Shown: in pieces, positions 1 through 64,000 of the stretch
Layout: each line of letters opens with the position of its first letter
Numbering within the stretch: the stretch's first letter is position 1
Origin: Metarhizium brunneum
Lineage: Eukaryota; Ascomycota; Sordariomycetes; Hypocreales; Clavicipitaceae
Reading direction: 5' to 3'
Length of the DNA stretch: 64,000 nucleotides
Assembly (NCBI RefSeq): GCF_013426205.1
Contig: NC_089426.1
Location: 186,001-250,000 of the forward strand
Program-made: the position numbers and the translations under genes
The notes under the pieces: generated by a model
What the model was told of the DNA's origin: nothing
Databases searched by the model: none
The model's input: only the letters and a program-made list of their open reading frames with translations

Positions 1-307
1 GCTGTTGCCGGCTCAAGCCAGAGTGGTCGGCTCGCCGGTTCCCACACCACCGGCTACAGCAAGTGTTGATGACGGCGAGGGGGAGAAGTTCGACTTGGTC
101 AATACACTCTTCTCCATTATTGCGCGCGAGGTGGGCGTGGAACCAAGCGACTTGGAGGGCGACGTCAACCTGGCGAATTTGGGCATAGACTCCCTCATGG
201 CCATTACCATAATTTCGGTCATGCAGCAGGAAACAGGTGTCGAGTTGCCGGGGACCTTTTTCCTCGACAATGCCACTACGACGGCAGTGATTGCGGCGGT
301 AGGGTAG
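1..307 (+). CDS. Non-reducing polyketide synthase, C-terminal acyl-carrier domain (5' truncated by window edge)
   Basis: The frame is open to the left edge, so this is the tail of a larger gene. The visible ~100 residues are a Pro/Ala-rich linker followed by one acyl-carrier protein domain. The phosphopantetheine attachment site is the Ser of the motif GIDSLMAITI, and the following ELPGTFFLD resembles carrier domains of fungal non-reducing PKSs. The stop comes only about 35 residues after that Ser, so no thioesterase, methyltransferase or reductase domain follows the carrier. Product release would need a separate enzyme. The next 4 kb shows no tailoring genes, so the rest of any biosynthetic cluster lies to the left, outside the window. 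The domain is certain; the non-reducing class is inferred from the carrier motif alone. Confidence 0.9.
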   Translation, partial: LLPAQARVVGSPVPTPPATASVDDGEGEKFDLVNTLFSIIAREVGVEPSDLEGDVNLANLGIDSLMAITIISVMQQETGVELPGTFFLDNATTTAVIAAVG

Positions 308-3300
308 CTTAGTGTCTAGTCAGAGATGACGATGGCGAAGATGGTCATCTTGCCCGTTAGTGGTGAACTGGAGCTTGAAAGAGGTGCGAGTGTGCTTGGC
401 CTTTGAAGCTGGCCGAGACTGCCGGGTCAGCGTGGACGGTGAAGTGAGAAGTACTCGACATGGTTGTTTTGTTTAAAGTGTTTTATCGAAAGTTTTGGCT
501 CTATTTAGTAATGGCATATAGGATAAGGAGTTGTGCAATAGTGTAAAGATGATAGAGTTGTTCCGAACTCGGCCAAGGAAAGCACCTAATATTGAACTAG
601 ACAGACCTGTTAGGCGTAGTTATTTGATTTATTGCTCGTAGATGAGCAGCCGCCGTGCGTCTTGAAACTCGATATGAAATCTCAGATACTCAAGGTTATT
701 AATAATAGCAAGTCGGCTCCTGACACGTAGTTGAATTGTACATTGATCCCCACAGCACAAGTTCCCAGGTCTTTTTGGCACATCTTGATATTTCTGTCAA
801 ATTTCCATCTGATAAATAGCAAGAATTGCCTTTAGACGGGCATCGCAGCATGACACTCGACCATCGACTTATATGCGCCCGTTTATCGCTGTCTTACCTA
901 AAAGCTAAGGCTATCTAGTAAAGCAATTGTGGACTGTCCGATTTTACCTGTTTATTAGCTAATACTTTGCTATGTAAAGTTTTATTACAGCTTAGGTCTT
1001 TTTACAATTTGGTTAGATAAAACTTGCGAAATTACTCAGGCTTCCAGTAGGTTTTAAATTTAAGAATAATTTCTTTTCACTGATTCTAGTCCCCCTTTAA
1101 AGGTTTCGGGTAAATAAATGTCACGATTTCTCAGCTATAAATCGTATTAAATATTGGACTAGTCCTAGATTGAAGCTTTCTAGCTAGAGAGTTTATGTTC
1201 ATTTTGTAGGCATCGTAGATTATCAATTGAGCCATTCAATGGGGAGTTTATTTGTGTTGAACTTAACAGGTTCAATTGGACCTGTGGCGCGAGGCGTTAT
1301 AAAGCTTTCCCAGTCTTTTTAGTAATGCTCATCAAATGTAATTCTTTCCGTTATCATTGAAGCTGGCTTTTAGCCGCACTTTAATAACAACCTTTAAAAT
1401 ACTTGTTACTTTGTCCCAAAAGTACAATTCACTCGTTGAATTACAACTACTGTGACAAGGGCCTAGCTACACATATTCCGCACGGCGTATTCACCCGATT
1501 AGTTCTTTTTCTTTATTGTCATAGCATTAAATATCTACCAGACATATGCAACGATTCTATTGCCACTCTTAGTCCGGGGGGTGAGACTTTGCCCCTCACA
1601 AACTGCCGAGTTTCAGGTTTAGACTATGAACAGACGACCCACTTGCGCCCGAGGTTGGGAGGGTGGCCATGATCGACGTCGACAGAGGTCCGTTCGTATC
1701 TATGTTGGAATCTCTGTTTCTATTACTAGATGCATGGTAGATTACAATCCTCCCAGCAAGATATCAAACTCAACCGTGCGTCATGTTTTGCGTTACGCCA
1801 ACCGGTTATCATGTATCCCGTATCATTCCCGGAAATTGCCACTATTTGAGTGGGGGGTCATATGATACGATTAATTGACCCAGGTGCCCCTTTGAAACCT
1901 CAACCCTAACCCTTCTCTGGCGTTGTGTCAATTGCATCAACCCATCCTCGAGACCCGACACCACAATCCAGGGTGGGCGTGTCTCGACCGAAAGATGAAG
2001 ACGGCGATTTCCAACTGGATAGCGATGAGCCATTGGATTCAGCTACCGTGGGCTACCTCCTCAACCACTTGTTTCTCAACGTTGGAAATCTCTTGGCGGG
2101 CATAGCATTCTATGCGAAGGGTTTTGGGGTGCGAAACACGTTCACCACCCAGGTTATCAACCATTACTCTCTCTCTTACATTGCTCATAGCCATGGAGAA
2201 GGCTTTCTGCACCAAGGCCATGCTGCCGGGCAAAATCACTCCGGTGACGCGACTGTAGCGCATAATGCGAGGGAGCTTGTGGAAGGAAGTCTCTTGGCCA
2301 CATACAACCATTCTCATGAGCCCATGTCTAGTTCGCATAAGCAGCAAAGTCATGTACAGCAACGATGCTTCGAAAAAGTAGCCAGACAATAAAAGAAATT
2401 TACATGAAGATGTCGTACTCGCCTACGGGTTTCGCCGTGCCTGGTTCACCGCTGTCACACAGTTACACGAGGGCTACAATCATGGGATCTAGGGTAGGAA
2501 ACGCCCACCGATTTCTAGTATTTAGAAAGATCTTTGGTCGACCAGGCCTTGAGGAAAACTAAGGAACTGTAATACTCAAGACTCTTATTGGGTGAATTAA
2601 GTTATTACTCCAAGCCCTCACTGAGCGCTTGTTACAGACCAAGACGTTTGCCTGAGACTAGGTGCGGGTTTCTTGTGACCAGGGCTCAAGGAGAGCTTGG
2701 AGTCAATAGCCTCATTTATCTAGTAATAGTCTTTAGTGTCAAACTTCCTTTGCTTTCTTAGAGCCTGGCCGGACTAAAAGGCTTTATAAATACAAGAAAT
2801 AAGTGTGCCTTTTGGCCTCGTCCAGTAATCGTAGCCCTTGTGTAGCTGTGTGACATTGGGCCATTTCCGTGTCACATCCGCCGTATAAAGGAAAGATTCA
2901 GCATTGTGACCTGCACAGAGACCAACCAATTCATACGTCGCTGCCTTGGCAGAACATCTCCAAGCTCTTCTTATCCTTGACTTCGGAGGAAGGCGAATCT
3001 ATGGCGGGCCCGCTCATGGTGACAAATGCGGTACAAATTCAAGCCGACACTAAAATATATCGGCAACCACTAGACAGCTCGTATCACAAGGTGCAATTAT
3101 TATTATGAAAGACTAAGATATTATTGAATATCAAGTTTTGTACAAGGTCCTTGTTCTTGCATAGTTGTTCACCCCCATGCTTTACGAGATCGCCCACCTG
3201 TTCCTGTACCGCACGGAGATAAAGGCGGGCAGCATCGGATACTCCAGTTCCAGCCTAGTTTTTAATTCCGAAGTCTAAACTTTAGATGGTCTCATTCTCA

Positions 3301-4418
3301 ACTTTAAATTACTGTTTCCTATTACAGCCAAGAAGCCGCGGGCAGGTCTCAACAACGGCAAGGTCAACTTGACTCCAACGAACCAGACAGCAACATGAAG
3401 GGATAAACGACGCTAGGCCAGGCTAGGCTAGTCTAACTGGCATTCAACTTTAGCAAGTCTGGTAGAATCAAGTCGGCGTAGCATGTCTGGTTGGAGAGGC
3501 TGGGCCTTGTGGAATGCCTTTGCTACGACCAGTTGACGTCATTCTAGTCTCTGCAGCTGACAGGTCAACTGCAGACGTGACTAACCATGGCCAAGTGTCA
3601 ACTGGTACATATAGTTGTATATCGTAGTTCCGTTATATTCCCAGGTCAATGTGGAGCTCCCCCGCATGGGTTAAGCATCTTCCATCGTGAAACGGATCCG
3701 TGGACGGCTATTCCCAGCCAAGTTTAGTTTGAGAGAATCGCCTTACGAAAGAAGTGTATCGCGAGTTCACCTTCTTTTTCGCTACATGTGAACTCATGCC
3801 ACGCTCCACTCGCAATCCTTCGCGCTAACCTAGCTTGGTGCGTATTTTTCATGCAAAGTTTGTGAGACCACGCTCTTGAGTAAACTTTATTATGCATAGG
3901 TTTGAGGGGTTCGACGAATGCGGTCGGCTGACGTTACACTCGCGGCCGAAGTAGGGCAAGTTTATGCTAATAAAGCCTGTAGCTATATACACGCTGGGCC
4001 GCAAGCGATTTGATTTTTCGCAGAATATGAGAGAAAGACGGTACGGGCAACAAGAATGAATTGACCATGATAAACCGGGTCAGAAAAGAGTAACAAATTA
4101 CCTTGACCCTACTAGACTCATACCCCGGTCTCGACCCAAGTAAAGAAGTGGGGTGTCGCGTGAGCAAGTGGGCTTATGTGTCATGTTTTCCATGATTTCC
4201 TTTTGCATAAGCTTGTTTTCAAGTTTACAAAAGCTTATCTTGCTATGACAAAGTCTGACAAATGGTATGCGCTTCTGCCTTGAAAAGCTACAAGTACAAT
4301 CGACAAAGACTGCTAGAGCTATTGTATATAAAAACGACTTCGTTTCCGCTTGACAACATCAAATCTCAACATCAACCAGCTCATTGTCCCCAACTAAGCC
4401 GACTCTTCACAATTCACA
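308..4418. other. AT-rich gene-poor stretch
   Basis: No gene could be supported here. 500-1500 and 2550-3400 are AT-rich with many stops in all frames. The longest open stretches (1925-2392 on plus, 2039-2389 on minus) overlap each other on opposite strands and match no family I recognise. One copy of a dispersed relic repeat lies at about 2676-2970. The composition fits decayed repeat DNA, perhaps mutated by RIP, but this is inference. Confidence 0.5.
2676..2970 (+). repeat. Dispersed relic repeat, copy A
   Basis: This stretch matches 50245-50485 in the same orientation. Shared blocks in the same order include 'ttggag..aatag', 'agtcttt', 'aaatacaagaa', 'gcccttgt' and 'ggccatttccgtgt'. The copies are diverged, with small gaps, and neither encodes anything recognisable. 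It is likely an old transposon or duplicated relic; its ends could not be defined by eye. Confidence 0.6.
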
Positions 4419-5165
4419 ATGCCTGCCGAATACAAACGACTCAACGCGGAAGACTGTGTCTTTCTGTTTGTGGACCACCAGGTAGGGAGACTTCTCTCGT
4501 CTTGAGTACGGCGCTTACTTTTTTTGGCAATCTGCATAGTCCGGCCTCATCCAGTTGGTCCGCGATTTTGACCCTCACGAATTCCACACCAATGTTATTG
4601 CACTGGCTAGGGTCGCCAGCTACTTCAAGGCCCCGTCTATTATCACAACGTCGTTTGAGACCGGACCCAACGGGCCTATTGCCAAGGAGCTCCCCGACAT
4701 GCTTCCCGACGCCCCGGTGATTCGGCGCCCCGGTCAAATCAATGCCATGGACAATGAGGACTTTGCCAATGCGGTCAAGGCAACGGGCAAGAAGCAGATT
4801 GTTATCAGGTATACAGTCAACAACGCCCGCGGAACATGATTGCAAAGCATCTAACGTCTCGCAGTGGTGTTCTGACGGAAGTTTGCGTCGCCTTCCCTGC
4901 CCTTAGCTTGATTGAGCAAGGATACGACGTCTTTGTCGTTACAGATGCATCCGGCACCTTTGCCGAGCACACGAGGGAAGCCGCCCATAAACGAATGGCT
5001 CAGGCTGGCTGCCAGTTGCTTAACTGGGCAGCTGTTGCTGCAGAACTTCATAGAGACTGGCGCCGGGACATTGAGGGTTTTGGAGCTATTTGGCGCGATC
5101 ACATCCCCGCTTACTGGTGCTTAATGCAGAGTTACGAGTCTGCTGGCAAGAACAATGCCAAATAG
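4419..5165 (+). CDS. Isochorismatase-superfamily cysteine hydrolase, YcaC-like
   Basis: Three exons: 4419-4481, 4540-4808 and 4865-5165, giving 210 residues, about the length of bacterial YcaC (~208). The catalytic triad of the superfamily is visible: Asp19 in FLFVDHQ, a Lys in the ATGKKQIVI strand and the Cys of GVLTEVCVAFPAL. The splice between the last two elements falls inside the conserved ISG turn, which supports the model. Blocks such as TSFETGPNGP, DNEDF and ELHRDWR are what I associate with the YcaC branch rather than nicotinamidases, so the substrate is unknown; the family hydrolyses amides or similar bonds through a Cys thioester intermediate. It is probably cytosolic, with no signal peptide. 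The nearest relatives of this branch are mostly bacterial, so ancient horizontal transfer is possible, but the two introns show it is domesticated. Confidence 0.9.
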
Positions 5166-6953
5166 ATCGTGTTGGACGTGGAGGGCATTATATGAGCTTG
5201 GCTAGTTAGGGTCCAGACGTCTATATAGTCGTCTGACGACTCGTAAAAGGAGGGAGAGGAGATAACATGTTGCTTCGGTTGAATGTCAGCTCTAGTCCCC
5301 CGAATACACTAGTTGATATAAGTTGTATCAGGGACTCTTTCTCTAGCTGAAAACGCATGGAGAGCTTTCACAAGCGTTGGTGACTTGATGTAATTCATAA
5401 TCTACATGAAACAGGGGTCAAGTAGGTGCGCTCATGACAGAACCCAGTTTTTGCCATGAAGTTTATCTCTCCACCCATCGACTGGTGATGCTATGGCCTC
5501 GCAGCGTACAGGATCAGCACTGGTGTGTTGGGCAAGAAAAATTTGAAGGATAGCTGCGCCTTGCCTGCGGCGTCTCAGAAGGAGGTTTGGAGAGCTCAGT
5601 GCATGTATGTCAGACTGGAGCACCAATGCGACTTCCAAAATTTGAACGCATCCCGCCTGCCACGCTTCGTCTCCGTTTCTTAAGAGGAACGTGATCGCCG
5701 ACCGGGACGTTCTAAGCACCCAAAGTGAGATTCTTTATCCGGAAGATTCTATATTCCGAGGTATCATCGGAGCATCATGTCAAAGAGAGACTTGGTGTTC
5801 AAAGAGCCCAGACACCACGGTTGGAACATAGGTCTATTAGCAGGGCTTTGACGCAAGGTTTACTATCTTCCCTTTGAGAGATGCAAGGTGATGTTGCCAA
5901 CTGAACAAACGGCTTCACGCCACTGCAGTACTAAAAATAACCGTCTGTCATCTCCATGGGTCTTTATAGTATCCTAAGCACGTTGCAGTTCCCATGGGCG
6001 GAAGGCAAAATGCCAATATTCCTTGATTTGGGTGGTCTTTCGTTGTGGGTATCCAGACCCCTCATCTATCTTGTGTGGTAACTCGAAGCCAAGGCACATG
6101 GTCGATTTGGATGAGAACAAACATGTGAACCATGACAGCTCGTGCTGTTTGCCGCCATGGCTCCCGCGGTGCAAAAGTCAATACATTTATTCGGCGTTGT
6201 GGGGACTCATTCCGCCGGTCAACGACATGTCCACCTGCCCATCTTTTCAGCATACGGAGTGCAATCTGTAACAATGAACATCGAGCAATGCAACTACGAA
6301 ACTGCATTCCAGCAAAGAAACACTTGATAGCAAACTCCCAGCCGCGGATGGATGACTGGACGAATGAATTGATTCTTCGGGTTCCAGTTGGCATTCTGTG
6401 CAAGGCCAAGTGTCTGAGCAACGCCGTGTGAACTGAAGACGCAAGTTCGTCAACTCATCCACTCCATCAACGCGGGGCAGACATGGCATCAACTCGCGCC
6501 AATATGAGCCCCTCAAGGGCTTTGCCGGCAAAAACTCTGGGGACATCTGGACTATTCGTGCATTTGGCACATGTCAACAGGCCGTCTGTACTCTGCTAGA
6601 CGCTGTCGTTAGCTTCGCGTCTAAACGTCCCTAGTCCGAGACCCGGGCCAGACGTGGCGCCATCACCGGATTGTGGTTGGTACGGGGTCAGCACTACCGT
6701 GCGCACGGTATTTGGCATGGATCTCTTAGCAAAGTCAGATGCCGTGAGCCATGATCAAAAGCATGTTAGACCAAGACATGATGAAACCTTGTCAATCAAC
6801 CATGATTCATCTCATTTAAGAAAGCAGGACGTGTTGGAGTCCCTTCTCTACCCCAAACCTCCCATTCACCCGCCCGTCCGCATTTGTCCATGTCGCCGGC
6901 ATTCACAGCCCATTGGGGTTGATGCCGTGGGAAGGCGATAATCAATTGGCACA
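5166..6953. other. Intergenic, no gene supported
   Basis: Several open stretches of 60-120 codons overlap on both strands between 5970 and 6570, but none has a recognisable domain, a convincing start context or splice-linked partners. The last ~300 bases are the presumed promoter of the rhodopsin-domain gene. Confidence 0.5.
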
Positions 6954-8447
6954 ATGGCCGCGACGCCATTCCAGGTCGAAGCCTGGACGGAGTACGCCAT
7001 CGGCATGACTGTTCTGCTCAGTCGGATTGCCTACAGGATACATCTCGTGGGATGGAACTGGCATGGGGATGACTACTTCGCCCTTGCGGCCGCCATTTTC
7101 TTCACAGTACGACACCGCGCTTGAATGTCTAGCATTTCATGGTTCTATTGCTGACGCCTCGGCTGCCCAGGGGGAAACGGCCATGCTTGAGATGATAGGT
7201 GGGCTGTCCAACATTGTCATCAACTCTTCTGATCCCTAGTCTAAGTCTCGGTTCTAATTAGGAAAATGGGGATCTATTGTGGGCATGACCGACGACAAGG
7301 CCCTGTCCCTAACACACGCAGAGAAGGAACGCATCGTCAAGGGCTCCAAAGCCGACATGGCCGGATGGTGTCTCTACATCACGCTCATATGGTGCCTGAA
7401 AGCGTGCATGCTCTTCTTCTACCGCAGGCTTACGTGGGTGATGCAGCCCCTTTTGTTGTCGAGTCTTTGTATGGGCTGACCACGGGCTGGCACTGGCCAT
7501 GTAGACTGGAAACTCGGCAGAGACGCCTCGTCATTATAGCTGCCGTTGCTTGCGTCTTCTCCTATATGGCTACGATTGGAGTCGTTCTGCTACGGTGCCT
7601 GCCGTTTCACAAAAACTGGCAAATCTACCCATATCCCGGTGGTAAGACGAATTCCCCGGTATGAGGTGGGTGTCACGTTCATTTCTAACAGCCGGCCCAG
7701 ACCATTGTGGCAGTCCGAATCAAATATTTTTCACCTTGGTCGCGACGAATGTGTCGTGAGTCATCGTCACCAAACATATGCGTGCATCTTCAAGCTATGG
7801 CTGATACATACCTAGCACGGATTTACTCATCCTGTACATCCCGCTACCACTCCTGTGGATTGTGCGACTTCCATGGTCCAAGTAAGACACTGTTCCCGTT
7901 AATCAAAAACCACTCACTTATACAATTAGGAAACTGGTCTATGGGCTTTGGCTCACGACCGGTATGTTTGTCATTATTGCAAGTCTCTTGCGATGCGTCT
8001 TGTCTATAAAGGATGCAACCAAGGTAGACGTTTCAACCATATGGGCAATTCGCGAAACAGTAAGATGCCAGGGCCTGTGCTACGCTTTTGAACCACGGCA
8101 AATGGCTAATATTTACTGTTTTGCAGTTTGTGGGCATCATATCTGTCAACGCGCCGATATTAGGACCGTGGATTATCAGGAAATGCACAAACATGGTCCA
8201 CAGCATATCTTCCAAGGACCAGTCCAAGAGCGACGTCGGGAACCGGGGGGTTTCCATAGTCACCATTGGTCGCCAAAACCACCGGCTTGAGCGACGGAAT
8301 TGGGGTGGCCAGAAACACGAACCTCCGGGCTGGACGACAATCAACGACAGTGAGGAGTACATTATGGATAATCCGGTACAACAGTACAACAGCAACGGAG
8401 CACCGTCTTCTCATGCTACGTCTTTGGCTGCATTTCAACAAGTCTGA
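6954..8447 (+). CDS. Fungal rhodopsin-domain (SAT4/PTH11-type) seven-helix membrane protein
   Basis: Eight exons were assembled: 6954-7106, 7171-7198, 7262-7433, 7505-7641, 7692-7755, 7816-7881, 7930-8059 and 8127-8447, giving 356 residues. Every junction is GT-AG and frame-consistent. The protein begins with a short lumenal segment and the family hallmark WNWHGDDYF after helix 1. Further family features are a KADMAGWCLYI...MLFFYRRLT helix, a Cys in the loop after PYPG, a TDLLILYIPLPLLW helix, KKLVYGLWLTTGMFV and WAIRET...GIISVNAPILGP. The last ~100 residues are a hydrophilic cytosolic tail. The family is found only in fungi; some members act as GPCR-like sensors, most are uncharacterised. 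The 28-nt second exon is unusually short. It converges on the downstream amidase. Confidence 0.88.
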
Positions 8448-8795
8448 AATGGTTCGACTCGGAGTTTGGTCATGGTTTGGCTCATCTTGGCGGTGTTTTG
8501 AACCGCAAATCTCGGGGGCGTTTGGCGGCAATGGATGATACCACTTTTGTTGTGCAACGGCTAGTTTCAACTAGACAGCAATGTTTGTGATCAAGATGCT
8601 TCTCAAATTCACGCGCCCAACCACACTGACCTTGCGTTGACACGTCTGACGAATCGCCCTTAGTTGTTACCCTGACAGCTAAAACCATGTGCCACATCTA
8701 GTAGTTCCCACGACGCAGCACGCTCTTGACTGAACTAGCATTACATTTGGGACAAAGGGGGGGCTCGGATAACGAAGCGTCAGGGGAAATCATTC

Positions 8796-10271
8796 TCAGG
8801 CCCAGGGCTCCGGACCGGGTAAGCAGCCAAGCACTTTTTCCATCGCAAGGCCCAAGCTAAGAAGTCTATCGTCGCTGCCCAGAGGGCCGTCAATCTCGAT
8901 GCCAACCGGCAAGCCGTCGGCTGTCTTTCCCACGGGTATGCTCAAGCCCGGTATTCCCGCATTACTTGCCGGCGCCGTGTTTCTAGTGTAAGCAGCAAAG
9001 GCTTCCATTTGGGGTCCACCGTTGATAGACACGTTCCCGGAGCCATGTATGATGTCTATGGGCGTGGCGGGGAGAATGGTAGTCGGGAACAGGATGGCAT
9101 CAACCCGGTGTTGCCGGAAGTAGTCTGCGTACAGCTTCTGGAGAGCCGGGCGTCGAACCGCCATGACTTGACGGTACTCATGTCCAAAGTCACCGTTTAT
9201 TATGGAGCCGAAAATAGGTTTCACGTCTGGGCTTGAGATGCCGTCGAAAATATCCTCTAGGCGTACGCCGTCGATGCCCGAGCCTGACAGATACGCCGGG
9301 ATATCAGTACGCGCCTCATGCAACGAGATGGGAGGCCCGACAGTGCTATCCAGCTCGAGCAAGTCGGGTATGTCGTCCCGAACTAGTTCAATCCCCGCGT
9401 CTTGGAGCACATGCTGTGCGCGCAGCACCATCTTCTCCAACTCCTTGTTCAGTCCCGCCCAAAGCACAGGCGGGATGCCTAGCCGGACGCCACGGAGCTG
9501 CGCGGGCTTTGCTCGCGGCCGTCCAGATATAATGGAATCCAACAGGGCGACGTCGGCCACGCTGCGGCCCATGGGTCCAACCGTGTCTCGAGTGTGGCTG
9601 ATTGGGAGGACGCCATGGTCGTCGTGATAGCGACGCTGCTCACCACCATCACCAACGGACGGCCGGTAACCCGCAATTCCAGTCAAAGCCGCGGGGATGC
9701 GCGAAGAGCCTCCGGTATCTGTACCCAAACCACAGGTTACAACGCGAGAAGCGATGGCGGCCGCCGTCCCTCCCGATGAGCCACCTGGGATCATGTCCAT
9801 GGCATAAGGGTTGCGTACTGGCCCGGCAAATGTCGACAGATTGGTGCTCGTGACGCCAAATGCGAGCTCGTGCAAGTTTGTTTTGCCAATGACAATGGCA
9901 CCGGCCGCCGTCAGCCTCTCCAGGCTCGGTGCCGTGTTGGACGGACACGCGGTGAGAAGAGCATTCGTACCGCCAGTATTTGGGAAGCCAGCCATGTTGA
10001 TGTTGTCTTTTACGACAATAGCCAAGCCCGCCAATGGAGGCAGAGGCTCCCCCTTCGCAATGACAGCGTCTATTTTATCTGCAGCGGCCAATGCCTGGTC
10101 GGGCAACAGGTTAATGAAGGCATTCAACGACTTTGCCCTCTCGGCACGGCCGAGGACCTCCGAGATGTGCTCGCGAACAGTCACTTTGTGATGGCGAAGC
10201 GCCAAAATCGTATCGTCGGCAGACCAGCCAGAGAAATCACCCTCGCGGGCTTCCGAAGTCACGGTACTCAT
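8796..10271 (-). CDS. Amidase-signature family hydrolase
   Basis: A single-exon 491-residue protein, normal for the family. The Ser-cisSer-Lys triad is complete: Lys88 in the VVKDN strand, cis-Ser165 in GGSSGGTAAA and nucleophile Ser189 in GTDTGGSSRIP. The C-terminal block with PGLSIPVGKTADGLPVG is also typical. The enzyme cleaves amide bonds; the general layout resembles indoleacetamide and mandelamide hydrolases, but the substrate cannot be read from the sequence. There is no signal peptide, so it is likely cytosolic. It is transcribed toward the rhodopsin-domain gene, with about 350 bp between the two stops. Confidence 0.93.
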   Translation of the reverse strand: MSTVTSEAREGDFSGWSADDTILALRHHKVTVREHISEVLGRAERAKSLNAFINLLPDQALAAADKIDAVIAKGEPLPPLAGLAIVVKDNINMAGFPNTGGTNALLTACPSNTAPSLERLTAAGAIVIGKTNLHELAFGVTSTNLSTFAGPVRNPYAMDMIPGGSSGGTAAAIASRVVTCGLGTDTGGSSRIPAALTGIAGYRPSVGDGGEQRRYHDDHGVLPISHTRDTVGPMGRSVADVALLDSIISGRPRAKPAQLRGVRLGIPPVLWAGLNKELEKMVLRAQHVLQDAGIELVRDDIPDLLELDSTVGPPISLHEARTDIPAYLSGSGIDGVRLEDIFDGISSPDVKPIFGSIINGDFGHEYRQVMAVRRPALQKLYADYFRQHRVDAILFPTTILPATPIDIIHGSGNVSINGGPQMEAFAAYTRNTAPASNAGIPGLSIPVGKTADGLPVGIEIDGPLGSDDRLLSLGLAMEKVLGCLPGPEPWA

Positions 10272-10349
10272 TGTATAGAGCTGGATAGCATCAACAGAGG
10301 CAGAGTAAATGGCCGAGAGGGGATGGAAAATCTAAAGTCTCATGACGAA

Positions 10350-10630
10350 TCAGTCTAGGAGAGAGTCGGGGACGGCATGCAATGTGGGAGCCGACTTGAA
10401 TGGCTCAACGGCCAGTCCCGATCCGAACGATGCTCCCGGCAGGTAGAACATTGAAAGCATTGACCAGATGGCACAGGGAGCTGCATTATGTAACGTCGGG
10501 CCAACTGCATGTGGCAAGAAGCAGTGAGAGCGGGATATGATATGGCGAGCCGAAACAGCCCAGGTGCCGTCCAACATGTCTGGTGGCACCAGACTCGACT
10601 TGACTCCATTAAGCCACATGCAGGAGTCAA
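10350..10630 (-). pseudogene. Possible remnant of an MFS transporter
   Basis: On the minus strand one frame reads MFYLPGASFGSG and the overlapping second frame then reads SDRDWPLS. Together these recall the MFYLPGSIIGS...SDKLGP loop of the intact permease at 16868-18599, with a frameshift between the two halves. The match is only about 25 residues, there is no upstream start or flanking helix, and composition is ordinary. It could be chance; I list it as a decayed fragment with low confidence. Confidence 0.3.
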
Positions 10631-10741
10631 TACTTTAAACAGTAGCCTACATATGTACCTGTCCCCCGCCTACAATCAATCTAAGTTAATAAAGACCATC
10701 GGGGCAAGGTTTCAACTACCGACTAGCTGAAACAAGTAAAC

Positions 10742-10836
10742 CACGTGACAAAAAACACCGACGTAATCAATTACGTCACATGCAATATCTTACAAAATAA
10801 TATAAATCTCACGTGCATTCTGTATAAATCTCACGT
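10742..10836. promoter_or_regulatory. Cluster of CACGTG, CRE-like palindrome and direct repeat
   Basis: Within 95 bases there are two CACGTG hexamers (10742-10747, 10810-10815), an 18-base palindrome with arms GACGTAAT/ATTACGTC (10760-10777) and a perfect 14-base direct repeat 'tataaatctcacgt' at 10801-10814 and 10823-10836. CACGTG is the core site of bHLH factors and the palindrome is CRE/ATF-like. No start codon of a convincing gene lies within 300 bases on either side, so the target is unclear. Confidence 0.45.
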
Positions 10837-11028
10837 ATTAAACGTCTATTCCAGCAGTTCACCTGCAGGATCCATCTACGCCAACAATTCGGAACGTAAC
10901 AACTTGATCCGCATTGTGCATCAAGACAGTGTAGCCAGATACAGTTGATATTCAAGCTGAAGCACAAAAATGCACGAACCATTTCTTTGCGAACTTGCAA
11001 AGTAGAATTATAAGGACGCGTTTATCAT

Positions 11029-11367
11029 TTATAAAGGAGAAAACCTATGAAGCAGAATCGTTGTGGTTGGCTGTACTGCTGCAAGTGGATTGAAAAACTG
11101 AATGGAATGCTCCTCTAAATTTACGGAGCTGGTCACATCATTGTTTTCCTCGTTGAAGTCGATTACGTGAAACTCATGCTTCTTTTTCCTCCCAATCGAC
11201 TGATAATTAATGGACATGCGAGTTATTTTTGCGATACCGTCTTCTGCATCAGACCCAAGACTTTTGGCCTGGCGTCTCATGCTGGCTTCCTGGCCTGGCA
11301 GCGGGGTTGCATCGGCTTCAGTATACACATATAAAACAATTAAGGCTAATGTTTCGCTCAACACCAT
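11029..11367 (-). CDS. Doubtful small protein, unrecognised
   Basis: An open frame of 112 codons. It starts with a short hydrophobic stretch (LALIVLYVYTEADA) that could be a weak signal peptide, followed by a charged, low-cysteine region. No family is recognised. An open stretch just upstream on the same strand (11482-11703) might be a first exon joined across the TG microsatellite, but no splice pair is compelling. It could be spurious. Confidence 0.22.
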   Translation of the reverse strand: MVLSETLALIVLYVYTEADATPLPGQEASMRRQAKSLGSDAEDGIAKITRMSINYQSIGRKKKHEFHVIDFNEENNDVTSSVNLEEHSIQFFNPLAAVQPTTTILLHRFSPL

Positions 11368-11389
11368 AGAATTAAGAAGAATTATACGC

Positions 11390-11390
<1 letters not shown>

Positions 11391-11419
<29 letters not shown>
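11391..11419. repeat. (TG)n microsatellite
   Basis: Fourteen uninterrupted TG units, read directly. It separates two doubtful open stretches on the minus strand. Confidence 0.97.
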
Positions 11420-11420
<1 letters not shown>

Positions 11421-12133
11421 CAGTGTTGTGTTAATACCTCGTGCTAATGCCTGTACGGCCGAGGTTAAAAATTTTCCAACACTATACGGCATGCTCCTCG
11501 GGTAGGATTCCACAACCTGAAACTGATTCATGTTCCCCGGGGAAACAGTACTCATCAATAGGAGTCGTTGCGTGAGTATCTCCAATATCCAGCTTACCAG
11601 TTTGCCCTTTCTCTCCCATATGGGCGTACGTAGCACTTAAAAAACGAATCACAGTTAGGATCATGCGGACATCTACGTGATCCCTCAAGTAAAAAATGCA
11701 CACAGAATATTTTGCCGGGCAGTGTGTTTACACGCCTTTCGTAGGCTGAATAGTTCAGCAGCTACACTCAAGGTGATATGCTAATCATCGATGCAGTTTT
11801 ATAATAACCGGCGTCCACAGATGTAGTTTTTTTCAAAGACAACAACAAATGATCAAAGTAGAAAATTCAAATCAATTCGTTCAAAGTGGCGTGCTGCCAT
11901 ATAAAAAAGTAAAAGAGAAAGAAACAGTGTTGTTGCAACGAGACTAATAATCTTATTTCCACATTTGTATACTTGGTAGTATGATTCACATGATGGTTTG
12001 TTCCATGCACAACTATCTGTTCATACTCGAGCCGCAACAGATTCAAATGACATTAATCAACCCACGCTTGCTACACGTAGCTTGCGCTGTCCATGCGGCA
12101 AACGCAACCAAGCGCAGTTTGCACCTAGGCAAC

Positions 12134-12468
12134 TCAGGCAACATAGGCGCCAAGGGCCAAGAGAGCGGCCAAGCCGGCCCCGGGGGCGACGGCATTCGGT
12201 CCAGCACCGGCCTTCTTGGCAGTGGTTGACGCGGCTGCAGAAGAAGTTGGTCGTGTGCTACCACTCGGGGTCCTGTGTAGACTTGGCTTTAGTAACTACA
12301 TTGATGCAGCATGGACGCGTTCACTCACGTAGCTCTTCCGGTAACTCGCGCAGTAGAAGAAGAAGAAGTGTGTGCCGGGGTCGAGCTTCGGCTGGTGCTG
12401 GCAGTGCTAGACGTGGTGCAGTAAACACCGACGGCGGACGCAGCCACAAGAACAGCAGCGAACTTCAT
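12134..12468 (-). CDS. Small Ser/Thr-rich GPI-anchored cell-wall protein
   Basis: Two exons on the minus strand (12329-12468 and 12134-12272) give 92 residues. The intron is GTGAGT...ACAG. The N-terminus is a signal peptide (MKFAAVLVAASAVGVYC), the middle is almost entirely Ser, Thr and Ala with likely O-glycosylation, and the C-terminus has a small-residue omega region (GAGPNAVAPG) followed by a hydrophobic tail (LAALLALGAYVA) ending at the stop, the classic GPI-attachment signal. Such proteins are secreted, GPI-anchored and often cross-linked to wall glucan. A TATA-like stretch lies about 140 bases upstream of the start, near 12606-12612. The short exons make it easy to miss in an ORF scan. 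Confidence 0.85.
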
Positions 12469-13502
12469 TTTGACAACAAGGGAAGATTGAAAGGATAGTA
12501 TGGAAGTAATCCCAGGCGAATGAAGCTTTGGAAAGTCGAGGGTTGTAGGCGTGTGTTTTTGAGAGTGTGTGAACGACGATGGCAGTTTCTGGGAGATCAG
12601 GCCGAATTTATAATCACATTGCATTTTGTACAATTCGACTCACCGTATATGGATTGTATGTTGAATTTTGGAACAAAGCTGATGTGGTCCCCGTAATTTC
12701 TTCTGTTCCGAGCTAGTTTGCGATGCATTTGTCCGCAGCACAACCTCGCCATCCTTGACTCGAGCTATACGATTCAAGGACCACATGGAAGACGCCCGAC
12801 CAAGGCGGTGCCATATCAATCAGCCACCACCATTTTGATAAGGATCTGCGCAGCTAGCGGTTGGTAACTGAGTGTCCTACCGATGCATCCTGTGATTCTG
12901 CAAGTCGTGACTTTTTTTTTCTTCAACGTTTTCTTTCAACTCCATACTATGCCAAAGCCTTGGGAAACGGTCAAGACGTGAATAATAATCCGCGCTACAC
13001 AGGGGTCCTAAGACACACTTCCGTTGCACCAGCTGTAGAGTATCTCTCTATACAAGTAGCGCGGTATGCTAATTGATGCCCACGTGCTCGGAGACTTGCC
13101 GAAGACGCCTTATAGCTTCGTAAAATGGGAACAATCCAGATCGTGGCCTAGCTTCGGGCACTCCCTGGGCGGCATGCTTGCAAAGGCAAGGCACACTCTA
13201 CGCGCCATGACACTGTGACAAAAGTTCTCAAGTAGTTCAGAACCTAGCAATTGGCTTGTTTGGTTGGCTGAATAGTCAGCAATATTATCCACCCGTCTGT
13301 GGCTGTATACAACCGCCCGGGCTCCAAACCAGATGATCGGAAACTGGCCATCGTGCGGTCAGTTCAGCCCGTGAATGAGCCTCCTCATATTTCCTTTAAC
13401 AGTAAACTATTCCTTTGGGATGCTAAGCTTTCAGCAATAGACAACCCCTGAACCCCGGCAAGTCACCTCAGTTGGAGACATACAACCTCCCAAAGTGTAT
13501 TG
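12469..13502. other. Intergenic, no gene supported
   Basis: The first ~150 bases are the promoter and leader of the GPI-protein gene. The rest has only short open stretches without recognisable features, and ends in the 3' flank of the acyl-CoA dehydrogenase gene. Confidence 0.5.
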
Positions 13503-14801
13503 TCAATACGATTTCGGTAGGCCCAAGACTCGTTGTCCAATATAGTTACATATCATTTCCTTGGTCACGGGGGCAATCCTGGGAATCAAAACCTCCCTCA
13601 GATACCGCTCTACGTGATACTCTTTGGCATATCCCATTCCGCCATGACACATGACGGCTCTCTCGCACGCCTTGAAGGCGGCTTCGGCAGCAAGATATTT
13701 TCCCGCATTGGCATATTCGCCGCCTTGATAGCCGTCGTCGTACATCCTGGCTGCCTGGGCAAGCACGAGTCGAGCGGCTTCCAGGTTCATCCAGCTGTCA
13801 GCCAGAGGATGCTGTATTGCCTGGTTTTGTCCTATCGGCCTGCCAAACACAACCCGCTCATTCGAGTAGAGCGCCGCTCTTCGCAGCGCGGCATACCCCA
13901 AGCCCAGCGCTTCGCAGCCGATGAGGATGCGTTCGGCATTCATGCCATGCATAATCAGTTTAAAACCATGGCCCTCGTCCCCAATTCTATCTTTGCAAGG
14001 AACCTTCCAGCCGTCAAAAAAGACGGAATTGCTGTCGATGGCGCCGCGACCCATCTTGTCAATCTCGGTGATTTGGATGGGCAAAGTGTCGTTGAGGTCA
14101 GTGTAGAAGAGCGACAGCCCTTCCGAAGACTTTTTCACCTGGCTGATGGGAGTGGTTCGCGCCAGAATAAGAATCTTTTGCGCAGTTTGCGCCGTAGTTA
14201 TCCAAATCTTCTGCCCCGAGAGCACGTAGTGGTCCCCGTCGCGCACTGCCTTTGACTGTAATTTCAGCGTGTCCAGTCCCGTGTTTGGCTCCGTGACGGC
14301 AAAGCAGGCTCGCTCTCGCCCGGCGATGAGCGGCTCGAGGAACCTCTTCTTCTGCTGCTCCGTGCCGAATTTGGCGACGGGCTCGAGGCCAAAAATGTTG
14401 ATGTGCACAGCGGACGCCGCCTGCATTCCGCCTCCGGACTCGGCAATCGTCTGCATCATGGTGCTGGCTTCGGCGAGGCCGAGGCCCGATCCGCCATATT
14501 TTTCAGGGAGGCAAATCCCTAGCCATCCTCCTTTGGCGAGGTCGTGGTAAAAGTCGGCGGGGAACTCTTTGCTTTGCTCCCGTGCTAGCCAGTATTCGTC
14601 GGGGTACTTTTGGCAGATCTTGCCAATGGCCTCTCTTACGGCCTTTTGGGATTCCGTAAGATCTGGACTGTGTGTTTGTAGGAATTCCGTGGCTCTCGCC
14701 GCAACGCTGTATGGTCTGGAGGCCAATCGTTGAAGTTGAGGTCTTGCGCGCCTCAGGAGGAGACGTGAACACTTGGTTGATGCCATGGTCAGAAGGGGCA
14801 C
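13503..14801 (-). CDS. Acyl-CoA dehydrogenase, probably mitochondrial
   Basis: A single-exon flavoenzyme of 432 residues; an alternative start at 14786 would remove five residues. The first ~35 residues are rich in Arg, Ser, Leu and Ala and lack acidic residues (RLLLRRARPQLQRL), a typical mitochondrial presequence. The catalytic region shows ACFAVTEPNTGLD (the flavin-binding AxTEP block), KIWITTAQ and the C-terminal CHGGMGYAKEYHVERYLRE signature. At the place where short- and medium-chain enzymes carry the YEG catalytic glutamate the sequence reads IAPVT, so the base must come from elsewhere, as in some dehydrogenase subgroups. It is divergently transcribed from a class III CoA-transferase only 315 bp away, suggesting one pathway: activation of an acid as CoA ester, then alpha,beta-dehydrogenation. 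Confidence 0.93.
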   Translation of the reverse strand: MPLLTMASTKCSRLLLRRARPQLQRLASRPYSVAARATEFLQTHSPDLTESQKAVREAIGKICQKYPDEYWLAREQSKEFPADFYHDLAKGGWLGICLPEKYGGSGLGLAEASTMMQTIAESGGGMQAASAVHINIFGLEPVAKFGTEQQKKRFLEPLIAGRERACFAVTEPNTGLDTLKLQSKAVRDGDHYVLSGQKIWITTAQTAQKILILARTTPISQVKKSSEGLSLFYTDLNDTLPIQITEIDKMGRGAIDSNSVFFDGWKVPCKDRIGDEGHGFKLIMHGMNAERILIGCEALGLGYAALRRAALYSNERVVFGRPIGQNQAIQHPLADSWMNLEAARLVLAQAARMYDDGYQGGEYANAGKYLAAEAAFKACERAVMCHGGMGYAKEYHVERYLREVLIPRIAPVTKEMICNYIGQRVLGLPKSY

Positions 14802-15116
14802 ATTCTCCGAATAGCAACAGCGGCGTCTATCGCATGTACGAAACTCGAACCGGCTCTTTTTATCTCTCGAATATGGTCGTCGTGCACTCTTTTAGATTTA
14901 GGCTGAGGGGATCATCCAAGACCCGAAAGGCCGGACGGCAACGCGGGGAAACCTGGGGTTCCTGAGCCGAAATATCCGGATTCCGGCCAGTCATCAAACA
15001 GATGGCAGAGGTATTTTGGAGAAACGGCAGCTTCATTTCCTGGCACTGCACTTTCTGGCACCGCTCTTGATGCTCTTGTTTTGGCGCATTGCACATATGC
15101 ATGTTTGTTTGAAGCC
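14802..15116. promoter_or_regulatory. Bidirectional promoter between dehydrogenase and CoA-transferase, with palindromic CGG-N3-CCG site
   Basis: The 315 bases separate two divergent starts. At 14976-14986 lies CCGGATTCCGG, a palindrome with arms CCGGA/TCCGG around one base, which contains CGG-N3-CCG, the kind of inverted triplet bound by Zn2Cys6 dimers. Shared regulation by such a factor is an inference; the Zn2Cys6 gene at 20701 is a candidate only by proximity. Confidence 0.5.
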
Positions 15117-16741
15117 ATGGCCATAGAACGACTGATGAGACTAGGCCATGCAAGGACAGTTGCGCATCAGTTTAGACCCAGACGGCACCATCAGCAACAC
15201 TTTGCATACTCGATCACCAGTGGACCGCTCTCTGGAATCAAGGTTGTTGATCTAAGCAGGGTTCTGGCAGTGAGTTTTCTGACTGCATTCAGATGACAGC
15301 AGCCACGTCTGACGTCGTGCTCAAGGGCCCCTTCTGCACCCAAATCTTGGCAGACTATGGCGCAGACGTGATCAAAATCGAGCAACCTTTAATAGGCGTA
15401 ATTTTCCTTCTTCCCTTCATCCAGTCGCCGGTAGTAAAGTATTCACCATTTATTTCAGGACGACACACGCCAATGGCGCACACGCGGAGAGGACGACATG
15501 TGGCAGACGGGAGATGCGCAATCCTCGGCCTATTTTGCGACAATAAATCGCAATAAAAGATCCCTCACTCTGAATCTTAAACGCCCAGAAGCTCGGGATA
15601 TCTTGCTCGGTCTTATCAGGCGTGCTGATGTCGTGTGCGTCAAGGTGTGGTACCGTCCGCTGTGAAAGCACACGGCTACTGACGATTGTCCACAGCGTCG
15701 ACAATTTTGTTCCAGGAAAGCTCGACGAGCTTCGAATTGGCTTTGAAGATATGAAGAGCGTCAAACCCGACATCATTCACGCCAGCATCTCGGGTGCGCT
15801 CCTACTCATACTCCGCATGCCGAATTTGCTAACAAAGACACAGGGTATGGTGCGACAGGCCCCTACTCCAAACGGGCTGGCTATGATGTTATTGCGGCCG
15901 CAGAGGCCGGCTTGCTTCACATTACGGGCGAGCCCAAGGGTAGACCCATGAAGCCAGGTGTCGGTCTCACGGACATGTGTACGGGATTGTATCTCCATGG
16001 GGCCATCCTGGCGGCACTCAGAGCGCGCGATGTGACGGGACAAGGCCAGCAAGTTGATACGTCGCTTTTTGAAACTCAAGTCTCTCTTCTGGCCAACGTA
16101 GCAATGTCCTGGCTGAACGTCGGACAAGAGGCGCAGAGATGGGGAACTGCGCACCCAAGCATTGTCCCTTATGATTGCTTCAAAACAGCAGACGCCTACT
16201 TTGTGGTTGGGGCTGTCAATGATCGCCAGTTTGCATCGCTGTGTCGTCTTCTGCATCTTGAGGACCTGGTCAAAGACAAGAGATTCCTGGACAATGGGTC
16301 AAGGGTGAAGAATAGGCAGATTCTTGGCGACATTCTCGACGCGACGTTCTCTGAGCGGAATACCGCCGACTGGATGGCCCGATTTGAAGGCAGCGGCATG
16401 CCGTATGGTCCCATCAACACAATGGAGAAGGTGTTTTCTCATCCGCAAACCATTGCGAGAGACATGATACACACAGTGGTGGACGAGTCGGCCAAGTCTG
16501 GAAAGCTGCACGTGTTGGGTGCGTACATGCATACATGGACCCATATCATCGGACAAGCCGCTTCCGAGAGCTTCTATACTAATCAGGCCATCATACAGGA
16601 ATTCCTGTCAAGTTTAGTAAAGACAAGCCGTCTATTCGCTCAAGAGCCCCCCGATTGGGTGAACACACAGAGGCGGTGCTCACGGAGATTGGATTCACGC
16701 AAGATGACATTGTACGACTTGGAAAGGATGGCGTTGTCTAG
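15117..16741 (+). CDS. Class III (CaiB/BaiF, SUGCT-like) CoA-transferase
   Basis: Six exons: 15117-15269, 15326-15397, 15459-15634, 15696-15793, 15844-16518 and 16599-16741, giving 438 residues, close to human SUGCT (about 445). All junctions are GT-AG and keep the conserved blocks intact: GPLSGIKVVDLSRVLAGPFC, ADYGADVIKIEQP, DDTRQWRTRGE, NRNKRSLTLNLK, VDNFVPGKL and GYGATGPYSKRAGYD. The catalytic Asp is predicted at residue 210 in GVGLTDMCTG. The enzyme moves CoA between carboxylic acids; succinyl-CoA to glutarate or a related dicarboxylate is the best-known fungal/animal type, but the substrate is not provable here. The N-terminus is Arg/His-rich and may target mitochondria, matching the divergent acyl-CoA dehydrogenase. 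Confidence 0.92.
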
Positions 16742-16867
16742 TGAGCAATGGAAAATGATGCATGAAAGGATACACTTGAATTCATAACCCAAAGGTCCTA
16801 TCGAAAATCTGACGTATATGCCCTTTTCTAGATGTGGTCGTTACCGGCCAGCGCGCACAGGATACGT

Positions 16868-18599
16868 TTAGTCCGACTTTTGAACGGCTTGTGGCTTCTC
16901 GCCTGCGGACAGCTCAGGGTCTTTGGAATCGAAACCAAGCTGCCGTGTATCCCAGCCCTGGCTCTCTAGATAGTCCCGGAATCGAATGTCTTCATCCGCA
17001 ATTGTATCCTGGCCAATGTTGGGCATGAAGAAGAAGGCAATGACCGCAGACAGCACGGAGAGACTTGACGCGACCCAGAAGGGGTACTGGGCAGACTGAA
17101 CCTTGTTGCCACCAGCGGCCTGGATGTAAGGAAAGACCCAAGTTCCGATGAAAGCACCGATTTTCCCCATGGCGGCCGCAATACCGTAGTACCTGCCACG
17201 CACACCGGTTGCGCAGGTTTTGGCGGCCAACAAGCCAATGTTATTGCCGGGGCCCAACTCACCAAGCGACAGGAAGATGCCATAGACAATGGCAAAGGGA
17301 GCGATCTTGTTGGAGATTTGTCCGTAGACACCAGCCATGATGTACCCAACAACGGCCTGGGCGCTGACGCCAAGAATCAGAGTGTATTTGGGTCCCAATT
17401 TATCGCTCACAAAGGAGCCGATGATGGAGCCAGGAAGGTAAAACATGTTGATGACGGTGTTCCACCCAAAGATGGTAGTCAGCGGCGCCTGGTCGTCGTA
17501 GATGCCGCTCAGAATCGACGACGAGTAGATGCCAAAGGCGTAGACGGAGAACTGCGACAAGATTTAGCCGACGAGACGGTGCAAGTACGCATGCCAGGAA
17601 CACGAACGTTGTACAGGAACCAGATGATGCTGACACACAGCAAGCGGAACCAGTAAAACTTGAGCACCAGAATATACGGTGTCTGCCTACGCATGGCTTC
17701 TTTTGTGAACTCTTCGGGCTCTTTTAATCGCATACGGAGCAGGAGCAAGACCAAGGGGAAGACGACACCGATTCCCAGACTTGTTCTCCAGATGGTGCTG
17801 TAGTTTGTGTTGTGAGCGGCCGCCGCTATCACGTCTGTTGCCAAGTTAGTCATTTCTCAACTGTCCATCTATAGCAGGGACACACGGGTTGGCCAGGACG
17901 AACAGGGTAAGAAGGCGCCAAAGACGAAACCACAGTTGATCATGGTGTTGGTGAAGAGGATGAACCACCTGTGTCGTGTGCCCTTTTTCAGATCCCCCGT
18001 CGACTCGGCACATCCGACACTACCAGCAGGATATTCACCTGAAATGGTTGTCAGCTCAGTCCTTTTATCAAGAGCTTTATTTTCTTTCTTTCACATACCT
18101 CCGATACCAATGCCTACAAAGAAACGCCAGGCAGCCAGTATATTAAACATGCCAATCGTGTCGCCGCGGAAGTAGGACCCCGCAGCGAGGGCTGTAAAGA
18201 CGATGAGAATAATAGTAGATACGACGAGCGAGTTGGATCGAGACCAGCGGTCGGAAAGGAAGCCAAACAGCAGCTGGCCAACGACGGTACCAGCAAACGC
18301 AATGTCAGCAACATACTTGGAGGCCTGTGAGTCCTTGTACAACGAGCCATACTGGATTCCCAACACGGTGTTTACCGACCCAATGACCTGGTGAGGGCAG
18401 TTAGCATGTGATTTTTCCCCGACGCGAATTTCCCTGCGCTGACATTATTGATGTATCCGTCTGAAAACAGGCCGGCGCCACAAGCAAAAACCGGCAGGGC
18501 GGCTTGCCAGAACGTCTTGTGCTGCGCTTCCGCGGGCTCATTCGACTCTTGCGCCTTGTCATGACGGGCCTCGGCCTCCCTGGCTATGTCGGCACTCAT
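16868..18599 (-). CDS. MFS permease, GIT1/glycerophosphodiester-phosphate symporter type
   Basis: Five exons on the minus strand: 18444-18599, 18099-18387, 17886-18038, 17608-17834 and 16868-17551, giving 502 residues. Family blocks are GAGLFSDGYINN at helix 1, GFLSDRWSRSNSL in the helix 2-3 loop, GIGIGGEYPAGS, CAESTGDLKKG, MFYLPGSIIGS and GNNIGLLAAK. These resemble yeast GIT1 and phosphate/glycerophosphoinositol permeases rather than sugar carriers. It lies in the plasma membrane by family. It converges on the CoA-transferase gene, so it may import the substrate of that pathway. Two oddities: the first intron has a weak GTCAGC donor, and near the end of exon 17886-18038 the coding frame reads CSSWPT where the next frame reads LFVLAN, which looks more like a helix. 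Confidence 0.88.
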
Positions 18600-20700
18600 C
18601 TTTCGACTGGCAGGGACTGGGGACAGGACCAGAGTGTGGTTGTTGTGCTTGTTCCGCCTTGTGAATCGTGAGATGAGAGTCGCACCGTGCTGGCCCGACT
18701 TGTTCTTTGCTACCCCAGGATTTCGCGGTCAAAGACTGAAAAATTTGAGAGAAAAAAGACGGGGGAAATGAGTACGTATATATTCCCGAGGACGTCCAAG
18801 GTGCCCTTGGCAATAATTTCACCCCATTGACCCGCTGGAACTTGCCAAGCTTGGCTTCCTCCGTGCAGTGGACGAATAAATCAGAGAGTGCGACAAGGGC
18901 CATGCAAGAACATGTCGGTCATGGTGCCGGAAAATAGGTCGTGGGTGGAGCGGAATGGCACCAAGTGACGAAATGTTTCTGGCATCCTTGCCATAGCTCG
19001 CGAGCGAATATATCCATGTCGGGGCGGGTTGCCGCAAACTTTCCACAAGACGCTCGGGTAGATGAGGCAGTAAGCTTAAATCTGAATCGCTGGTACGGAG
19101 GGGTGTAGTATGAATTGGTTATAAACGGAGAGTCGTGTCAAAGTGCACGGAGTAGAGACTATTCTGATGAGTTGTATTGATTGACCTTTCATACCGCAAG
19201 GAGGCCCCGAGCGGTAGGCGGCAGGCTTGAAACCTGCCCGCGAAGCGGCCCAGTGGCAAAATAGCCAATTGGCATGGTTGGGTATTGTCGGTATTGCTAT
19301 ACGGCTTGATTCAATGACACGACGGTTTGCCGCCTGGGTTGTCGGTGGGTGTTTGCTCGACAAGATTCAGGAGTACATACACGTGGGCACCACAACTCGG
19401 CAGGCAGAGTATACATACATACATACTAGTCAATGATAGTACAACCAGACGCATGTTCAACTATCCATGTATATGTACATGCAGACATGATCTCCTCAGC
19501 CAACCATGGACCCCTGCCCCCCAGACAAAAGACGGGCGTGGTTTGAAAATTTGACGCTCCACACGCCATTCGGAGCTGGCCGTTGCGTCCTGTCGGTTCA
19601 AGAGCATCCTTGTCAGGCACGGAGTAGTTACCGGATAGATTACTCGGAGAGTCGAAAGGAAACAAGTCGGCATCGTGGACAGCAACAGCCAGATGCAATA
19701 TGCGCCGGCCATTCCCTCTTGAGCCTGTCACTCAGTACAGACAATCCCGCCGCGCAACCAGGGAGGACATGGAACTGACTCTTGCCATGGGCAAAGCAAT
19801 CAATATTTTCTGGCGGGTCTTGGCGGATCCTTGCCAATCCAGGGCCATCGAAGTCCAAGGTCACATGGCAATTCCCCTTGAATGTTGGCGCACGCGAGCT
19901 TTCTGCAAACTTCTTCTCTTGGCCGAACGTGGTTCCACCGCACGTCGGCGCTCTTTGTGTTGGCGGCGAGGCTGCTCGTCGCTAAAAGACCAGACGACAT
20001 ACCAGACTCGTTTGGTCCGGGCGAGTACAGATCAGAAGCGATCAATCGATGCCTCGCGCGAGATGGAATTCCAGGAAAACGGACTGTCCACTTGGAACTC
20101 GGCGGCGTGGGCATGTGCCGTGTAGTGGCATGTCAAGACATGGGACGAATAAACCTCAAAATGGCAGAAGTCCATGGTATTAGTCAACCTACCCTATACT
20201 AGTCATCAATCAATCAATCAAAGTTGACATTTCTTTTCTGTTGCACTCATGGCAAAAGCCCCGGAAGTTGTGGCCAGGTCAAATTATGGAGCTCATTTTG
20301 AATGAAAAGACTGATTTCACAAGTGTCCATGTTGCGTAGTATCGGCTATAGCTGCGACGTGTATTGGCATGATGAGGCTACGCGTGCTGGTGTGCCGACG
20401 CTGCGGCTCATGGTAAAGAATAAATGAAATTTGTGGTAATGCCACATGCACAGTATTGTGAAGCATTTAGTCTCCATGCACATTTCTAATTTATCATCTT
20501 TGCATCGCATGAGCTGACGTTTGTCGCATCGCGGCCCGGTCTGTTCACCACCATCATCGTCTTACTTAATCTTGACCTGCCCACTCGACGCCATGCTCAG
20601 ACCGAACAGCTGAAATGAAGATTTCATCTCCAACTGGCCGCCTGCGACAACATCCCCCAACCGAACAACGCCCGCGCAACAATAGGCCTGCTTACAAGCA
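18600..20700. other. Intergenic, no gene supported
   Basis: Overlapping open stretches on both strands between 19500 and 20200 lack domains, start context or codon regularity. There is a short (CATA)n run near 19420 and a (CAAT)n run at about 20203-20220. The two ends serve as promoters of the MFS permease (left) and the Zn2Cys6 gene (right). Confidence 0.5.
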
Positions 20701-22909
20701 ATGAGCTCCCCGGACAGGACGGCTCCTCGTCGACCGAATGGCCGCCTCCAAGCATGCGATCCGTGCCGGAGACGCAAGGTTGCCTGTGATCACACACAGC
20801 CGGTATGCAACCGATGCCGAGCAAGAAACCAGGCTGGAAACTGTGTCTACCTGGTCGGCGACTCGAAGCCGACGCCGTCGAATAAAACCAGCAGCTCGTT
20901 TGACTTCAACACGGCGCCTTCACGCACAGTCTCGGAGGACACGCAGCCACCCGCCCGCAAGTCAAGACACTTGCACGCTGCGTCATCTTCTCGGGACATG
21001 TCGTCTGCTTCTGCCTCTGGATCAGGCTTCCTCGGCGCAACCAGCCACTCGGCAGTGTACGATGAGACGACCCAAACGCTGTCCATGCTCCAGGGTTTCC
21101 AAGCTTGCCTGCCCGTACCGGGGGAGGCACGACAGAGGCAGCGACCCGCGGATGTGTCGTCGGACGTATTACTCTCTCCCACGCGAGAAATGTGCCTGGT
21201 TGTGCTGCGCAGCATCCCGAGCCCTCCGCCAGGGCCCATTGCATTGAGAATGTCACCTCATCTGTACGACGGGTGGGCTCCGGTGGCTGCGCAGCGCATT
21301 CTCGAGTCTCTCTACGGCCGCTTTGGCAAATATCTCGGCGCAAACCGCGTCGACTCCCAGCTCGAGGAGATTGCCACGACGCTCAGCAACAACACGCTGC
21401 GGCCCTTCTCCGACAACGTCCGGGACCCGGAGGAGTGGATTTCCCAGCTCTCGGGGCCGAACCTGCGCTGGGAGTCGCTCGGGCTCCTGTTCACCTTTAA
21501 AGAGCTCGGCGAGGACCGCAGCTGGGCGACGCAGCGAGGCGTGTCGGGCGAGAGCCTCAGCAAACACTGGCCCGAGGTATCCCGGGTCTGCCTCGGACTG
21601 TCCATCGACCTGGCGCGCAGGTTCTCAGACGGCAACAGCATCCTGCTGCTGCTGTGCACGCGGCGCGCCATTGCGGAATCCGTCATTATGGGAGATGCCA
21701 GTACGACGACGGCCTACAGATTGAACCCTAACCCTCTTGGTCGTATCAACATGGGCTGACGGCGTCGTTTCTAGGTCTTTCTTGCTGGCGAGCCATGTCC
21801 GAGTCTACTTCTCTGCTGACGTTTCTCGGCCACCACGCCGAGTCGCCGTCGCCGACGTACGAGCCGTGCCTGAGCTCGGAGACGCGCCGCAGGGTGGCCG
21901 CGCACGTCTTCATCCTGGACAAGGTCATCGTCTTGTTCACGGGACGCCCGCCGCAAATCAGCCGGCGGTACATTTCGACCCCCCTGCCGCTGGACCTCGA
22001 CGACGAGGAGCTGCTGGGCGGCGAGGCGGCCATTGCCTCGTCGGTGCGCGCGCTCGACGAAAACGGCTGGAACACCAAGGGCGGGCTGTACGCGGCCACG
22101 TCCCTCCGGTGCCGCTTGCAGATTGCCCTGCTGCGCGACGAGCTTGTCGAAATCGCCGTCGGCAACTGGAAAGAGACTTCGGTCGAGGCCCTGTTGTATG
22201 CCTCCTCTGCCCCCTTTGGCTTTCTAGTCCTCGTCTTTTTTTCCGGCGCGCAGTCTAACCGGCGGTGGCGTCACATAGGCAGTTGAAGCGTCGAGAGACG
22301 GACACGGTGGCCGGCTTCCCCGACTCGGTCGCGTATCGCGACGGCGAGTTTGACGACCCCCTGGCCGACATGGAGCGCGTGTACGCCCGGCTCATCATCA
22401 AGCTGGAGCACCTGCAGAACCTGTTTGTCGTGGAGCGGCTGCTGTCGCGGCGCGGCCACCACGACGAGGGCGAGCTCCTGGCGACGAGCTTCGAGCTCGT
22501 GTCGCGCACGCTGCTCTTCTGGACCAACAAGGACCGCTTCGGCATGGCTCGCGCAGACTTTGCCTGGCTGGTGATGGCGTATGCCACGCCCGGCGGCGGG
22601 ATCCTGTGCATGGAGCTCCTGAAGCCGACCTTTGGCGGGCGGCATGGGAGGAATCCCAAGATGACGCGGTCCGGCATCATTCAGCAGCTGAGCCTGCTGG
22701 TTGGGTTTTTGGACTGGATCGGCCCCGGCGGCCCCAACGGCGAGCTCTGCGCAAACTGCAGCTCCGTGATCCAGCTCGTGCTGGATCACACGTTGAACGC
22801 GCCAGAGGATGAGCGCTGGCCGCCGGTGAGCCTGGATGCCATGCAGCTGGACTTTAATTTTGAGCTGTTTGACACGTTTGACTGGCTGAGGCCGGACACG
22901 CTACTGTGA
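20701..22909 (+). CDS. Zn2Cys6 fungal transcription factor
   Basis: Three exons (20701-21700, 21775-22195, 22279-22909) give 683 residues. The N-terminal binuclear zinc cluster is complete: Cys19, 22, 29, 36, 39 and 48 with the basic CDPCRRRKVAC stretch. A Ser-rich linker follows, then the fungal_trans regulatory domain in the middle, with LARRFSDGN, the RRRVAAHVFILDKV block and FTGRPPQISRRY. The C-terminal third resembles the end of this domain in other regulators. Exon 1 ends inside the GDAS motif and exon 2 resumes SLSCWRAM, which fixes the splice. The protein is nuclear and binds CGG triplets by family. Whether it controls the CoA-transferase module to its left or the enzymes to its right cannot be read from sequence. 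The gene is strikingly GC-rich compared with its flanks. Confidence 0.92.
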
Positions 22910-23689
22910 GGGCTACGAGGTGAGGGCATTGGCTTTGCGGTGATGATGTGGCAACTGAGCATGGCGAGGCAGCAAAAGGCAATGGTGTCAATTTTGGAAA
23001 TTCAGCACACCAGACGCTATGGGAACATTGAAGGATAAAGCCAGTGCCGTTTCCAGCGTGCTGCATGCGCTGTTCCTATCAATGGATCTTTGCTACGGAG
23101 TCTGGTAGTACTGATTGCTTGTGCCACGTTGTGCTGGGCGGCAATGTGTGTGCCGGCGGTGACGGCCATCCAACCACCTTGCGGTCGACGGTGAGACAAA
23201 ACGTTTCAACATTGAACATTGAATGTTGAGTAACATTTGAGCACTCAAGGATGCGAATCAGACCAGCCAGGCCTGTAATACGACGCCATGCAGTCAAGTG
23301 GAGAGTCTGGTCTGCTCTCAAGGTGAGTGGCGCTGGGCAGGCCGCAGATCCAGGCTTACCTCGGCAGATGCCTCCCCCAGCCTGCTTCTCAATTCCAGTC
23401 TTGCCAACAAACCTGCACATGCCTTCTAATACACAGCACAACAACCCCAAGGCTTGCCTATGACCGCAACAGAGTAGTCGATGCTGTCACAACACTATTA
23501 TTTTATGAAGCATTGATGCGCATTGTTGAGCTTGTCAGCCAGAGCTGCCCAGTCGGACCGTTGACAATACCCTGCCGGCGATCCTCGACTGGTTCGAGGA
23601 CAAAAGGCAACACTCTCCAGTCTGGTAGCATCGCACTCGCGTCAAAGTATACGCCGCTGTGCCTCAAACACAAATAGACGAGTGAGAAA
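22910..23689. other. Intergenic, no gene supported
   Basis: Only short antisense open stretches. A small perfect inverted repeat with arms TCAACATT/AATGTTGA lies at 23206-23229. The right end is the promoter of the short-chain reductase. Confidence 0.5.
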
Positions 23690-24689
23690 ATGGCGGAAAA
23701 CACCGAGGGCCCCCAAGCCGGCCAAAAAGTAGCCCTCGTCACCGGAGCCGGAGTCGGCGGCATCGGAGGCGCACTCGCCCTCGAGCTGCACTCGGCCGGC
23801 TACTTTGTCATTTGCGCCGTGCGGCGGCCCTCGAGCGCCAGCGAGCTCCTGCGGCCGGGCATCATAGCCATTGAGCTGGACGTCTCGTCCACCGAGTCCG
23901 TATCAGCCGCCGCCAAGAAGGTCTCCTCCGTGACAAACGACAAGCTGCATGTCCTCGTCAACAATGCCGGCTCCGCGACGCACCGGCCGGCCCTGGACCT
24001 CGATGTCGACGGTGTCGTGGCCTCCATGTTTGACGTTAACGTCCTGGGTGTCATGCGAATGGTCAAGGCCTTTTCGGACCTCTTGATCAACGCAAAGGGG
24101 TGCGTTGTCAACATTGGCAGCATCGCGCCCATTGTGCCGCTGGTGTATTCCTCCGCCTACAATGCGACCAAGGCCGCGCTTCATGCCTATGGCGACGCGC
24201 TTCGCATGGAGCTCAAGCCTCTGGGGTACTGTGCTCCGCTGCAATTTTTCTCTTTCTCTTCTTTCCGCAGACATCCTCGCTGACTGGCTGTGAATATAGA
24301 GTCGACGTCGTGACCGTTGTGACGGGCGGCGTGAAGAGCAACCTAGGCGAGTCATTCCGTCGACATTGTTTCTCGAGGCAGCAACTAACCCCAGTCGCCA
24401 TTTAGTTCGCGAGGACAGCCCATCTCTCCCCGAGGGCTCGCGGTACCTCCCCGTGCAGAAGTTCTGGCTGCACCGAGTGACCATGTCTCAAAAGGGAGCA
24501 ATGGATACCGACGAGTACGCTCGCAAAATGGTAGGCATGATCCAGAAGAAGAGCAGGCCCATTTGGTTCTGGAGCGGAGGTTCCGTGTCCATTGCCTGGT
24601 TCATGTATTACTTTGTTCCACGGCGGTTGAGGCTTTTCGTCATGGCGAGACGCTTTGGGCTGATTGGGAAGAAGCTTCTTGGCCAATAG
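23690..24689 (+). CDS. Short-chain dehydrogenase/reductase, AYR1-like
   Basis: Three exons: 23690-24225, 24300-24346 and 24406-24689, giving 288 residues. The nucleotide-binding motif is TGAGVGGIGGALA, the one-residue-longer form seen in the AYR1 (1-acyl-dihydroxyacetone-phosphate reductase) branch. NNAG and the catalytic YNATK follow in order, with the Ser in NIGSI. The C-terminus has a hydrophobic stretch (WFMYYFVP) and basic end, suggesting association with ER or lipid-droplet membranes as in AYR1. The second intron (24347-24405) needs a GC donor (GCGAGT) rather than GT; no GT alternative keeps the frame. The substrate is not certain: the branch reduces acyl-DHAP or other ketones. Confidence 0.88.
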
Positions 24690-25029
24690 GGATAACCCAA
24701 CAACAATGAGTAACTAGCATTCGCATTCGCACCCGAGACTTGAACGTGTGAATCATGTATGTCATGGTAAATTGGCAATGATGGGGTCCAGTCCAAGGCT
24801 CCAAGCACCCAGCCACCAAGCCCTTGATTTGACGGCAGCTGAACTCGAAAAGAGGCTTGAGAGCAAACTTTAGCTGCACGGCTTCGGCCTACCAAGTTGT
24901 CTGGTTCATCAGGATGCGCCACCACCCGGGGTCTGCGTCCCGACTCCCGATGCGGCCATGTCCACGGACTTGCATTATTATTAATAGCCACCTTTGCCGT
25001 CGTGGCGCTTACATACGTTGATGCAAAAG

Positions 25030-25054
25030 TATAAAATGGCAAAAAGTATAAAAT
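25030..25054 (+). promoter_or_regulatory. Duplicated TATA element
   Basis: TATAAAA occurs at 25030-25036 and again at 25048-25054 inside a short duplicated 'aaaagtataaaatg' segment. It lies 80-104 bases before the ATG at 25134, which favours that start over an open frame extending further upstream to 25053. Confidence 0.5.
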
Positions 25055-25133
25055 GTTTAAAAGGGCTGGGCAACAGCATGCCATTGACCATGGAGAATCT
25101 GCTTCCCACGACTTGTTTGCTCACCATCTCACC

Positions 25134-25913
25134 ATGACTTCCCTAAACATCACCTTTATCGGCACCGCCACCGCGGTTCTCGAAATCAACGGAGTCAACT
25201 TCATCACCGACCCCTTCTTCTCGCCCGCCGGGACGGAGTGGGACCAGGGCATCATCGTGCTGAAAATCGCATCCGGGCCTGCCCTCGGCCTGGCGGACCT
25301 CCCGGTCATCGACGCCGTGCTCCTGAGCCACGAGGACCACCCGGACAACCTGGACGAGCTCGGGCGCCGGCTTCTCGACGGCCGCCGCGTCTTCACCACC
25401 CGCGACGGCGCCGGCAAACTCGCGCCCCGTCCCGGCGTCCGCGGCATGTCGCCGTGGGAGACGACAACCGCCAGCATCGGCGGCGTGCGCTTCGAAGTGA
25501 CGGCCACTCCCTGCCAGCACCTGCCCGGCGGGGAGTGCGTGGGCTTCGTCCTGTCCGGGCCCGAGTTTGGCCAGACCAACGGCAAGCCCAACGCCATCTA
25601 CTTCTCGGGCGACACCGTCTACGTGGAGGAGCTCGCGGGCATCAAGGACAGATTCCACGTCCGGGCCGCGCTGCTCAACCTCGGGGCCGCATCTGTCCCC
25701 GTGTCCGACCCGCCGCTGCAAATCACCATGGACGGCAGCCAGGCTGTTCGCTTGATTGGCGACATTGACCCCGATGTGGTGATACCCATGCACTGCGACG
25801 GCTGGGGCCACTTTGCGGAAAATGGCTCCCAGGCGGCCAAGGTTTTCGAGGCGGCAAATATTAAAAATAAGATTCGCTGGCTGAAGCCAGGGGAGAAGAC
25901 GCGCATCATCTAA
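25134..25913 (+). CDS. Metallo-beta-lactamase-fold hydrolase (UlaG-like)
   Basis: A single-exon 259-residue protein. The start at 25134 begins directly with the first strand (MTSLNITFIGTATAVLEI); an in-frame upstream extension would add 27 residues but overlaps the TATA elements. Metal-site blocks are LLSHEDHPDNLDE, TPCQHLPGG, FSGDTVY and PMHCDGWGHF. The usual HxHxDH motif is altered: the sequence reads H-E-D-H-P-D-N, with an extra residue and Asn in place of the last His. The other ligands remain, so the site may hold one or two metals. The fold hydrolyses esters, lactones or phosphodiesters; the substrate is unknown. No signal peptide. Confidence 0.85.
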   Translation: MTSLNITFIGTATAVLEINGVNFITDPFFSPAGTEWDQGIIVLKIASGPALGLADLPVIDAVLLSHEDHPDNLDELGRRLLDGRRVFTTRDGAGKLAPRPGVRGMSPWETTTASIGGVRFEVTATPCQHLPGGECVGFVLSGPEFGQTNGKPNAIYFSGDTVYVEELAGIKDRFHVRAALLNLGAASVPVSDPPLQITMDGSQAVRLIGDIDPDVVIPMHCDGWGHFAENGSQAAKVFEAANIKNKIRWLKPGEKTRII

Positions 25914-26913
25914 TTCCCATGCTTGTCTGCGGGTTTCATTGTTTCTGCCTCGACGGGCGCCAGTCTAGTGTGGGGAGCGACGGCCGCAATGTCTGGACAT
26001 GCACGGAGATGGAAACATTTTTTGTCGTTGATTTTCTTAATGGCTCCGTTGGCAAGGCCGTAGAATCGACGTTGTTGGCCTGCTGGAGGTATTGATAGGC
26101 AACCTTGGGTGGAGGATCATGGGAAACGGACCTTGCCGAGCACGAGTGATGCTCTTAGCTCTACATGTACGTGTGGCAGATTGTGCGCTGCTTGGTCTTG
26201 ATGTGTACATATACATGCCGATGAAATACAACCACATTATTGAGGACGTTGTGTGTGTTGTGGCTGTCCGTCGTGAGCGTTGGTGCAAGTTGACCTCATC
26301 AGCGGCAACTATGGACCAGCACGCCGTTATCCCGGTATACCGGACAGCACGGAGTACATTGATAGGAGCCCCCGTGCCACTGCAGACTCATGTGGGGCAC
26401 CCCCCGCGCTCTTTTGGGACATGGACCAGACATCAATTGGCATTCAATGAACCAGCATTGAACGCACATGCAAACATTTGAACCATCAATTGATCACTGA
26501 TACTAGACTTTGACGTAGGCCGCTTGCAGGCGAGGTCTCGCGCCACAATCAAAGCAAAGCGGGAGGCTGAGCATCGGAGCATCGCCACGCCATGCAGGAA
26601 ATTCCCGTTGGGTTTTTCATCTCACCATTCCAAGTCGGCGGGCTTCCAAGATGCGCCGTCATCCCGGTGGTCATCCCGCCCGTCGAGGCCATGCCACCGT
26701 TGACGCCTGCATCCGGTCTTTTCAGTCAAAGTGACATCTGGAGTCGAGCCGCGGCTCCCCTCCTCGCATCATGAATGCTTACTCCGCAACTCGGCGCTAC
26801 GCTACATTTGACTCGACGTCTTCTCGAGGACAGAGGCGCCGGCCAAATCTGCGTCAGGCGTCATCGCGAGAGCCATCGACCCAGGCATCTCGGAATCGCT
26901 TGCTGCACCGACC
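25914..26913. other. Intergenic, no gene supported
   Basis: Short open stretches only. The last 150 bases contain in-frame codons upstream of the epoxide hydrolase start but no better initiation site. Confidence 0.5.
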
Positions 26914-28259
26914 ATGCTTCCCGACATCAAACCCTTCAAGATTGCCGTCCCCGACTCGGCCATTGCCGCGTTAAAGGCGAAACTGGCCAAGGCTGCATAC
27001 CCGGACCAAGTCGACTTCTCCGACGACTGGGCGTATGGCGCGGCGCGCAACGACGTCAGACGGCTCGCCAAACACTGGGAGGACACGTTTGACTGGAGAG
27101 CGCAGGAGCAGAAGCTCAACAAGCTGCCTCACTACATGACCAAGATTTCCGTCGACGGCTTTGAACCGCTCGACATTCACTTCCTGCACCAGCGGAGCTC
27201 CCAGCCAAACGCCATTCCGCTCTTGTTCGTCCACGGATGTGAGTGTCGACGTCCGTACCCCGCGGTCGAGTTGAATTGCATCATCTAACCAACATGAGTC
27301 CCATGAATCAGGGCCGGGCAGCTTCCTGGAAGCCACCAAGATCTTGCCTCTGCTCACGGAGCCTCGCCCGGGACAGCAGGCCTTTCACCTCATCGCGCCG
27401 TCGCTGCCCAACTTCGGCTTCTCCCAGCAGGTCCGGCAGCGAGGATTCGCCCTTCCCCAGTACGCCGAGTGCATGCACAAGGTCATGCTTCAACTCGGCT
27501 ACGACACCTACGGTAGGTAGGATACGCAAACCATGAAGCCATTGCGCACCAAGTAATGCTTCGTATACAGTGACGCAAGGCGGCGATTGGGGCTTCTTCA
27601 TCACCCGCCTCATCGGCCTGCATTATCCGGAGCACTGCCTCGCGTCGCACATCAACTTCCCCGTGGTCCGGCCGCCCCCGGCCAAGTCGCTGTGGTTCGG
27701 CCTCCAGTACCTCCTGGGGCAGTACTCCCACACGGACAGGCAGGGGCTCGCGAGGACGCTGTGGTACTTTGCCGAGGGCGCGGGCTACATGCTGCAGCAG
27801 AGCACGAAGCCGTCCACGCTGGGCTTCTCGCTCGCCGACTCGCCCGTGGCCCTGCTGGGATGGATCTACGAAAAGCTGCACGACTGGACGCACGAGTACC
27901 CCTGGACCGACGACGAAATCCTGACGTGGGTGTCCGTTTACCAGTTCTCCACGGCGGGCCCGGCCGCGAGCCTCTGCATCTACTACGAGGCGTACCACGC
28001 GCGCAAGTCGTCGGTCAAATGCACCCGGTACGTGCCCTCGGTTCCGCTGGGGATATCGTACTACCCCAAGGACTTGTTTGTCGTGCCCAAGCCGTGGGGC
28101 CAGTGTCTAGGGCCCGTCGTTTACGAGGCGACGCACTCCCACGGCGGACACTTTGCGGCCTTTGAGGAGCCCGAGCTGTTTGCCGCGGACCTGCAGTCCA
28201 TGTTTGGAGAGGAAGGGGGAGCTCGTGGCGTGGCCCAGAGGCTCTCGTCCACAGTGTAG
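26914..28259 (+). CDS. Epoxide hydrolase (EHN plus alpha/beta-hydrolase)
   Basis: Three exons: 26914-27238, 27312-27512 and 27571-28259, giving 404 residues. The N-terminal ~110 residues are the epoxide-hydrolase N-terminal domain ([20 protein letters not shown] at the start). The oxyanion motif HGWPGS is created exactly by splicing across the first intron, and the second splice falls just before VTQGGDWG, which carries the nucleophile Asp181. The histidine of the charge relay is in [14 protein letters not shown]. The enzyme opens epoxides to diols via an alkyl-enzyme ester. This microsomal-type form without a visible membrane anchor is common in fungi for detoxification. It converges on the downstream dehydrogenase, with 72 bp between stops. 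Confidence 0.93.
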
Positions 28260-28331
28260 TGTCTGGTCAATCAATGTACATGTCAACTGGTAGCATCAAT
28301 TCATTTTGGATGGACCGAGGCGGCGCCATGT

Positions 28332-29354
28332 CTACGTAGAGGGAGTAGCGGTCGACCCAGCCAGCACCTTGAACACGGCAATCATGTCATCCTCTGCCAT
28401 GCCGGATGCCTTTGCTTGACTGTACAGCTCGCCGCACAGCCGCACGAGCGGCGATTGCGTGTGCGCCGCCGCCGCCGCCGCCCGGATGAGCTGCGTGCTG
28501 TTGTAGCAGTCCTTGATGGCGGCCTGCGCCGACCAGTCCCCGGCCAGGACCTTGCCCACCTTGAGCCCGGAGTACGCAGAGGCCAGGGGACCGGCCGCCA
28601 GCACCTCGGCGAAGGCGTCGAGGTCCAAGCCCTGCGCCTGCGCGAGGCTCATGGACTCGGCGAGCCCCGCCGTCATGGTGATCAGGTAGGCGTTGATGGC
28701 GTACTTCATCTTGAGCCCCGAGCCCGTCGGGCCGCAGTAGACGGAGGCACAGGTGAGCGGCTGCACGTGCGGTCGCACCCGCTCGCACACGGCCTCGTCG
28801 CCGGCCATCATTCCCACCAGCCTGCCCTGCTCGGCGGGCACCTTGCTCCCGCTCACGGGCATTTCGACGTAGCTCCCGCCCGCGCGCAGGATCTGCCTCT
28901 CGAGCTCCTGGCTGAATTCCACGGGCACCGAGCTGGTATTGATGATTGTCTTGTTTCTGATGGCTCGCTTGAGGCCGTCGTCGAATACGGACTGGGTGGC
29001 CGGCGCATCGAAGAGCATGGTGAAGATGACATCCGAGTGTTGGGCGACCTGGGCTGGCGTGTGGCCAATCTTGGCCCCGGCCGCGGTCAATGCAGGATAC
29101 TTGGACGCGGTCCGGTTCCAAACCGTTGTGGGATACGTCTTGCAGAGATTGAGGGCCATGGGCGTGCCCATCCGGCCCAAGCCAAGAAACCCGATTCTCA
29201 TGGTCCTGCTGTTCGTGTCGTTTGCTTGCAAGCCCCAGAAGCTGTTTATGAATCGTGGACGAGGAGTAGAGTCGTCTGCAGATGGCCGAGATGACTGCGC
29301 CGTCTCAGGTGCAGCTCGTAGACTGATTCGCCGACAAGTGGCTAAATATCTCAA
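28332..29354 (-). CDS. 3-hydroxyisobutyrate dehydrogenase-like beta-hydroxyacid dehydrogenase
   Basis: A single-exon protein of 340 residues from the first ATG, or 289 from an internal ATG at 29201 (MRIGFLGLGRMG). The extra 51 residues are Arg/Ser-rich and may be a mitochondrial presequence, as expected for 3-hydroxyisobutyrate dehydrogenase, or may be untranslated. The Rossmann motif GLGRMGTPMALNL, the substrate-binding block MPVSGSKVPAEQG and the catalytic Lys in GSGLKMKYAIN are all present. The enzyme oxidises beta-hydroxy acids with NAD(P); valine catabolism is the best-known role, but tartronate- and succinic-semialdehyde-acting relatives look alike. Confidence 0.9.
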   Translation of the reverse strand: MRYLATCRRISLRAAPETAQSSRPSADDSTPRPRFINSFWGLQANDTNSRTMRIGFLGLGRMGTPMALNLCKTYPTTVWNRTASKYPALTAAGAKIGHTPAQVAQHSDVIFTMLFDAPATQSVFDDGLKRAIRNKTIINTSSVPVEFSQELERQILRAGGSYVEMPVSGSKVPAEQGRLVGMMAGDEAVCERVRPHVQPLTCASVYCGPTGSGLKMKYAINAYLITMTAGLAESMSLAQAQGLDLDAFAEVLAAGPLASAYSGLKVGKVLAGDWSAQAAIKDCYNSTQLIRAAAAAAHTQSPLVRLCGELYSQAKASGMAEDDMIAVFKVLAGSTATPST

Positions 29355-29996
29355 CTTCGCGGGTGCAAGGGCTTGACAACTGGTTTCTTTCGGCTCAAGG
29401 GCGCAGCCATGTCAAAACGCCAACCGGCCCACCACGACGGATTGCCGTGAAGGGCGCCGAAATGCTAGGCTCCCCCACAAGTGAAACTTGACTCTCTTTG
29501 GTCTGGTAGTTGGTTGGAGTCTCGGCTTCTGTTGGAAGTGGACGAACCAATTGACTTGACGTCTCCAACCGGATGCGAGTGCATGGACCTTGGGTATAAT
29601 CGCCACCAAGATCAAGTCACTGTGCCGTATCATGATTGTCAACATCCACCGCCTAGGCCGCCTCGCAGGACCAACTTATTGGGCCCAGCACAAATTCCGG
29701 GCCCAGAACCCATAGTGGTGCTTCTGACAAAAATTCTAAAGCCTGGACTGGTTTGTGTTTGACTCCCATCATCATGGTTTGACCAGCCGCCGCCGACTTC
29801 ACAAGGGCCGTACGATAGCCACCGTCATCATATATATTCCAACATGAACGCTCAGGATAGAGCACGCTGTCTTTTTCATTATTATACAATGCCAATCCAT
29901 CTACTATATAACACCCGAAGATCAACTCCGCCAAACTCCACGCCGCCGCTCAAAAAAATAAAAATGTGGCATGATGAAATAGAAAAGGTACTGCAA
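29355..29996. other. Intergenic, no gene supported
   Basis: Short open stretches only; the left part is the promoter of the beta-hydroxyacid dehydrogenase. Confidence 0.5.
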
Positions 29997-31490
29997 CTAT
30001 GGAGACCACAGCATAGGACCCGCGCAGACATTCTCCTTGGCGTAGGAACGATAGCGATCCAATATATCGGTCGTGTCTAGCCCTCCCTCTCTTGATTGCG
30101 GCCCAAAGCTGTAATGAGCGACTACGCCGCGCCCATCCGCCACGGCACCTGGAGCGCAATGTTAGCAACTGGATTGAGCAGGTCGGCGCAACCCTTGGCT
30201 CTATTGGCTTACCTCTACCTAGCTTCTTCGGCATAGTGACAGAAAAGTGCTCCTCATCGTCCCTATGGATGGGTTTAGCAGCGTTAATGTCGTGGCCCAT
30301 CATGGCAATGAACTGGATGCCCATGCGCAGCCGCTGAAAGTCCCAAACGTTAAACTTGTACCGCCACACCTCTCGGGCCTCCAAATTCTCAAAGAAGCTG
30401 TAGTGCTCCTGTGCCGCCACCTGCCACCTCTGAAGGCCTGTGCCAAAGGCATCATACTGCGTCTCCATGATGGGCGTCTTGTCCAGGACATGGTCCGACT
30501 TGCCGCGAACCGGCAGCCAGCGGTGTTTCTTGTTGTCGGGCGAGCTCCAAAAGCTGGCGTTGACATCGCTCGGCCCGCGCCAAGAGGGCAGCGCAGACGC
30601 CCTCCAGTCGACTTGGTGCCCGGGCTCGGGGGCGGGATATTCGCCCTTGGTTTCGGGAAGGTAGGGCCGCACGGCGCCGAGATTCCAGTGAATCCAGCTA
30701 ATCATGGGCTGGTTGACGACGTTTGCCGAGACGACGTAGAAGTCGGGTCGCGCAAGCTTGGTGCAAACAATGGAGCGAATCGCGTTGTCCTCGATGAAAA
30801 CCTGCGGCAGGGTCAGACGGCGACATGGAAGCGCTCGGCGGAAAGGCGGCAAGAACCCACAATGTCATCGTCAATCTTAATGTACATGTTGCCATCATCA
30901 ATGATGTTGTAGGAGCTAGCAAAGTCGTAGGCGTTGGCATCGTCGATTACTTGTCTCGAGTACTGCGGCTCGCTCTCCAGCAATCTGTCCAAAAGGGCAA
31001 GATCCTCGTCGTTGTTCGTTCGCTGTAGCCAGACGACCTCGTCGAGCAGACCGCCATTCGACACTAAATTGCGCTAACAGGCAAAAGCGTCAGACACACA
31101 TGGCCAACGAGTGACATGGGGAGATGACGGCTGGGGGCTTGGCTTGACTCTGCCGCTTCCTACCTTCAAGTAGCAGTCCAGAATCGACACGGTCGCGCGT
31201 CTACCAAAGAAGACGAGCCCAATGATTTTGGGTGCCGTGACGAGTTGGTGCTCCTTTTGCCGGGCCGTAGACGTCTTGTTTCCGAATGACTTGGACTGGC
31301 CCTCGCCAAAGCCGCCGGGGCAGCGGATCTCCTTGTGGGCGACAATGGGCACGGCGGCATGATCGGCGTGGACCTTGGGAAGGAATTTCTCGACATTGGG
31401 GAGCAGGTGGCTCTGCCAGACATAGAGGATGAGGGTCGAGAAGGCAATGATGCCCGCAAGGGCCAGGCGCTTCCCCAACGCGGGCGCCAT
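29997..31490 (-). CDS. Type II membrane glycosyltransferase-like protein, GT-A-type DxD motif
   Basis: Four exons on the minus strand: 31164-31490, 30861-31073, 30213-30801 and 29997-30148, giving 426 residues. A short basic N-terminus precedes one membrane helix (LALAGIIAFSTLILYVW), a Golgi type II layout. The body contains KIIGLVFFGRRATVSILDCY, an acidic metal/nucleotide-sugar motif KIDDDI at residues 175-180, YVVSANVVNQP and a histidine-containing motif GVVAHYSF near the end. The pattern is that of an uncharacterised fungal family I know only as hypothetical glycosyltransferase-like proteins. The DDD motif suggests a GT-A fold; donor and acceptor are unknown. The splices fall at conserved points (CYLK|RNLVSNGG, DDDI|VFIEDN), which supports the model. 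Confidence 0.8.
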
Positions 31491-33509
31491 CGAGTATCAA
31501 AACCGCAACAGTGCAGACATGGGAGATGATGGGCGTGAAGATGTCAAGTGGAAAAACCAGGACAAGGCAACTGACTGGGGCTTTGGAGGCGAGAGACGAC
31601 GGGAACAAGTCGACTTTTTCGGCAGCCACCGGGCTGGGCTGAGCAGACAGGTTATTAAGTGGAACGGGCTTGTCCGCTTAGTCGCTGACGGGTAACAGCC
31701 ATTGAGACTGCTGCCTTGGACGCCATCGAATGAAAATGGCTCAATTTCTGACTTGACTCTCTCTGTCGTCAATCAATTGATGGCCGTGCTCCACCAGCCC
31801 CTATGCCCTATCCAAGGACGGGATTGGCCCACGGGCACTGGCCCATGGCGCCTCAATCATCCCAGGCTTGGCTGTTATGGGAATGGGCCAGGCAGTTTAT
31901 GGCAAGAGCGACCGTTGACGGGACACTTGCGTAGCAGCAACGAACCCGGAACTTGCCCACCACCAGCATCCGTCCCGCACGCGACAATACCCAGGTGCCA
32001 CTTTGGTCTCGTCGAGCCGCCCTGCTAAGCCTTGTGGATCATTGATTGATCCTTTGTTTCAATTACATTGATCGACGTATTCCGTCCAGACATGTCAATC
32101 TGGTACACAGTGTTGAGTGCTGTCGGCATACAGAGTACATAGTGCCGGGTTCAGCCCAGTCACTGTTCCATCACCCAGGTGGCTTGGCCCTCTCCAGTAG
32201 CCGACCATGCGCCGTGTTGCCGTGTTTTGTCCGCTTTCCCTGAGTCGTACCGTCCAACGTGATACCCTGACCCAACACGGCCGCTCGCCATGGCCAAGGT
32301 CGCAGTCTCGCTTGTCGGCGACTCGCCATGGGCCTTGGAACAACCCCGGCTAGACATAGGCAAGGTACGTATGCTTATGCTTGTTCAGGGATGACTGCCA
32401 TGCGTCCCCGCAGATAATGGCCAAGTCCAAATCCGAAAGTGTCCATGCTTCTTCTCGCACTGCTTTTCAGCTGATGCGTGCAAGTACTCCGTAAAGCAAG
32501 GACAACTGCCTGTGGACGTGCGGAATAGAGAATGCTCTCGTTACAAACATTTCCCTCATCGTAGCCTAGATCAAGAGTTGAGTATGTTGACACGACACAT
32601 CCAACAGGGGAAGCGACAACAGCGGCCATCTGAATAACGACTACGAGGGGAAGGCCTGTGAAACATGGATAAGGACGACAAATAACCAGTTTTTTGTAGT
32701 ACCGATTTCTGTTGAAACGACCAAATCTGCTGTAGGGAAGGACTATGTCGAACTGGCGCGCGTGTGTACAATTCAGACCCTGAAAGTTTGGATGTAATAG
32801 ACCCTGGCCCATGTACCTAAAATCTTTTATCCAGGGCAGCCCGACAAGAAGAGTATAACTGGACCAGCTTTCTAAAATATCCCACATGTGTCCCTTCGTA
32901 CTTCTAGCAAATACGGAGTACAATAAATACGAATGCTCTAGCGAAGCTTGCCCTGCCTACATAGTAGAATTCAACCGAGCTGTGCTAGTTATAAAGCTGC
33001 TTAATGTAAGTAATTATCTTCAGGCGCCAAGCACGTAAAGCTCTAATTTATGGGGCACTTTAGATTTAGCGGATCGGCTTATGCTATGCACTAGTTATAG
33101 TACAGTACGCGTCTATCTTATTATAGCTAGTATACACAGCTTCTCTCTTATGCTACTACTATCAAGGCACGTCAATATTTGATCCCTGACTCGTAGGATA
33201 CATGTACATATTAGCACACTGTTCTATACACTTACAAGCACGTTGTATATCCTAACACCTGTCCTTTTTCCGTGACTCAGAGCCGTATACATGATTTCAC
33301 AGCTAAAGTAGGTAAGAAAGGAGTAGTCCGGATAGTCTGCCCTCGATTCAAGGGCTTCGCTTGTCTATATAAAGGGACACACGGCCCAGTTGCTGTTTTT
33401 TGTTTTTTGGAAGTCCAAGCAGCTTACTCGCCAAAAAAGAAGCCAATATAAACGTTAGCCTAAACTTACTTACTATTTATCTGGCCAGATATTCTTTTAC
33501 GCTATCAAG
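31491..33509. other. Intergenic, increasingly AT-rich
   Basis: The first ~300 bases are the promoter of the glycosyltransferase-like gene. Beyond 32900 the sequence becomes AT-rich with many stops. The 182-codon open stretch at 32375-32923 (minus) has no recognisable feature. The end is the promoter of the micro-exon gene. Confidence 0.5.
33366..33374 (+). promoter_or_regulatory. TATA box of the micro-exon gene
   Basis: TATATAAAG stands alone in a moderately GC-rich patch about 140 bases upstream of the ATG at 33510, followed by a pyrimidine-rich leader. Position and context fit a core promoter. Confidence 0.5.
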
Positions 33510-34847
33510 ATGAAGGCTACAACTACCTTTTTCGCTTTCCTTTTTGGACTGGCTACGGCTAGACCACAAGCGCTACAAGCGCCGGAAAATAACAAAGTAC
33601 TAGTAAGTAGCCGGTTACAATACAATTACTAGACTTCAACAAACGTATATATATTCTAGTGTAGCGCTAACACACCTGGAAACCCTAGAGCAAGGCAGAT
33701 TTCGTGCAGAAGTTCAAGGACCGTTTTGTTGACTGTCGTACAGTAAGCAAACTTTAAAAGTTAACAAGTACAGTTCGTGGTATTAGTATACTAATATATT
33801 AACTATTTTAGCAATTTATATCGCAGCAAATTTCTGTAAGTAAACTCTAAAAGTTAATAAGTATAGTTTGTGATATTAGTATACTGATATATTAACTACT
33901 TTAGGGTGTGTCAGGTTATGAAAATTCTGTAAGTACACTCTAAAAGTTAATCAGTATAACTCGTGGTATTAGTATACTAATATATCGACTACTTTAGAAT
34001 GGGGAAATAAAAGAACAATCCGTAAGTAAACTCTTAAAGTTAACAAGTATAATTTATATTAATAATATACTAATATATTAACTACTTTAGTATGAGGGAA
34101 ATGAGGAAAAATCTTCTAGCATTGCATGCCGTATTTATAACGCCAAGGTAAGGAGAAACTTATACCTTAATAAGTCTGATAGTCTTATAATATAAGGCAG
34201 CGCTAATTGAACTATTTGTAGGGCGATGGAGTAAGCGCTCTTTATAAGAAATTTCTTAGCTCGCAGGCTTGCTAATATAACAATTATTTATAGCCTGTAG
34301 ATCTGGATGCATCATGCGAAGATCAGGAAGGTGGCGTGAGTAATATTTCCTACTTTAAACAAGCACGCTAAGATAAGGTATACTAATAAGCATCTATTTC
34401 TAGTGTGAATTTTGTGTTAATAAGGGCAAGAGCAAGACCCCATGTGGGGAAGTAGTAAGTATTACTATACTTATAAAAGCTAATTATATATTAGGTATAC
34501 TTCTAACAAGCAAATTTAGGAGAATTGGACTTGCCAAGCACAAAAACCTCGGATGGGAACTGAAGCTCCTGGAGAAGACGAGGTAAGACGGCTTTCCTAT
34601 AATCAAATTGTTATTTAGTTACTAGGGCGGGCTATAGCTTTGCCGCGGTGACATGTGCTTAGGGGTTGAAGGCCTAGACAGGCGTTAGCTAACGGATTGG
34701 CAGGGCACCCCGCTGGAATGGGATGCTCAGGGTAACTTGGTTGACCCTACTGGCCGTATTATCCACCCGGCGCAGGAGGCAGACAAAGTGCCCAAAAAGG
34801 CTGATGAGTTCATCGGACCATATTTTACGACTGGGAAGCCTAACTAG
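33510..34847 (+). CDS. Secreted cysteine-containing micro-exon protein, unrecognised
   Basis: Eleven exons were assembled: 33510-33602, 33689-33742, 33812-33835, 33905-33928, 33998-34021, 34091-34147, 34222-34230, 34294-34335, 34404-34454, 34520-34582 and 34704-34847, giving 194 residues. Every exon is a multiple of three and every intron is phase 0. The N-terminus is a clear signal peptide (MKATTTFFAFLFGLATA). The mature part has seven Cys and is rich in Glu, Lys and Gly. Exons 3, 4 and 5 are exactly 24 nt, each ending in Ser; exon 6 begins with a fourth such unit. Exon 7 is only 9 nt (Gly-Asp-Gly). The stop at 34845-34847 is a TAG where the parallel position in an upstream duplicated segment is TTG, and a near-copy of that segment continues to a second in-frame stop at 34884. 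No family is recognised; by signal peptide and genomic setting it could be an effector. The model needs transcript support. Confidence 0.72.
33743..34090 (+). repeat. Array of four near-identical 69-nt introns separated by 24-nt exons
   Basis: Introns 33743-33811, 33836-33904, 33929-33997 and 34022-34090 are each exactly 69 nt, start GTAAG and end TTTTAG or CTTTAG. By eye neighbouring introns differ at 8-9 of 69 positions, nearly all transitions, while the first two 24-nt exons between them agree at only about 10 of 24. The unit of duplication is therefore a ~93-bp exon-plus-intron block. Confidence 0.85.
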
Positions 34848-35379
34848 GTTGACGCTACTGGCCGTATTATCCGCACGCCGCAGTAGCAGTGCTAGGGGGA
34901 GGCAACGCGCTAACTAGATATATTCTCACGAGCAGTTACTTATGTCTGCTCTCGACCGAGATGTATCGGAGCTCGGACTATTCTTTTCTTTTCAGTCTTT
35001 ACCGCATTTCTAGGATACTTAGTGTAGTTGCTCAGCTAGTTATTTATACACTTAGTTGAGACTATACCCGGAGAATCGAAAGGTGCCTTGAGCCTCGGAA
35101 ATAAACGTAAGCAGTGCAAAAAAAGCGATATATAAAGGTTTAGGTCTAGAAAAAGGGCTAGGAATTGGTAAGTATCTAGCAATATATAGCTTAATATTAA
35201 TATACTAATAGATTATATTAGAATATATAAAAAGTTATATAGCTTTAGAAAATTATAAAAGTAAAGTTTATTATAAAAGTTAATGTAAAATTTAGTAAAT
35301 TATATTTTAAATTTGGATTTTATTCGCTTTTTTATAATTAATATAATAGCTTTTTCAATATTACACTTGGATTTTACTT
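34848..35379. other. AT-rich flank with decayed duplicates
   Basis: 34848-34886 is a diverged copy of 34740-34778 in the last exon of the micro-exon gene. At 35168-35221 a GTAAG...TTAG segment shares 'attaatatactaata' with the 69-nt introns and may be a decayed relative. The rest is strongly AT-rich 3' flank between convergent genes. Confidence 0.5.
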
Positions 35380-38300
35380 TTATAAAAGCCTTTGATCTTT
35401 CCGCTCTAAGCGCATAAATAGCTCAAGCCTGTCCACACTATACTCTAGCAACTCTCTAAGGGGGCCACTTTGTCGAGACAAGTCGATTGGCCGTCCTCTT
35501 TCCACGATTCTACCTCCATCGAGCACCAAAAGCTCGTCAAAGTCGATAACGGTGGACAGACGATGAGCAATGACTATAACTGTGCACTTTGAGAAGGCTT
35601 TCCTCAGAATCTGCTGCAGGATGGTGTCGGTCGCTATATCCACCGCGCTTGTGGCTTCGTCTAGCACAAGAATTCGGGGTTTGGACAATATTGCTCTTGC
35701 CAAGCAAATGAGCTGTCTCTGACCTTGTGAGATGTTGGACCCGCCGGAAGCCAGAGACATGCTGAGCGGAAAATCTAGTCCAAGTTCTCGCAACGTCTCG
35801 ATTAGTGTTTTGTCAGAGTGGTCACCCGACATGTTGAGGTTGCTTCGTACGGTTCCGCTAAAGAGAAATGGATCCTGGGGAACAATAAAGATGCGTTGGC
35901 GAACATCTACCAATCTCAGGGTAGAAATATCGATGCCATCAACCATAATTCTTCCTTGTCTACTTTCAAGGATTCGAAATAGGGCGAGTGAGAGTGAGGA
36001 TTTTCCGGCGCCTGTTCGGCCGACAATCCCGACACGCTGGCCTGAATGTACAACAAAGTCAATGTTCTTCAGCACCAGAGGAAGATTTGGATATCCAGTG
36101 GAAAAATTCTCGACGATGATTGTACCCGTCTGTGGCCAATTGTCAGGAGCCTCGCAGCCGGCTCTAAATTCGGATGGCAGCTCGTTATATTCTGCGATTC
36201 GATGGGCAGCATTGACGTCGTTTTGAATCACGACTGCTTTTTTTATAAGCAAGCTCATTGATGCAGAGAATTGCCTGGCCACTATCAACGCAAAGCCAGC
36301 TGATCCAGAATTGATGCGACCTGAAGCAGCTCCAAGTGCAATCATTGCTTCGAAAACAACGCCTAGGATGCCGACGCGCAGTTCCATCCATCTCGAGCAG
36401 AGGCAGTCGTACCAAGCTGCTCTGGACGAATCGTCAATAAGAGCATCCATGTGAAGAATATAATCGGCCGATCTTCCAAAAGCTCTAATTACAAGCAGAC
36501 CGTTTGAAGCCAAGGTCGAATGAAGCTGGCTATACAGCGGGGACAGTTGAGTGGAATTGAGCTGTTGTAGTTGTTGTGCGATGGGCATGCAATATTGTGA
36601 GACTCGCCAATATGCCGCAAGTAGCCCAACAGCACAAACACAGGTGTATGGGGATATAAGCATTCTATTCAACATTAGTTCCATCGAGGGTATTCACTGT
36701 CAGCACGTCTTCTACATCGGATTGCTTACCCAGTCGTCATGACAAACACGAGTCTGGCGGTGAGCTCAATTTCGGCACCAATATTGCTCGCTATTCTCAT
36801 ATCGACGACGATAAAGTCTGAACTGAAACGTTTGAGAATCTCGCCGCGAGGATACGTTTCAATCCAATGCAGAGGCGCCTGCAAGATGGAACGAACCATG
36901 CCGCGAAACATCTTTTGAGAAGCCTTGTGACTGACATTATACAGAGCAAAAGACTTGAAGCCGAGCATCAAGGCACTAGCAATCGATACCAGAATATATA
37001 TCCCGATATAATACATGCCTGAACCGTGGGGTTTTCTGCTTCTGTCATCGACAAGCGCAGCTGTGCCGTCCCCGTAGTCAATGGCAAGGCCATCGGTCCA
37101 GTGTTTCAACCACCACGCTCCGCTGTGTGTCACGGCCTCTGATAGGAGAATGACGATTATTGCACATGACCAACTGGATAGGCTGCCCTGTCGCAAATAT
37201 TCGGCAAGGCCACCAAGAGTCGATTTCTGTTGGTGCGCGGTGGTGCCACTCGCGGTCGGTTGATTCCCGACTGAATTTTTGTCAGAGCCACTTTGAGTCC
37301 CGCCGCCTTCAAGGGCTGTGACAGGTTGTACTGGCTTCATGCTGGTTTCGAGTTTCTCGGTTTCGGTGCCTAGTGCCTGTCGATTTGAAAGATGCATAAC
37401 AAAACTTGCAAATGGCTGGCACATGGCAACGTGATGGGTGACCATGATCAACGTCCTTCCCTGTGCAAGTTGGCCGAGCAATGCCTGTTCCAAGACATGT
37501 TTTCGAACCGATGAGTCGATGGCTGATAGAATATCTCCAATTAATATAGTGCTAGCTTTCGAATATAGTGCTCTAGCCAAACACACCCGCCAGCGTTGCC
37601 CTCCGCTTAATGATGTTCCCTTGGGGCCGACATCAGTTGCATCGCCATTGGGCAAATTTCGGACATCTTTGTCCAACGCACAAGCTTTGACAACGTCAAG
37701 ATACCTCGCTGGATCATACGAACAGCCAAATAAGATGTTCTCCATGAGGGACGTACGCTCTAGCCATGTCGGCTGAGACACAACCGCAACCGGAGATGAT
37801 GTGGGCAAGGTAGTGGCCTGACCATTGCTACAAGGTGCATGAATAGAGCCAGACACTACGTCTGCTTCGCCTAAAATTGCATTCAACACGAGGTTCTTGC
37901 CCGACCCGGTTCCGCCGGCTATAATTGACAGCTTACCACGCGGAAACTGTAAAGACAAGTTGTTGAGGGAAAAGGTTGACGACCGCGCGCCTCCAAAGGA
38001 TTTGGATGGCCATGAAACCGTCACATCTTTAAAAACGACGGATTCCGATGGCACAATGGCGTCTTGTTTCTCTGGTAGCTTCAGGAAAGCTTCTAGTCTC
38101 TCACAACTGGCCCAACACTCCAAGAGATATGACCATGTCAACGGCAGTACAGCAAGGTCAGCTTGAAGCTTTTGTAGTAATCCAAGGGATGTAAACGCAA
38201 TTGAGGCTGTCAATCTCCCGGTTCGGTATGAATAAAGGGCAATGGGTAGAATGCCTAGTATTAGGGGGCAGATATTGGCCAAGACGACGACGATGCACAT

Positions 38301-39921
38301 GGTAACTGAGCTCCGCCGCATCTGGTCCATCTCCCCTTGCCGAATATCCAGGAGTCTATTCTCCCATTGGGATTCAAATACTCCAAGACGTATATCACGG
38401 ATACCTTGCAGTGCTTCCGAGAGCAAGTTGGACCTCTGGTCTCGATACTTCATCAAACCATGGTAGGACTTTGAGTAGGTTGCCGAGATTTTGAAGTTGA
38501 GCGCTGTTGTAACAATTGTACAGATGATGGTTAATGTTATAGCTTGCCATCCAATCAGTTGTGCCAAGGCCATCACCGTGAAAAATAACTTGATAAATGA
38601 TAGGGGGATCAGTATGTTCTGGCTGCAGACGGCCGAAACTTTGCCACTAGTTGCGCAGCTTTAGCCACGCGTCCAAATTGGTGCTTACCAAGATAAGACT
38701 CACGTATCAAGTTGTAAATGATTGTCAATAGACTTTGTAAAGCTCGGTGGATCTTGGCGAGACTGCTGTTGAGAACTCCTGTCTTCGGGCTGACCCTCGC
38801 TGAAGTTTGGTAACTTTAAGGTTTTGCGGTATACGAGGGAGCTCAACACGGCTTGCATAGGAATTTGGAATTGGGACATGGTAAACCACTGCACCAGCTC
38901 TCGTATCCAAACTTCTGCAATGAGACTAAGACCGTACAAGACGCTATAAAGAGTAAGGCTTCGATCCAATTGGTTTTGCTCCAAGGCTTGCAGCAAGTAA
39001 AAGAGCGCATATTGTGGCACAAGTTGCGTCACAGCTTTCATGGCGACAAGAACCCATTGCTTCAGGAGCTGCGGAGAGTAGGCATGAAGCAGCCAAGTCC
39101 AAAGCTTTTGATCAGATCGGTAATCAGGCAACTTATGCATTAAATGACCTGTGTGAAGAGAACTGCCGAGTAGTGGTAGTTTATCCTTGCTTGTAGAAGA
39201 CCCTCGCAACTTGTGGAATATTTTCCTTTCCCATGAGAATGTCAACAGGTCAAGCAAGTGGGCAGTGGAGATTCGGGCGGTTGGTTTCCCTGAAGTAGAC
39301 ATATCCGGGTGCTGAGGATGCAAAAGAAAGCCTACAGTTTGTAAAAAAAGTCCTGCTACTTGCCACGGCCTCCAATATTCTCCTTGATTCAGCTGTTGAC
39401 TTTGCGTCAGAAAAAAAGTCGCTTGTTGGGCAAGCAACATGATGCTGGAGGCAGCCCCGGATACAGCTACGCGAAAGGAGGTCGCGTACCTGTCGGCACT
39501 TATCATGCTGGATACAAGGTAGCACAATTGAAGGCTCCAGTTGAACACCTTGAAAAGAACGTCAGAACTCCAGGCCAAAGCAATCTTGGTTGGAGTCGCT
39601 TACTTGTGGCCAGGCACACCATGATTCTTGGTTCTCCTTTTCGATACAAGTTGATACATGGTCGACAGTGAACCCTGGTCTTGCGGCAGCAATGGCGGCC
39701 CCGACAGATGAAAGCACAAGAGATAGCCTGGTCGACCTTTGATATCTGGTTTTTGAGACAGTCGATACATGGCTGCGTTGACCAGAGATGTATGGGTTGA
39801 AAGCAGCTGCGCTGGCGACGAAGGCATGACAGGCTAGGATAGCATGGACTGCTGAGCAAACGATGCTTGGCCAATCTTTGGGTACAAGGTGGTAACATTT
39901 CTCCATGGCAGAGACTACCAT
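35380..39921 (-). CDS. ABC-C (MRP-type) transporter
   Basis: Four exons on the minus strand: 39604-39921, 38704-39548, 36730-38622 and 35380-36664, giving about 1446 residues, normal for a full MRP-type exporter. The order is N-terminal hydrophobic TMD0-like segment, TMD1, NBD1, TMD2, NBD2. NBD2 is canonical: Walker A GRTGAGKSS, a variant signature ISQGQRQ and Walker B ILVLDEATSAVD with the catalytic Glu. NBD1 is degenerate: its Walker A reads GGTGSGKN (Asn for the usual Ser/Thr) and the Walker B end reads IGDILSAID, although LSGGQRW is intact. It thus probably has one hydrolysing and one non-hydrolysing site, as in many ABC-C proteins. The start is uncertain; 39921 is the first in-frame ATG but upstream exons are possible. 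It adjoins UstYa, peptidase and hydroxylase genes and may export their product. Confidence 0.87.
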
Positions 39922-41214
39922 GCTTGCCGGTCTGGCGCTGACGAATTTGATGGCAAAAGGTTTGCGGATAGTAGCGATGGTCTCTCTCTGTGTCGCCACT
40001 AGTTGTAGGGGCAAAGGAGCATGTAATTTGAGAGCTTTACGACCGCGGAAGATGATGGCTGATGCTGAAATTTGCACCCAGCCATGTTAAAAACTACACA
40101 TGCAGCCTTGTGCTGACGCTTCTCCTGACGGGGGTGAAGGGATGTGCGAGGCTGGGGCTCCTACTTGGGTGAACCACACCGCACAACTCTCGGGTACCAG
40201 ATACGATACGTCTCTTGATTCCGAGCACTGTGTGACATCTAGGGGTGTGCGACAAATACAGTCATCTGACTGGATGAAGGACCCTGCCCGAATACCTCAT
40301 CTGCATGTCGGAGGTAGCGGTCCAAAATCCTCTGGGTTCGGCCGGTCTCAAACCCGTCAAATATTTCCACCATCAGACCCAACAAGTTCTGCTCGCTTGC
40401 AAGTCCTGCATATGTCTGGTACTGGACAGAGTGAGGCGGGGTTGTGGGCTTACATTGGCTGACGTTACAGATCTGTCATGGACGACATTTTGGATCTGCA
40501 TGTTGGCTCGCTCATCAGGCCATCACACAAAAGTCCTGTCGTAGACAAGCACACAAGTACTCCTTATGTATCACGTTTCACGCAGACGAAGCGAGGTCAC
40601 ATCGCACGGCTGAGATGGCTGCCGTCGGACAAGACAAGTCTGGTCAGTGAAACATACCCGCATCCCCAACCAATCTTTACATGTATGTACTGGCCCCGTT
40701 CGGGTAGAGACTGGCTGGGAGTGTTCGGAATTGACGGGAACAGATGGGTACCTGTCCCATTGACCCTATCGCAGCTGATATTGTTGGATTGGAAATACAT
40801 CAGCGATTTACACAGCGGAAAAGCTCAGTGGTTATTGTAGAGGCCTTTGGGTCCTCAATTGAACTAACTTGACGATATTGACGATGGATTCAATTCTCTG
40901 TTCAACACCATAAAACTCCGACAATTGACCCTTTTTAATACCCTACGTGACCGTGAATCCCAACGCTAGATCGACGAGCCCCAATGGGCAACTATCGTGA
41001 CCATCAGCCTCCGAACATCACCTTTTTCAACCAACAGATATGAGGTATGGGGTAGGTATCTGGAAAGTAGGAAAGTATGAGAGACATATTCTTGCTCATG
41101 ACTGCTAGAAATCGACAACAAGATACCACAATAGACCAAGTAGCACATTGACGTGTCGTCGTCCAGTAGTTGTCCATGGAATTGCCGCTGCGCAAAAGCA
41201 TCAATCAAAGTCAT
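39922..41214. other. Intergenic, no gene supported
   Basis: It contains the promoter of the ABC transporter. A 120-codon open stretch at 40478-40840 (plus) has no recognisable feature. Confidence 0.45.
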
Positions 41215-41934
41215 TCAAAGGTAATCGGATTCTAATCTAATACCAGACATGACTCCTCTTGAACTTCGGGAAAGAAACAGACTGCCGCAGTGATTAATGT
41301 GCTTCTCACTGTCATATCGAGGCTCAACTAGGACTCCGTTGAATTGAGACCGAAATTGCTTTCTCCAGTAGAAAAAGCAGTGTGCTATATGCCATTCCGC
41401 GGTTGAGTAGAACCTGAAGGTGTAATCGTCCACGTGGTTCCCTATTTCTCCTGGAGATATCTCCAATGTGTGGTTTGAGTCGGTCCAATATCGCCAGCTG
41501 CCGTGAGGGCCATCACCCAAGTTTTCGAACTCAATAGTGAGCTGCTCGTCTCGACATTGCGCTGGCAACCAGGCTGCGGCGAGAGAGTCGTACTTGCAAC
41601 CCATTGCGCGTGCCTCGGCAAGAGTGATTCCGCAATTGCAGCTCCCCAAAGCAGCTTGTCTCCTTTGGCTGTTTGAATCATTGATAATTTCTCTGCTATT
41701 ACATATCGTGGCCGGGCGCAGCATCGTCACCAGTCCCGGTATAGCGAAACCGACCAGGATAAGATCCTTCAGGATGCACCAAGGGGATAGAAAATATCGC
41801 GTGAGCCAGGTATTGATGCTTTTGCGCCTGTCATAGTCCAGTCGGCCATAGCGTCGTTCGTGTTCCTTTTATCAACAATCAGGGGCACACTCTTATAAAG
41901 TAAATTTTCGTGTTGATTCACTCACATCCTCCAT
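41215..41934 (-). CDS. Membrane protein with two HxxHC motifs, distant UstYa-like
   Basis: Two exons on the minus strand: 41926-41934 (only nine bases, MED) and 41215-41865, giving 219 residues. The tiny first exon is the minimal model; an open frame continues upstream of it, so the true start may lie further right behind another exon. One membrane helix (LILVGFAIPGLVTML) follows a basic RYGRLDYDRRKS stretch. The lumenal part carries CNCGITLAEARAMGC, AAAWLPAQC and two histidine motifs, HIAHC at 162-166 and HINHC at 192-196. That paired spacing is the hallmark of UstYa/DUF3328 oxidative cyclases, although the surrounding sequence belongs to a different, widespread fungal family of unknown function. 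It lies between the ABC transporter and the peptidase. Confidence 0.75.
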
Positions 41935-42330
41935 GCTTCTTATTTCGAATGCCTTCCAGTATCCTCGGCCGGCGTAGAAAAGGTCAGAAAAGAGCAAAGG
42001 CAGTGCGTGCTTGTCGGAATAAGATTGATGAGCGTCGGGTGAAGAAGCGGAGCACCCTCTTTCGGTTCACCTGTTACTACCCGGGGTGGTGTGGAAAAGA
42101 TCCTTGTTGCGTCAATCGCCATGGCGACTTGATAGCTTGGCAAGGCATTGTGCAAGGGTGAATAAGCTGCATACCGTCAACGACTAAGGTCTGGTCAAGT
42201 CCTGTTTTCGCACGCGGGTTGTAGTGGCGTAACAGAACTCGGCTGGATGCCAACCCGTCTTTGCAGCGGGCTGATTTTATGAGCTCCAACTCGACCATTA
42301 TCTGTTTGATAGTTTTTAAAAGCTATCACC

Positions 42331-44181
42331 ATGATCTTCAGAATGAATCTTGCCACTTTTCTCGCCGTGACGAAGCTGTTCCTTATGGCTTGTGAAGCCA
42401 CTGAGCAATGGGAAAGGATACCTGGAGGCTGGAATGTAGCCAGCAAACCGACGCCAGATACTATTGCTACATTCACTCTGGCATTGAACATGGAAAATAT
42501 TGACTTTTTGGCTTCGGAACTTTTGGATATCTCCGATACGGAAAGCCCCAATTATGGGAAACATTGGGATCAAGCAGATGTATATTCAAGATTTGCTCCT
42601 TCTAATGCAACCGTCTCAACCACCCTGGATTGGCTGGTTGGCGGAGGTGTTCAAAATTACACAGTCGATTGGATATTCATTGACTTCACTACAACTATTG
42701 CTACAGCAGACAGTCTTTTGAACGCGTCATACCACTACTACACGAATAATGTGACGACAGAGCTTCGAACGGCGAGCTATTCTGTCCCCGAAAGAATCCA
42801 AAACAGCGCTCTGCTCATATCTCCTGGAACTTATTTAGGAGTGCCAAATTCGGTGCCACTATCGCTTCGTCCATACGGAGCTCGTGAGCCGCTTCAACGC
42901 TCTGTTGTATCAAAGGATGACAACCCATGTCTTCAAGCAATAAGTCCGTCATGTCTCAAACACATGTACAAAGTAGCAAACTATACTCCCCATGAAGGGT
43001 CGGGTAGCACTATCGGGTTCTCGAGCTTCCTCAATCAATCAGCTCTTTACAATGACCTCTTCGAGTTCGAAAGACATTTTGCTATCCCGGGTCAGAATAT
43101 TTCTGTTGAACTGGTTGCGGGTGGTATAGATAACCAGAATGAGTCTACAGCACAGTTTGCAGAGGCCGACCTGGACGCTCAAACTATTGTTGGTATTGCT
43201 CATCCGCTGCCAGTTACGCAGTTCATAATCAGTGGGAATCCGTACGTGTATTTCACTAAAACAAATTTCTCAATCACTTACTTTCATTTTAGACCATTTA
43301 TTCCAAATATCGATCACAAGACGGAGAATCGAAACTTCAATGAGCCGTATGTCCCTTATTACAGGCACCTTTTGTCACGGTCAAAGAGTGACCTCCCATA
43401 TGTCATCTCCAACTCATATGGTGAACAGGAGGACTCGGTGCCAATCAGATATGCCTTGCTTACCTGCAATCTAATTGGCTTTTTGGGCCTCCGAGGAGTA
43501 ACAGTTGTGCAGTCTTCCGGAGACACTGGAGTGGGAAGCGGTTGTTTGGCACCCGACCTCGGGACTGCCGAATTCTATCCCATTTTCCCTGCCACTTGCC
43601 CATGGATAACAAGCGTTGGCGGTACAGTTGGATTTTCACCGGAATCTGCTTGGAAAGGGAGCTCTGGTGGATTCAGCCGCTACTTTTCCCGACCTTCTTA
43701 TCAAGACGCCACAGTCTGCAGGTACATGGACATGGTGGCTTCCGAAACATATGCATACTATGGAAAGTACACAAACTGGAACGGACGTGCATTTCCAGAT
43801 GTTGCCGCTCATAGCCTATCTCCAGACTTTCAAGTTGTGTATCGAGGACTGGTTGCGATGAGCGGCGGGACGAGTGCATCAGCACCAGTCTGGGCAGGCA
43901 TTGTAGCCCTGCTCAATGATGCAAGGCTGCGAGCTGGCAAGCCAGTTCTCGGATGGCTGAATCCGCTTCTTTATGCCCGGGGATTCCTGTCGTTGAACGA
44001 CATTACTGAGGGTTTCAGTGAAGGTTGCCATGGTATAAATCCAGGCACAAATGCTACTGAGCCAGACGGGGCTGGAATAATCCCAGGGGCCAGATGGAAT
44101 GCGACAACAGGCTGGGACCCTGTAACTGGGTTGGGCACCCCGGATTTTCAGAAGTTGAAGCATCTTGTCCTGAGCCTCTAA
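42331..44181 (+). CDS. Secreted S53 (sedolisin/tripeptidyl-peptidase) family protease
   Basis: Two exons, 42331-43241 and 43293-44181, give 599 residues. The 51-nt intron has a length divisible by three and no stop, so the whole 616-codon frame is also open; splicing restores the conserved GNPPFIPNID junction. A signal peptide precedes a pro-domain with ESPNYGKHW. The catalytic domain has the Glu/Asp block FAEADLDAQTI, the oxyanion Asp in SSGDTGVG and the nucleophile Ser in GGTSASAPVWAG. Calcium-site residues near TGWDPVTGLGTP close the domain. Such enzymes work at acid pH on peptides, removing tripeptides or cutting internally. Sitting among UstYa-like genes it may trim the cluster peptide, though a general nutritional role is possible. 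Confidence 0.9.
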   Translation: MIFRMNLATFLAVTKLFLMACEATEQWERIPGGWNVASKPTPDTIATFTLALNMENIDFLASELLDISDTESPNYGKHWDQADVYSRFAPSNATVSTTLDWLVGGGVQNYTVDWIFIDFTTTIATADSLLNASYHYYTNNVTTELRTASYSVPERIQNSALLISPGTYLGVPNSVPLSLRPYGAREPLQRSVVSKDDNPCLQAISPSCLKHMYKVANYTPHEGSGSTIGFSSFLNQSALYNDLFEFERHFAIPGQNISVELVAGGIDNQNESTAQFAEADLDAQTIVGIAHPLPVTQFIISGNPYVYFTKTNFSITYFHFRPFIPNIDHKTENRNFNEPYVPYYRHLLSRSKSDLPYVISNSYGEQEDSVPIRYALLTCNLIGFLGLRGVTVVQSSGDTGVGSGCLAPDLGTAEFYPIFPATCPWITSVGGTVGFSPESAWKGSSGGFSRYFSRPSYQDATVCRYMDMVASETYAYYGKYTNWNGRAFPDVAAHSLSPDFQVVYRGLVAMSGGTSASAPVWAGIVALLNDARLRAGKPVLGWLNPLLYARGFLSLNDITEGFSEGCHGINPGTNATEPDGAGIIPGARWNATTGWDPVTGLGTPDFQKLKHLVLSL

Positions 44182-44329
44182 GCCTTTCTTGCAACAATAT
44201 ATGTACTCTCTCGATCCTGGCGCACATAGTCCGCCCAGAAGTAAACAAGATTACTACCGCGTCGCCTAGTTTAGGTATTATGTGCCCCTCGATGCATGCC
44301 CAGTGACTCTGGGAAAAAAAAATCTACAT

Positions 44330-45088
44330 TTACTTTGGTCCAAATACTCTCTCTACAGTGTCGCCAACAGCCAAGTCCCAAGGTTGAATAGGACTCACAG
44401 CCGACCCCTCCGAAACCGACCAAAGTAGATCTGTATTCCTGCACCGATGCATTGTTCCAAGGCCGTCCACACCATGAGCAACGATGTTCCCAGCATCATC
44501 CTTTCTGACCCATGGTCGCTCAATTGTGCCATCACCAGCACACATGATTGCCTTTGAGGACACAAGGTAGGTTAGCTCTCTCTGGGGAGATAAACATGGG
44601 CGATAGAAGGCTATAAATACCTGTGCGAGATAACCTATGCAATGAGGTAAATGACTCTCATGTAGGAAATGTTGGTCGGCATGCTCGTCCCGTCGGGCGG
44701 AATGGCTATCCTGCGGGTGCTCTGGTGTACTTAGCACCTCCTTCTGGAGCATTGCTCTCAAAAGCGATAGGCAGTGCATTTGGTGAAACATGGAAATTCC
44801 CCAGTCTATGTTGAACGTTTGATTGTGCCTTATTGAGATGAAGCCCTCATTTTTAGGCATTACAGTAGAAAACCAATGTTCGTCGTTATGATAGGAAAAG
44901 TCTTCCAAAGCAGTGGACCGCGTGAAATTATTCATCTTCCATGATTCTGAAAGTTTTTCATCATGACGATAGCAGATACGAAACGGGATTTTCGTGTGAA
45001 GCTGAAGTGTCAAAACTACCAAGCTAAACATTAAGATCCCTATCGCCAGCGGATAAAGGTTCCTGGTCTTGAAGAATTTGAATTCCAT
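44330..45088 (-). CDS. UstYa-like (DUF3328) oxidase 1
   Basis: Two exons on the minus strand (44621-45088, 44330-44551) give 229 residues. The N-terminus has one membrane helix (LYPLAIGILMFSLVVLTL). The two histidine motifs of the family are HQMHC at residues 102-106 and HLPHC at 146-150, followed after the splice by AIMCAGDGTIERPW and HGVDGLG..HRC, which mark the subgroup. UstYa proteins catalyse oxidative side-chain crosslinking, hydroxylation or cyclisation in fungal peptide and other pathways, probably with copper, in the secretory lumen. It converges with the S53 peptidase (148 bp between stops) and is divergent from the second UstYa gene. Confidence 0.92.
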   Translation of the reverse strand: MEFKFFKTRNLYPLAIGILMFSLVVLTLQLHTKIPFRICYRHDEKLSESWKMNNFTRSTALEDFSYHNDEHWFSTVMPKNEGFISIRHNQTFNIDWGISMFHQMHCLSLLRAMLQKEVLSTPEHPQDSHSARRDEHADQHFLHESHLPHCIGYLAQVFIAFYRPCLSPQRELTYLVSSKAIMCAGDGTIERPWVRKDDAGNIVAHGVDGLGTMHRCRNTDLLWSVSEGSAVSPIQPWDLAVGDTVERVFGPK

Positions 45089-45808
45089 GGAATCGCTCTT
45101 TGAAGTACGTATTGCAGAGAAGGAAAGGGGCGAGAAGAAATTGCTGGTTCGTGACTACGTTATGTTGAGTGTTTGTCAGGAACAGCCCAGCTGGGGGGGC
45201 ATTTAACCGAGCTTGACTTCACGATTGAGGCTGCAGGAGAAAAAACTAAGAAACCCTTGAGGATATATGTACCCCATCTGCCAGGATACCGGACGGGGGG
45301 TAGTCCTAATAATACAGCGACTCTCTAGGACACCGTGTCGAAAGGTTTAATAGTACTAGACTGAGCCCAATATAATTGCCGCTACTGTCAGGTCAACTGT
45401 GATATGTCACATAATAGCGCTTAACGAGGGATCTTCCGGCCTTGAGCGCCTCAATATGTCCTGTAGCTTTCTGTACCCTACCTATAGTTTACCTGCACGG
45501 AGTCTTTTTGGGCGTGCCCGAGAGCCGCCCACACCGTCATCAACGCTGCAACATTCCGTTTACGAGCATCTAGGCCGTCTGGACCCCAGTTCACTCGGGT
45601 AGACAAGAAAACGCTAGATAACCTTTCCCACATTAGACATTATCAGGTGTCTAGGACAACTTTTCCTGGTTCTTGCCTGTTTCTCGTGCCTGCCAACCAA
45701 AGACTCTGCCGCAAGCGTGTCGCAATTTGTACCTTTGATCAACTATAAACTGAAAAGATTACCTGGGCACATGCTGAAAACATCATTCAAGTCCCAACGT
45801 AGAAAGAA
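45089..45808. promoter_or_regulatory. Divergent intergenic region between two UstYa genes
   Basis: About 720 bases separate the two starts. Divergent placement suggests co-expression. No specific operator could be recognised; short open stretches here look like chance. Confidence 0.4.
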
Positions 45809-46788
45809 ATGTTCCATGGCAGACGAGGCTCAATTTGCAGTGAGCGCCGTGTTGAGCACCAACAGCTACTTGACAACGACGGCCGGTTCATTTCAGAGCG
45901 TGTAAAGTGTTCGAGATGGCTATTTATTCTCAGTCTCGGATCATTAGCCCTAAATGTCGTTCTTCTCTGTATTACTTTTCTCCATGATTATACTGAGCGT
46001 CTAAACCGCACGCCTCAATTACTATACTGTGAGTGACGAACGAGTGCTGTGTATTACCGGCAACATGGCTCCCAAACTTACTCCGTCAACAGCTCCCGCC
46101 CAAGATGCTATTCATTATGAAGTAAAAAAGTTTCATCGAGGTTTTGGGGATAAAAAAACTGCATACCAAGGAGACCCTTCTCCAGAAGTCGACAAGGTAT
46201 GGAAGAGTCTGTACAATGGTAGGTTTCGTCTCTTCTATTCAACCTCACCGCGGATGCATTATTTTTGACACTGTCACCCAGAAATTGGTATAAGCAGATT
46301 ATCTCGGGAACAAGCACAGCTCCTTCCAAATCGCACGTACCCATTCATAGGAGATGAGGGGTACTACATAGCGGAGTTGGCTGTCTTCCATCAGCTCCAT
46401 TGTGTTGTATGTAAGGATCTCTTATCCACAAATGATTGGTTCCTAACATAGCGACCAGAACGCAATTAGAATAGCGTTATCCAAAGACTACTATCAAACG
46501 GTCTTCAGTCTAGAAGAGTTCGACGATGCTCAAGGCTCGTATGGGCGTGACCACATTAGCCACTGCCTAGATGCCGTTCGGGAGGCAATCATGTGCGCTT
46601 CTGATATCAGTGTCATTACTTGGCAATGGAATGATCAAGCAGAAAAGGCTTTAGGCCATGGCGATGTTCTTCACACCTGTCGAAGCTTCGAAAAAATTAA
46701 AGAATGGGCAGCTGAGAATCAAGCGCTGGTGGACTTCAACGCCGACGTCTTCGTCAAAGGCGACCCCGTTGTGGATGGCGTTGACTAA
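45809..46788 (+). CDS. UstYa-like (DUF3328) oxidase 2
   Basis: Four exons: 45809-46028, 46093-46218, 46282-46406 and 46459-46788, giving 266 residues. After a cytosolic N-terminus comes one membrane helix (WLFILSLGSLALNVVLLCI). The lumenal part includes HRGFGDKKTAYQGDPSPEVD, then HQLHC at residues 152-156 and HISHC at 189-193 followed by LDAVREAIMC, all diagnostic of DUF3328, and ends with HTCRSFEKI. The splice in HQLHCV|NAIR is phase 0. By family it performs an oxidative crosslink or hydroxylation on a peptide in the ER/Golgi. It converges on the prolyl-hydroxylase-like gene, with about 130 bp between stops. Confidence 0.93.
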
Positions 46789-46915
46789 TACTTGTCTGGG
46801 AAACTCAGAGTAAAGGTGCCTGGATTTCAAATCAATACGCCGTCATGTTTGGCAGCCATGGTAAACTTGCTCCGTTTATTGCAATTTTTTGAACCACTAC
46901 GTATAGCGACGCCCC

Positions 46916-47891
46916 CTACTTGGCGTCATTTTCTTTTCCTTTGTCTTCAGACCAGATGTTCATTCCAATTTTCTGCCCAAATAAAACAGGCATTCCGGCA
47001 TGGAGTGTTTCTGGGTGGACTTGTCCGGATTCCCGCACATTCTCCCAAAATATCGCGTTCCCGGCGATAGCTTTGAATACGACCCCTTCACGAGGCGTCT
47101 CGTCGCATTCTATATAGTCGCACCAGTTTTTTTCTACTGGCTTTTTCAACAATGGGAAATGTGTTCCACCGCCAGTGACATTTGCATAAAGATAGACAAA
47201 AAACGTGGTTCTTCGAGGATTGGACTTGCTCCAATCATAATGTTTCACGTAATGTCCAGCCGTTCCATATTTAACGATCTGAATTGCCTCCATTTCTCCA
47301 GTCAAAGCACCAAATCCTTGGAAAGCCTGGGCTCGATCCTCTATGCATTGGATCAGCTTCGTTCGCTTGGGATAGGCAGTTTTTGCATGCCTATGGTTTT
47401 GGTCAATGGTAGTGCTGCCATTGGAAAGAATAATTTTGGAATCCTCGAATTCAGTTTCGCTATGATCGAATTAGATGGCTTCAAGTGGAAGTGCAATCAA
47501 TCCACGGGATGTTTTACTTCAGCTTTGTTAGCTCTGTCGCTTCGAAATCGGTTATAAAGGAGGAAATGTAGATAACGAGCGGGCCAGTAGAGAAGACGTG
47601 AACACGATAGGCATGACGACGGCAATCCCGATCGATAAATGCCTCGGGACTCTTATATTGATAGAACCCCAAGATGTAATTGCAAACGGAAGTCCAATTG
47701 AGTACAGCCAAGATGTTGATTGCAATAGCCGAGAGCAGTACGACCCGGGCTGGTAGATAGTTCATATTCTTGCAGGGTCGCAAAATGGACACAAAAGTCG
47801 AGTTGTAGAGGTTGGAGAACCCTGCGTCAAAACGTCCGGTTGGCCCTGAGATTGACATTGGCAACTCCAGGCTTTCGTTGCGAGGGGGCAA
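46916..47891 (-). CDS. Membrane-anchored prolyl-4-hydroxylase-type 2OG-Fe(II) oxygenase
   Basis: Two exons on the minus strand (47518-47891, 46916-47459) give 305 residues. An N-terminal membrane helix (ARVVLLSAIAINILAVLNW) places the catalytic part in the secretory lumen. The double-stranded beta-helix is complete: iron ligands His198 and Asp200 in KHYDW, His278 in LHAGMPV, and the 2-oxoglutarate-binding Lys288 in FGQKIGMNIW. FSTGPLVIYISSFI and AQAFQG are typical of the P4H alpha-subunit-like group. The enzyme should hydroxylate proline (or another residue) of a secretory peptide using O2, 2-oxoglutarate and iron. The neighbouring 51-residue peptide contains a Pro-Pro-Pro run, an attractive substrate. 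Confidence 0.9.
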
Positions 47892-49002
47892 TTACATGTG
47901 TGAAAACAGAATACAGAAGGCGATGTGCATCAAGCTGTCAGCTGGGGACCATATTCGTTCAATTCAAACGCCTTTTTCATGATCAGGTTAAAGTGTAGCC
48001 TCAAACATGCGCATATAGAACGGTTGGTCGCTCCCTTGGTGATTCTTTCGTCGTCGGAAGAAGCTCCGACAGCACCGAATTCATGACAAATCGTATTAGC
48101 ACATGCACATCCCCAGACGTTGTCCAAGTCAGATACTCCCCAGTCAAACAAGGTTGCCATGCATGGCAGAGCATAATGACCTACGGGATGTGTGGGCGTG
48201 TATATATAACAGTCTTTCATTTCGCAAGGTACATGTTCAAGTAATTGAGAGTATCAGGATGTGAGTGGAGATTGGTCATGATTTGGATGGGGTGCATATA
48301 TGAGTGCATGATATGGTGATCAAAAGTCCCGCGGGATGAATATTTGGAAACAGTGTGCATCCATGGAGTTTGGACGTTGGCGATAATTCACTGATATGCA
48401 TGCATTTCATGGTGTGGTAATCAAATGTCCGTAAAGAGGACATGAAGTAGCAGTCAATATCCGTGGGGTTTGGATGTTGGTGATGAGTTCAATCCGATGC
48501 ATGCATCAACGTGTGGTACGGTGATGACAAGTTCTGTGAGAGCCAACATCCATTGATGGGGCTTGGATGTCCGGTTGGTGACAATTTCAGCGAGGTGCAT
48601 GTTTTATGATGTGCTCTGCTCGTCAAAGAGCCCGAAAAGTGGCACAATCTCGAGAATCGGTCAACTTCCGTGGTGTAGAGATGCTGATGATGCAATACGC
48701 ATCGTCAAGTGCACAACGGAACAGGGCCAAGTGCGGAGTGTACTGATATCTGTCGTGTTGGTTCATGTCAATCCCTTAGTACGATGAATCCCATGTAATT
48801 GATGTCAATCAACTGGTTGGAAAACTTAACCCCGCATTCATCATGCTATATTGACCAGACTGCTTATAAAATGGTCTGGTCAAATCACTCCTTGGGAGTC
48901 GCTGAACTATTAGCCCTTCACCCTGTTTTTATTCTTCCCAGAAACAATTCAAGACATTTAAAAGCATTCCCATTCCAACCAGCACATCAGTTGACAACCA
49001 AG
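47892..49002. other. Divergent region between hydroxylase and peptide gene, with tandem repeat
   Basis: It holds the promoter of the hydroxylase gene at the left, a degenerate tandem repeat (48265-48690), and a TATA-like TTATAAAAT near 48864 that is probably the core promoter of the peptide gene starting at 49003. Open stretches on both strands have no recognisable features. Confidence 0.45.
48265..48690. repeat. Degenerate tandem repeat, about 100-bp unit, roughly four copies
   Basis: Phrases recur in order: 'tttggatg', 'gttggtgat' or 'gttggcgat', 'atgcatgcat', 'ggtgtggt' or 'gatatggt', 'gatcaaaagtc' or 'aatcaaatgtc', then 'atccatgg' or 'atccgtgg'. Units are diverged and frames are broken by stops. 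It could be a minisatellite or the decayed remains of a repeat-containing gene. Confidence 0.6.
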
Positions 49003-49213
49003 ATGAAAAATCACTTTCTTGTTGCTCTCCTACTCTCCATCTCTGGAATTGTTAGCTCTGGGCCTATAGTGGAGCGAGTGCGTTGAATACACCAGACAGA
49101 CATTTCGTGTCTGAATATTAACTCTTATTCAGGATACCCTCGATGTTCTCAATGGCAACAGTGGCTGGACCCCGCCTCCCGGCCGCAAGAGAGATGCGAC
49201 TGGAAATATCTGA
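49003..49213 (+). CDS. Candidate secreted RiPP precursor peptide
   Basis: Two exons, 49003-49077 and 49133-49213, give 51 residues. The intron has a GTGCGT donor, a TTAAC branch region and a TTCAG acceptor, phase 0. The first ~19 residues form a signal peptide (MKNHFLVALLLSISGIVSS). The mature part reads PIVERDTLDVLNG, then NSGWTPPPGRKRDATGNI to the stop. A Lys-Arg pair at 44-45 is a likely Kex2-type cleavage site; Trp37 and Pro39-41 are potential crosslinking and hydroxylation sites. It is next to a prolyl-hydroxylase-type oxygenase and close to two UstYa genes, an S53 protease and an ABC exporter. Unlike known multi-copy dikaritin precursors it has a single core-like segment. Small size makes the gene call uncertain without transcripts. 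Confidence 0.62.
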
Positions 49214-51766
49214 ATCATGTTGAAAATATTGTCTCATGGCTCAACATTATGGCATTCAACTATACTTTGCTTACGGGACAGTCGATAATACCGGCTGAAG
49301 CTTGTCTCTGGTACTTGAATATGTTTGCAAACATCGTCGGTCGCTTTACATTATTGGGCAACGCTTATTGTTCTACTTGCGCACCAATTCACACTAGCTA
49401 CCAAACAGCATTGATTCATTTCATCACAAGTGATCAAGTATTCGTGACTCTAACGAGATGAATATGTTTGCGACTTGACGTCTTAAGATGATCACTGTAG
49501 AAACCTTGGTGGTCGTGAAAGGGAAGGGTTATTAAATGCAAGTTGCTCTGTTAAAATCGAATCATCGAAATATCAACGGTATTTACAGAAACAGATCGTG
49601 TTGACCAGCCAGACGTCGGGTTGAGAGGTGGCAGAGTTTTGCTTCTTATCCAGAGAATTCTTAGGCTCAATCAAACCACAAGCTTTGCACAGCTTCTCCT
49701 AGCTTCAATGACAAGCTTGTCCCCTCATGCCAACTTGAAAAGTGTTGTTGGATACTAGGCATACAATGTAGCAGCGTTAGCTACGATGTGCCACTGCGAA
49801 AAGAGCAGCAGGCAGGAGATTACAAGATTCGATCATCTTGACGAAACCGGTGAGTCTAGCAAGGCGTAGCGCACTCTGAAAACCGTAATAAAGCAAATGT
49901 CCCCGAGTTATTTGAACTGAGCTTTGTCCCAAACCCGGCCCTGCCATGTCCTCCGTTACTTTTACTTGTCCCATTTCCCAAAAACAACATGTCAGGTCCA
50001 AGATTACACCGGGCCGCGAGGACTGGATTATCCCTGCTCTTCTACCGCAAACTAGTTCAAGCTTCTTTGTATTACTGGCATAAACCAATACATTATTGCC
50101 ATTGTTTCATTTTAGTTATGAAGACATTGAGCGCTACCACTTCTGCCCTGGATCTGCTCTTTAATTTTGAGTTCCAAGGGCTGGCTAATGCGGGATGGAC
50201 AACGGTTGGATTAGGTGATAGCATGTTCGGATCTTTAATGCGGTGACAAGGACTCGATAGAGGGTTTGGAGCTAATAGCTCAATTCATCTAAAAACAGTC
50301 TTTGGTATTAAAGATCCTTATTTTCCCTCGAGGCCTTAAATACAAGAAGTCAGTGAGGGACTTTGCCCTATGTCCCGTGATCGTCGCCCTTGTATAACAG
50401 GCCATTTCCGTGTAACACGATGGGAAACTTCCGACATGCGCTTTGATTCTCCAAGCCCTAATCTTGATCATATTTTTGAAGCACAGATTCATGATACCTT
50501 CGACTAGCTCGTGATGTCGACACCTTGGTCGTAGATGGTGGCTCCAAGAGCACCGCGATAGGCCGCTGCTTAGAGGACATATGCCGTAAATACCAGTTTC
50601 CGGTGCAATATCACCATGGCTTCAAGTTGAATGCCAAGTCTGTATCATTGGGCTTCAGAGGACCAATTATGCCATCTCTAAGCGTGTTAGTAACGGCAGT
50701 GTGGACACACGGGCAATAGGGCTGGCCGTTCAGCGTCTTACCATGAACCCGCATGCATGGGCAGATAGAGGCGCATAGCCTGAGGGCTTACAAGAGGATA
50801 AGTTACCATGGCATGTACTAATGCGATTCGTAAAATACAAACATCTGTTTACAGGCATAGTGCGCAAATAACAGGGTCACTAAAACCTCATGCCATCTGG
50901 ATATGACTCTGAGGAGATATTAGCATATAAAATCATTATTTTTGCAACTTCAAGTGCGATAGATGACCTATGTGTCTGGGACAAAACAGCCAGATTATAG
51001 AAAAGTGTAAAGTACATTGAAATGTCAATACACCGGAGATCTGTCATGCTCCCAATGATGCGGAACGGCATTGACATACTGTGCAGTATTACGTTGAACA
51101 CGTGGTATGTTGGATATTAAGGTCAGTTATTAAAAGCAGTCCAGAATCCGTAAAAAGTTAGCACTCGAACGCAATAGTGTTTATGTGTGTTGACAAGCCC
51201 TGTCCGCTTTGCCTACCTATGGGTCGACACTTTGTTGGCATCAAGGCCTTGACTGCGACACATTGTCAAGCATGACGAGTACCAGCGTCACGGAAAACAC
51301 TCGCTAAACATGGACTGGATACACGTGTAACGCTTGTTTCTTTCACCGCGTCATGACTGCCTTGTTCCATTTCATTGTCCCTTTGTATGCGCCGTGGTCC
51401 CCCTTTTGTTGACCTGCTAAATCGCCTTTGTTGCCATCCATCGTCTTCATGTCCTGTTTAAACTACTTACACCACGAGTTCAGATTTTATGGCACATGCC
51501 GCGTCAATAGTCAAACAGAATATGCATGACGCATTACTCTGAAACAAGGTTCTATGATCGGACACCTGTTCAGATACCTGTTCAACTCGCAACACACTCA
51601 TGTATCGGCCACGCAAAGATGCAGTCACGGGCATTCAACAAACATAAAAGTCTACCATTCGCCTCTCATTCTGATTTGAAATTTTCTCCTTCACATTTCC
51701 ACACTACCAAACAACCAAGCTTTTCTACAACAACACCCACTCCTTTGCTTCATCTCCACACCCACA
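49214..51766. other. Intergenic, no gene supported
   Basis: The 3' flank of the peptide gene has an open stretch (49249-49461) that looks like untranslated sequence. A second copy of the relic repeat lies near 50245-50485. The right end, with CA-rich and CT-rich leader, is the promoter of the next gene. Confidence 0.5.
50245..50485 (+). repeat. Dispersed relic repeat, copy B
   Basis: It matches 2676-2970 in direct orientation with the same ordered blocks ('ttggagctaatag', 'agtctttgg', 'aaatacaagaa', 'gcccttgta', 'ggccatttccgtgt'). The two copies lie 47 kb apart. There is no coding potential. Confidence 0.6.
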
Positions 51767-52198
51767 ATGACCTCCAACGCAGCCTCGGCCGCAGAACAGT
51801 CCTCACGCCAGGCCGAAAAGGAAATCGACGTTTCCTGTGTGAGGTACCCTGCAAACTACTTCGCTTTGGAAATTGGGACCGCCATTTGGGGGCCGAAATA
51901 CAATGACAAGCTCGATGTCGTTGGATACTTTGAGCCTCGCGACAATCACGCGACGCACCTAGAAGCACGCGGCAAAATGTTCAGTCTCGAGGCCTCCAAG
52001 CAGGAAGACTTCTTCAAAAAGATTGTCGATATCAAGAACACTTTACGGAAATCGGGCTACCACCACACCAACATCGGTATCATCTCGGACGTTTGGAACA
52101 AACTCGTGGACGAAAATTTTTTATCTGCCCAGCAACGTCAGCAAGGGCTGAAAGGGCTTGAGAAAGCGGGATTTCCCACAGGATACCTCAAGTCCTAG
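51767..52198 (+). CDS. Small hypothetical protein, unrecognised
   Basis: A single-exon 143-residue protein with a clean leader (CA-rich, CT-rich) before the ATG. It begins with a Ser/Ala/Gln-rich stretch, followed by a mixed, mainly soluble sequence (CVRYPANYFALEIGTAIWGPKYNDKL; SGYHHTNIGIISDVW) and ends GLEKAGFPTGYLKS. There is no signal peptide, membrane helix or motif I recognise. Composition and length argue for a real gene rather than chance. Confidence 0.6.
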   Translation: MTSNAASAAEQSSRQAEKEIDVSCVRYPANYFALEIGTAIWGPKYNDKLDVVGYFEPRDNHATHLEARGKMFSLEASKQEDFFKKIVDIKNTLRKSGYHHTNIGIISDVWNKLVDENFLSAQQRQQGLKGLEKAGFPTGYLKS

Positions 52199-53416
52199 GC
52201 TCGGGGATGGAAATTCCTCTTGGACACGTTTTGCGCCAGGTGTTTTGGTCCCCAGGTTCACACAACTTACGCGGAGGACATGACTGGGACCTGTCAGCGG
52301 GAATTACGCGGACTTGAGACGAGCTTCGTGGGAAACTGGGCAAGGAATAAAGCATGGTTCAAAAGGATTTTCGTGCACCTGAGCAACTACGTCGCGAGCT
52401 GGCTAGCTGGCTGGCTTGTTGGCTTTGGAACGTTGTCCCCTTTTAATCATGTTCTAGGAGGATACACAAGATTGCTGCCAAATACACTTTCTTTACACTG
52501 GATTTTCTCCATTTGGAATGATGCACTGCTCGAGTCTTGAATTATCCGTGCGTAGTACATGTAGGGTATGGAAGCCTGCCTGCTTCGACCTGCTTCGGCT
52601 CCCATGCGTCTAGGCAAAAGTGTAGGATTGACACGCCTCGCTGACTGTTAAGAAGACTGCAGTGAATACGGCCGCGCTTGCTTAGTGAGGCTGAGGAAAA
52701 CACGCGCTGTACGTTATCGGCATTATTTATGTATCCCATTTGTTCGCAGCGCGGTGACGTCTTTCTTTGTTGGGGCTTTGTCTTTTTCCATGCAGTGTTA
52801 CGTGTGACCCAAGTCATCCGGCCGCATGTGTCACATTTTATCAAATGCTCATGGCCTTTGTTTGTGTTGGTCCTCACCATTCGTTGTTCTGTACATGTCG
52901 AGCACGAGGTCAGATGTTTGGGACAAAGGCCAAGGCTCACTAAGCAAGCAGCTGCAGCACTCGAGACTGTGATTGTTTCAGCGGGTGTGAACCGTGCGTG
53001 GGAGCATCGAGCATCACAAAGGGCAATGAATCCGAGAAGCAGATGTACGGTTGGACTCGCCGCTCGTTGACTGAACAGTTGGGAAGCTGATGTGCGCGCA
53101 TCTTCATCGCCAACGCAGCTCAGCGACTTCGAGAGCAGGGCGACGGCCAGATCAGACCGACCGCCACAGCCAAGGAATATAAAATGGCCCAGGTTATTTC
53201 CACCCATTTTCTGTACGGCCACCAGAGACATCTTGCCAGCACGTGAATGCTCAGAATCACCAAGCACCGACGTTCTCCTACGACAATAAACGGCTCTTTC
53301 CCTCGTCTCCCTACCCGCTTGAAGACGAAACAAACGAAGCGAAACGAAGGGGAACAACAAAAAGCACAACGGACAGATACCTAGCAACGCTCTCTCCATC
53401 TCGCACTCTTTCCAAA
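52199..53416. other. Intergenic; contains a long antisense open frame
   Basis: The minus strand is open for about 300 codons from 53456 to 52542 and includes CSTC and CDTCG pairs, but it lacks a good ATG and overlaps the promoter and 5' end of the plus-strand gene at 53417. No gene is called. Confidence 0.4.
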
Positions 53417-53980
53417 ATGAGCTCCGGCACAGACTTTCCGTGTCAAAAGGGCGCACTTCTCGGCTCGCTCTTGTCGATACTCGGCATTCACCTGCTATCG
53501 CTGCCTCTATTTGCTCGATTCCTCAACAGTCGGCGCAATACCCGTCGAAAAATTAACGTCGACTTGGTGACGAACAACCACAACATTTGGATAACAACCA
53601 TCGGGAAAGAGGGGACGAAGTCATATGCCACCTACACGGCCGACCTTGGCGGAGCCAAGGCTGTATGTTCGGAAAACCATTCTGTAGAGATCGTCGAGAA
53701 CTGGCCGAATCCACCAGACGGCAAACGCCACCACTTGGGCACCATTGATGCAGACCAGAGGGACATGGACTGTTTGAGAGACGCGATTCTCCAAAGCAGC
53801 CCCGTCATCAGCCCCTTCCCCTTCGACGCCGTCGTCCTCGTTTGGAACATTCTTTACCGGCAAGGGTATCTGGGTGAGGAAAAATTCAGAGCGGGAGAAG
53901 CAACGTTGACAGACTGCGTTGACGAAATGCTTGTCCGGAGTGGGTGCACAGAACTGCCCTTCAAAGCCTACCGGGAGTAA
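53417..53980 (+). CDS. Hypothetical protein with hydrophobic N-terminus, unrecognised
   Basis: A single-exon 187-residue protein; the open frame extends upstream but the ATG at 53417 (MSSGTDF) follows a long pyrimidine-rich leader and is the most likely start. A hydrophobic stretch at about 12-36 (GALLGSLLSILGIHLLSLPLF) may be a membrane anchor, followed by a basic patch. The rest is soluble, with NIWITTIGKEG, a Trp/Pro segment ENWPNPP, and FDAVVLVWNILYRQGYLGEE. I cannot assign a family. Confidence 0.55.
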   Translation: MSSGTDFPCQKGALLGSLLSILGIHLLSLPLFARFLNSRRNTRRKINVDLVTNNHNIWITTIGKEGTKSYATYTADLGGAKAVCSENHSVEIVENWPNPPDGKRHHLGTIDADQRDMDCLRDAILQSSPVISPFPFDAVVLVWNILYRQGYLGEEKFRAGEATLTDCVDEMLVRSGCTELPFKAYRE

Positions 53981-54901
53981 AGATCAATATGTGTGCTTTA
54001 CGACAAGAAAGTATCAGAAATGTGGCTAGGGGTTATGAAGACCTTGGTATGGATAGATGGGGAACCAGGCGAGGAATAGAATGCACCTTTGGCTTTTGTC
54101 CAACTAGGCAAAGCTATCTCCCAGCCTTGACAAGAGAAGACTAGTTATGGAAGGGTTATTCACAAATACATTCTTCTTCCATTCATATTTTTGTCTTTTA
54201 ATCTGTCATGTTCGCAAGTGTCCATTGTACTACGCTCAATAGTAGATCCATCAGTAGCAAGCAAGGAGTCGTAACGCACAGGAAAAGAGACATAAAGACA
54301 AAGTAATGACGACTCATCATCTAGGACTTGAGTAGATTGAGCCGCAGATGCCTAGGACACCATGGAGTCGGCGGCACTTTTGTTGACTTGGTATTCAGGG
54401 AATGTGGGATTGCGGAATGTATTCTTGAAAACGGATGGTTCCCTGCGTAGGCACCACTATCAACCTCGAATAATCAATATCCGGAAACCGAGAATCCGCC
54501 ATGAAGAGAGAGGCGAAGATGCATGCCTTGGCACTGGTGTATTCATTGGCCATGCCGCGACCACTTGGCGAATGTGCCGAGCGGGCTGTCTCTAATAAGA
54601 ACAGAATCAGTGAAGGGGAATATAAGAGTAAGCTCCGAGTCAATGAATGTCTGCAGAATAAATTACACAATGTGCTTGTCAGGCAGCGCAACCTTGGTAA
54701 TTTGGTCAAAGTGTCAGAAAAATAAAAAGCAGATGAAGTCTTATATAGCTACCAGGACAGCCAATCATCGACTAAAAGGCGTTTAACAGCTTGTATGGTT
54801 GTAGAGATTATCAAAGCATATATTAAAACCAGCACTACGAAGAATATGCACCAGGGCTACATAGGGAACAACCCACAGCATGCCTTTTCATTTCCTACAT
54901 G
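53981..54901. other. Intergenic, no gene supported
   Basis: Only short overlapping open stretches on both strands; the right end is the 3' flank of the monooxygenase gene. Confidence 0.5.
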
Positions 54902-56877
54902 CTAGTTCTCGTCATAGCTGTAAAGGTCTTCCTCCATCCCCTTGATCTGGAGAGCCAGGAGCCGAGAGTAATACCGGCAGAGACCTAGATTGCCGCCATG
55001 AAACCAGAGTCCGGGATGGCCACTGCGCTGCCAGATGGTGCGCCATTCGCCTTCCTCATTGAACCCCCAGACCTCTTCCACCTTGTCGGCAACGCCATCA
55101 CCAAAGATTTGTCTCGTGTGAGACTTCATGCTCTGATAGCCCGTCGCGAGAACAATCTCGTCAGCCTTGAGCTCCGACTGGTCGCTAAAGCGAAGGCCAT
55201 CTGGAAGTATCTCGGCAACCTCCAGACCCTGCTTGACTTTAATCTTGCCATCGATAATCAGTTTCGACGCCCCGACATCAATGTAATATCCTCCGCCTCT
55301 TTGGAAATACTTGAAGAACAGACCCGCCTCGTCAGGTCCGTTGTCGACCTTGAAGCCAGCCTTGGCCAGCCCCTGAAGCATGTCCTTGTCATGGTTACGT
55401 TGAATTTCTGCAATCTTGACCTGGATTGCCTTTAGCACGCTGTTGGGCATGCTTTGAATAATCAAGTCGGCATCCTCGACAGGGGGACCACCCTCTGAAT
55501 AAAGCCCCTTTAGGGCGATGTCAGTGACGGCATACGACGAGACAACATGTGTGCTCGATCTCTGCACAACCGTGACGTCGTAGCCCTTTTCGGCAAAATC
55601 CTGGGCAATGTCGAGGGCGGAGTTGCAGCTGCCCACCACCACGGCAGTCTTGCCACGTCTACCTTGTCGAGCCCCCGAGAATTCGGAAGAATGGCAAATC
55701 AAATCCCCCTTGAACGCGTCTGCCCCTTTGATATCTGGTTGGTTCTTTTCGCCAGAGTGACCGGTGGCTTGGATAATGTGACGCGGATGAAAGGTGCGTC
55801 GCTCAACCGAGCCATCGGCCGTTGTGCGCTCGACGCAGACAGTCCAGCATTTCTTGGTCTCATCCCACGATGTTTCCATGACTCTCGTCTTCATCCATAC
55901 GTTGAGTTCCATGATGTTGGCGTAGGCTTCGAACCACTGAGCTATCTTGTCCTTTGGCGCGAAGATGGGCCACTGCGGAGGAAAGTTCAAGTAAGGCATA
56001 TGATCATACCACACTGGGTCATGTAGGACTAAATGATGATAGCGCCGTCTCCAATTGTCCCCTACCCGGTCATTGCGGTCGACAATCAGAGCATTGACGC
56101 CCTGCGCTTTGAGCCTGGCTGCTGCCGTCAAGCCAGCTTGGCCGGCGCCTAATGTCTGGTCAGCAAACGCCGCAGTTGGTGCCTGGCACAGAGTCATGTG
56201 CTGCTTTTGAGCCACTTACCAATAATTAACACGGCCGGCTCACTCCCGTCGTCGTAGGCGACAGCCGAGGCCCGGTCGTCTGCCCAGTTTCGCCTACCGG
56301 GCTGTTCGCCGTGATTGACACCTCGCGGGCGGCGCGAAAAGGTGTTTTCAGAGTGACCTTTCAATGACCGAAGACTGGTGTAAATGGTGAATATCTTCCA
56401 TTTGCCGCCTTCTTGGGCCAAGCGAATAAACCCCTCTCCGGCGCCCAACACTGTTTCAATGGACAGGAATGCGGTGATGCCAGAGACTTTGCCTTCACCA
56501 TCGAGCGGGGACACCGAGGGTTGACGAACCGGACCCTGCTTGTCAATTGTGATGTGCTTGATTCGGAATCCGTCTTTCGACTGTGCACATTCTCTAAGAA
56601 ACTCTCCGATTTGAGCAGGGCCTTGGACGGTTCTAAAGTTCCACGACAAGATTAAATGGTCGCGCCAGTATCCCTGTTTCGCAAAGAGATTTTGCGTAGC
56701 ATGAAAAGTTGCATCGCCAAAGCTATCATTGAGGAGACAAATGATGTTCTCAGCTTCGGCCAAAGGATCCACGTCCCCAACGGCTTCCGGCGCTGGAAAC
56801 TGAGTCGGGGGAATATTCGAAGTGCCAGGCAGAGTATGCACCGTGGGCGCCCTTCCGACAACTACTGCTGTAGCCAT
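54902..56877 (-). CDS. NTF2-like domain fused to flavin-containing monooxygenase
   Basis: Two exons on the minus strand (56220-56877, 54902-56148) give 634 residues. Residues ~30-190 form a SnoaL/NTF2-like domain (ENIICLLNDSFGDATF; WRDHLILSWNFRTVQG). The second part is a flavin monooxygenase: the FAD motif GAGQAG begins at Gly220 exactly at the splice junction, a second Rossmann motif VVVGSCNSALDIA binds NADPH, and ATGYQS closes the family signature. Fungal proteins of this fused architecture are common and resemble YUCCA/Baeyer-Villiger-like enzymes; substrates are mostly unknown. It is probably soluble. The N-terminal domain may shape the substrate pocket or mediate dimerisation. Confidence 0.92.
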
Positions 56878-58755
56878 TTTTGAAATTATTCAATGTTCCT
56901 CTTGGTGTCGCACAAATGGTTTTCGGGGCTCAGAAGGTTTTGAAGAATTTGTCGTGGATGAGGAGAGGGCATCAATATGTATGCAAAGACTGCTCTGGAC
57001 CGTCCGACATTGAATGCATGCGCCTCCTTTGGGCATCTCTGCGGGATCCAAATGCGGGGTCTGGCAAGTCGTGCGTGCATCACCAGATATCTCGACAGGA
57101 CACACCAAGTTTTGCGAATCAGTGACGCCGCCACTGAGCCACAGACGGACAAGTAACGGCACCACGTAGGCACACTGGCATTCGACCAATGGTTCAATCG
57201 GAGTTGAGACTTTCCCGACCTTGGGCCGCACAGTGTCGATATCTGTAGGCGGCAACTGACATGTCTGGTGTAGCCAAAACACCAACTACCTGCATCTTTG
57301 CGCCCGCCTCGTGAGCGACATGTCGATCTCGGCTGTCTCAAAAAGCGGCGGGGGGCCGGCATAGTTGAAAAAGAAAAGATTGAATACTGAGGGGGAAATT
57401 TGTGTCGACCGGCAAGATGCACGTCGCCAGGAAGAAACGACTCGCATTGATTGACCAGACCTTGCGGGCAGCCATGTCGTCCTCGGGCATGGCAAAGTGC
57501 CGTCTTGACCTGATGGCCATGGCGGACAGACTCTGACAGAGTATGCGGGTGAATGGCATCGTCTCGCCATGCACAAAGTAAAAATACAGCGGCGAAATCC
57601 GAAGATGCATCTACGCGCAGTTGACTCTGTCAATCGTAAAGCTGGTGCTGCTCCTGCCATTTTAGTAATCAAATTACATAAGCCGATAGCTGCAATAGTC
57701 AAGTTTTATACACTTGGAAACTACGGGTACTTGTATTATTATATAAATACTAGTTGATTTATGTACCTTTTAATTTGAGATTTTTAATCGGTTTATATCC
57801 TCTCTCGCCACCTGAGCGGCACCTTGACGCACTGGAATGGATCGACGTATACAAATTCAATCTTGATTCAATCTTGAGCCAACTGAACCACCTAGGCGGC
57901 TTGCTGGACGCCGGACCAGTCTGTTACACGGAAATGGCCGGCGCAGTCGCTGTTGTTAGTAAAGCCGCGAGAAATAACTTGAGCATCATGGCCGAAAAAA
58001 AGACAAGTCAATGGAGCCCAAAGACGATTTATCAACAAGAGTCTGCATAGGTCTATATATAAAATTTAGCTTGGACTCAAGGCATAACGCATGTCAGGTC
58101 TGCTGACCTTTTGTTTCAAGTACATAGTGTAGTCATGTCTACCAAGAACCTTGGCAAAGGCTTGCATTGTGTATACAACACTTGACTTGATATAAAACAA
58201 GCTAAATCATGGCATGAATTATCTCTTTGGCTGCCCAATGACTCGTGAGGACTCGTGAAGACTCGCTTACCTCAGTGCGAGTGAAATGCGATGGCAGAAG
58301 AGGGCCCATGAGTCATTGGGCAGCTAAAGAGATGCTCGAGTAAAAAAAAAAAAACTAGAGCATAATAAAGAGAGGCTATACAAAAAACACTAATGGGGAC
58401 TGGTACTACCAATTGCATAATACTAGCCCCATTTTCCTTTCTAGACAAAACATAAGGTGTCTGGTATTACTCCGCAGCTGCTTGTGCATTGATTTCCACA
58501 CTGTAACCACTCAAGTGCATGTATATATTACTCCCGTTGACCGTGGGCCGAGATGGATCCGGCCCACGGACGCAAACCGGGCAAGCAAATGGTTGCTGCC
58601 TCGTCAACATCTCCAGACACATTTATTCATAGGTCATGTGAGTCTGACGCTCATTTCACAGACAGGGAACATGTCAGCGACACAACATTGAAGCTACAGC
58701 ATTGAAAGCTACAGGGTAATCGCAAATGAAGACGCCTTTTGCTGGTTTCGTGCCA
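56878..58755. other. Intergenic, no gene supported
   Basis: It contains the promoter of the monooxygenase, a 98-codon open stretch at 57754-58050 without recognisable features, and an inverted-repeat element at 58221-58333 followed by a run of 13 A. No gene is called. Confidence 0.5.
58221..58333. repeat. Inverted-repeat element with 27-bp arms
   Basis: The left arm 58221-58247 and right arm 58307-58333 are reverse complements at 25 of 27 positions. The ~59-bp middle has three 'gactcg' repeats at its left end and a smaller hairpin ACTCGC...GCGAGT. It could fold as a long hairpin RNA or be a short MITE-like element. Confidence 0.75.
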
Positions 58756-59684
58756 TCACCAAGGCTGCACCCGGTCTCGTAGAATGACCTTACCCACGTC
58801 GTCATCCCTGTGCCCTTCAATGACGTCTTTGGCAAACTGTCCACCTATGGCAGGATCGGCAGCGCCTTGCTTCTTGTTCACCTCGACGCTCCCCCCCAGA
58901 CCAGTGGCCAGATAGCCTGGCGAGATGGCCCATATTTTGACCCCGTCCTCCTTGAGGGTGCGATGCCACTCTCTGCGTATATTTGTCAGCTGGCAAACTG
59001 GAAACAAGGGCCCATCATATCCAGCGTTGTGTCATACCTCATCATCATATTCATTCCTGCTTTAGAACTGCGATAGGCCGGTATGCTGATCGGTGGCGGG
59101 CCACCCTTTGGCCAGCCTTTTGGCGGAACACGATTGATGGGCAGATCGAGGTTTTCTGATCCCGCTAGAGTGGATGTACCGCTCGTGATAAAAAGAAGTC
59201 GAGGATCGTCAGATTCAAGAAGTAGAGGTATAAAAACAGACGTCATGATTTGGGACCCCGTTATGTTGACATTCCAGGACTGGTTCCAAACTTGACGCAT
59301 CGTCATGCTGCCCATCAGAAATTCTATGTCAAACAGGGCACCTGAAGCAGTTAGAGTGGCGCATATTCTGCCACGAAGCAGTTGGTATGATGTGCTCTCA
59401 CCTGCATTGTTGACGAGGACATCGAGGCGCCCGTACTTGTTCTTGACCGTGTCGAAGGCGGCAGCTATCGAGTCATCATCTTCCACATCCACTTGGATTG
59501 CAGTGACACGGCCCGAGGCGCTTGGAAAGCTGGTCACAATCTCGGACACCGCTGCCTTTGCCTTGTCGAGAGATCTTCCACCAAGCAGTATCTCGTATTG
59601 TGCGATGGAACCACACAGGGCTTTGACAATCTCGAGCCCAAGGCCTGTGTTGGCTCCGGTAACAAGAATAATCTTGGTCGCCAT
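58756..59684 (-). CDS. Short-chain dehydrogenase/reductase
   Basis: Three exons on the minus strand (59402-59684, 59038-59341, 58756-58972) give 267 residues. A TATATATA box at 59756-59763 lies 72 bases upstream of the ATG at 59684, so the longer open frame starting at 59828 or 59741 is unlikely to be translated. Motifs are TGANTGLG for NAD(P), DVLVNNAG (completed by splicing to ALFD), the catalytic Ser in FITSGTS and YRSSK. After the last splice comes IWAISPGYLATGLGG, the usual loop after the active site. The family oxidises or reduces alcohols and ketones; the substrate is unknown. Cytosolic. Confidence 0.9.
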
Positions 59685-62175
59685 TATGTCCTCGGGAAGA
59701 TGCTTTGGGGTCTTAACCAACGCATCAATCTTGAGGATCATCGTGTTCCCCTTGGTATATATACGCCCCGGTGAAAAGCTGGGACTACGGCGCCGCGTAC
59801 TTGTGTCAAGTTCCTTTCTCCGCGGCAAAGTCCGTTATTACGGGGTTATGGTTACTTGGCTGCCCATTATATCCATGGGAGCTACCTTTGATTTGCTAGT
59901 GTTGACTGGAACTGCCAAAAGTGGACATCGAGCCCTCCACCATGACTGATATCCTATGATAACTGGAATCTGTTGACGTCATTTACTTTCATACTTGCAA
60001 GCTCACAATCTGACTAGATGGCTTGAGGCCTAGTACTCCATGTCCAGTTTATTGATGATTGCACCTGGAACCTCGCAATCCATCTTTATCAGCTATCCTA
60101 TGTCTTGTCATGCGGTATCGTATGGACATCCTTGGCCTTGCCATTGACCTCCGTGCTAGCAGCTCATTCGGCGGGACTTTCATTTGCTCTGTGGAGCTGT
60201 CTTGGCGTAAAATACTCAACATTTGAAGTTTTAGAGTTTATACGGTCCCTAAATTTCTGGTGGCCACTTGCTGGTTCATCATGTAATCCTGCCAAGTGGA
60301 TTCAATACCAACGATTTTTGTATGAAAAGTTGGCCACTTCTCATCCATCCGCTCAACGCATAGCAGGACATAAGACCGCGACGCCAAACCCCAAGTCGCG
60401 CCAAATAGCTCTGTTAAGAAACCACCGCTGTGACTCTAACTTTCCGCCGATTATAAGCGAATAGTGGGCGTCTAGGAACTCGCTGACCATGTTTGTTGCG
60501 ACTCGGTAGTAGGCAATTGCACTGTCACGGCGACGTGGGATGAAATACTGCACATGCGCATACACACCCATTCGTTGCACAGAAAATTGACATACAGAAG
60601 CAGGAATGTGGGCGCCAAAGAATCTACCACATATCCAGCCACTGAGCCCAGAGACTTATGGCCAGAAATTCCTTTAACTCTTGGCCCAGCGTATCTAGAG
60701 CCTGTTTATTCTCGAGACGATGTTGAGTGCTACCGATCAACGTGTTTGTCAAGACGTTTTTGCATAATTTAATAGCCTTGTGTTTCGAAATGTGAGAAGA
60801 ATTTCCGTCCTTTTTGGCTCTGGTCTCGGTGGAAGCGTCGGTGTTGTTGAGCGTGAGGGCATCCAATATAAAGCGGCAGACGATTTCCAACATGGTAATG
60901 TACAGATCAAAGGCGCCATGAGATCTTGCAAGCACTTTGTGTATGGTTAATGAAACTGGGGCGGTAGTTAAATGGAGCTGTCAATTCCCGGGCAAACTTC
61001 GAGGGCGTAACGGAATCGACCCTTGACTTTTTACTGCCACGGAGAGGTGCGTCCAGTACTGTAATAAAGCTCTTGTGGTTCATTGATGCTCGAAAAAACA
61101 ATCTCAGACGCTCCCTGACTAGCTTGGCTCACCTGTCATGACCCGTTATAAGTAAGCCTATGGCCCATTATACTCTCCCAAAATAGCTGACAATTGAGTG
61201 GAATGACTCAGTTGCGTCATCCGCCCTTTCAAATTGCATCCGGAAAGACTTCAGCTTGCTGGAAGGTGCGGTGTGGTCTTTTCAGCGCTCCCACTGTCTC
61301 ATGAGCATCAGCTCTGGGGCACGATGAAGAGTATTAACTTGGTTCACAAGGAACCCTTGCATTGCAACCTGGTCGAGGAACAAGACGCCCTGGATGACAG
61401 TGTCGAAGAAGCAGACTATTTTTGGGCAGCTGAGAATGGCCCAAGTGATGTTGATATATGAGGTCATTGGACTCTTTGACGAATTCATCCGTGGTGGTGA
61501 TTTGGCAGAGCGTCAGGCTGGCATGCTATCACATTAGTTCGGACACTGCGGCAGGTCTTCAAGCAAACGTTCCAGACCAAGCTCAACGGGCCCTTATCCG
61601 AAAGCAACATGTCAATCGCGCAGCTGTTGGAGACCACCAATCCCGTGGCCTTGTGGCGTACATGGATTCTGGTTGAATCGATTCGGCGAACATATCTCAT
61701 GACAACGCTGACCGAAGCCGCCTTTCCGAGGCTAAAAAAAGCATGGGCGCCGTGTCCTGGCGGCATTAAACTGATGACTCCAGGGGGCCTTCGCCCACCT
61801 CAGTCAATGCTTCTTTCAATTGTTTGTAACTTGCAGCGCCCAAGATCATGGAATCACCTAGCTTCCCAAAGGCCAGCATAGCACCGTCAGCAACAGCTAC
61901 AAATGGGCAGACACCCGGTTCGGCTGGTCGAAATCCTTTCGCAACATGGCGCACAAATTGAAGATCCGACGCGACACACAAAGGGATGGGCCTGCCCTCT
62001 TGGAAACCTGCAAGCAATAATGTCAACGGTATCCCAAACGAAACAGGTCACTACAGGGTAGGACGCAGTGGCATGCACAACATCAACCAGTCCAGTCAAC
62101 TGTCGCCAAGTAGGCCAAAAAGTAGCATGTTCATCTATACTCTACGCTGTCTAGCATGTCATGTCGCATCGCACC
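59685..62175. other. Intergenic with decayed gene fragments
   Basis: Many short overlapping open stretches; the only one with family resemblance is an aldo-keto reductase tail at 61766-62026 (minus). Others at 60624-61101 and 61234-61488 are unrecognised. The region looks like the remains of former genes. Confidence 0.45.
61766..62026 (-). pseudogene. Aldo-keto reductase C-terminal remnant
   Basis: The minus-strand segment reads AFGKLGDSMILGAASYKQLK and then EALTEVGEGPL, matching the last NADP-binding block and the following helix of aflatoxin-aldehyde-reductase-type aldo-keto reductases. A stop follows at once and the expected N-terminal barrel is absent from the neighbouring sequence. It is therefore a fragment, not a working gene. 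Confidence 0.5.
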
Positions 62176-62878
62176 TTATGAGATGACCTTCAACGTCTCG
62201 GAAAACGGAAGCTTCCCAGGCGTGGCAGGGTGCTCGGTAGCCTCATCGCCATAGTTCAAGTGCGCCTTCAGCTTGTAGTCCTCGGGAACGCCGGCAAACT
62301 TCTTAATCGCAGCCTCGACAGGGGGAATAGCATTGAGATGCTGCAAGTTGGCACCGAGTCCCTCCAAGGAGAGAGCGGTCCAGACCAGAATCTGGTGCAT
62401 GCCGTTGGCATGGTCGCCGAACTCGGCAAACATGTGCGCGGCCGACTTGTGCGTCTCTCCGGATTCCTTGATTGTGTTTCCAGACTCCCAGAACAAGATC
62501 TTGTCACCTGTCAGCATGCTTTATCGAAATATTCGCGCCAGACGAAAAAAAAAGAAAACGTACAGATCCATAAGCGCTCTTGAAGAGCTGAAACTTGGGG
62601 CTCATGGCGTTCCAGACATCTTCACTGATGCCCTTCAACACCGGCTCGGCTGCGGCAATGATGGTGTCCCAGAATTGCTTGTGTTTGGGTCCGGTAATCA
62701 GGGTAATGCGGACGGGCTGGGTGTTGTAGGAAGACGGCGCGAAAGAGAGGACCTTTTGGATGATTTCTTGAACGCGGGCGTCGGACACGCTGCTGGTTCC
62801 CTTGAGGGGATATACGGAACGGCGGTGGCTGGCGGCGGCGAGCCACTGATCGGCGCTGACGTTGGCAACTGAACCCAT
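62176..62878 (-). CDS. Nitroreductase-family oxidoreductase (FRM2/HBN1-like)
   Basis: Two exons on the minus strand (62564-62878, 62176-62499) give 212 residues. FMN-site blocks are HRRSVYPL near the start and LSFAPSSYNTQPVRITL; the second exon begins ILFWESGN, so splicing rebuilds the expected YGSILFWE strand. Later blocks are FGDHANGMHQILVWTALSLEGLG, NLQHLN and LNYGDEA. The length matches yeast Frm2/Hbn1. The enzymes reduce nitro compounds and affect lipid and nitrosative stress responses in yeast. A minus-strand TATA-like element lies at 62983-62991, about 105 bases upstream of the start. No targeting signal. Confidence 0.9.
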
Positions 62879-64000
62879 TTTGTTCGGGGGATGGATGACG
62901 TTTGGATGGTGGGAATGGTAGCTTGTGGAATTGGATAATGTGATGGTCGGAGCAGAACAAAGGTGTAGGAGCTTCTTGAGGTATTATATAGCTGTTCCCC
63001 TCACGCCGCCAATGGCCTGCCCCGTTTCCCGACCGACACTGCAACGCGAGCCATCTTGTCAGCATTGGTCATGCCGCGAGACGGCGCGATTAGCGTATTA
63101 TTAATTTAGAGTTTCCCGAATCTGTGTGGCTCAAGGGGAAGCAACCGGCAACGTCGATGCGCAAACCAATCGGGGTCCAAGTGGTATCGGATGGCTGCTC
63201 GAGTCAGGGGCCCATGTCGCCATCGATGGCCACATGCACTTTGTTTTGGAAACCCTCTTGGTAATGGACGAGTTGACCAAGAGCTATCTGGAGGCGTCCG
63301 TATCTTGACTGGGCTGGCAGAGGAGCCGGAACCCGGGCTGAGGCTTCCCAACGTCAGCAGCAGCACACGACCAGCACCTGTACCACATGCAGCTTACCAA
63401 GCTATTTGAAACCATATGCAGACATTGAACTAATGGCAGTGGAGACTTGGATGATCAGATCCGTTGGCACCATCGGTTGACAGCTTCGAACCCGTGGATC
63501 AAGAGATGCCCCGCATTTTGTGGGCTATAAAATACCGCACCATCGTGCTGATCATACATGATGTCCTGCCAAAAGCCATGTCATCCGAGCGCGCGGCTGT
63601 TGGAACGCTTTGCTCATTATCAACCCAGATTGTGTCGTGGCTGAGCCAAGTAAAGGGGGACGCGTGCTAGGAATTGGGGGCAACATTGAAGTCCACAACG
63701 AATTGATCGCTCGGCCAATGGAAAACATTAAACTATGGGTCATGCCGCGCGGTTATTAGAAAGCACCAGCACCGGTGGCTCCTGCCGCTTCAGGCTGAAT
63801 CATTTGGGTGCCGCGCGCCATAGTAGTCGTGCCCCTATTCCGTCAACGCATCGACGTTTTACCTCGACCAATTTAAGCCTCCAGATCCACATGTTGCCGA
63901 ACGCAGCACCGTCCAATTATAGAAGGCTCAACTAGATGCAAAGCAGGGATGGCAAAATCGTGCTCTATTCTGATACTCTTGCAAGGTCTTAAGGAAAAGG
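62879..64000. other. Right-edge intergenic, no gene supported
   Basis: After the nitroreductase promoter only short open stretches without recognisable features are seen, on both strands. Confidence 0.5.

What the first reader, a model, noticed from the sequence alone, without database searches (positions are those of the whole stretch)
35380..49213. Candidate undescribed dikaritin-like RiPP gene cluster
Within 14 kb lie an ABC-C exporter, two UstYa/DUF3328 oxidases, a third protein with paired HxxHC motifs, a secreted S53 peptidase, a membrane 2OG prolyl-hydroxylase-type enzyme and a short secreted peptide gene. UstYa plus peptidase plus transporter plus precursor is the known composition of fungal dikaritin pathways; a prolyl hydroxylase and an S53 peptidase are not parts I associate with described ones. 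There is no tyrosinase or methyltransferase.
Basis: partly seen in the sequence, partly recalled or inferred. Interest (0 to 1): 0.88.

Follow-up and report, generated by a model that had tools for sequence, protein, structure and literature searches.

The report
Fungal modified-peptide gene cluster with hydroxylase
An insect-pathogenic fungus carries a compact set of genes that very probably makes a small secreted peptide and chemically modifies it, combining a familiar fungal type of cross-linking enzyme with a proline-hydroxylating enzyme not usually seen there; the product is unknown.

Summary
Seven genes at 35,380-49,213 of a Metarhizium contig (size matches M. brunneum ARSEF 4556): an ABC exporter; three membrane proteins with paired HxxHC motifs (two pass the Pfam UstYa cut-off, one is a diverged look-alike); an S53 peptidase with intact active-site motifs; a membrane oxygenase with all prolyl-4-hydroxylase residues; and a 51-residue secreted precursor. 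The precursor gives the strongest new evidence: signal peptide + DTLDVLNGNSGWTPPPGRKR + short tail. A 98% identical protein is annotated in M. anisopliae, one locus tag away from the UstYa orthologue on the same contig; a Conoideocrella protein carries exactly two tandem copies of the 20-residue unit, marking it as the Kex2-released core. Three other UstYa loci of this genome hold repeat precursors; the two whose 5' ends I read share the exon layout. Best reading: a dikaritin-like RiPP pathway with new composition (P4H, S53, Tyr-free core, one core copy), a new variant of a known kind. The two surveys seen required at least three repeats and would miss it. Not shown: expression, product, any enzyme activity, conservation of P4H, S53, B and exporter, or a UstYa in Conoideocrella. 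A tyrosinase lies about 15 kb away, outside the window, relevance unknown.

The parts
35380..39906 (-). ABC exporter with two transporter halves (ABC-C-like), 1,449 aa; introns 39,603-39,549, 38,703-38,647, 36,729-36,665; membership of the cluster unproven
41215..41934 (-). Protein B: membrane protein, 219 aa, HIAHC and HINHC; first exon 41,934-41,926, intron 41,925-41,866
42331..44181 (+). S53 peptidase (sedolisin), 616 aa, intronless; E278/D282, D398, S515 motifs; Tyr343 at the position that is aromatic in tripeptidyl peptidases
44330..45088 (-). UstYa D, 229 aa, HQMHC and HLPHC; intron 44,620-44,552
45809..46788 (+). UstYa E, 266 aa, HQLHC and HISHC; introns 46,029-46,092, 46,219-46,281, 46,407-46,458
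46916..47858 (-). Prolyl-4-hydroxylase-type 2OG oxygenase, 294 aa, N-terminal membrane span, H187 D189 H267 K277; intron 47,517-47,460
49003..49213 (+). Precursor peptide, 51 aa; exon 1 signal peptide, intron 49,078-49,132, exon 2 core unit and tail
49133..49192 (+). Core unit DTLDVLNGNSGWTPPPGRKR (one copy here, two in Conoideocrella)
41935..42330 (.). Divergent promoter of B and S53
   Evidence: gene models
45089..45808 (.). Divergent promoter of UstYa D and E
   Evidence: gene models
47859..49002 (.). Divergent promoter of P4H and precursor
   Evidence: gene models

Best explanation
A dikaritin-like RiPP pathway. The 51-aa precursor enters the secretory pathway by its signal peptide (inferred from hydropathy). 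Kex2 cuts after KR and releases the unit DTLDVLNGNSGWTPPPGR, whose borders are shown by the exact tandem duplication in Conoideocrella (cleavage itself inferred). The membrane-anchored UstYa proteins E and D, perhaps with B, oxidise side chains of the unit, most likely a cross-link or desaturation in the NGNSGWT part, as there is no Tyr (inferred from UstY chemistry in print). The membrane-anchored P4H hydroxylates one or more prolines of PPP; Pro-Pro-Gly in the Metarhizium core is an X-Pro-Gly triplet as collagen P4Hs use (inferred). The S53 peptidase, by one residue of tripeptidyl-peptidase type, trims tripeptides from the free N-terminus until the modified part stops it; removal of DTL, DVL and NGN would leave SGWTPPPGR (inferred). 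The ABC protein exports the product (inferred). Shown here: gene models, conserved precursor and core, conserved catalytic residues, adjacency of precursor and UstYa in a second species.
For: Precursor conserved as an annotated protein in two other fungi, with the core unit duplicated exactly in one. Precursor and UstYa E orthologue one locus tag apart, same 465,503-base contig, in M. anisopliae. Two full UstYa proteins with both HxxHC motifs. Same exon layout (signal peptide in exon 1, cores in exon 2) in the two C3 repeat precursors that sit beside UstYa genes in this genome. A protein-B paralogue lies in the C3:119-126 kb precursor/UstYa locus; 2 of 5 B-type loci are near UstYa genes. P4H residues invariant in 5 of 5 proteins, nearest solved structures are P4Hs. 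S53 active-site motifs intact. Four membrane enzymes with one N-terminal span plus two secreted-type proteins fit one secretory route.
Against: No expression or product data. No Conoideocrella protein among the 46 UstYa hits, so there the precursor may lack this UstYa. None of the 4 P4H relatives found is from Metarhizium or Conoideocrella, and the consecutive M. anisopliae locus tags leave no annotated P4H between precursor and UstYa. Only one core copy here. No Tyr in the core. No shared promoter motif found. Relevance of exporter and S53 rests on position alone.
Confidence: 0.8

Rival explanations
1. Smaller RiPP cluster: only precursor, UstYa E and D (perhaps B) act on the peptide; P4H, S53 peptidase and ABC exporter are neighbours with other roles.
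For: P4H not found in other Metarhizium or Conoideocrella protein sets and not annotated between precursor and UstYa in M. anisopliae. S53 genes occur at 9 loci of this genome. ABC, S53 and P4H are not part of the minimal asperipin set.
Against: P4H lies between UstYa E and the precursor and shares the precursor's divergent promoter; S53 shares a promoter with B. Co-location of S53 and 2OG genes at one UstYa locus is unlikely under uniform placement. Annotation of the locus in public genomes is poor: D's 95% relative is known only from an unnamed assembly source.
Confidence: 0.3
2. The peptide is secreted and cut by Kex2 but is a plain linear signal peptide (pheromone-like), and the UstYa genes serve something else.
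For: Small single-core precursor with a C-terminal KR; linear Kex2 peptides are common: 6,120 of 7,878 KEPs had no DUF3328 gene nearby (PMC7329392).
Against: The abstract of the same paper says almost all mating-factor KEPs (three exceptions) lack a DUF3328 neighbour, while here precursor and UstYa are adjacent in two species.
Confidence: 0.1
3. A decaying cluster that no longer makes a product in this strain.
For: One core copy against two in Conoideocrella; AT-rich repetitive-looking sequence next to the exporter.
Against: All seven frames are open over GT-AG introns with conserved catalytic residues, and the precursor differs from the M. anisopliae one at 1 of 51 positions.
Confidence: 0.07

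Closest known systems
Ustiloxin and phomopsin type dikaritin pathways
   Same: Signal peptide, Kex2-type KR sites, UstYa proteins, a peptidase and a transporter in one cluster (passages).
   Different: No tyrosinase, methyltransferase or S41 peptidase in the 14 kb; S53 and P4H instead; core without Tyr and present once rather than 8 or 16 times.
Asperipin-2a pathway
   Same: Precursor, UstYa homologue and transporter without tyrosinase or peptidase (passage).
   Different: There a Tyr-rich core, one UstYa and a reductase; here Tyr-free core, two UstYa plus protein B, P4H and S53.
Kex2-processed repeat proteins (KEPs) near DUF3328 genes; about 20% contain W
   Same: Secreted Kex2 peptide next to DUF3328 genes; a W-and-P type is reported (section 7).
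   Different: KEPs by definition have three or more repeats (section 13); here one.
Collagen-type and algal prolyl 4-hydroxylases
   Same: Same residue set and best solved relatives (7zsc 1.7e-9, 2jig 4.5e-7).
   Different: Fungal membrane protein beside a 51-aa precursor; substrate unproven; closest sequences are three Aspergillus proteins and one unnamed.
Conotoxins
   Same: Secreted peptide from a precursor, with proline hydroxylation among its modifications (PMC6514808 passage).
   Different: Animal peptides, genes not clustered, disulfide scaffold, no UstYa.

Membership tests
Dikaritin, revised usage (DUF3328 protein as class-defining enzyme) | DUF3328/UstYa protein with two HxxHC motifs | tested here: met
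   E and D; definition from PMC12048977 section 23
Dikaritin, original five-part gene definition | Precursor with N-terminal leader | tested here: met
   Hydrophobic N-terminus by Kyte-Doolittle, no signal-peptide predictor was run; conserved in two relatives
Dikaritin, original five-part gene definition | Repeated core/recognition motifs | tested here: not met
   One unit in the window; two in Conoideocrella
Dikaritin, original five-part gene definition | Tyrosinase in the cluster | tested here: not met
   None in the window among 15 PF00264 matches; nearest about 15 kb past the precursor
Dikaritin, original five-part gene definition | Methyltransferase in the cluster | tested here: not met
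   None among the modelled genes or 10 scanned leftover ORFs; a heavily split gene is not excluded
Dikaritin, original five-part gene definition | Multiple DUF3328 proteins | tested here: met
   Two
Dikaritin, original five-part gene definition | Transporter or peptidase | tested here: met
   ABC protein and S53 peptidase
Dikaritin, structural definition (Tyr ether cross-link) | Tyr in the core | tested here: not met
   No Tyr in DTLDVLNGNSGWTPPPGRKR; definition in PMC11253845 passage
Dikaritin, structural definition (Tyr ether cross-link) | Cross-linked product | not testable with these tools
   Needs mass spectrometry
KEP (PMC7329392) | Three or more repeats of at least 8 aa between Kex2 sites | tested here: not met
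   One repeat; rule
Prolyl 4-hydroxylase | HxD...H iron site and Lys for 2-oxoglutarate | tested here: met
   H187, D189, H267, K277 invariant in 5 of 5; role of each residue is recalled knowledge
Prolyl 4-hydroxylase | Acts on peptidyl proline | not testable with these tools
   Assay needed; fold model failed
S53 tripeptidyl-peptidase subfamily | Active-site motifs and aromatic residue at position 307 | tested here: met
   EADLD, SGDTG, GGTSAS; Tyr343 aligned with Trp of human TPP1; mapping of position 307 is mine; the clade is described with Trp or Phe, here Tyr
UstYa family, for protein B | Match to the family profile | tested here: inconclusive
   No Pfam match; HxxHC pairs align at probability 36%

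The most novel reading that the evidence does not exclude
A distinct branch of fungal RiPPs: a single-core, Tyr-free, Trp- and Pro-containing peptide oxidised by a set of UstYa enzymes that includes a new diverged HxxHC family (protein B), hydroxylated on its PPP run by a dedicated membrane prolyl 4-hydroxylase, and trimmed by a tripeptidyl peptidase. It would be the first fungal UstYa pathway known to me with a P4H, and would show that repeat-based genome mining has overlooked precursors with one or two cores.
Probability: 0.4. Interest if true: 0.75.

Novelty: new variant of a known kind. Interest (0 to 1): 0.56.

Why it matters
The two surveys of Kex2-processed precursors seen here both required at least three core repeats, so UstYa pathways with one- or two-core precursors fall outside their lists; this locus gives a sequence-defined example with a testable core. 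If the P4H acts on the core, fungal RiPP chemistry gains proline hydroxylation by a clustered enzyme, and the Tyr-free core would widen what UstYa enzymes are known to modify. In an insect pathogen used for biocontrol, a conserved secreted modified peptide is also of ecological interest.

Tried and rejected
Alternative splicing of the peptide gene: 14 acceptors were enumerated with the one donor. The longer readings (124, 114 and 84 aa) lose the Kex2 core; the 51-aa reading is the one annotated in M. anisopliae.

Shared promoter motif: a spaced-dyad count over the three divergent promoters gave no stand-out.

Tyrosinase 15 kb away as a cluster member: set aside, not excluded. The core has no Tyr, other metabolic genes lie between, and its PF18132 domain suggests a pigment-type enzyme (the last is recall). 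A comparison with a reading frame of the C1 tyrosinase region gave no alignment, but that frame may not be the coding one, so it says nothing.

S41 at the C1 locus: the piece scores 21.7 bits for PF03572, below the cut-off of 24, and 31.7 for a CPAF-like PDZ domain, above its cut-off; the genome-wide S41 search listed 2 other loci, not this one.

Literature: the searches cover open PubMed Central papers only. Searches list 15 of 191 and 12 of 22 papers; none listed holds UstYa together with prolyl 4-hydroxylase, sedolisin, tripeptidyl peptidase or S53. In one search one paper held dikaritin, DUF3328 and prolyl hydroxylase, a plant-peptide review; its passages show the last two only in its reference list. 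Four locus tags of relatives gave 0 papers. What I saw: PMC7329392 abstract, sections 7 and 13, passages; PMC12048977 section 23 and passages; PMC12352038 first of two parts of the text; passages only of PMC6339444, PMC6514808, PMC9233826, PMC7099791, PMC10989895, PMC6278154, PMC12186524, PMC11457142, PMC11253845; all others as search listings. PMC7842015 was asked for once (error) and not read.
Full report
Where this is. The window is C5:186,001-250,000 of a fungal genome of 37,771,916 bases in 7 contigs. The closest proteins of precursor and UstYa E are from Metarhizium and Conoideocrella, and a published table gives 37.77 Mb for M. brunneum ARSEF 4556 (PMC12352038), so this is very probably that strain. 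The cluster lies about 0.22 Mb from the start of contig C5.

What is there. From left to right: ABC exporter (-), protein B (-), S53 peptidase (+), UstYa D (-), UstYa E (+), prolyl-hydroxylase-type oxygenase (-), precursor (+). The six genes after the exporter form three head-to-head pairs. The first-stage list is right in every item. Refinements: UstYa D has a 69-nt in-frame intron, whose removal improves its Pfam E-value from 1.1e-12 to 2.5e-19 and which homologue P0023 lacks; protein B gains a nine-base first exon with a start codon; UstYa E has four exons, the first junction agreeing with P0008; the exporter starts at 39,906 or 39,921 and is open over three introns.

The precursor. Exon 1 encodes a hydrophobic N-terminus, a 55-nt GT-AG intron follows, and exon 2 encodes DTLDVLNGNSGWTPPPGRKR and the tail DATGNI. 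The protein search returned 2 relatives from 2 candidates: a 51-aa protein of M. anisopliae BRIP 53293 (98%) and a 70-aa protein of Conoideocrella luteorostrata (83% over 92% of the query). The latter holds two identical tandem copies of the 20-residue unit ending in KR; the unit differs from the window's at 1 of 20 positions (G to D), while the signal-peptide part matches at 19 of 25 alignment columns. A duplication with exactly these borders is what a Kex2-released core would give. In this genome the sequence occurs once.

Link to UstYa. A profile of E and D found 46 proteins at E up to 1e-10 among 2,988 candidates; orthologues of E are in M. anisopliae, M. guizhouense and M. acridum and, more distantly, in Cladobotryum, Apiospora, Purpureocillium and Podospora. 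The M. anisopliae one is H634G_09870 and the precursor H634G_09869, both with a 465,503-base contig as longest contig. That is evidence of conserved adjacency. It also means that the P4H, which lies between them here, is unannotated or absent there. Against my reading: no Conoideocrella protein appeared, and the four P4H relatives are three Aspergillus proteins and one unnamed, none from Metarhizium or Conoideocrella. Because UstYa D, too, has its 95% relative only in an unnamed assembly source (P0007), and two public UstYa E models read into an intron, annotation gaps are likely; but conservation of P4H, S53, B and exporter is not shown.

The genome's own comparison set. Three other UstYa loci hold repeat-type Kex2 precursors. 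C3:119-126 kb: two near-identical units ending SGW[G/S]YIKARDEKR, three UstYa genes and a protein-B paralogue. C3:172-181 kb: four PQGSFIWDWA units, UstYa genes, a polyketide-synthase piece and a DIOX_N-type 2OG oxygenase. C1:5.222-5.228 Mb: six VEDYFIG units with UstYa, tyrosinase and a weak S41-like piece (21.7 bits, cut-off 24). In the two C3 precursors the signal peptide is in exon 1 and the cores in exon 2, as in the window. The C1 locus is the textbook type; the window's cluster has no tyrosinase or S41 match and has S53 and P4H instead.

Enzymes. E and D carry two HxxHC motifs each. UstY enzymes are reported to use a dicopper site for oxidative cross-linking (PMC12186524 passages; the primary paper is not held). 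Protein B has the same topology and motif pair but no Pfam match; the profile comparison is only suggestive (probability 36%), and 2 of 5 B-type loci lie near UstYa genes. The oxygenase has the P4H residue set, invariant in 5 of 5 proteins; all but one of its 9 solved relatives at E up to 0.01 are named as prolyl hydroxylases. That collagen P4Hs use X-Pro-Gly is stated in an abstract start listed. The S53 protein has its active-site motifs, and Tyr343 aligns with the Trp of human TPP1 at the position where fungal tripeptidyl peptidases have Trp or Phe and endopeptidases Ala; one residue is thin evidence. P4H, E, D and B each show one N-terminal membrane span by hydropathy, which suits one secretory route.

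Chance. S53 (12 matches, 9 loci after merging exons), PF13640 (5 matches, one below cut-off), UstYa (27 over-cut-off matches, of which I entered 20 positions in 13 loci): an S53 and a 2OG gene fell at the same UstYa locus in 7.75e-5 of 400,000 random placements, and at least 2 of 5 B-type loci near UstYa in 2.9e-4. Singly the figures are less striking: an S53 gene near any UstYa locus 4.6%, a 2OG gene 2.6%. The families were picked after seeing the locus and placement was uniform, so these are guides only.

How it most likely works. Signal peptide, Kex2 release, UstYa oxidation in the NGNSGWT part, proline hydroxylation of PPP, tripeptide trimming by S53, export by the ABC protein. Only the anatomy is shown; each chemical step is inference from family knowledge.

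What to call it. In the revised usage, with DUF3328 as class-defining enzyme, it counts; by the original five-part definition three features are not met (PMC12048977 section 23); by the structural definition the Tyr is missing (PMC11253845 passage). I therefore say that it works like a dikaritin pathway and file it as a new variant, not as a dikaritin proper. Both surveys seen required three or more repeats (PMC7329392 section 13; PMC6339444 passages). No paper listed (15 of 191, 12 of 22) joins UstYa with a P4H or an S53 peptidase. antiSMASH regions called fungal-RiPP-like are reported for this strain without naming loci in the passages seen (PMC11457142), so the locus may already carry such a flag.

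Noticed in passing
G000 C1:5,221,992-5,228,088 (L044, L045): A textbook dikaritin-type locus: six VEDYFIG units between KR sites (C1:5,227,843-5,228,088, minus strand), a UstYa gene, a tyrosinase and a weak S41-like piece.
   Followed up: partly
G000 C3:119,113-126,029 (L018): Precursor with two SGW[G/S]YIKARDEKR units, three UstYa genes and a paralogue of protein B; suggests that B-type proteins belong to this kind of pathway.
   Followed up: partly
G000 C3:172,203-180,825 (L020): Precursor with four PQGSFIWDWA units, UstYa genes and, beside a polyketide-synthase piece, a DIOX_N-type 2OG oxygenase.
   Followed up: partly
G000 C5:250,154-252,291 (L041), just outside the window: Tyrosinase gene with a PF18132 C-terminal domain about 15 kb past the precursor; relation to the cluster unknown.
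   Followed up: partly
window 48,271-48,692: Diverged direct repeats (three copies of 40 nt, 70-73% alike, and three of 28 nt, spaced about 100 or 205 nt) in the promoter shared by P4H and precursor.
   Followed up: no
window 33,000-35,380: AT-rich stretch (37-41% G+C) with repeated TAATATATTAGTATACTAATA-like pieces at the 3' border of the exporter, looking like decayed repeat DNA.
   Followed up: no
proteins P0008, P0009, P0010: Public models of UstYa E orthologues look wrong: M. anisopliae and M. acridum models read into the first intron and lack the membrane span; the M. guizhouense model lacks the first HxxHC motif.
   Followed up: yes
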